A stretch of DNA of 32,544 nucleotides from Flammeovirgaceae bacterium (lineage in GTDB: Bacteria; Bacteroidota; Bacteroidia; Cytophagales; Flammeovirgaceae), in assembly GCA_019634305.1 (NCBI GenBank), contig JAHQVQ010000301.1, positions 1 through 32,544 on the forward strand. The letters are read 5' to 3'. The notes under the pieces are model-generated. The model saw nothing but the letters and a program-made list of their open reading frames with translations. It was not told the origin of the DNA and ran no database searches. Position 1 is the stretch's first letter, and the number at the start of each line of letters is the position of its first letter. A program made the position numbers and the translations under genes. Positions 1-32,544 of this stretch are shown one piece after another.

Positions 1-82
1 AGGTAAAAGCTTGTTTAGGTTTTGTTTTTGAAGCGAAAAATGTCAGTTTAGAGTGGTGGTAGATTAAAAAATAGTTGTTGGC

Positions 83-125
83 AAAGGGTAGAACAAATTG
101 TGATTTTGCTTCTGCCCTTTTTGTC
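83..125 (+). terminator. Rho-independent terminator, possibly bidirectional
   Basis: Arms 83-93 (AAAGGGTAGAA) and 110-120 (TTCTGCCCTTT) pair over 11 bp with one G-T wobble. The + strand continues with five T. It lies just past the stop of the minus-strand T9SS cargo gene and could also end a + strand gene entering from the left. On the minus strand the T-run is displaced about 12 nt, so termination in that direction is less certain. Confidence 0.6.
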
Positions 126-129
126 TTAT

Positions 130-1350
130 TCAATTAATTATTACTTTTTGAGGTAAAGTACCTCCTGTTTCAATAATATAAATTCCTTTTTGTAAATTTA
201 TTTTTGATAGATCAACTTCGATAATATTACTTCCTTTATCAATTGTTTTTTCCTGATAATAAACTTCTTTTCCACTTAAATCAAGCATCAGAAGAGTGAT
301 GGTTTCTGGGACATTTCCAAAATAATTAATTTTTAGAGTTCCATCTTTTTGAACAGGATTTGGATAAAGTAATGTCTGGAAATCCAATGTTGACCTATTG
401 GATATATTGATAACTTCAGTAAAACTAAAAGTACCATCAATGTCTACCTGTTTCAAACGGTAATAATTATTTCCTTGCTCTGGGTTATTATCTAAGAATT
501 CATATTTGTTAATTTGGTAGCTGGTACCTTGGCCTACAATTTTTGCTATTTCCTTAAAAGTATAACCATTAGCAGATTTTTCAAGGAGGAAATAATCGTT
601 GTTTTTCTCCTGAATAGTAGCCCAATGTATAATATTTCTATCCCCACTATTTTCTCCTTTAAAATAATATAATTCTACTGGCAATATAAGGTTTCCATCG
701 ATTAAAGAAGGGCAACCTTTGTCATCTTCAATGTAACCGGGGCAAACTAATGCTCCAGCACCTACATTTCCTGGACCCTTAATTTGAATTCCGTATGGCC
801 AAAAAATGTCATTTGAAACATAAATTCCCCCTTCAATTGTGATATCTGGACTAGCGCTTAGGTTGAAATCACCTCCTATATTCATTACTCCTCCAGGTTT
901 TACCTTTAGTGTAGCTCCTGCTAAATCAAAATCATTTGTAATATCCACACTGCCTCCATTTGATACTGTAAACTGGTGGTTGCCTCCAGTAAAGGTCATT
1001 GTATTTGCATTTATATCCCCAAGAATGTTTACTGTTTGAGGGCCATTTTTCAAATCAAATGCGTTCTGAATATTAAGTACACTTGTAGCAGCAGAATTTA
1101 AAGTTCCAGATGCATTTTGCATGGATATGGATTTTGCTTCTGCAGTTATTCCGGCACCAATAGAAACTGTATGACCATCAATTATAACATCATCCGAGGA
1201 AGATGGTATTCCCCCTCCACAATTAGTCCAAGTAGAAGGGCTAGTCCAGTTTCCAGAACTGGTTGCAGAGCATTGGGCATAAATAGTATTGAATGAAATG
1301 TTTTGGAGCGCACTTAATGTAAGAAGTATAAATAGTAAATACCTTCTCAT
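130..1350 (-). CDS. Secreted protein with C-terminal type IX secretion (type A) sorting domain
   Basis: A 406-residue exported protein. It opens with a Sec signal peptide (residues 1 to about 25, MRRYLLFILL then a hydrophobic stretch ending IYAQ). Residues about 27-200 are rich in G, N, T, S and V with repeated short strands, and begin with the W-x-x-x-x-T-W style seen in Bacteroidota G8-like or beta-helix surface proteins. Residues about 215-320 resemble the LPVELYYF...NYYRLKQVD module that often precedes the T9SS tail. The last 80 residues hold the sorting domain (LYPNPV, then ISL-type strands, GIYIIETGG and a basic end). It is predicted to cross the outer membrane by the Por system and be anchored or released after the tail is cut. 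No catalytic motif is visible, so the role may be adhesion or glycan binding (inference). Confidence 0.85.
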   Translation of the reverse strand: MRRYLLFILLTLSALQNISFNTIYAQCSATSSGNWTSPSTWTNCGGGIPSSSDDVIIDGHTVSIGAGITAEAKSISMQNASGTLNSAATSVLNIQNAFDLKNGPQTVNILGDINANTMTFTGGNHQFTVSNGGSVDITNDFDLAGATLKVKPGGVMNIGGDFNLSASPDITIEGGIYVSNDIFWPYGIQIKGPGNVGAGALVCPGYIEDDKGCPSLIDGNLILPVELYYFKGENSGDRNIIHWATIQEKNNDYFLLEKSANGYTFKEIAKIVGQGTSYQINKYEFLDNNPEQGNNYYRLKQVDIDGTFSFTEVINISNRSTLDFQTLLYPNPVQKDGTLKINYFGNVPETITLLMLDLSGKEVYYQEKTIDKGSNIIEVDLSKINLQKGIYIIETGGTLPQKVIIN

Positions 1351-1447
1351 AGCTGGATTGGTTATTTTAGATTTCTTTGAAAAATAGTTTTTGAGTGGGA
1401 GAATTTTATTCTCTGCTAGTTAGGATAAGGAAAAGGTAATTATAGTA

Positions 1448-1475
1448 CAAAATTACCAGAGAATTAAAAAGCAAA
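1448..1475 (-). promoter_or_regulatory. Candidate Bacteroidota promoter for the T9SS cargo gene
   Basis: Read on the minus strand, TTTG (1472-1475) is followed 16 nt later by TAATTTTG (1448-1455), matching the TAnnTTTG -7 box. The spacing is at the short end for this promoter class. It would give a leader of roughly 90 nt. No transcript evidence. Confidence 0.3.
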
Positions 1476-1504
1476 CCAGGAAAAATTGGTCTGAAACTTA
1501 CAAC

Positions 1505-2965
1505 CTAAAAACTTCCTAAAATGCTTAAAGCCTGTTCCATTTCTTCCTCATTTAAAGAAGCAAAACCAAGTCTTGTAGCATTCAAATCTTGATTTTTGGG
1601 CGAAAAATGTCGATAAGGTGGAATATAAAGTCCTTTGTTATGGGCTTTTTCAATAAGGATATCCAAAGGGCAGGATTTATTAAATTTGCTCCAAATGGCC
1701 ATTCCCCCTTCAGGCAGAACAAATTGAACTTTATTCCCCATTTTTTCTCTTAAAAGTTGGGCAAACATATCCCTTCTTTGGTGAAATAATTTAAGTGCCT
1801 TTTTCAAGTGCCTTTGGATAAGTCCTTCCTTAAAAAGTTGGGCAATTGCCAGTTCAAGTATATGATCACCCTGTCTGTCAATAAACCTCCTGAACATAGC
1901 AATTTCATCAATAATTACTTTTGGAGCCACCATATAACCCACCCTGATAGCAGGGGCAATTGTTTTGCAAAGTGATCCTGTGTATATCACCATTCCATTT
2001 TTATCCGCACTTGCAAGCGGTAGTAATGGTTTATAATCGTAATGAAAATCGTAATCATAATCATCTTCCAAAATAATAAAACCATATTTCTCTGCTAATT
2101 GAAGAAGTTTCATTCTCCTTTCTGCCTTTAGGGTAACAGTAGTAGGATGGTGATGGTGGGGAGTTACATAGATCATTCTTATAGAATGGTTTTGGCAAAG
2201 CTTTTCAATTTCTTCTACTACAATTCCTTCTTCATCAACCTTTGCTTTGTAAATTTTTGCTCTTGCTAATTGAAAAGCAATGTTTGCTGATCGATAATTG
2301 GTTTCCCCTACAATTACTTTATCTCCCTTTTTTACAAGGGTTTGAATAGCCAGATAAATTGCCATGATGCTACCATTTGTGAGCAGAATATTATCTGAAG
2401 TGGTGCTTAAGCCTCTGGTTTTGTTGAGGTAATCGCTTAAAACAATCCTTAACTCTTTATTTCCCCTGCAATCCAAATAATACAAATATTTGTTTAATGG
2501 TTTGCGCTGAAGTGCTGTCCTGTAGTTAGCAGATAATGCTTTTAAAGGGGCAATTCTTACATCAGGGTAACCTTCATTTATTTCAAGGAAATTATGCTTT
2601 GGGTTAAATGGTGTTGTATAAATTGGATTTTTATCAAATTTATAACCTGGTTTTTCAGGAAATTGGAAGGGATTAATTTCCTTAAGGATTGGTTTTGATT
2701 TTGTCTCAGGTAAATGTTGATTTACAAAAGTTCCTTTATGTGGTATTACCTCCAGCCAGCTTTGTGCATACAATTCATCAAATGCTGCAATTACTGTTTT
2801 CCGATGGATTCTCAACATTTCAGATAATTTCCTAGAGCCAGGAAGTTTACTTCCTGGTTTTAAAATACCTTGTCTGATTAAATCAATAAAGCTGTTGACA
2901 ATTTGAAGATAAATTGGCTGTGCTTTGCTTTTATCTATTTCTATTAGAGATTTAAATGGCAACAT
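1505..2965 (-). CDS. MocR-family regulator (GntR winged helix fused to fold-type I aminotransferase)
   Basis: A 486-residue two-domain protein of normal MocR/PdxR length. Residues about 10-80 form the GntR-type winged helix (QPIYLQIVNSF, LPGSRKLSEML, HRKTVIAAFDEL). Residues about 120-486 form an aspartate aminotransferase fold: LLTNGSIMAIYL near the cofactor phosphate site, EDDYDYDF (Asp302 likely contacts the PLP pyridine nitrogen) and SLCKT with Lys334 as the expected PLP Schiff-base lysine. Such proteins sense PLP or an amino-acid adduct and usually control the divergent gene. Here that gene is a flavin split-barrel (PPOX-family) protein starting at 3057, and the 91-bp spacer contains a 10-bp inverted repeat, one arm of which touches this start codon. 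That suggests autoregulation. PdxR-like control of vitamin B6 metabolism is possible, but the target is not a clear PdxH. Confidence 0.9.
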   Translation of the reverse strand: MLPFKSLIEIDKSKAQPIYLQIVNSFIDLIRQGILKPGSKLPGSRKLSEMLRIHRKTVIAAFDELYAQSWLEVIPHKGTFVNQHLPETKSKPILKEINPFQFPEKPGYKFDKNPIYTTPFNPKHNFLEINEGYPDVRIAPLKALSANYRTALQRKPLNKYLYYLDCRGNKELRIVLSDYLNKTRGLSTTSDNILLTNGSIMAIYLAIQTLVKKGDKVIVGETNYRSANIAFQLARAKIYKAKVDEEGIVVEEIEKLCQNHSIRMIYVTPHHHHPTTVTLKAERRMKLLQLAEKYGFIILEDDYDYDFHYDYKPLLPLASADKNGMVIYTGSLCKTIAPAIRVGYMVAPKVIIDEIAMFRRFIDRQGDHILELAIAQLFKEGLIQRHLKKALKLFHQRRDMFAQLLREKMGNKVQFVLPEGGMAIWSKFNKSCPLDILIEKAHNKGLYIPPYRHFSPKNQDLNATRLGFASLNEEEMEQALSILGSF

Positions 2966-3013
2966 ACCGGACTACTTAGTATTTTAAAAGTGGATTAAAT
3001 ATATAGTCCGGTA
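2965..3013. promoter_or_regulatory. Inverted-repeat operator between mocR-type gene and PPOX gene
   Basis: Arms TACCGGACTA (2965-2974) and TAGTCCGGTA (3004-3013) are perfect 10-bp inverted copies separated by 29 bp, so equivalent positions are 39 bp apart, near four helical turns. The left arm overlaps the first base of the regulator's start codon; the right arm is 43 bp upstream of the divergent start. The GC-rich CCGG core stands out in an AT-rich spacer. By position it is the likely binding site of the MocR-family protein. Confidence 0.65.
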
Positions 3014-3056
3014 AATGTATTTATTTGTAATGAATAAATTTTAAATTTTTACAATA

Positions 3057-3713
3057 ATGGAAAAGGTATTTGAGAAAGACAGCAGAAATAAAGTGGTTAG
3101 GGGTGCGAAAAGAGCCATTTATGATAAGGATAAAGTATTTGATATTCTGGATAGTGGTTTTCTTTGTCATATATGCTTTGTGATGAATGGACAACCATTT
3201 ATTATTCCCACAGCTTATGCCAGAATGGAGGATGAAATAATTATCCACGGTTCCAAAAAAAATAGGATGTTGCTAGCGATAGAAAATGGAGCTGAAATAT
3301 CACTTTGTGTAACTCATCTGGATGGACTTGTTTTGGCAAGGTCAGCAATGCATCATTCTGTTAATTACCGATCGGTAGTAATTTTTGGAAAAGCCAGGGA
3401 AATTACCAATTTTGATGAAAAGAATGAAGCATTATTTAAAGTAATGGAACAGATGCTTCCAGGTAGATGGGAAGAAATCCGACAGCCTAATGAAAAAGAG
3501 CTGAGAGTGACCAAAGTACTGGCTATAAAAATTGATTCGGCTTCGGCTAAAGTAAGGGTAGGGCCTCCAGTTGATGAAAAGGAAGATTATGAATTGCCTT
3601 ATTGGGCAGGAGTTGTACCTGTTTCCAATGACTACAAACCAGCTTTAAGTGATCCTCAGCTCCCTGGAGTAGTGGATGTTCCTCATTCGGTAAAAACGTT
3701 AATTGAAAAATAA
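3057..3713 (+). CDS. Pyridoxamine 5'-phosphate oxidase-family FMN split-barrel protein
   Basis: A 218-residue soluble protein resembling the PPOX-like / Nim-like branch of FMN-binding split barrels. Recognisable parts are the strand pair GFLCHICFVMNGQPFIIPTAYARMEDEIIIHGSKKNRML, the LCVTHLDGLVLARSAMHHSVNYRSVVIFGKA core and the long C-terminal PYWAGVVPVS segment usual in this branch. The family binds FMN or related flavins and includes reductases and haem-binding proteins; it is not the true PNP oxidase PdxH. The divergent neighbour is a PLP-binding MocR regulator, so this is the probable regulated target, and the DinB-like gene follows after 15 bp, probably in the same transcript. Substrate unknown. 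Confidence 0.85.
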   Translation: MEKVFEKDSRNKVVRGAKRAIYDKDKVFDILDSGFLCHICFVMNGQPFIIPTAYARMEDEIIIHGSKKNRMLLAIENGAEISLCVTHLDGLVLARSAMHHSVNYRSVVIFGKAREITNFDEKNEALFKVMEQMLPGRWEEIRQPNEKELRVTKVLAIKIDSASAKVRVGPPVDEKEDYELPYWAGVVPVSNDYKPALSDPQLPGVVDVPHSVKTLIEK

Positions 3714-3728
3714 ATACAATAATTTATT

Positions 3729-4241
3729 ATGGAATTAAACCCAATGCCCAAATTTTTTGATCGATACATCAAGCTGGTGGAAGAAACTAATTTGCTTGAT
3801 GCATTGCAAAAATCTTTGGAAGAGTTTGAAAATTTTGATGTAGCCACATTTAATCAGCTAGATGGGAAAAGATATGCTCCCAGAAAGTGGACTATTAAAG
3901 AAGTGTTTAGGCATATTATAGATACCGAAAGAATTATGGTCTATCGGGCATTAAGGTTCGCAAGAAATGATAAAACTGAAATCCCAGGTTTTGACGAAAA
4001 TTCTTATAATGAAAATGCAAATGGAGAAGCCATGAGTTTTGATGATTTGCGCCAAGAGTTTGTGCTGAATAGGAAATCTAATATTATTTTATTCAGAAGT
4101 TTTGATGAAGAAGTATTGAATAGAAAAGGGGTTTGTAGTGGGATAGAAATAACTGTGAATGCACTTGGTTTTATGTTAGCTGGTCACCAGAAACACCATT
4201 TTAATGTGGTGAAAGAAAGATACCTGCCATTGATTCAATAA
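3729..4241 (+). CDS. DinB-like metal-binding four-helix protein
   Basis: A 170-residue protein with the DinB/YfiT fold signature. WTIKEVFRHIIDTER supplies His62, and GHQKHHFNV near the C-terminus supplies His153 and His157 (HxxxH), the usual three-histidine metal site. Length and helix pattern fit the family, which contains thiol-dependent S-transferases (bacillithiol or mycothiol type) and proteins of unknown role. The name comes from a damage-inducible Bacillus gene and does not mean DNA polymerase IV. It starts 15 bp after the PPOX-family gene and is likely cotranscribed. The first Met (3729) is used; a second Met six codons in is also possible. Confidence 0.85.
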   Translation: MELNPMPKFFDRYIKLVEETNLLDALQKSLEEFENFDVATFNQLDGKRYAPRKWTIKEVFRHIIDTERIMVYRALRFARNDKTEIPGFDENSYNENANGEAMSFDDLRQEFVLNRKSNIILFRSFDEEVLNRKGVCSGIEITVNALGFMLAGHQKHHFNVVKERYLPLIQ

Positions 4242-4277
4242 AAAAAGGTTTTGGGATAGTGACAATCCTGAAACCTT
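4241..4277 (-). terminator. Shared terminator between convergent genes
   Basis: Arms 4245-4257 (AAGGTTTTGGGAT) and 4265-4277 (ATCCTGAAACCTT) pair over 13 positions with two wobbles around a 7-nt loop. On the minus strand it is followed by a T-run (4246 down to 4241), a standard intrinsic terminator for the peroxiredoxin-like gene. On the + strand it is followed by CTCTTTC and may also stop the DinB transcript. Confidence 0.75.
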
Positions 4278-4300
4278 CTCTTTCAAATTAAAACTTTTAA

Positions 4301-4864
4301 TCAGGCAGCTAGAGAATCATTTTCCTTAGCAAAATCTCTGATTGTTTCCATTTCAATATGTTCATTTACAGCTTTACCGTAATGCGCATGCACTATATTA
4401 AAGTTTTCATCAATTAGGAAATCAGCAGGCATTAGTGTATTTGAAGTGCTTTCTTCTTTAGTTTTAAAGTCTAGTCCTAATTCTTTTGCCACTTTCATAT
4501 GCTCTTTGAATTTAGGATTAAATGAGCTGGTTAAGGTTTTTATCAGAGAGAATTCAATGCCATAATTTTTGTGTGCATTTTTGTCAAAATCACTAATCAT
4601 TGGCATTTGAAGTTCACTGTGTAACGGACTTCTTAAAAGGGCTTCCTTTTTAGATTCAAAAATGAAAACCATATTCAGGTTATCTGCTACTTTTGGGTAA
4701 AGGCTTTTCAGTTGATAAATCCTTAAATTGCAAAATGGACATGCCGTGCTTCGGAAAAAGGAAAGCAATATTTTTTCTCCTTTCAGGCTGCCTAGTTTAA
4801 TATTATTTCCATAGATATCTTTGGCTTCAAAATCAATTGCTTGTTGACCAGGTACTAATTTCAT
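4301..4864 (-). CDS. Peroxiredoxin-like (AhpC/TSA fold) protein with CPFC motif
   Basis: A 187-residue thioredoxin-fold protein. It begins VPGQQAIDFEAKDIYG as peroxiredoxins do, then has LLSFFRSTACPFCNLR with Cys42 and Cys45 in a CxxC arrangement. The second cysteine three residues after the first is thioredoxin-like rather than the TxxC of classical 2-Cys peroxiredoxins, so it may be a thiol reductase or an atypical peroxiredoxin. A mid-protein insert (about residues 100-145) and a PADFLIDENFNIVHAHYG strand follow. No signal peptide, so cytoplasmic. It stands alone with its own terminator. Confidence 0.82.
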   Translation of the reverse strand: MKLVPGQQAIDFEAKDIYGNNIKLGSLKGEKILLSFFRSTACPFCNLRIYQLKSLYPKVADNLNMVFIFESKKEALLRSPLHSELQMPMISDFDKNAHKNYGIEFSLIKTLTSSFNPKFKEHMKVAKELGLDFKTKEESTSNTLMPADFLIDENFNIVHAHYGKAVNEHIEMETIRDFAKENDSLAA

Positions 4865-4934
4865 AGATTATTATTTATTGGTTGAATGTAGGATAAGATG
4901 ACTTTCAATTAAAAAATTCCCTTCTTTACAATTG

Positions 4935-7589
4935 TTAGGCCTTGAGGCTGGGAATTGTAATAGTGAATTCGGTTCCTTTATTTACATCTGATTGAACGGT
5001 AATTTTACCCGCCAATTTTTCAATCGACTCCTTTACAATATACAATCCCAACCCAGAGCCCTTTTTTACATCGGTAGCTCTATAGAACATTTTAAAAATT
5101 TTACTGATATGTTCAGGTTTAATTCCAATGCCATTGTCAGATATTTCTATGGTAGCATTTTCTGAATTGCTATTTATGGTAACCTTTATCCAGGAATTAT
5201 CAATATAGGAATTGGAGAATCGAAGGGCATTGGATAGGAGGTTATTAAGGATAACAGACAAGCGTCTTATATCGGAATAGAATACATCAGTTTGGTTAAT
5301 TTCCAGAATTCTTTCTACATTTTTTGCTTCTTCCAAATAGTGATAATTTTGAAAAGTTTCCTCAATTAGTTCCGCAAAATTTATTTCCTCCATCTTGAGC
5401 TCCATTCTAGAATTCCTGGAATAATTAAGAATATCGCGAATAAATTCATCTAGGCGAAAAAGGCTTTTTTCCTGCAGATCAAGATATTCTTGGAGCTTAC
5501 TATCACTTTTTTCACTTCTTGCAAGGGTAATTAGTCCTAAAGAAGAAGCGATAGGAGCCCTTAAATCGTGAGATACCCGGTATACAAAATTGTCTAATTC
5601 CTGATTTGTTTTTTTTAATCCCTCATTATGGTTTTTTATAGCTTGTTCCTGAGTTTTTCGAAGTGTAATATCATTTTGAATGGCAAAATATTGTATCAGT
5701 TCATTTTTTTTATTAAAGACTGGTTGGATGGAAATTTCATTCCAATATTTTTTTCCAAACTTTGAATAGTTCAGTAATTCTGCCTTTATAGATTGCTGAT
5801 TTATTAAAGCCTCTTTGATTTTTGAAATGGTTTTTGGGTCGGATTCGGGGCCTTGTAAGAGTTTTCCAGGATTTTTACCTATTACTTCTTCCTGGGAATA
5901 TTCAGTTAACCGTACAAATTCCTCATTTACCCACTTTATTTTCTCATCCTTATCGGTGATAATAATTGCATTATTTGTTTCTGAAGCAATTAAAGCCAGT
6001 TTATTGAGCTCACTCTCAGCCTTTTTTCTATAAGAAATATCGGAAATAAAACCTTCCAAATGAAGAACTTCACCATTCTTTGATACAGAGACTCCTATTT
6101 CTTCCACCCAAACCCAATGGCCATCTTTATGTTTTAATCGATATTCCAGCTGAAACTTTCCGGAGGATGATAATTGTTCATCTACGGTTTTATAGATATT
6201 GTCCACATCCTCAGGATGGTACAACTGTGGAAAGCTTATTTTTCCCTCAAGAAATAAATCCTTAGGATAACCAGTAAGATCTTCTACCTTTGAATTGAGG
6301 TAAATAATTGTCCAGTTTTTATCATTATTACATAAGTAAATTACCCCTGGAACATTATCAGCTAACATCCTAAACTTATCTTCAGAAATTATTAAGGCTT
6401 CGGTGGCTGTTTTCCAGTCTGTAATATCTTCAAAAACACCTAGGACACCATATACCTCGTTAGTTTCATTTGTTAAAGGAATTTTACTTGTTCTTATCCA
6501 AACTTTTTCCCCACTCTTTGAAGTAAGACATTCCTCATAATTTAATTTGACAATGTCATTATCCATTACCCATTTATCATCTTGCTGATAATTTGAAACT
6601 TCATCTTTATTCCTAAAAAAGTCATTATCTGTTTTACCAATTAGTTGTTCTGGATTTTTTAAACCTAGGTATCTAGCTAGGGTTAGGTTCCCTCCTAAAT
6701 AAACTGAATTTCTATCCTTCCAAAAAACACTTACTGGAATCGTATCTAGAACTTTTTGGAGCATTAATTTTGCATTTTTTAACTCACTTTCTATGGCCTT
6801 TTGTTTTGAAATATCCCTTCCTACTCCAATAAGGCCAATTGTATTGCCTAAATTATCAACTAAAGGAGTCTTTATTATATCAAACAATACCATTTTTCCA
6901 TCCCTTTTTTGCCATTCTTCATTCCTTTGAGGTTTTCCCGATACCATTGTTTTTTTGTCCATATTCTGGAAAAGAATAGCGGTTTCCTTTGGAAATAGAT
7001 CAAAGTCTGTTTTCCCAATGATATCTTCTATTTCCCTACCCAATAAATTGGCAAAGGCTTGGTTACAACCTGTAATTACGCTTTTGGCATTTTTAAACAT
7101 AATGGGATCTTCCATTTTATTTATACTTAACGATAGTCGTAACCTTTCTTTTTCAAGAATCTCTTTTACCTTTTTCAGTTCATTAGTTTTATTCCTTAAA
7201 TTCTTTTCGAGAAAATCTTCTTTTGAATTGGCTTTGGATTTAGAACCATAAATTTCAGGAATGGGGTTTATCAAGCCAATAAACTGTAAACTTTCTGAGT
7301 CAGGGTTTAAAGTCAATTCCAGTTTTAATTGCTCATGGTTTTTTTTAATAAATGTAAGAAAAAGTCTCTGAGAGGATTTTTTTGTAAAAAGATAGGTCTG
7401 AAAAAAAGATTGGAGTAGCTCCTTTTCTACTACAAATTTGGCCAAATCTTCACCTAAGGTGAATTCGGATTGATAACCAAGGTTTACATACCAATTGTTA
7501 TCAGTTTTTAAAAGCTTTCCCCTTTCATCAAGGAGAATAAAAATGTTATTAGCCTTCCCAAATAATTGGTTTATTTCAGTTTTGCTCAC
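4935..7589 (-). CDS. Multi-PAS sensor histidine kinase, cytoplasmic
   Basis: An 884-residue kinase without membrane segments. Domains: a divergent PAS (about 1-110), a charged coiled coil (about 125-155), PAS at about 150-265, 275-392, 403-522 and 528-645, another short coil, a HisKA dimerisation helix with phospho-acceptor His674 (VSHDLRAPI), and a HATPase with N-box Asn787, DNGIGI (Asp818) and GSGLGLYIVKE. Several PAS end in the GxxxDIT or GRDIS linker. The fourth full PAS has GKNPGKLLQG, the shape of the LOV motif but without the flavin-adduct cysteine, so it is not a classical blue-light sensor. No receiver domain and no adjacent response regulator, so it is an orphan kinase. Transcribed divergently from rpsO. 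The signal sensed is unknown; redox or small molecules are typical for such proteins. Confidence 0.9.
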   Translation of the reverse strand: MSKTEINQLFGKANNIFILLDERGKLLKTDNNWYVNLGYQSEFTLGEDLAKFVVEKELLQSFFQTYLFTKKSSQRLFLTFIKKNHEQLKLELTLNPDSESLQFIGLINPIPEIYGSKSKANSKEDFLEKNLRNKTNELKKVKEILEKERLRLSLSINKMEDPIMFKNAKSVITGCNQAFANLLGREIEDIIGKTDFDLFPKETAILFQNMDKKTMVSGKPQRNEEWQKRDGKMVLFDIIKTPLVDNLGNTIGLIGVGRDISKQKAIESELKNAKLMLQKVLDTIPVSVFWKDRNSVYLGGNLTLARYLGLKNPEQLIGKTDNDFFRNKDEVSNYQQDDKWVMDNDIVKLNYEECLTSKSGEKVWIRTSKIPLTNETNEVYGVLGVFEDITDWKTATEALIISEDKFRMLADNVPGVIYLCNNDKNWTIIYLNSKVEDLTGYPKDLFLEGKISFPQLYHPEDVDNIYKTVDEQLSSSGKFQLEYRLKHKDGHWVWVEEIGVSVSKNGEVLHLEGFISDISYRKKAESELNKLALIASETNNAIIITDKDEKIKWVNEEFVRLTEYSQEEVIGKNPGKLLQGPESDPKTISKIKEALINQQSIKAELLNYSKFGKKYWNEISIQPVFNKKNELIQYFAIQNDITLRKTQEQAIKNHNEGLKKTNQELDNFVYRVSHDLRAPIASSLGLITLARSEKSDSKLQEYLDLQEKSLFRLDEFIRDILNYSRNSRMELKMEEINFAELIEETFQNYHYLEEAKNVERILEINQTDVFYSDIRRLSVILNNLLSNALRFSNSYIDNSWIKVTINSNSENATIEISDNGIGIKPEHISKIFKMFYRATDVKKGSGLGLYIVKESIEKLAGKITVQSDVNKGTEFTITIPSLKA

Positions 7590-7787
7590 AAAAAATATTG
7601 CTTTAGGTCATAAATAAAGTAGCGGTTATGGAATACCCCTTGTAGAAAACCTTCAATTTAAGTTTATATTTTAAGGTTTCAAAGAAGATTTAATGATGTA
7701 AATGTAGAGATAATTCAATTGGAAATTTCAGAGTGGAAAGGCTTCATTTTTTTCTTTCCTTGATGTCTTTATATATTTGATAAATGC

Positions 7788-7818
7788 TTTGATTATAATT
7801 ATAGAAATAATACCTTTG
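7788..7818 (+). promoter_or_regulatory. rpsO promoter, Bacteroidota consensus
   Basis: TTTG (7788-7791) and TACCTTTG (7811-7818) are separated by 19 bp, an exact match to the -33 TTTG / -7 TAnnTTTG promoter of this phylum. Transcription would begin near 7824, leaving a leader of about 54 nt ahead of rpsO. Confidence 0.75.
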
Positions 7819-7860
7819 CGGGTATTTAAATTTAGAAAGCAAAGAAATAATATTTTATTA

Positions 7861-7877
7861 ATTAGTATTGGACTAAT
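7861..7877 (+). promoter_or_regulatory. Hairpin abutting the rpsO start codon
   Basis: ATTAGT (7861-7866) and ACTAAT (7872-7877) form a 6-bp stem with a 5-nt loop ending directly before the ATG at 7878. It could mask the start codon. S15 represses its own mRNA in several bacteria, so an autoregulatory role is conceivable, but the stem is short and AT-rich. Confidence 0.3.
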
Positions 7878-8153
7878 ATGTATCTCGAAAAAGAAAAGAA
7901 AGCGGAGATTTTTGAAAAGCATGGTTTCAATAAAGCAGCAAATGATTCTGGTTCTCCAGAAGCTCAAATCGCTTTATTTACACATAGAATCAACCACCTT
8001 ACAGAACATCTAAAGTCAAATAAAAAAGATAATTCAACAAGATTAGGTTTATTAAAGCTTGTTGGTAAAAGAAGAAAATTATTACATTATCTTCAAGATA
8101 AGGACATTCTAAGATATAGAGCTATTATTAAGGAGCTTGGAATTAGAAAATAA
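7878..8153 (+). CDS. rpsO: 30S ribosomal protein S15
   Basis: A 91-residue protein of normal S15 length (about 89). Matches include [45 protein letters not shown] and a final [14 protein letters not shown]15 binds the central domain of 16S rRNA and the S6/S18 region of the small subunit. The start at 7878 is supported by the family N-terminus and by the promoter and leader just upstream. pnp lies downstream, the conserved rpsO-pnp order, but a terminator and a decayed frame separate them here. Confidence 0.97.
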
Positions 8154-8232
8154 TTTGGGAAAAGCAATTGAAATATGAATATCCTTCCTAAGCTTCGTTT
8201 TTCAGGAATTTCAATTCGTAGAAATTAATTGA

Positions 8233-8268
8233 TAGGGAATTCTTACTGGGATTCCCTATTTTTATTTC
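8233..8268 (+). terminator. rpsO terminator
   Basis: TAGGGAAT (8233-8240) and ATTCCCTA (8251-8258) pair perfectly over 8 bp with a 10-nt loop and are followed by TTTTTATTT. A clear intrinsic terminator about 80 nt after the rpsO stop, so pnp probably has its own promoter. Confidence 0.8.
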
Positions 8269-8289
8269 TATTAAAATGTAGACAGACCG

Positions 8290-8641
8290 ATTTTTTTATG
8301 TTTGCAGCAAAGCCTGGAGAATGTTAAATATTTCAACATACTACTAAACAAAGGGTTCAGTACAAACTTCATCATAGAGTTAAAAGCGGAAATAAAAGAA
8401 AAATAAGATTGGTGAATTTTCATTTGTGCTTTGTCACTTCTTGAAAACCCTTTTAGTATTAACCATCAGATTTTAGGTGATTTATTGAGAATTTCGTCCA
8501 AAGAATAATATTTCGAAAACCAATTGATGGTTCCGAATCTGGATAGAATAGGTTGCAAAAAAAAGATTGGGAAATGCTATTATTCAATTTGAAATTGATA
8601 AATTAGAAACTTTTCCAACAGGAGAAGAAATACAGCAATAA
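8290..8641 (+). pseudogene. Decayed reading frame of unknown family between rpsO and pnp
   Basis: One frame reads like protein over most of this spacer but is broken by stops at 8404, 8413 and 8506. Readable pieces are LENVKYFNILLNKGFS, LLENPFSINHQILGDLLRIS and FENQLMVPNLDRIG. At an A8 run (8557-8564) the sense moves to the next frame, giving RLGNAIIQFEIDKLETFP and ending at TAA 8639-8641. Removing one A would join the two parts. Composition and amino-acid flow look coding, not random. I do not recognise the family; it may be the C-terminal remnant of a larger gene. No start codon can be assigned. Confidence 0.4.
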
Positions 8642-8650
8642 ATAAAAATA

Positions 8651-10801
8651 ATGAAAATAGTAAACAAGAAAATTAATCTGCCAGATGGCAGAGTTATTTC
8701 CATAGAAACTGGAAAATTAGCAAAACAAGCCGATGGATCTGTAGTAGTAAGGCTTGGAGATACAATGCTATTGGCAACTGTAGTTGGATATGAGGAAGCA
8801 AGAGAAGGTGCTGATTTTTTACCGCTTTCGGTAGATTATCAGGAGAAATTTGCGGCTGCCGGGAGAATACCTGGAGGATTTCTTAAAAGAGAAGGAAGAT
8901 TAAGTGATCATGAAATTTTAATTTGTAGATTAGTTGACAGGGCTTTAAGGCCTCTTTTTCCTGATAATTATCACTGTGAAACACAGGTAAATATATTTTT
9001 AATTTCAGCAGATCCTGAGGCTTTGCCCGACTGTCTGGCTGCGCTAGCTGCATCAGCTGCCCTGGCTGTATCCAAAATCCCATTTGGAGGACCAATTTCT
9101 GAAGTAAGAGTAGTAAAACATGGTGATGACTATGTGGTTAACCCCACACCTGCCGTACTTGAAGCATCCACACTGGATCTCATTGTAGCTGGAACAGCAG
9201 ATAACATCATGATGGTAGAAGGAGAAATGGAGGAATCTTCTGAGCAGGAAATGCTAGAAGCCATTAAAGTTGCTCATGAAGCCATTAAGATGCAGTGCCA
9301 GGTGCAAATGGAATTAATGGAAGAAGTTGGATCTGTAGAAAAAAGAGAGTTTGTTGGGCCTGAAGAGAATGAAGAATTAAAAGCTTCTATTTTTGAAGCA
9401 GTTTATGATAAATTCTTAAATGTAGCTAAAGCATCTCACAATAATAAAACTGAAAGGTCTGAGGCATTTAAAGCTGTAAAACAGGAATACCTTGACGCTT
9501 TACCTGAAGAGCATGAATTGGATCCATCTCAAATTTCAAGATATTTAAAAGCAGCCGAGAAGAAGGCTGCCAGAAATTTAGTATTAGAAACTAAAGTGAG
9601 ACTTGATGGTAGACAATTAGATGAAATCAGACCTATTTGGTCAGAGGTGGATTATTTGCCTTCAGCCCACGGTTCTGCTGTATTTACAAGAGGGGAAACT
9701 CAATCTTTAACTTCAGTTACTTTAGGAACCAAGTTGGATGAACAAATGATTGATAGGGCCATGTTTAATGGTACTAATAAATTCATTTTGCATTATAACT
9801 TCCCTGCATTTTCAACAGGAGAAGTAAGACCAAATAGAGGTCCTGGAAGAAGAGAAGTTGGACATGGCAATTTGGCTTTTAGAGCTTTATCAAAAGTAAT
9901 TCCTACAGATGTTACTATAAATCCTTATACAATAAGGGTTGTTTCTGATATTTTGGAATCAAACGGTTCATCATCAATGGCGACTGTTTGTGCAGGCGCA
10001 CTAGCGTTAATGGATGCAGGTATTAAAATAAAGAGTCCTGTATCAGGGATTGCCATGGGAATGATTTCCGATCCTGAAACTAAAAATTATGCAATCCTTT
10101 CTGATATTTTGGGAGATGAAGATCACCTTGGTGATATGGACTTTAAAGTTACCGGTACAAAAGATGGTATCACTGCATGCCAAATGGATATAAAAATTGA
10201 TGGTCTTTCTTATGATGTGCTTGAAGAAGCTTTAGAACAAGCTAAAAAAGGCAGATTACATATACTTGGAGAAATGGCTAAAACCCTTACAGAGCCAAAC
10301 TCAGATTATAAACCTCATGCTCCTAGATCCGTAACTGTGGAAATAGAGAAAGATATGATTGGTGCAGTAATTGGCCCGGGTGGAAAAATCGTTCAGGAAA
10401 TTCAAAAAGAAACAGGAACTACGATAGTAATTGAAGAAGTTGAAAAATGTGGATTAGTTAATATTTTTGCTACTGACGCAGATGCCATGAATGATGCCTT
10501 AGGCAGAGTGAAAGCTATTATTGCTCTTCCTGAAGTTGGTGAAGTTTATACTGGTATTGTGAAATCTATTACCCAATTCGGTGCATTTATTGAATTTATG
10601 AAAGGTAAAGAAGGATTACTTCATATTTCTGAAATTACTTGGGAAAGACTAGAGTCAATGGATGGTGTAATGGAAGTAGGGGAGGAAGTAAAAGTGAAGC
10701 TTACCGAGATTGATAAAAGATCAGGTAAATACAGATTATCGAGAAAGGTTTTATTACCAAAGCCTGAAGGTTTTGTTGAAAGGCCAAGAAAAAATCGGTA
10801 A
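8651..10801 (+). CDS. pnp: Polyribonucleotide nucleotidyltransferase (PNPase)
   Basis: A 716-residue protein with the full PNPase architecture: first RNase PH domain (about 1-145), helical linker (about 145-315), second catalytic RNase PH domain (about 320-550), KH domain with GPGG loop at about 575-578, and S1 domain (about 630-698, [20 protein letters not shown]). The enzyme degrades RNA 3' to 5' with phosphate, releasing nucleoside diphosphates, and can add tails in reverse. FTRGETQ, the [10 protein letters not shown] region and [20 protein letters not shown] active-site stretches are intact. It follows the rpsO locus as in many bacteria. The C-terminus is short and basic after S1, as is usual in the family. 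Confidence 0.97.
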
Positions 10802-10938
10802 AAAGTAAGGTAATCTGGAGAAATGATAATAAATTTATAGACTTACTAGTGAAAATTGCTCTCAATAAGCGATCTAATTTGTAAGTATGAAAATGAATAA
10901 ACAGTTTGAGTTTTAATATAAATCATTACTCTAAATAA

Positions 10939-10971
10939 AGTAAGCTTATATTTTAATTGTATAAGCTTACT
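10939..10971. repeat. Perfect 12-bp inverted repeat downstream of pnp
   Basis: AGTAAGCTTATA (10939-10950) and TATAAGCTTACT (10960-10971) are exact inverted copies around a 9-nt loop. No T-run follows on the + strand, so it is not a standard terminator; it could be a processing or stabilising 3' stem for pnp mRNA or a protein-binding dyad ahead of the sigma gene. Confidence 0.6.
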
Positions 10972-11054
10972 GTTATAAGTTGAAATTAATAAACTACTAC
11001 TTCTGTATAAACAAAATTAAATTTCGTATTTCTGTTATTACTCAGCCTGTTTGA

Positions 11055-11083
11055 AGCTTGGCGTAATGAACTATTGCCGAGCT
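11055..11083 (+). promoter_or_regulatory. Leader hairpin upstream of the primary sigma gene
   Basis: AGCTTGGC (11055-11062) and GCCGAGCT (11076-11083) pair over 8 bp with one wobble around a 13-nt loop, ending 41 nt before the start codon. It is the most GC-rich patch in this spacer. Function unknown. Confidence 0.35.
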
Positions 11084-11124
11084 GCCTATGTTTAATTATT
11101 AAATAAACTTAAAGGTCGTAACAA

Positions 11125-11988
11125 ATGAGGCAACTGAAAATTAGTAAGCAAATCACAAACCGTGAAAGCCAGTCTCTTGATAAATACCTTCAGGAAATTG
11201 GTAAGGTTGACCTTTTATCCCCAGAAGAGGAAGTTGAATTAGCTAAAAGAATACGAGATGGAGATCAATTGGCACTTGAAAAACTAACCAAAGCGAACTT
11301 AAGGTTTGTTGTGTCTGTTGCAAAGCAATATCAAAATCAAGGTCTTTCCCTTGGTGACCTGATCAATGAAGGTAATTTGGGGTTAATAAAAGCAGCGCAA
11401 AGGTTTGATGAAACCAGAGGTTTCAAATTCATTTCTTATGCAGTTTGGTGGATTCGTCAATCTATTTTACAAGCACTTGCAGAACAATCCAGAATTGTCA
11501 GGCTCCCTTTAAACAGAGTTGGATCTTTAAATAAGATCTCCAAAACTTTCTCAGATTTGGAACAGCGGTTTGAAAGAGAACCTTCTCCGGATGAACTAGC
11601 AGAAGTGCTTGAAGTAACCACCAATGAAGTGGTAGACACCATGAAAATTTCCGGAAGGCATGTATCTATGGATGCTCCATTTTCCCAGGGTGAAGAAAAC
11701 AATCTATATGATGTGCTTCAGAATGGGGATGAGGTAAATCCTGATTCTGAATTGATGAATGATTCCCTTCGAAGAGAAGTCTACAGAGCTTTATCTTCAC
11801 TCACAAAAAGAGAAGCAGACGTGATTACGCTTTACTTTGGGCTAAATGGAGAACATTCCATGACACTGGAAGAAATAGGTGAAAAATTTAACCTGACTAG
11901 AGAGCGAGTAAGGCAAATAAAAGAAAAAGCAATTAGACGGCTTCGACATACTTCTCGAAGTAAAGCATTAAAACCCTATCTTGGATGA
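11125..11988 (+). CDS. rpoD: Primary (housekeeping) sigma factor, short Bacteroidota type
   Basis: A 287-residue sigma-70 protein. It starts [26 protein letters not shown], typical of the Bacteroidota primary sigma, which lacks region 1.1. Region 2 follows ([37 protein letters not shown], then [17 protein letters not shown] for -10 recognition and melting), then region 3, then region 4 with the [32 protein letters not shown] near the C-terminus. It directs RNA polymerase to the TTTG / TAnnTTTG promoters seen elsewhere in the window. It is monocistronic, with a strong terminator directly downstream. Confidence 0.95.
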
Positions 11989-12008
11989 TATAAAATTTAC
12001 TTCATAAG

Positions 12009-12035
12009 AAAGCCGGATTTTATTCCGGCTTTTTT
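12009..12035 (+). terminator. Terminator of the primary sigma gene
   Basis: AAAGCCGGA (12009-12017) and TCCGGCTTT (12024-12032) form a perfect 9-bp stem with a 6-nt loop, followed by further T. It sits 20 bp after the sigma stop and may also serve the convergent ABC-F gene. Confidence 0.85.
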
Positions 12036-12055
12036 GATTTTAGAACTTTGGATTG

Positions 12056-13981
12056 TTAAAACTTGCCTTCAATTTCGTCTATTTCCATTGCCAGATTTTC
12101 CCAGTCTTCATTTTCAGATACCAATTTTGATTTTAAAGCTTCGTATTTTTGATTAACCTCTGCAAGCAAATCAGGATTAGAATAAACAGATGGTTTTGAA
12201 AGCTCATCCTCCATATCTGTTTTTCCCTTTTCTAATTTACTGATATTATTCTCCTTTTCACTTAACTGCTTCTGAAGCTTTTTCAATTGGTTTTTTAATT
12301 CCTGTTCTTCAGAAGGAGAGGGTTTAGGCTTGCTCTTTTTAGCCCCTTTTTTGGGCTTGCTTGCATTTATCGCTTCTTGTTCAAGTGATTTTTTTTCATA
12401 CCATCTCGTAAATTCATGGTAATCTCCTGGATACTCTTTCAGTACCATATCCTCGATATACCAGATTTTATTGGCAATTTTGGAAATAAAGTGCCTATCG
12501 TGAGAAACTACCAGAAATGAACCCTCATATTGCTGTAGTGCCTGAATCAGAATATTTACTGATTGGATATCGAGGTGGTTGGTAGGTTCATCAAGCAGTA
12601 GGAAATTGGCTTGGGAAATCAAAGTTTTGGCGAGTGCTACTCTGGATTTTTCACCACCTGAAAGTACTTTGATTTTCTTAAAAACATCATCATCACTGAA
12701 TAAAAAACATCCTAAAACACCCCTCAATTCCTGTTCAGTTTTTTCTAGCCCTGACTCTTTCAGTTCTTGTAAAACCTCATTTTCAACATTTAAAGATTCG
12801 AGTTGGTGCTGAGCATAAAATGACTGAATAACATTATAACCAGGATTTCTGACTCCTTCAAATTTTTCTGTTCCGGCAACCATTCTAAGCATAGTAGATT
12901 TTCCTTTTCCATTGGCTCCAATAAGGGCAATTTTATCCCCTCTTTCTATTGACATAGAGGAATCCTTAATTACCTCAACATCTCCATAGGCCTTGTTGGC
13001 ATCTTCTAAACTCAAAATGATTTTCCCTGGCTGCTGACTAAAGGAAAACTTAAAATTAAGATCAAATGATTCTTCCTGAACTTCTTCTACCTTGTCTAAT
13101 TTATCCAACATTTTTATCTTGGACTGAACTTGTCGTGACTTGGTAGCTTTTGATCGGAACCTTTCGATAAATTTTTCCGATTGTTTTATTTTCTGTTGTT
13201 GATTTTTGAATGCATTTCTTTGGATCTCGCTTCGCAATTCTTTCTCCTCCAGATAAAAACTGTAATTTCCAGAGTAAAGATTCAGTTTTCCTCCTGAAAC
13301 TTCTACAATAATATTTACGGCTCTATCCAGAAATTCTCTATCGTGAGAAACAATCACAATTGCCCCTTCATAGGACGTAATATAATTTTCCAGCCACTGA
13401 ATAGAAGGAAGGTCAAGGTGGTTAGTAGGCTCATCCAGCATTAATAAGGCTGGTTTTTGAAGAAGAAGCTTGGCCAGCATTACCCGCATTCTCCATCCTC
13501 CAGAGAAGTTTTTAAGCGGTTTTTGCAAATCCTTAGTGCTAAACCCAAGTCCTTCCAGTATTTCCTCAGCTTTCGATTGAATGGAATAACCTTCTAAAGT
13601 GGCAAATTCATCTTGTAATGGTGCCAGTTTATGTACCAGTTCTTCACTATAGTTATGCTCCATTTGATGGAGAATTTCATCAATCTGATGTTGAAGTTCC
13701 AGTTGCCTCTCAAAAGCCTGCATAGCTACTTCCAGAATACTGTCATCGCTTTGATAGGAAAGTAAATCCTGATTCAAAAATCCGATGGAACAGTCATTAC
13801 TTTTGGAAATAGTGCCCTCATCAGGTTGGTAGTCTCCATTGATAAGTTTTAGTAAGGTTGACTTTCCCGTACCATTTGCCCCAATTAATCCAATTCTATT
13901 TTTTGGTTTAATGTGTAAGGAGGTGTTATCGTATAAAGTTCTACTGCCAAAGTGAAAAGAAAGGTCCTGAATAGTCAGCAT
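12056..13981 (-). CDS. ABC-F family ATPase (Uup/YheS-like), duplicated ATP-binding cassettes
   Basis: A 641-residue soluble protein with two ABC domains and no membrane segment. Cassette 1 has Walker A GANGTGKS at 34-41, signature FSGGWRMR and Walker B LLMLDEPTNHLD. Cassette 2 has GANGKGKS, LSGGEKSR and LLLDEPTNHLD. The charged linker between them (about 235-315, KQSEKFIERFRSKATKSRQVQSK) is the family's P-site tRNA interaction motif region. The C-terminus (about 540-641) is a lysine-rich segment followed by a coiled coil, as in Uup and YheS-like members. ABC-F proteins act on the ribosome, easing stalled translation or protecting it from antibiotics; the subgroup is not certain from sequence alone, so no symbol is given. 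Confidence 0.92.
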   Translation of the reverse strand: MLTIQDLSFHFGSRTLYDNTSLHIKPKNRIGLIGANGTGKSTLLKLINGDYQPDEGTISKSNDCSIGFLNQDLLSYQSDDSILEVAMQAFERQLELQHQIDEILHQMEHNYSEELVHKLAPLQDEFATLEGYSIQSKAEEILEGLGFSTKDLQKPLKNFSGGWRMRVMLAKLLLQKPALLMLDEPTNHLDLPSIQWLENYITSYEGAIVIVSHDREFLDRAVNIIVEVSGGKLNLYSGNYSFYLEEKELRSEIQRNAFKNQQQKIKQSEKFIERFRSKATKSRQVQSKIKMLDKLDKVEEVQEESFDLNFKFSFSQQPGKIILSLEDANKAYGDVEVIKDSSMSIERGDKIALIGANGKGKSTMLRMVAGTEKFEGVRNPGYNVIQSFYAQHQLESLNVENEVLQELKESGLEKTEQELRGVLGCFLFSDDDVFKKIKVLSGGEKSRVALAKTLISQANFLLLDEPTNHLDIQSVNILIQALQQYEGSFLVVSHDRHFISKIANKIWYIEDMVLKEYPGDYHEFTRWYEKKSLEQEAINASKPKKGAKKSKPKPSPSEEQELKNQLKKLQKQLSEKENNISKLEKGKTDMEDELSKPSVYSNPDLLAEVNQKYEALKSKLVSENEDWENLAMEIDEIEGKF

Positions 13982-14045
13982 AATGGGGCTGGTGATATTT
14001 ATATTTGAAAATTAATAAGGTGCAAAATTGCCTAAAAAATATTGA

Positions 14046-14080
14046 TAAAAAAAAGCCATCTATGAGATGGCTCTTTTTTT
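14046..14080 (-). terminator. etfA terminator, bidirectional form
   Basis: AGCCATCT (14054-14061) and AGATGGCT (14065-14072) pair perfectly with a 3-nt loop. The minus strand continues with a long T-run, ending the etfBA transcript; the + strand side also has seven T. Confidence 0.85.
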
Positions 14081-14133
14081 ACTTTAAATAAATGATCAAA
14101 TTTTAATCTTTAAGCTTTATTTTCTTAAAGTAA

Positions 14134-15099
14134 TTAAATTACTTCTTTTATTGCCTCTGTTAATTTCGGTACTACTTCAAAGGCATCACCAACTATTCCA
14201 TAATCAGCAGCTTTAAAGAATGGTGCTTCTGCATCCTTATTGATGACTACAATAACTTTTGAAGAGTTAACACCAGCCAAATGTTGTATAGCTCCGGAAA
14301 TACCTACAGCAATGTATAAAGTAGGACTAATTTTTATTCCGGTTTGCCCAACGTGCTCATGGTGAGGTCTCCATTCCATATCGGAAACAGGTTTTGAACA
14401 GGCAGTAGCTGCACCTAAAGTTTTAGCTAATTCCTCAATCATTCCCCAGTTTTCAGGAGCTTTTAAACCTCTTCCTCCTGAGATAACCTTATCTGCTTCT
14501 GGAAGTAAAATATCCCCTTCCGCCTTTTCTACTTTGGTTCGTTTTACAGCAAAATCAGCATCTGATAAATTAGCACTAAAAGCTTCAACAGTTGCAGCAT
14601 CTCCACTTTCTACAGGTGAAATCGCATTTTTTGCAATTGTAATCACTTTTTTATCTCCTGGTACAGCCACATTAGCAAAGGCTTTTCCAGTATAAACACC
14701 TCTTTTTACAACAAACCCATTACTGGTATCTGGTAAATCAACTACATTGGTCACTACACTTGCTCCCAATTTTATGGCTACTCTGGAGGCAATTGCATCA
14801 ACTAGAGATGATCTGGCCATTACTAAAGTACCCGCACTTTCTTTTTCGGCTGCCTGAAAAACCACATTGGCAGTGGCCTGAATTCCTCCATCGTTTAATC
14901 TTTCATCGGAAACATGTAAAATTTTGCTGGCTCCAAATTTTCCTAAATTAGCCAACTCAGCTTCTGCTACTGTGCCGGTGGCAATTGCTATTGCAGATGA
15001 TCCTGCTCCTTTGGCAATTTCAGCTCCGTAAGCAACAGCTTCTAGAGAAGACTTTTTTACTATACCTCCATCTGCTTCTACATAAACTAATACTGACAT
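14134..15099 (-). CDS. etfA: Electron transfer flavoprotein alpha subunit
   Basis: A 321-residue ETF alpha subunit. The C-terminal FAD domain is diagnostic: GGRGLKAPENW, GQTGIKISPTLYIAVGISGAIQHLAG and NKDAEAPFFKAADYGIVGD. The N-terminal half has the Rossmann-like ETF alpha/beta fold. With EtfB it takes electrons from acyl-CoA and other dehydrogenases and passes them to the membrane ETF-quinone oxidoreductase, which is not in this window. etfB lies 153 bp upstream on the same strand, wider than a tight operon, and a good terminator follows. Confidence 0.95.
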   Translation of the reverse strand: MSVLVYVEADGGIVKKSSLEAVAYGAEIAKGAGSSAIAIATGTVAEAELANLGKFGASKILHVSDERLNDGGIQATANVVFQAAEKESAGTLVMARSSLVDAIASRVAIKLGASVVTNVVDLPDTSNGFVVKRGVYTGKAFANVAVPGDKKVITIAKNAISPVESGDAATVEAFSANLSDADFAVKRTKVEKAEGDILLPEADKVISGGRGLKAPENWGMIEELAKTLGAATACSKPVSDMEWRPHHEHVGQTGIKISPTLYIAVGISGAIQHLAGVNSSKVIVVINKDAEAPFFKAADYGIVGDAFEVVPKLTEAIKEVI

Positions 15100-15252
15100 A
15101 TCTTTATATTTTAGTGTTTTGAATCTTGATAAGTACCTATACTTAATAATAAATGAGAATTATTATCTCAATATCCAAATAGTTATGGCAAATTTTCATC
15201 TGTTTAATTCTGTCTAACTACTTCTTTGGTTAAAAGGGGGATAAGAAGAAAG

Positions 15253-15984
15253 TTAAAGCACTTTCGCTTCATTTTTCAACAGATTCACTAACTCTCCAAT
15301 ATTATCAGGATCTATTATTTTACATTCAGATTTTCCCTCTGGCAAGGTGAATGATTGATATTCTGTTACGCCTTCTACTTCTACAGGAGGAATGACTTTA
15401 AGTGGCTTTTTTCTAGCCATCATAATTCCCCTCATATTTGGAATTTTCCATTCTGCGATAGGCTCCTGAACTCCGGCCACAAATGGTAAACCAACTTCCA
15501 AATATTCTTTTCCCCCTTCAATCTCTCTGGCCATTGTAGCAGAATCACCATTTAACTCCAATTTCATGCATGGAGCAATTGACGGCCATCCCATCATTTC
15601 ACCTACCAATCCATGAACTAGTCCTCCATTAAAATCACTGGATTCTCTTCCCATCAAAATCATATCATAATTTTCAGCTTTGGCAACTGCTACTATTTGT
15701 TGTGCAACAAACATGGCATCAGTCGGCTCAGCGTCTACTCTTATCGCATCATCTGCTCCAATGGCTAATGCTTTTCTTATTGTGGGTTCGGTACTGGCAG
15801 TACCCACATTCAATACGGTTACTGTTGCCCCTTTTTCACCTTGTATTTCCACTGCTCTGGCAAGGGCATAATCGTCATAAGGGCCTATGATGAACTGGAC
15901 ACCATTTTCATCAAGCTTGTTGCCATCGAATTTTATTTTGGTGGTGGTGTCAGGAACATGACTGATACAAACTAATATTTTCAT
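15253..15984 (-). CDS. etfB: Electron transfer flavoprotein beta subunit
   Basis: A 243-residue ETF beta subunit. It starts MKILVCISHVPDTTTKI, has GPYDDYALARAVEIQ and GRESSDFNGGLVHGLVGEMMGWP, and carries the ETF-beta signature PNMRGIMMARKKPLKV near residue 180-195. The subunit binds AMP and shapes the docking surface for partner dehydrogenases. It precedes etfA in the same orientation. The 153-bp gap to etfA holds no reading frame, only AT-rich sequence with small dyads, so an internal promoter or leader for etfA is possible. Confidence 0.95.
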   Translation of the reverse strand: MKILVCISHVPDTTTKIKFDGNKLDENGVQFIIGPYDDYALARAVEIQGEKGATVTVLNVGTASTEPTIRKALAIGADDAIRVDAEPTDAMFVAQQIVAVAKAENYDMILMGRESSDFNGGLVHGLVGEMMGWPSIAPCMKLELNGDSATMAREIEGGKEYLEVGLPFVAGVQEPIAEWKIPNMRGIMMARKKPLKVIPPVEVEGVTEYQSFTLPEGKSECKIIDPDNIGELVNLLKNEAKVL

Positions 15985-16322
15985 AATTGTAAGTTTTATG
16001 TCTGAAAGTCGATTGAGATTATTTTATCACAAAATCTACGCACTAACTTTTAACAGACTGTTCATGTTATTTAAAGGATTAAAGTTTATCTCTCACTTTT
16101 CTGTTTGCATAAAATTAGAGAACTTTCAAATAATAATTTGGTGAAACCTTAAATTTTAACTTTTTAATTTCCTTGGTAATCTATTATATTATCAACACAA
16201 ATTAAAGAAAAAAAAGTATGCATGCATAACATATTTAGAAAAATTTATATAAAAAACTTCAGTCATGTCCATTTTGTTTCCATTCCTGCTCTATCTTTCT
16301 TTAACCATCAACATTAATACTT
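15985..16322. other. Divergent spacer between etfB and the SGNH hydrolase gene
   Basis: A 338-bp AT-rich spacer that must contain promoters for both flanking genes. I see no reading frame, tRNA or strong repeat. Near-matches to TAnnTTTG exist on both strands but with wrong spacing, so none is called. Confidence 0.5.
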
Positions 16323-16928
16323 ATGGAAAATGAAAAAAGCTATCTGGCACTGGGAGATTCATATACTGTAGGAGAAAGTGTTGATGCAGAGAAAACATGG
16401 CCAGTTCAATTAGTTAATTTCCTGAAAAAGAATAAGGTAGAGGTAGGTACTCCTAAAATAATTGCTACAACAGGCTGGACTACTAATGAACTTATTTCAG
16501 CAATAAAAGAGGAAAATATAAATAAAGAATTTGACCTGGTTTCTTTACTAATTGGTGTAAATAATCAATATAGAGGATATCCAATTGATCAATACAAAAA
16601 GGAATTTGAAGAATTATTACAAATTTCTATCATTTATGCAAATGATGATCCTTCCAAAGTATTTGTGCTTTCAATTCCCGATTATGGAGTCACTCCATTT
16701 GCTTCTGAAAGAAATCCTGAAAAAATAGGAAAAGAGCTGGATGAATATAATGCTATTGCCGAGGCGATTTGTAAGCAATATAAAGTGTGTTTTTTTGACA
16801 TTACACCAATTTCAAAAAATGCCAAAAATGACCCTGAACTAGTAGCAGATGATGGTTTGCATCCATCGGGGAAAATGTATATGGAGTGGGTTGATTTGAT
16901 TTGGAAGGATGTTTTTAAGATGATTTAA
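16323..16928 (+). CDS. SGNH/GDSL-family hydrolase, cytoplasmic
   Basis: A 201-residue single-domain esterase. Block I is LALGDSYTVGE with nucleophile Ser13; block III is LIGVNNQYRG, with Asn in place of the usual Asp of GxND; block V is DDGLHPSGKMY with Asp177 and His180 completing the triad. No signal peptide is present, unlike many Bacteroidota SGNH esterases, so it should act in the cytoplasm. The family hydrolyses acyl or acetyl esters and thioesters; substrate unknown. It is convergent with the CoA-transferase gene downstream. Confidence 0.88.
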   Translation: MENEKSYLALGDSYTVGESVDAEKTWPVQLVNFLKKNKVEVGTPKIIATTGWTTNELISAIKEENINKEFDLVSLLIGVNNQYRGYPIDQYKKEFEELLQISIIYANDDPSKVFVLSIPDYGVTPFASERNPEKIGKELDEYNAIAEAICKQYKVCFFDITPISKNAKNDPELVADDGLHPSGKMYMEWVDLIWKDVFKMI

Positions 16929-16936
16929 CCTAAAAC

Positions 16937-16985
16937 TAAAAAACCTGTTCCAATAAAACTAATAAGGCCTTATCGTGACAGGTTT
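16937..16985 (-). terminator. Terminator between convergent SGNH and CoA-transferase genes
   Basis: AAACCTGT (16941-16948) and ACAGGTTT (16978-16985) pair over 8 bp. Inside the 29-nt loop lies a perfect 12-bp palindrome, ATAAGGCCTTAT (16962-16973), giving a branched structure. The minus strand continues into a T-run, so it most likely ends the CoA-transferase transcript. Confidence 0.6.
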
Positions 16986-17010
16986 GATATATTAGAAATT
17001 GTGTTTCGGA

Positions 17011-18303
17011 TTAGTAGTGCCCATTAAACCTATCAAAAGCCGCCTTATCCAAAGCCTCTTGATGGTCTGGATGTGCAATACTGATTAGAGCTTTTGCCCT
17101 TTGTTTCAAGTTTTTACCATATAAATTCACCACACCAAATTCTGTGACTATAAAATGCACGTGTGCACGGGTAGTGGTTACACTTGCACCTTCTTTCAGG
17201 AATGGCACTATCTTGCTTTCTCCTCTTTTGGTAGATGAAGAAAGTGCAATAATAGGTTTACCCCCTTCCGATAATGAGGCTCCTCTTATAAAATCCATCT
17301 GACCACCAACCCCTGAGAATTGTTTCGGACCAATGGAGTCTGCACAAATCTGCCCGGTAAGATCCACTTCAATCGCGCTATTAATGGCAATTACCTTCGG
17401 ATTTTTCCTAATGATGGCGGTATCATTAGTAAATGCAGAATCCTTCATGGCCACTATTGGGTTATCATGTAGAAAATCGAATACTTTTTGAGTGCCCATC
17501 ACAAAGCAGGAAGTGATTTTATGGGGTAAAACTTTTTTGTCTTCTCCAGTAACCACACCTTTTTCCACCAAATCAATTAAACCATCGGAGAACATTTCGG
17601 TGTGAATGCCCAGCCTTTTATGATTTCCCAATTGAGATAGTACAGCATCAGGTACTCCTCCAATTCCCATTTGTAAAGTTGCTCCGTCTTCCACTAATTC
17701 AGCAATATATTTCCCCATTTTAAATTCTTCAGGGCTGATCTGTCTTCTTGGAACAATCTCCATAGGTCGATCCACCTCCACTAATTCATCAATTTGGCTG
17801 ATATGAATCATTCCATCTCCATGGGATCTCGGTGCCTTTGGATTAATTTCTGCGATAATATATTTGGCACTATCTAATGCTCCAAGGGTGACATCTACTG
17901 AGGAGCCTAATGAGCAATAGCCATGTTTGTCGGGGGGAGTAACCATTAATAAAGCAACATCTACCGGAAGAATTCCTCTTCTAAATAATAGTGGAATTTC
18001 ACTTAAAAATATGGGGATATAGTCAGCATTTCCATTCTGAACAGCTTTTCTGGCATTACTTCCCACAAAGCAGGCATTATGCCGGAAACTACCTGAAAGC
18101 TCGGGGTTGGTATACGGAGCAGGGCCTTCCGTGTGGATATGGATTACTTCCACACCCTTTAGATCGTTGCCCCTAAGGCACATAGCATTTACTAATGATT
18201 GGGGAGCCATGGATACACTATGAACAAAAATTCGATCTCCTGATTTGATTTTTTTTACAGCATTCTCTGCTGAGGTGATTTTGGGTTGAAAGGCAGCGGT
18301 CAT
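17011..18303 (-). CDS. Acetyl-CoA hydrolase/transferase family CoA-transferase
   Basis: A 430-residue family I CoA-transferase of the acetyl-CoA hydrolase / 4-hydroxybutyrate CoA-transferase type. The N-terminal half has RIFVHSVSMAPQSLVNAM and VTPPDKHGYCSLGSSVD; the C-terminal half has GIGGVPDAVL, GIHTEMFSDG with Glu236 as the probable catalytic glutamate, and FSGVGGQMDFIRGA. These enzymes move CoA between acyl-CoA and free acids through a glutamyl-CoA intermediate. Acetate, butyrate or 4-hydroxybutyrate are likely acceptors. It is monocistronic, and nearby etfBA hints at fatty-acid or organic-acid turnover (inference). Confidence 0.92.
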   Translation of the reverse strand: MTAAFQPKITSAENAVKKIKSGDRIFVHSVSMAPQSLVNAMCLRGNDLKGVEVIHIHTEGPAPYTNPELSGSFRHNACFVGSNARKAVQNGNADYIPIFLSEIPLLFRRGILPVDVALLMVTPPDKHGYCSLGSSVDVTLGALDSAKYIIAEINPKAPRSHGDGMIHISQIDELVEVDRPMEIVPRRQISPEEFKMGKYIAELVEDGATLQMGIGGVPDAVLSQLGNHKRLGIHTEMFSDGLIDLVEKGVVTGEDKKVLPHKITSCFVMGTQKVFDFLHDNPIVAMKDSAFTNDTAIIRKNPKVIAINSAIEVDLTGQICADSIGPKQFSGVGGQMDFIRGASLSEGGKPIIALSSSTKRGESKIVPFLKEGASVTTTRAHVHFIVTEFGVVNLYGKNLKQRAKALISIAHPDHQEALDKAAFDRFNGHY

Positions 18304-18330
18304 GATTGAGAGGGGAGGTTTATTAGCATG

Positions 18331-18481
18331 ATTGCTAGGTTTTAAATATGAAAAATATTCCCAATATCCAGCCTCAGAGATGCTTTATTTGGAATGTTTT
18401 CAAACCCTCAACTGGCTGACTATTACGGAGGTAAATGTATAGCTGGAAACTCCTTTTCCTTATGACAATTGCTAGGTTTTA
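18331..18481 (+). repeat. 14-bp direct repeat in the spacer upstream of the CoA-transferase gene
   Basis: ATTGCTAGGTTTTA occurs at 18331-18344 and again at 18468-18481, 137 bp apart, each preceded by ATGA within six bases. Both copies lie between the CoA-transferase start and the dipeptidase stop. Either a regulatory pair or a small duplication. Confidence 0.5.
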
Positions 18482-18515
18482 TGCTAACTTTTGCCACCCA
18501 AAAAAACAGAAACAA

Positions 18516-19037
18516 TCAATCACAATCGAAAGGCTGATCCATAATGTGATAAATCTGATTTCTGAAGGAATAATGCCACCATTCGGAGGTGATGGACTGG
18601 AACCCAAACATTTCCATAGTCACTTTTAAAAAAACTCTTCTGCTGAGGACTTCCTTGGGCAATTCTTGATAGGCATGATGGGAAATTTGACCGAAATGAT
18701 CGTATGGAGAACCCATTTCCAATTCTTTTCCTGTAGCAATATCTACAAGAGAAACATCAACCGCATTTCCACGATTATGCATAGAACCTTTAGCGGGGTC
18801 GGCTACATATCTGGGGTCTGGAATTTTTTCCCACATCTTTTTTTGTACAGAAAGCGGACGGTAACAATCAAAAAGTTTTAATTTATAGCCAAGGGTATTG
18901 AGATAATTATTGAGGGAAATAAGAGAATCTGCTACCACTTTTCTAAGCAGACATTGTTCACAATCATAAAGAGGTGTTTTAGTGAAATTATCAGAACTGG
19001 CATATTTAATATCCAGATCAAAATTGTTATTGTACAT
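18516..19037 (-). CDS. D-alanyl-D-alanine dipeptidase catalytic part (M15D, VanX/DdpX-like), frameshifted from its signal peptide
   Basis: A 173-residue open frame holding the whole VanX-type domain: FDCYRP with Arg60, SMHNRGNAVD with zinc ligands His87 and Asp94, and SEWWH with Glu152 (general base) and zinc ligand His155. The family cleaves D-Ala-D-Ala, giving D-alanine for peptidoglycan recycling or, in VanX, glycopeptide resistance; no vanA or vanH ligase genes are nearby, so recycling is more likely. The Met at 19037 is unlikely to be the true start: the same frame stays open 45 bases further up with family-like residues (DYKTYPDSALVNLI). Upstream, in another frame, lies a matching lipoprotein signal (19072-19254). 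Deleting one base from the A9 run at 19082-19090 fuses both into a 245-residue lipoprotein. Confidence 0.85.
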   Translation of the reverse strand: MYNNNFDLDIKYASSDNFTKTPLYDCEQCLLRKVVADSLISLNNYLNTLGYKLKLFDCYRPLSVQKKMWEKIPDPRYVADPAKGSMHNRGNAVDVSLVDIATGKELEMGSPYDHFGQISHHAYQELPKEVLSRRVFLKVTMEMFGFQSITSEWWHYSFRNQIYHIMDQPFDCD

Positions 19038-19071
19038 GATCAGATTTACCAGGGCAGAATCCGGATAGGTT

Positions 19072-19254
19072 TTATAATCGATTTTTTTTTATCGCTTTAG
19101 TTTTAGGAGGAGTAACTGGCTCTGATTCTGGAAATTTTTCATCTGAAATTTCCTGCGTGATTTCCTCCTTTGATTCTTCTTTATTTTTTTCTGCTGGAGT
19201 ATTACAACTGATGATAAAAATTAAAAAAAGAAGGAAGGTGTTTTTTTTAGTCAT
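19072..19254 (-). CDS. N-terminal lipoprotein signal and linker of the split dipeptidase
   Basis: A 60-residue frame with a type II signal peptide: MTKKN, hydrophobic LLFLIFIIS, then Cys17 as lipidation site. A Glu/Lys/Pro-rich linker follows to residue 57, then the frame leaves the protein at an A-run and stops after NRL. The stop overlaps the region where the M15D frame becomes readable, so this is best seen as the front end of that gene, not an independent small lipoprotein. If the run had eight A the joined protein would be periplasm-facing and lipid-anchored. Confidence 0.7.
   Translation of the reverse strand: MTKKNTFLLFLIFIISCNTPAEKNKEESKEEITQEISDEKFPESEPVTPPKTKAIKKNRL
19082..19090 (-). 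other. A9 homopolymer at the frameshift point
   Basis: Nine A on the coding (minus) strand lie between GCGAT and TCGATTAT. Eight A would give the continuous reading ...KAIKK-IDYKTYP.... Runs of this length are prone to replication slippage, RNA-polymerase slippage and sequencing error. Confidence 0.8.
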
Positions 19255-19381
19255 AAAAGGGGATTTTTCAGGCCTTTAATTTTCCTTTATCGGGAATTTT
19301 AAAAGCTATAAATTGATAATTTAAATAATAATAATGTAATTATGAGCCTTAAATCGAAAATGAAAAAATATACTCAAAAAT

Positions 19382-20860
19382 ATGAAACTAGTTCACGCCA
19401 ATTTCAGATCAATTTTAGTTTTTTTTCTAATTCCAATCTATATCTGGTCTTGCCAAAGTAAGCAATCCGAAGAAAAGATGGAGGAAAAATCATCTGGTGA
19501 AAAACTTCCAAATATAGTGATCATTTTTGCCGATGATTTGGGTTATGCTGATGTAGGTCTATTTGGAGCAAAAGGGTTTACAACACCAAATATCGATAAC
19601 ATTGCCAGTAATGGTGCTAAGTTTACCAATTTTTATGTGTCTCAGCCTGTTTGTTCAGCCTCAAGGGCTTCATTACTTACAGGTTGCTATGCTAATAGAG
19701 TTGGTGTTTCAGGTGCATTTAGCCCGTATAGAGGAATTGGATTAAACCCGGAAGAGGAAACCATTGCCGAAATTTTAAAACCATTAGGATATAAAACAGC
19801 AATTTATGGCAAATGGCATTTGGGTAGTGAACCGGAGTTTTTACCCACTCGCCAGGGATTTGATGAATATTTTGGAATTCCATTCTCTAATGACATGTGG
19901 TCAAGACATCCTGAAAATGAACATCATAATTTTGGAGCCCTTCCATTAATAGAAAACGAAAATATAATTGATACACTGGAAGAGCAAAGTCAGATTACTA
20001 CCTGGTATACTGAAAGAGCAGTGAATTTTATTGATAAAAATAAAGATGGACCTTTCTTTTTGTACTTGCCTCATTCTATGCCACATGTGCCTCTTTTTGT
20101 ATCCGATAAATTTAAAGGGAAATCTGAAAAAGGGCTTTATGGAGATGTAATTATGGAAATTGACTGGTCGGTTGGGCAGGTGATGAAGGCGCTGAAAAGA
20201 AATGGTATTGAGGAGAATACTCTAGTTATCTTTACTTCTGATAATGGTCCCTGGCTTTCTTATGGAGGGCATTCAGGCTCAGCTTTACCCCTCAGAGAAG
20301 GAAAAGGATCGGCATGGGAAGGAGGCGTAAGAGTGCCTTGCGTGATGCAATGGCCTGGAAATATTCCGAAGGGGGTAGAAATTGATGAGGCACTTATGAC
20401 AATTGATGTGCTGCCAACAATTGCTACAATCACAGGAGCAGAGTTACCTAAAAAGAAGATTGATGGGAAAAATATTTTGCCAGTCTTGAAAAATGAGGAA
20501 AATGCCACTTCACCTCATGATGCTTTATTCTTTTATTATAAATCCAATGAATTGCATTCCATGTTGAGTGGAAATTGGAAAATGTATTTTCCCCACAATT
20601 ACAGAACCCTTGCAGGAGCAAAAGGTAGAAATGATGGCATTCCTATTAAGTATAGTTATGTGGATTTAGAAGAAGTAGAACTTTATGATATTGAAAATGA
20701 TATAAGTGAAAAGAAAAATGTTGCAACAGAAAATCCTGATATTGTGGCTAAAATGGCTGTATTGGCTGACGAAATGCGAAAAGAATTGGGGGATAAACTT
20801 ACCAAAACGGAAGGTTCAGGAAACAGACCTTTGGGAAGAATTGCCAGTGAAGGAAAATAG
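19382..20860 (+). CDS. Sulfatase (S1 family arylsulfatase-like), predicted lipoprotein
   Basis: A 492-residue formylglycine sulfatase. Signal peptide with lipobox IYIWSC (Cys24) predicts lipid anchoring at the periplasmic face or surface. The metal site starts with IIFADDLGYADVG (Asp51, Asp52); the active-site motif is VCSASRASLLTG, where Cys91 would be oxidised to formylglycine and Arg95 is the family arginine. The third position is Ala, not Pro (C-x-A-x-R), a known variant. YGKWHLG, LPHSMPHVPL and FTSDNGPW are further sulfatase motifs. It removes sulfate esters from an external substrate, probably a glycan. The maturase is not in the window. The next gene starts 24 bp downstream. Confidence 0.93.
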   Translation: MKLVHANFRSILVFFLIPIYIWSCQSKQSEEKMEEKSSGEKLPNIVIIFADDLGYADVGLFGAKGFTTPNIDNIASNGAKFTNFYVSQPVCSASRASLLTGCYANRVGVSGAFSPYRGIGLNPEEETIAEILKPLGYKTAIYGKWHLGSEPEFLPTRQGFDEYFGIPFSNDMWSRHPENEHHNFGALPLIENENIIDTLEEQSQITTWYTERAVNFIDKNKDGPFFLYLPHSMPHVPLFVSDKFKGKSEKGLYGDVIMEIDWSVGQVMKALKRNGIEENTLVIFTSDNGPWLSYGGHSGSALPLREGKGSAWEGGVRVPCVMQWPGNIPKGVEIDEALMTIDVLPTIATITGAELPKKKIDGKNILPVLKNEENATSPHDALFFYYKSNELHSMLSGNWKMYFPHNYRTLAGAKGRNDGIPIKYSYVDLEEVELYDIENDISEKKNVATENPDIVAKMAVLADEMRKELGDKLTKTEGSGNRPLGRIASEGK

Positions 20861-20884
20861 TGGAAAAGTTCAAATAGCTGAAAA

Positions 20885-22015
20885 ATGAGTAAACCAAAAG
20901 TAGTAGTGTTGGGAGCCGGACTGGTTGGAAGCGTAATGGCCATTGATTTGTCCAAAAAATATGAGGTGACCAGTGTGGACAAGGATGAAGATGTTTTGGG
21001 AAAGCTTCAAATAAATCATGGAATAAATATAGTTATAGCAGATTTTGCTGATTTGGATCAGATCAAAAAAGTAATTTTTCCATTTGATTTGGTGATTGGG
21101 GCAGTTCCCGGATTTCTTGGTTTTCAGTTGACTAAAGCAGTAATTGAAGCAGGAAAAAATATGGTGGATATTTCCTTCATGCCGGAAGATTTTCTTGAAT
21201 TGGATGAATTGGCAAGGGAAAAAAATATAACAGTAATCAACGATTGTGGAGTGGCCCCAGGAATGGGGAATATTATTCTGGGTTATCATCATGAAAGGAT
21301 GGAAGTAGATACCTATGAGTGCCTGGTGGGTGGTTTGCCAGTGGTCAGGGAATGGCCTTATGAATACAAGGCGGTCTTTTCACCTATTGATGTGATAGAG
21401 CAATATACCCGTCCCGCTCGATATATCCAACATGGAAAAATGATTGTGAAAGAAGCACTTTCTGATCCAGAATTAATTTTCTTCGATCAGGTTGGAACAT
21501 TAGAATCGTGGAATTCTGATGGCTTGAGATCACTTGCTAAAACCATGAAAATTCCTAACATGATTGAGAAAACACTGCGTTATCCTGGCTGTATTGAATA
21601 CCTCAGAGTATTGAGAGATTCCGGCTTTTTTTCTTATGATTTGGTGGAGATAAATGGGCAGAAAATTCGCCCAATAGATGTTACTTCCAAATTACTTTTC
21701 GATAAATGGAAACTAAAACCAGGTGAAGAAGATTTTACCATTATGCGAGTAGTAGTTGCGGGAAAAGCAGATGGAAAGAATCAAAAAATCACCTACGATC
21801 TTTTCGACCGGTATGATAAGGAAACTTCCACTATTTCCATGGCAAGAACTACCGGGTTTACCTGTACTGCTGTATCCAGTTTATTATTAGAGGGAAAAAT
21901 TGAAGAAAAGGGAATTTGCCCCCCGGAATATTTAGGTAGAAATGCCAGCAATTTTCAATTCATTTTGGATTACCTTGCTGAAAGGGGAGTGCATTATCAA
22001 AAAACAATAGAATAA
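20885..22015 (+). CDS. Saccharopine dehydrogenase-family protein
   Basis: A 376-residue NAD(P)-dependent oxidoreductase. The Rossmann fold opens with VVVLGAGLVGSVMAIDL (GxGxxG at about residues 10-15), then SVDKDEDVL at the end of the second strand. DCGVAPGMGNIILG at about 135 and the YTRPARY / GTLESWNSDGLRSL / LRYPGCIEYLRVL segments match the saccharopine reductase C-terminal domain. This group covers saccharopine dehydrogenase and L-lysine dehydrogenase, which turn lysine or saccharopine to 2-aminoadipate semialdehyde. Which reaction applies cannot be told here. It is 24 bp after the sulfatase and 78 bp before the HAD gene, so cotranscription is possible despite unrelated roles. Confidence 0.9.
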   Translation: MSKPKVVVLGAGLVGSVMAIDLSKKYEVTSVDKDEDVLGKLQINHGINIVIADFADLDQIKKVIFPFDLVIGAVPGFLGFQLTKAVIEAGKNMVDISFMPEDFLELDELAREKNITVINDCGVAPGMGNIILGYHHERMEVDTYECLVGGLPVVREWPYEYKAVFSPIDVIEQYTRPARYIQHGKMIVKEALSDPELIFFDQVGTLESWNSDGLRSLAKTMKIPNMIEKTLRYPGCIEYLRVLRDSGFFSYDLVEINGQKIRPIDVTSKLLFDKWKLKPGEEDFTIMRVVVAGKADGKNQKITYDLFDRYDKETSTISMARTTGFTCTAVSSLLLEGKIEEKGICPPEYLGRNASNFQFILDYLAERGVHYQKTIE

Positions 22016-22093
22016 TCGGGAGGGTTGTTTTAGCTTTGAGGATTGAAAATTGAGAATAACAATATCTTTATCTTATTCAACCAGGCCATAAAA

Positions 22094-22792
22094 ATGAAAA
22101 AATACAAACATATTTTCTTTGATCTTGACCATACTCTTTGGGATTTTGATCGGGCTTCCATGGAAACACTTAAAGAGCTTTTCTATCATTATAAAATTAA
22201 TGAACATGCAAAAGTTACCCATGAGGATTTTGTAGATTGCTTTTGGGAAATTAACCATAAGTTGTGGGATAAATACAACCATGGATTAATTGATAAAGCT
22301 ACTATAAGGGATCAAAGGTTTTTTATGGTTTATGAAAAATTTAAAATAGAAAAAAAACATATACCTACAGAAATAGGGATTTTATATTTGGAGAAATGCC
22401 CTCAAAAGCCTTACTTAATGCCATTTGCAGAGGATGTCCTGAATTATTTAAGAGATAAAAAATATCAGCTTCATATTCTTAGCAATGGTTTTGGGGATGT
22501 GCAATTCGTTAAACTACAAAAGAGTAATATTGCCCATTTCTTTGATTGTGTAATCACATCGGAAACTACAGGACACAAAAAACCAAGTAAAGAGATTTTT
22601 GATTTTGCTATTTCCTCTGTAAATGGAAATGGGAAGGATATGATCATGATTGGTGACAATCCTGAAACAGATATCATGGGGGCGATTAAAGCTGGTTGGG
22701 ATTCTATTTTTTATAATCCTGATAAAAAAGAGATTCCTCATTCTTCTACTATTGAAGTAAAATCACTTGAAGAAATAAAGCAGTTTTTTTAA
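22094..22792 (+). CDS. HAD-superfamily phosphatase, YjjG/YfnB-like
   Basis: A 232-residue HAD hydrolase of the YjjG type (pyrimidine 5'-nucleotidase-like). Motif I is FFDLDHTLWDFD with nucleophile Asp10 and Asp12, motif II is ILSNG, the motif III lysine is in HKKPSKEIF, and motif IV is MIGDNPETDIMGA. The helical cap follows motif I. The ATG at 22094 is chosen because the protein then starts MKKYKHIFFDLD, as the family does; an upstream in-frame TTG (22043) adds 17 residues without family character. Likely a nucleotide or phosphosugar house-cleaning phosphatase. Cytoplasmic. Confidence 0.9.
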   Translation: MKKYKHIFFDLDHTLWDFDRASMETLKELFYHYKINEHAKVTHEDFVDCFWEINHKLWDKYNHGLIDKATIRDQRFFMVYEKFKIEKKHIPTEIGILYLEKCPQKPYLMPFAEDVLNYLRDKKYQLHILSNGFGDVQFVKLQKSNIAHFFDCVITSETTGHKKPSKEIFDFAISSVNGNGKDMIMIGDNPETDIMGAIKAGWDSIFYNPDKKEIPHSSTIEVKSLEEIKQFF

Positions 22793-22795
22793 TAA

Positions 22796-22957
22796 AAAAA
22801 TTACACTAATGTTGCATGGAATCCTGCCAAAATTGAAAGGTTAATAGCCCAAAGAATAGGTGAAGAATTGTCAGTGATCAGTTTTAATGATCGGGTCGTA
22901 CGGAAGTGTACAGTTTTTTGTTTCATTACCTTACATAAATTTTTTGTAACTCACTGA
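22796..22957 (+). pseudogene. Possible coding remnant without start codon, family unknown
   Basis: A 53-codon open stretch directly after the HAD stop reads like protein (NVAWNPAKIERLIAQRIGEE, then LSVISFNDRVVRKC) but has no ATG and ends at TGA 22955-22957. I do not recognise it. It could be a decayed gene end or chance. Confidence 0.25.
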
Positions 22958-23012
22958 TATTCTGAGTAATTATTTTTCTGGCATCACGTTTGGGATCTGT
23001 TAATAGACTTAA

Positions 23013-23246
23013 ATGTATGCAATAATGATGACCAGGATAGAATATGTAATGAAAAATAAGTGGTATTCAATTTTTATATACCTGGGGTTAGTATTTGTCA
23101 TTATTTATTTTATTTCTTTCCAAAGATCATCACAACCTTCTGGAACTTCCCCAATGAAAATCAGCCAACCTGATAAGAAGCCAGTTAATAAGTCCTTTAG
23201 TGTTAACTTGACCGGGTCCGTAAAAAAAATTATGGGTAATTCTTAA
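23013..23246 (+). CDS. Small single-pass membrane protein, hypothetical
   Basis: A 77-residue frame with one strong hydrophobic segment (YSIFIYLGLVFVIIYFISF) followed by a Ser/Pro/Lys-rich basic tail. An internal ATG at 23049 gives a 65-residue protein starting MKNKW just before the membrane helix and may be the real start. No family recognised. It sits alone between the HAD gene and the convergent susD terminator. The helix-plus-basic-tail layout looks genuine, but coding status is unproven. Confidence 0.45.
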   Translation: MYAIMMTRIEYVMKNKWYSIFIYLGLVFVIIYFISFQRSSQPSGTSPMKISQPDKKPVNKSFSVNLTGSVKKIMGNS

Positions 23247-23308
23247 TTTGCCACCTTTCTCCTTAAAAACGTAAGAAATGAGCCTTTAAAACCTGCCAAA
23301 TAAACACA

Positions 23309-23342
23309 AAAAAATAACCCATCCGAATAATGCGAACGGGCT
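23309..23342 (-). terminator. susCD operon terminator
   Basis: On the minus strand AGCCCGTTCG pairs with CGGATGGGTT (arms 23333-23342 and 23316-23325) with three wobbles and a 7-nt loop, followed by TATTTTTTT. It lies about 30 bp after the susD stop. Confidence 0.7.
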
Positions 23343-23370
23343 ATAGATTTAACTCAATTTAAATTTGTGC

Positions 23371-24819
23371 TTAATCAGCTTCAGTAAACCACAGTGGTTT
23401 GGTATTGAAATCGGGATCTAATCCACCTATTTCTTCAAGAGCATCGCTATTCCAATCTACTTCCGAATATTGTCTTGGATACCACCTTTGAGCAGGTTTG
23501 CCATCGTTGGTTACAGAAAGTTCTTCTGGTAAAGTGAAACCTTTAAAAATATCACTGCTATAGTCATATCTTCTCAAATCTGACCATGTCTCATTATTTG
23601 TAAATAAAGCAATATACTTTTGTGTCATTATATCACTCAAGGTTAAAGTTTCACCATTTGCAGGAAGTCCATTAGCTATAAAATTTGAAATAGCAGCTGA
23701 TTCTGCTCCTGCAAATTCCATATGAGATTTTACTCCTTCAACAAAAGCACTATAAGCAGTTCCTTTGTCTCCTTTTATGAAAGCAGCTTCTGCTTTTATA
23801 AATTGTAGCTCAAAATAGCTGATCAATGGATAAGGGTCATCATTATTAAAGATATATTGCCCATAAAATGTAGTAGCAATACCTGCTGTGTCTCCAACTG
23901 TTGGAGGAATACCAGTATATTCTCCATTTTCATCAGGATTTAGCATAAGTGTTAATCTTGGATCTTCAGTACCATTAAAATAGGTTCCATCCAGATAGCT
24001 TACGAAAAGTGAAGACGGATATCTTATGTTGAAATTACCTCTACTGGGGCCCATAAAACTAGAAGTTGCTGAGCTCTCTCCTGCAAATTGTACACTAGCA
24101 TTATCGGTAACACTACCAAAGGACTGGTCTACCATGGAAATTACCATATCAGGGTTAAAGGCACTTTTGTTACTCAAATGACCAAGGTTTCTGGCTTTTA
24201 TAGCATAACCAAACTTAATCCACTTTTCAATATCTCCATTATAGATATAATCACTTGAAGCAAAATCAGGATCAATTTCCCCAGAAAGGTTACTAAGAGC
24301 GGCAATGCCTTCATCACAAAGCTTCAATATTTCTCCATAGATAAACTCCTGACTATCATAGTCAAACTGTGTCAGTGTATTATCCCAGGCTTGAATGTAC
24401 GGAAGCTCACCATGGTGATCTGTAGTGATTTGCCAGCTATAGGCTCTGATAATTTTGGCGATACCCGAATATACAGGTTGTCCGACTTCATCCCCCTGAA
24501 CCACCATCTGATTCAGGTTTGACCCTATAGTCCAGTAATGGTTTCTGAATTTTTGAACTCCAGAATAGTAACTACTTCCATGCCTGTCTGAAAAATACCC
24601 TGTATTTCCATACGACCAGTTTTGAGTAATAGAGCCAACATATCTGCTGTCAAACATATCACCTTCAGCCATTGAATAAATTACTTGTGGCAGGTAAAGT
24701 GCTGGAGGAGCGGTTTGGGGTAAATATGGGTTATCATTTATATCCAGATACTCTTCACATGAGGATAATCCTATGAATAAGAGCATATAAAAAGCTAAAT
24801 TTCTAATTAATAATTTCAT
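23371..24819 (-). CDS. SusD/RagB-family surface nutrient-binding lipoprotein
   Basis: A 482-residue SusD-like protein. The lipobox GLSSC places the lipidated Cys at 21, followed by EEYLDINDNPYLP, a usual SusD-like start. Helical TPR-type segments follow, such as AKIIRAYSWQITTDHHGELPYIQA and YGEILKLCDEGIAALSNL, and a C-terminal YIALFTNNETWSDLRRYDY with the PQRWYPRQYSEVDWN closing stretch of the SusD-like subgroup. It forms the lid on the SusC barrel and captures substrate at the cell surface. It starts 12 bp after susC and shares its transcript. The binding specificity (glycan or peptide) cannot be read from sequence. Confidence 0.92.
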   Translation of the reverse strand: MKLLIRNLAFYMLLFIGLSSCEEYLDINDNPYLPQTAPPALYLPQVIYSMAEGDMFDSRYVGSITQNWSYGNTGYFSDRHGSSYYSGVQKFRNHYWTIGSNLNQMVVQGDEVGQPVYSGIAKIIRAYSWQITTDHHGELPYIQAWDNTLTQFDYDSQEFIYGEILKLCDEGIAALSNLSGEIDPDFASSDYIYNGDIEKWIKFGYAIKARNLGHLSNKSAFNPDMVISMVDQSFGSVTDNASVQFAGESSATSSFMGPSRGNFNIRYPSSLFVSYLDGTYFNGTEDPRLTLMLNPDENGEYTGIPPTVGDTAGIATTFYGQYIFNNDDPYPLISYFELQFIKAEAAFIKGDKGTAYSAFVEGVKSHMEFAGAESAAISNFIANGLPANGETLTLSDIMTQKYIALFTNNETWSDLRRYDYSSDIFKGFTLPEELSVTNDGKPAQRWYPRQYSEVDWNSDALEEIGGLDPDFNTKPLWFTEAD

Positions 24820-24831
24820 ATGTATAAATTC

Positions 24832-27800
24832 TTAGAAGTTAATTTTTAAACCAGTAGAAATTACTTTAGGCGATGGAAGAGAGAAATAATCAAATCCTCC
24901 TGCACCACTTCCTCTGGCTGATGCATTTAATCCGTTTACATCAGGATCAGGACCAGAATAGTTGGATAATAAGAACAGGTTATTTCCGGTAACATGAAGC
25001 TGAAGAGATTTGATGAATGAATTACCCAACAATGATTTTGGCAATGTATAGGATAATGTTACATCTCTTAACCTTAACCAATTGATATCCTTTTCTATGA
25101 AGTTTTGCTCTACCAGACCCAAAGCTCCTGTAGTAAAATAATCCTGATCTAATATTACTTCCTGCGTATTCGCCTCGCCAGATTCTGTTACTCCTTCAAA
25201 TACTTTTGTAGTTCCCCTCACTGCTGTTAGGTCCGATTTTCCAAAAGCAGTAAGATATCTTGAAGTGGCATTGTAAACATCTCCTCCTTTCTTGATATCG
25301 AATAAAAATGAGAAAATGAAATTTTTGTACGAAAACCTATTGGTTAAACCTAATGTAAAATCAGGTTGCCTGTTTCCAATCATATCGAAAGAATTGTTCA
25401 GTTCAGGGTAGCCATCATCTCCAATAATTAACTGGCCTTCGTCATTTCTTAGCCATGAGTAACCTGTAATACTGTAATAAGATTCACCAGAAATATAACC
25501 ACCTCTGGCATTTCCAGATAACCAGGAATCACTCAAATAAAACTCATCAAAATCAGCTGGTAATGAAAGAACTTTATTTCGATTAAGTGAAAAATTGGCT
25601 GTTACATCCCATATTAAATCTTTCCCTTTTACCACATCACCAGTAAGCATAATTTCCAACCCCTGGTTTTCAATTTCTCCAGCATTTACCAATTGAAGGA
25701 TATATCCTGACACATAGCTAAGTCTTGGTGTTACGATTTGGTCTTTACTTCTCACATTATAGTAAGTCATATCCAGACCTAATCTGTTATTGAAGAATCT
25801 CAAATCCATACCCACTTCATAAGAAGTAGTGGTTTCAGGCATAATGTTTTCGTTGGCTCCAAATACACTTACCTGGAATCCGCCACCTGTTCTGGTAAAT
25901 TCATTTAAAGCAGGAGAGGTCTGGTGAGTGGGCGCATCTTTACCCACCTGGGCAATCGATCCTCTAAGTTTCCCAAAAGTAAATATTCCACCTTCCATAT
26001 TCAATGCTTCGGAGAATACAAAACTTGTACTTACTGATGGGTAAAAGAAGCTATTATTTTGCTTTGGTAATGTTGATGACCAGTCATTTCTTCCTGTTAC
26101 GGTAACAAAAAGCATATTTTTGTAATCAGCTTTTAGTTCGCCAAATACACTCACCAATCTCCTTCTGTAACCTTTTACACTTACTTCCCTAGTAGCTGGA
26201 TCAGTATTTATAATTGAATAAAAATCAGGTACTTTAATGTCTTCACCATATTGGCTGTCTACCCTGTAGTTTTTATCTTCTACACTGTTTCCCAGTGTGA
26301 GGGTGGTATTAACATTACCAAATTTCTTTTGTGCAGTTACTAAAACAAAAGAGTTCATCAGCCTGCTTCTGGCATTATATTCGGCCATTAAACCACCTAC
26401 AGCGTTTGCCCTGCTTCTATTAGGGTAACTTTGCGTAGATTCTGCATCATAAGCAGTTAAACCATATGAGTTATACATATCCAATCCAACTCTACCAGTG
26501 GCAGATAACCAGTCTGTAAATTCATAATTTACACTACCATTTAGTAAAGTTCTATCTGTTTCATCGGTTACACTATTATTATTTATACTGAAATAAGGAT
26601 TTTCAATAAAAACATCTTGTTCTTCAAAAGAACCACTTTGGTTACTCATGTCTAATTGTCCTGGCCATAATAAACCATATTGATAGAAACTACCAGATCC
26701 TTTTGATGCTCGGGAAGCTTCAGATCGGATATAAGAAGCAGTACCATTAAAGGTTAATTTTTCAAAAGGATTAGCAGAAATATTTAATCTCAAAGAATTT
26801 CTGTCATATCCTGTATTGGCTACAGAACCATCTTGGCTTAACAAACTTCCTGATGCCCTGTAAGTAACATTTTCATTTCCTCCACTTACACTCAGGTCAT
26901 GCGATTGTGCAAAACCAGTTCCAAAGAAATTCTCTGCATTATTGTAAATGGGGGTTCCTTCAGGTGTTTTTGCTCCCCATTGGGAAAAATTCAGCTCATT
27001 ATCAACTCCTTCACTTCCCTGATTATAACCGTTATAGGTTTCATGGAATCTGGTATTTCTTTCAAACCTGAAATCATTGTTGTACACAATAGATGCCTTA
27101 CCTTTTTTCCCTTTCTTAGTTGTGATAATAATAGCTCCGTTGGCGGCATCAATGCCATAAAGTGCGGCTGCAGAAGGACCTTTAAGTACCGTTACACTTT
27201 CAATATCCTCAGGGCTAATGTCCATTGCCCGGCTGGTATAATCAAAATTTCTGTTAGGTGTTTCTGAAAATAAACTTCCACCACTGAATGTAGTATTATC
27301 AATTGGAACACCATCTACCACAAATAAGGGCTGGTTATTTCCATCAAGAGACGTTCCTCCTCTGATTACGATGCTAGATGACGACCCCGGTAATCCCGTA
27401 GTATTGGTAACATTTACCCCAGCAACCCTGCCCTGTAGCGAAGTAATTACATTTGGTCTGCTGGTTTCTGCAAGGTCTTTTCCTGCAACCTCCTGTATAG
27501 AATACCCTAATTCTTTCTTTTCTTTCTCTACCCCAAAGGAGGTGACCACAATATCGTCCAGCATGGTAAATTCTGTTTCCAGAGCTATTACCAATTGGGA
27601 TTTATTATTTATTGCAACCTCTTTGGATTTAAACCCAACGAATGAAAATACCAGTACTGAATTAGCTGAAGGAACACTCAATTGAAACTTACCTTCACTA
27701 TCGGTAATGGTACCATTTGTGGTGCCTTTTATTAAAACATTTACTCCTGGTAATTCCATGTTATCTTCTTCTGAAATGACAGAACCAGAAATAATTAAAT

Positions 27801-27873
27801 TTTGCGCTATTGCCCCAGGTGGTAGATAAGCACATAAACTAAGAATTGAAAAAAGAAGTAAAAATTTTCTCAT
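24832..27873 (-). CDS. SusC/RagA-family TonB-linked outer-membrane transporter
   Basis: A 1013-residue TonB-dependent transporter. Signal peptide about 1-24 (ends GAIAQ), carboxypeptidase-regulatory-like domain about 25-110 (SGSVISEEDNMELPGVNVLIKG and GTITDSEGKF), plug domain about 118-255 (VITSLQGRVAGVNV, SSIVIRGGTS, PLFVVDGVPID, DIESVTVLKGPSAAALYG) and a 22-strand barrel to the C-terminal LKINF. It imports an oligomer captured by the SusD partner, driven by TonB-ExbBD. No enzyme gene is in the same operon. The 5' side holds an elaborate palindromic region and faces a DeoR-family regulator gene. No anti-sigma interaction domain is present at the N-terminus, so an ECF sigma loop is unlikely. 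Confidence 0.94.
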   Translation of the reverse strand: MRKFLLLFSILSLCAYLPPGAIAQNLIISGSVISEEDNMELPGVNVLIKGTTNGTITDSEGKFQLSVPSANSVLVFSFVGFKSKEVAINNKSQLVIALETEFTMLDDIVVTSFGVEKEKKELGYSIQEVAGKDLAETSRPNVITSLQGRVAGVNVTNTTGLPGSSSSIVIRGGTSLDGNNQPLFVVDGVPIDNTTFSGGSLFSETPNRNFDYTSRAMDISPEDIESVTVLKGPSAAALYGIDAANGAIIITTKKGKKGKASIVYNNDFRFERNTRFHETYNGYNQGSEGVDNELNFSQWGAKTPEGTPIYNNAENFFGTGFAQSHDLSVSGGNENVTYRASGSLLSQDGSVANTGYDRNSLRLNISANPFEKLTFNGTASYIRSEASRASKGSGSFYQYGLLWPGQLDMSNQSGSFEEQDVFIENPYFSINNNSVTDETDRTLLNGSVNYEFTDWLSATGRVGLDMYNSYGLTAYDAESTQSYPNRSRANAVGGLMAEYNARSRLMNSFVLVTAQKKFGNVNTTLTLGNSVEDKNYRVDSQYGEDIKVPDFYSIINTDPATREVSVKGYRRRLVSVFGELKADYKNMLFVTVTGRNDWSSTLPKQNNSFFYPSVSTSFVFSEALNMEGGIFTFGKLRGSIAQVGKDAPTHQTSPALNEFTRTGGGFQVSVFGANENIMPETTTSYEVGMDLRFFNNRLGLDMTYYNVRSKDQIVTPRLSYVSGYILQLVNAGEIENQGLEIMLTGDVVKGKDLIWDVTANFSLNRNKVLSLPADFDEFYLSDSWLSGNARGGYISGESYYSITGYSWLRNDEGQLIIGDDGYPELNNSFDMIGNRQPDFTLGLTNRFSYKNFIFSFLFDIKKGGDVYNATSRYLTAFGKSDLTAVRGTTKVFEGVTESGEANTQEVILDQDYFTTGALGLVEQNFIEKDINWLRLRDVTLSYTLPKSLLGNSFIKSLQLHVTGNNLFLLSNYSGPDPDVNGLNASARGSGAGGFDYFSLPSPKVISTGLKINF

Positions 27874-27900
27874 AATATAGTAGGTTTTTTTTGAAAAAAA

Positions 27901-28034
27901 ATGATATATAATTACACTACATCCAAATGATACTTTTGAAAACCTTTGCCATGATATATTAGACCAACCTATTGATTAATTTACAGGTGGTTAGTCTAAT
28001 AAGAAAATATCATAAGGATATAGAGTGTAATTAT
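27901..28034. promoter_or_regulatory. Nested imperfect palindromes upstream of susC
   Basis: Three pairs of arms are nested around one centre near 27975. Outer: ATAATTACACT (27908-27918) with AGTGTAATTAT (28024-28034), perfect. Middle: ATGATAT (27951-27957) with ATATCAT (28007-28013). Inner: TTAGACCAACC (27959-27969) with GGTTAGTCTAA (27989-27999), one mismatch. ATGATATAT is also directly repeated at 27901 and 27951. It lies 30-165 bp upstream of susC and probably contains its promoter and operator. Confidence 0.55.
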
Positions 28035-28325
28035 TGGTTTATTTAAGTGTTGTTTTTTAGCTGAATAAATAGAAATATTCATTCATTTTTTACTTTGTTA
28101 TTTTGATTGTGTTCAATGTGCCGTTTTCTAATAAATGATCTTCAGAATTTTATTGAAATTTGAAAGAAAATGAACTTCAGATTTCCTTTTCCAATAAGAA
28201 TTCAATCAGTTTTAGGTAAAGGTTAAAAGAATTTGGTAATTAAATCACTTTCTGGTTTTGGCTGCCAAATTTATTTTTTATGGGTTGGTTAATTCTATAG
28301 AAACAAACATAGGAGTAATTTATAA

Positions 28326-28380
28326 GATTTGCAATATTTTGCGTTTTAATTATTTATAAAAAAGCAAAATATTGCAAATC
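28326..28380. promoter_or_regulatory. 17-bp inverted repeat operator at the DeoR-family gene
   Basis: GATTTGCAATATTTTGC (28326-28342) and its exact inverse (28364-28380) are separated by 21 bp. Each arm contains its own dyad, GCAA-N4-TTGC, so two copies of a site sit 38 bp apart. The right arm covers the -33 part of the putative regulator promoter. Strong candidate for autoregulation. Confidence 0.7.
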
Positions 28381-28400
28381 ATCGATTTTTTATACTTTTG
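28371..28400 (+). promoter_or_regulatory. Promoter of the DeoR-family regulator gene
   Basis: TACTTTTG (28393-28400) matches TAnnTTTG. The -33 element would be ATTG (28371-28374), three of four bases, 18 bp upstream and inside the operator arm. The transcript would start near 28407, about 40 nt before the GTG. Confidence 0.5.
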
Positions 28401-28446
28401 AAATAAAAAATTTACTAGATTTACCTGTGACATAACAATTACCACT

Positions 28447-29184
28447 GTGTTAAAAGAAGAAAGACATACCACCATTTTGAATGAAATTAGGATCCATAAC
28501 CGTGTTTTATTAACAGATTTATCTAATTTGTTACAGGTTTCAGAAGATACTGTTAGGAGAGATTTAAAGGAACTGGATCATAAAGGGCAAATTAAGAAAG
28601 TGCACGGGGGAGCAATTTCTACTGGTTATCATTCCCATAATCAGATTTATGCTCATGATAAAAAAGTTGTAATTGCCCAAAAAGCCATAAAATTATTAAA
28701 GTCTGGGCAAAATGTTCTTATAACGGGTGGTACAACCAACTACGAATTGGCTAGACTCATTCCCTCTAAATTAAAAATTACTTTTATTACTCCTAGTTTA
28801 TCTACAGCTTCTCAACTTTTGTCCCATAAACATATAGAGGTGATTTTTTTAGGAGGCAGGCTTTCACATGAAGGGCAAATTGCTTTGGGAGGTAGCGTGG
28901 TAAATTCCCTTTCGGAAATTCGAGCTGATTTATGTTTTTTGGGCACTGGATATTTGGATACTGTAAATGGGCTTACTGAATTTGATTGGGAAGTAGTACA
29001 AATAAAGAAAGCAATGATCAAATCTTCTGATCATGTAGTTTCCCTTGCCATTTCTGAAAAATTAAATTCATCTCAGCGTTATAAAGTCTGTGATATGGAT
29101 AGTATAAATACCATGATAACAGAATTGAACCCAGATGATCATATTCTGGATTCTTATCGTAAAAATGGTATTAAGATTTTATAA
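28447..29184 (+). CDS. DeoR/GlpR-family transcriptional regulator
   Basis: A 245-residue repressor-type protein. Residues 1-57 are the DeoR helix-turn-helix (LKEERHTTILNEI, VLLTDLSNLLQVSEDTVRRDLKEL, KVHGGA). Residues about 75-230 are the sugar-phosphate sensor domain with ITGGTTNYELARLIP, FLGGRL, and the GTGYLDTVNGLTEFDWEVVQIKKAMIKSSDHVVSLA stretch. Members usually repress sugar catabolic genes until a phosphosugar binds. The GTG at 28447 is taken as start since the family begins MLKEER here and no in-frame ATG is upstream. It is divergent from susC across 573 bp, and a 17-bp inverted repeat covers its own promoter. Confidence 0.92.
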   Translation: MLKEERHTTILNEIRIHNRVLLTDLSNLLQVSEDTVRRDLKELDHKGQIKKVHGGAISTGYHSHNQIYAHDKKVVIAQKAIKLLKSGQNVLITGGTTNYELARLIPSKLKITFITPSLSTASQLLSHKHIEVIFLGGRLSHEGQIALGGSVVNSLSEIRADLCFLGTGYLDTVNGLTEFDWEVVQIKKAMIKSSDHVVSLAISEKLNSSQRYKVCDMDSINTMITELNPDDHILDSYRKNGIKIL

Positions 29185-29251
29185 AAAAGTTTAAGAGAGA
29201 ATTTTGAAACCTGTCTTTTCCTTGGGAAGGGGAAAGAAACTCAATCTCTAC

Positions 29252-29428
29252 TCATTCTTCCTGATTTGAAAGTTGCTCTATTTTTTTCATTAATTCTTCT
29301 GCTTCAGCAGTTTTGAGGTCGCTGGCTTTTCTATCAGAATGAGAAAGTTTGAATGCTTCATCCAATAATTTTCTGTACTTTTCTCTTAGCAAATCTATTT
29401 CAGTTTTCTTTTTAAATATTCCAAACAT
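29252..29428 (-). CDS. Small Lacal_2735-like protein, unknown function
   Basis: A 58-residue charged helical protein (MFGIFKKKTEIDLLREKYRK, then a run ending EEAEELMKKIEQL-like). Its start and size resemble the small Lacal_2735 family common in Bacteroidota. The ATG at 29428 is preferred; an in-frame start 13 codons up (29467) gives a hydrophobic prefix not typical of the family. No known function. It lies between convergent DeoR-family gene and the creatininase gene upstream on the same strand. Confidence 0.65.
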   Translation of the reverse strand: MFGIFKKKTEIDLLREKYRKLLDEAFKLSHSDRKASDLKTAEAEELMKKIEQLSNQEE

Positions 29429-29561
29429 AATAATTATAGGTTTTCCCTGGATAACCAATTCAATCATGAATTGTTTGGATTAGTTTTTTATGCCTGGCAA
29501 CTTAAAAATCCCAATTCTCATAAGTGAAAATTATTAGCGTGATTGATTTGAATATGCAGGA

Positions 29562-30338
29562 TTATTCCTTTTCATATAAATCTTCCAATTCGGTATTGGC
29601 TAAATCTACCAGAAATTCTCCGATATTTTCTGCACAGGCAGCCAGGTATTTTTCCCCTTTCTCAGCTGAAGATTTATAAGGATTTCCTACACCTGTATCC
29701 TTTGTCACCTTGGTCCATTTCCTCTGTGTTGTCACCCAGCCTTCCTTCAAAGCTTTAATTTTAAAAGGATTGGCCTTCCCATCTCCAGCTTCGGAAAGTG
29801 GTCGGACCAATTCTGGAGCAATATGCATAATGGCACTGGTTTCCATTTCCCCTGCATGGTCTCCAGGTTCATCAAAATACAAATTCCAGTCAACAGCCTG
29901 AAACCAGTTGAGTGCACAAACAAAAACATCCGGATAGAAAAAGGACATTTCTCTTATGATTTGCTTGAAATGATTTCCGCCATGTCCGTTCATGATCACC
30001 AGCTTTTTAATATTTTGTCTGGATAACACATCAACAATATCTTTGAGTACCGCGATTTGTGTACTTAAATTCATATTCAGACAAAGTTTTACATCAAGTT
30101 GTCCTGTGTTTAATCCAAGAGGTACGGTAGGTAGTACGATCACTTTTCCTCCATTTTCCCATGCATTTTTGGCAGATGCTGCTGCTACAAAATCACACTG
30201 GATATTATCAGTAGCATATGGTAAGTGGTAATTATGGGCTTCAGTAGCTCCCCATGGTAAAATGGCGATTTTGTAATCTGTTTTTTTTACTGTTTTCCAA
30301 TTGGTTTCGGCAAGGATATAAGGTCTTTGATTTTCCAT
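29562..30338 (-). CDS. Creatininase-family metal-dependent amidohydrolase
   Basis: A 258-residue creatininase-fold enzyme. Metal-site residues are visible in order: WGATEAHNYHLPYATD with Glu33, His38 and Asp44, MNGHGGN with His119, and GDHAGEMETS with His161 and Glu164. The family includes creatinine amidohydrolase, MftE peptidase and formamidopyrimidine-type amide hydrolases acting on cyclic amides. No creatine or mycofactocin genes are near, so substrate is open. No signal peptide. It ends 133 bp before the small Lacal_2735-like gene on the same strand. Confidence 0.9.
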   Translation of the reverse strand: MENQRPYILAETNWKTVKKTDYKIAILPWGATEAHNYHLPYATDNIQCDFVAAASAKNAWENGGKVIVLPTVPLGLNTGQLDVKLCLNMNLSTQIAVLKDIVDVLSRQNIKKLVIMNGHGGNHFKQIIREMSFFYPDVFVCALNWFQAVDWNLYFDEPGDHAGEMETSAIMHIAPELVRPLSEAGDGKANPFKIKALKEGWVTTQRKWTKVTKDTGVGNPYKSSAEKGEKYLAACAENIGEFLVDLANTELEDLYEKE

Positions 30339-30567
30339 TTTATAGATTTTGATCTTGAATTTAAAATAACTTCTATCAAGCTATAAAGCCATTAATTAAC
30401 TCAGGTATTTAAAAGAATAAATTTGTTAGGGGAAATGCAAACCTTTTTGGGGTAAGAATTCCTGATTGAGTTGTGGAATTTACTGGATTAGCTGTTTTTT
30501 CCTCAATAACCATTAAATTTAATGATGAGAAGGATTTTACTCAAGGTTTTTTAGTTAGTCTTAATAG
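30339..30567. other. AT-rich spacer without recognised content
   Basis: Upstream of the creatininase gene. It presumably holds that gene's promoter. I see no reading frame, RNA gene or repeat before the GMC remnant begins at 30568. Confidence 0.5.
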
Positions 30568-30711
30568 TTATTCTTTACTTCAGATGAATTCCCAGATGGC
30601 TTGGGAAATACTAGTGAACCATTAGGTCATTATTTAATGGATCACCATTTTAAAGTAGGAGCCAGAGGTTGCGATCATGCAGTTAACAAATTTAAAAAAA
30701 TGAATTTGTGA
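30568..30711 (+). pseudogene. GMC oxidoreductase fragment
   Basis: A short open stretch ending at TGA 30709-30711 contains SDEFPDGLGNTSEPLGHYLM followed by DHHFKVGARG. This corresponds to the GMC flavoprotein (glucose-methanol-choline oxidoreductase) segment commonly written S-D-x-F-P-N-G-L-G-N-S-S-x-x-L-G-x-x-L-M-D-H-H. No FAD-binding N-terminus or catalytic C-terminal histidine region is near, and the frame has no start. About 40 residues remain of a protein normally over 500, so this is a deletion remnant. The tail after GARG is not recognisable. Confidence 0.65.
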
Positions 30712-30816
30712 TTTTTTTAATGCTTTTTTATATTGGTTGTCAGTGTGTTATGTTATTTATTTAACTTTCTTTAAAAATATTTACAATATAAGGTTATATG
30801 AAATACATTTACTTCC

Positions 30817-30905
30817 ACTAACTAAGTAACATGACTATTTTAAATAGTTAGTTGGTTAGTTAAAATGCAAAAAAGAATTCTTTAAGGAGCCCCAATATTG
30901 GGGCT
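30817..30905 (+). ncRNA. Candidate small RNA with 5' stem and terminator
   Basis: Arms ACTAACTAAGTAAC (30817-30830) and GTTAGTTGGTTAGT (30847-30860) pair over 14 positions with one wobble and one mismatch; the enclosed ACTATTT / AAATAGT forms an inner stem. A strong terminator follows at 30888-30916. No gene on this strand upstream needs that terminator, apart from the dead GMC fragment. A promoter was not identified, so this is a candidate only. Confidence 0.35.
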
Positions 30906-30916
30906 TTTTATTTTTA
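30888..30916 (+). terminator. Strong orphan intrinsic terminator
   Basis: AGCCCCAAT (30888-30896) and ATTGGGGCT (30897-30905) form a perfect 18-bp palindrome, followed by TTTTATTTTT. It has no intact coding gene upstream on the + strand for 1.7 kb. Confidence 0.85.
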
Positions 30917-31055
30917 GTACAATTCATAACTCTTCTCACCCATAATTTTTCTTGTTTCACCCTTACAAAATATTTATTTTTCAGTTAGTAATAGAATTTC
31001 AATTTTGAGTTATTTAACTTTAGGTTGAATACTTTAAAGGACAATTCATTAACTA

Positions 31056-32009
31056 ATGAAAAAACTTCCACAATTCCATTTCTTGCTAATAATTTCAATT
31101 TTAGTTTCTTTTTCTTCCTTTGCCACGTATTACCAAAAGCCTTTTGAAGGAGATTCTGTAACGATCACCTATGCAAAGAAAGATGGTGAAGAGTTGAAAA
31201 TGGATGTGTTTTCCCCAAAAAGACCATCAGGAAAATTACCACTAGTTATTTTTTTGCATGGAGGGGGCTTTAGTGGAGGAAATAGAAAAGGAGGAACTGA
31301 GTTTTGTAAAGAGTTGGTGAAAGAAGGTTATGTAGCTGCCACTATCAGTTACAGGCTTTATATGAAAGGAAAGTCATTTAGTTGTGACCAACAATTAGGA
31401 GAAAAAGTAAAGGCTATCCAAATGGCTTCTAATGATTTAAGAAGTTCTGTGAAATATTTTATTGATCATCAGGATGAGTTGAGTATTGATCCTGAAAAAA
31501 TCATTATTTCCGGAAGTAGTGCCGGAGCAGAAACAATTCTTCAGTCTGCCTTTTGGCCAATGGATAAAATGGATTTTGATGAACCAGTTCTTGATAAATC
31601 ATTCAAATTTGCCGGACTAATTTCCTTTGCCGGGGCGGTAATGGACCTGAATTTAATAAACGAAAATAGCACTATTCCCACACTTTTATTCCATGGGACT
31701 TGCGATAATTTAGTGCCCTATGCCACTGCTGCCCACCATTATTGTGAGTGGGATGCTCCGGGCTGGCTAATGCTTTTTGGTTCTTATTCCATTGCTGAAA
31801 AGGTTAAACAGATTGGAGGTTCAGTAGAATTATACACTTTCTGCGGGGCAGGCCATGAAATAGCAGGTTCACCTAAAACACAAAATCTGGAGGAGATCAA
31901 GAGCTTTATAAAAAAAGCAATTCTCAATGGTCAAAAAGTACAAGGGTATTTTATTATCCCTACTAAAAATTGTAATTCCAAGCCTATCCCAAATGGGATT
32001 TGTGAATGA
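31056..32009 (+). CDS. Secreted alpha/beta hydrolase (carboxylesterase-like)
   Basis: A 317-residue exported hydrolase. Signal peptide about 1-23 (MKKLPQFHFLLIISILVSFSS region). The oxyanion site is FLHGGGFSGGN at about 67-76, the nucleophile elbow is ISGSSAGAE with Ser155, the acid is in FHGTCDNLVPY (Asp217) and the base is in CGAGHEIAG (His267). HGGG and GxSxG place it near the hormone-sensitive-lipase / BD-FAE-like esterases, which remove acyl or feruloyl groups. Six further cysteines, including a C-terminal CNSKPIPNGIC pair, may form disulfides in the periplasm. Monocistronic; substrate unknown. Confidence 0.9.
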   Translation: MKKLPQFHFLLIISILVSFSSFATYYQKPFEGDSVTITYAKKDGEELKMDVFSPKRPSGKLPLVIFLHGGGFSGGNRKGGTEFCKELVKEGYVAATISYRLYMKGKSFSCDQQLGEKVKAIQMASNDLRSSVKYFIDHQDELSIDPEKIIISGSSAGAETILQSAFWPMDKMDFDEPVLDKSFKFAGLISFAGAVMDLNLINENSTIPTLLFHGTCDNLVPYATAAHHYCEWDAPGWLMLFGSYSIAEKVKQIGGSVELYTFCGAGHEIAGSPKTQNLEEIKSFIKKAILNGQKVQGYFIIPTKNCNSKPIPNGICE

Positions 32010-32102
32010 ATAGATTAGGATAATTCTTTATTCTTTTAGATAAAATTCAATTCTTTGCTTAAAATATTTATTCTAAATTAAAGAAATAAATCATGCTCTA
32101 AA

Positions 32103-32445
32103 ATGACAGGAGAGAAGGAAACGTTACATCAATGCAAGAATTGTAAGAATGAATTTGCAGGTAAATTCCGCAATCTGTATGGAGAAAAAAATCTTGATGA
32201 AGGAGAGAAAAGTATTGGTTTCTTTTTAAGTCAGTTTGTATTTGCTCTTTTCAATTTTGATAATAAACTTTTCCAAACCCTAAAGTTACTCTTTAGCCAA
32301 CCTGGCAGACTTACCCACGAATATATTCATTGGTAGAAGGAAACCATTTATCAAACCTCATTCATTGTTCCTGTTAATTACAGTAAATAGATGTGCAGAA
32401 TTAAATATACTTAATAAGTACCTCAACTTTTTGATAATGAGATAA
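32103..32445 (+). pseudogene. Decayed DUF3667-type gene (zinc ribbon protein remnant)
   Basis: The first frame (32103-32336, 77 residues) begins with a half zinc ribbon, CKNCKNEFAGKF, where the family has C-x-x-C...F-x-G-x-(Y/F)-C-x-x-C-G-Q-K. The two later ligands are Arg23 (CGC) and Tyr26 (TAT), each one transition from a Cys codon. FNFDNKLFQTLKLLFSQPGRLTHEYIH matches the next conserved block, then the frame meets TAG at 32334. Skipping T32331 restores the family sequence GRRKPFIKPHSLFLLITVN, which runs on to TAA 32443-32445. The later membrane segments are missing. At least one frameshift, two lost ligands and truncation argue for a pseudogene. Confidence 0.65.
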
Positions 32446-32463
32446 AAGTACTCAATATAAAAT

Positions 32464-32498
32464 AGTACTGGTACTTAATCTATTTAAGCACCAGTGCT
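32464..32498 (-). terminator. Long hairpin near the right edge, candidate minus-strand terminator
   Basis: Arms 32464-32478 and 32484-32498 pair over 15 positions with one wobble and one mismatch around a 5-nt loop. On the minus strand it is followed by ATTTTATATT, so it could end a gene lying to the right of the window. On the + strand no T-run follows. Confidence 0.4.
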
Positions 32499-32544
32499 CC
32501 ACACCGGGCACTATTATTTCTGAGAAATATTAATCTCTCTATCA

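Follow-up and report, generated by a model that had tools for sequence, protein, structure and literature searches.

A predicted lipoprotein dipeptidase gene of Flexithrix is interrupted at a run of nine A, probably by a young slippage insertion

In a metagenome-assembled genome of Flexithrix, a gene that appears from its sequence to have encoded one exported (surface) lipoprotein D-Ala-D-Ala dipeptidase of the VanX/PcgL kind is divided between two reading frames at a run of nine A. The most likely explanation is a young slippage insertion in the DNA that interrupts the dipeptidase gene, perhaps left leaky by slippage of RNA polymerase, and we put the probability of such an insertion at roughly 0.58; an error in the reads or the assembly comes next. 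The initial annotation had proposed one lipoprotein dipeptidase split by a single A, which is borne out by the open reading frames, by the 245-aa product obtained when the tract is read with eight A and by the intact gene of the congener. The A9 interruption adds one more case to a known class, either slippage mutation or consensus error.

Layout of the locus and reading frames

The window, that is, the whole stretch of 32,544 nucleotides that was analysed, is contig C271 of the Flexithrix genome, which has a size of 5.4 Mb in 461 contigs, a completeness of 84.7% and a GC content of ~35%. The tract at which the frame changes is T9 on the forward strand and A9 on the coding strand, and it is the sole A/T run of at least nine bases in the window (Table 1). 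Read with eight A, it joins both frames into a single 245-aa lipoprotein. Read with ten A, which is the equivalent of a -1 ribosomal shift, the frame runs into a dead end after 69 aa, and -1 ribosomal frameshifting is rejected for this reason. The segment between the tract and the internal Met is conserved as protein, which indicates that it was part of the original coding sequence.

Table 1. Features of the interrupted dipeptidase gene (positions in the window)
Feature	Position	Strand	Description
5' part of the gene	19072..19254	-	frame 0 from ATG 19254; lipoprotein signal peptide (lipobox-like FIISC), acidic/Lys-rich linker, tract, then out-of-frame stop at 19072; 60 codons (60 aa)
A9 tract, point of frame change	19082..19090	-	one A above the count that gives the full-length frame
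Segment from tract to internal Met, in the catalytic frame	19038..19081	-	DYKTYPDSALVNLI; conserved at the protein level
VanX-type (Peptidase_M15) catalytic frame from the internal Met	18516..19037	-	173 aa from the first usable start (19037), within 190 open codons that end with the stop at 18516; first strand of the domain missing

Identity of the enzyme

The catalytic frame matches the Pfam family Peptidase_M15 (PF01427) with 115.5 bits against a cut-off of 27 (E = 3.5e-33), and the joined protein aligns with VanX (1r44) at E = 1.3e-19. The same structure is the best solved match to a model of the joined protein (E 7e-14, TM 0.74 on the target). The residues that define a VanX-type dipeptidase, namely the zinc ligands HxxxxxxD...H together with the catalytic Glu and Arg, are all present: H159, D166, E224, H227 and R132 (full-length numbering) align with those of VanX and are invariant in alignment A1, as the initial annotation had claimed in describing the zinc and catalytic residues as intact. 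The scores remain below the NCBIfam equivalog cut-offs, with 160.7-164.8 against 176 for NF007557 and 90-92 (90.3) against 320 for NF033115, so that we can only infer the exact substrate.

Inspected by eye, the N-terminus has the hydrophobic stretch and lipobox Cys of a lipoprotein (FIISC here, ITWGC in F. dorotheae), and a similar stretch with a lipobox Cys is seen in most relatives. Compared with exported VanX-type dipeptidases (Peptidase_M15, NF007557/PRK10178; Salmonella PcgL; E. faecium VanX 1r44), the joined protein has the fold and catalytic residues in common, its closest solved structure is VanX, and export is predicted, as in most of the relatives found here. By contrast, its best scores (164.8 of 176; 90.3 of 320) fall short of the equivalogs, and it has a lipobox, a Lys/Glu-rich linker and an interrupted frame. 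Salmonella PcgL is periplasmic.

The frame that starts at the internal Met had been regarded as complete. However, this Met is preceded by the conserved stretch PDSA(L/F)V(N/E)L and by a predicted strand, the first of the domain (residues 68-70); residues 61-70 have a mean pLDDT of 92 in the model of the joined protein. With these two elements outside it, the 173-aa frame is, on both the alignment and the model, an incomplete domain.

The locus in the congener and other relatives

At the syntenic locus, F. dorotheae DSM 6795, the sole congener in the search, has a single intact frame of 244 aa with 92% identity in the catalytic part, and the order of CoA-transferase-like gene, dipeptidase and sulfatase is common to both Flexithrix genomes. 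At the position of the tract it reads CAAAAAGTTGATTAC, without a long A tract. The homologues examined are single-frame and all extended at the N-terminus, in most cases by a signal peptide or a stretch with a lipobox-like Cys; none of them starts at the internal Met, a case that the initial annotation had named as one that would speak against a split gene. Furthermore, none of the dipeptidase matches found in relative genomes contains an internal stop, and none of the relatives compared has a run of at least nine bases or a frame break at the place of the tract. Four species of one sister genus (L009, L013, L014 and L017) carry an A8 in the same linker, in frame. No other copy of the locus was found in IMG/VR, and a scan of genome contigs returned the congener and distant relatives, with no second genome of the species.

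Since the congener and the homologues are single-frame, none of the latter starts at the internal Met and the congener lacks the tract, the frame break is best read as derived and peculiar to this genome, a one-base change in a lineage-specific tract. The tract itself looks like a by-product of Lys codons and not like a conserved signal.

Selection and the age of the break

Within the Flexithrix pair, dN/dS is ~0.03 for the catalytic part and ~0.10 for the 15 codons that separate the tract from the internal Met (dN 0.094, dS 0.945). These 15 codons are conserved although they would be non-coding under an internal-Met start, and therefore selection saw the full-length protein. When amino-acid changes are polarised with outgroups, 6 fall on the lineage of the window and 4 on that of F. 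dorotheae, with 6 without an assigned lineage. Codon evolution gives no sign of relaxed selection or decay, the changes on the gene's own lineage being not clearly above those of the congener, and a rough calculation bounds the dead period to roughly 2-6% of the branch. The lack of relaxation suggests that the break is very young, or else a consensus error. The initial annotation had remarked that no further damage is visible and that this is unusual for a dead gene; the first part stands, since no decay is seen, but the second does not, because a recent event (or an error) accounts for the intactness.

Long A runs elsewhere in the genome and the case for an error

The alternative that survives best is that the true tract has eight A, that the lipoprotein dipeptidase is intact and that the extra A stems from sequencing, PCR or assembly. 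This is a possible explanation, if a clearly less likely one than an insertion in the DNA. A consensus error at A9 would give an identical picture, the only run of at least nine bases in the window coincides exactly with the frame break, and the missing trace of relaxed selection is what an error would leave. Moreover, coverage of a metagenome-assembled genome of such fragmentation and incompleteness may be low, raising the chance of error relative to an isolate.

How long runs are called in this assembly was assessed by a census of coding A/T runs in 1.38 Mb of the same genome. Among runs of eight, 140 are in frame and none is confirmed broken; among runs of nine, 16 are in frame and two are confirmed broken (the dipeptidase and a GNAT acetyltransferase), both with one extra A. 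The frequency of breaks thus differs between runs of nine (2/18) and runs of eight (0/140) with a Fisher p of 0.012, which is post hoc and based on small numbers. The 12 flagged candidates at runs of eight were inspected by eye, and the candidate breaks at these and at the other runs of nine were judged to be adjacent genes, gene starts or gene ends; the candidate at L051:18288, for instance, marks where a gene genuinely ends, 14 bases before a convergent gene. In the second confirmed case (L059, contig C31 of G000, ~5943-5951, minus strand) the GNAT gene is broken at an A9 that has one A above the frame of the congener, and the gene is longer and in one frame in F. dorotheae and in three other relatives. 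A degenerate IS630-like transposase (L093, contig C65 of G000, 120-1100) also has an A9 between two frames, together with further damage; it was set aside as a possible internal control for slippage because of the damage elsewhere and because no intact repeat of it exists in the sample.

The sharp rise of breaks at nine bases fits slippage mutation, as expected, but two like events at A9 would equally be expected from an overcall that depends on run length, and the GNAT break could in this sense mark a systematic error. Against an error stands that long A runs are generally called right, with 16 coding runs of nine in frame and no run of eight confirmed broken. In addition, 51 open reading frames of the congener have a match in the sample; 45 of them are full length, and contig ends or multi-match/multi-domain cases account for four of the rest. 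Because of these in-frame runs and full-length frames, the assembly does not seem generally unreliable at homopolymers, and the balance leans towards a real mutation. To judge by the large number of short contigs (5-20 kb), the reads were probably short, and with short reads consensus errors at A9 are uncommon.

Slippage in the DNA and possible leakiness

On the favoured reading, a slippage insertion, the gene for the exported lipoprotein dipeptidase would have gained one A where the Lys-rich codons of the linker form an A tract specific to this lineage, by an ordinary replication-slippage mutation that is present in the sequenced population. We infer that the ninth A is a genuine feature of the DNA and that the gene is at present either null or leaky, in that a small fraction of mRNAs losing one A (or gaining two) could restore the full-length lipoprotein. 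The product of the internal Met would be cytoplasmic and short of part of the fold, and it is for this reason unlikely to be the functional form.

Some leaky full-length product from the A9 allele is plausible by analogy, because bacterial transcription does slip at runs of nine A and A-tract indels are bypassed elsewhere: leaky bypass at A-tract indels of otherwise intact genes has been documented (PMC3812077; PMC3017870), and such indels in otherwise intact genes are common in Blochmannia (PMC3017870). The dipeptidase gene resembles these cases, and the poly(A) frameshifts of Blochmannia and Buchnera that are possibly rescued by slippage (PMC3017870, PMC4389277), in that one indel lies in a long A tract and the gene is otherwise undamaged, under purifying selection and not accelerated in rate. 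By contrast, the host has a 5.4-Mb genome rather than that of a reduced endosymbiont, and the frameshift is not conserved between species. Should the tract exist in the DNA and be bypassed in RNA, the rescue of poly(A) tracts that is known from endosymbionts would extend to a member of the Bacteroidota with a large genome. That this lineage generally tolerates A9 frameshifts, as in the dipeptidase and the GNAT gene, with polymerase slippage supplying working protein and the tracts acting as an expression dial, is an improbable further step.

Regulated alternatives

The initial annotation had also raised regulated control by the tract, as a phase switch or as programmed slippage, and neither form holds up well. 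An evolved hypermutable switch that turns the surface dipeptidase on and off would suit an A9 early in a surface-lipoprotein gene, and tracts of this length are mutable. Yet the tract is absent in the congener and no run of at least nine is found at this place in the other relatives, the A8 tracts in the linker of the sister genus are in frame in all four species, the dipeptidase is no target of the antigen type, and contingency tracts tend to be longer than nine A. Phase variation is accordingly improbable.

Programmed transcriptional slippage, which would yield a fixed mixture of the lipidated full-length enzyme and a short lipopeptide, is if anything less probable still. The length of the tract matches the nine-A or nine-T runs known as sites of transcriptional slippage in bacteria, as in Thermus dnaX (PMC5009743), and an out-of-frame stop follows close behind it. 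Unlike a programmed site, however, whose tract and frame relation would be conserved in orthologues, the tract is unconserved and has no conserved short product. Furthermore, the direction of the shift is unfavourable, since the frame is repaired only if one A is lost or two are gained, which is disfavoured for bacterial RNA polymerase, while the dead end follows from one added A as well as from a -1 ribosomal shift. In E. coli, RNA polymerase slippage is more frequent on T than on A and yields insertions about three times as often as deletions (PMC6260861), and homopolymer deletions are rare (PMC5574713).

The weakest alternative, two genes for a small lipoprotein and a cytoplasmic dipeptidase, the latter perhaps translated by reinitiation at the ATG 34 nt past the stop, can be set aside as extremely improbable, since no relative starts at the internal Met, this Met lies inside the conserved domain and the 15 codons before it evolve as protein in the full-length frame.

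Annotation and further observations

Gene callers will give a 60-aa orphan lipoprotein and a seemingly cytoplasmic dipeptidase at this locus, where the ancestral gene would have encoded one surface lipoprotein.

Elsewhere in the window (16265-16323, plus strand), a conserved hydrophobic stretch, MSILFPFLLYLSLT, lies upstream of an SGNH hydrolase and one base out of its frame. In F. dorotheae the stretch joins the open reading frame of the hydrolase, and the offset in the window is not at a long run. The stretch is probably a conserved 5' leader, and a signal peptide that was lost or gained is possible.

Dipeptidase genes that resemble those of Flammeovirgaceae also occur in two public records of metagenome-assembled genomes, titled Thalassovita sp. 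and uncultured Thalassobius (L023, PBYL01000247.1; L024, CAKZMZ010000298.1). The two records match genomes placed in the family to which the window belongs (G011, G008); their organism names look wrong, or the bins look mixed.
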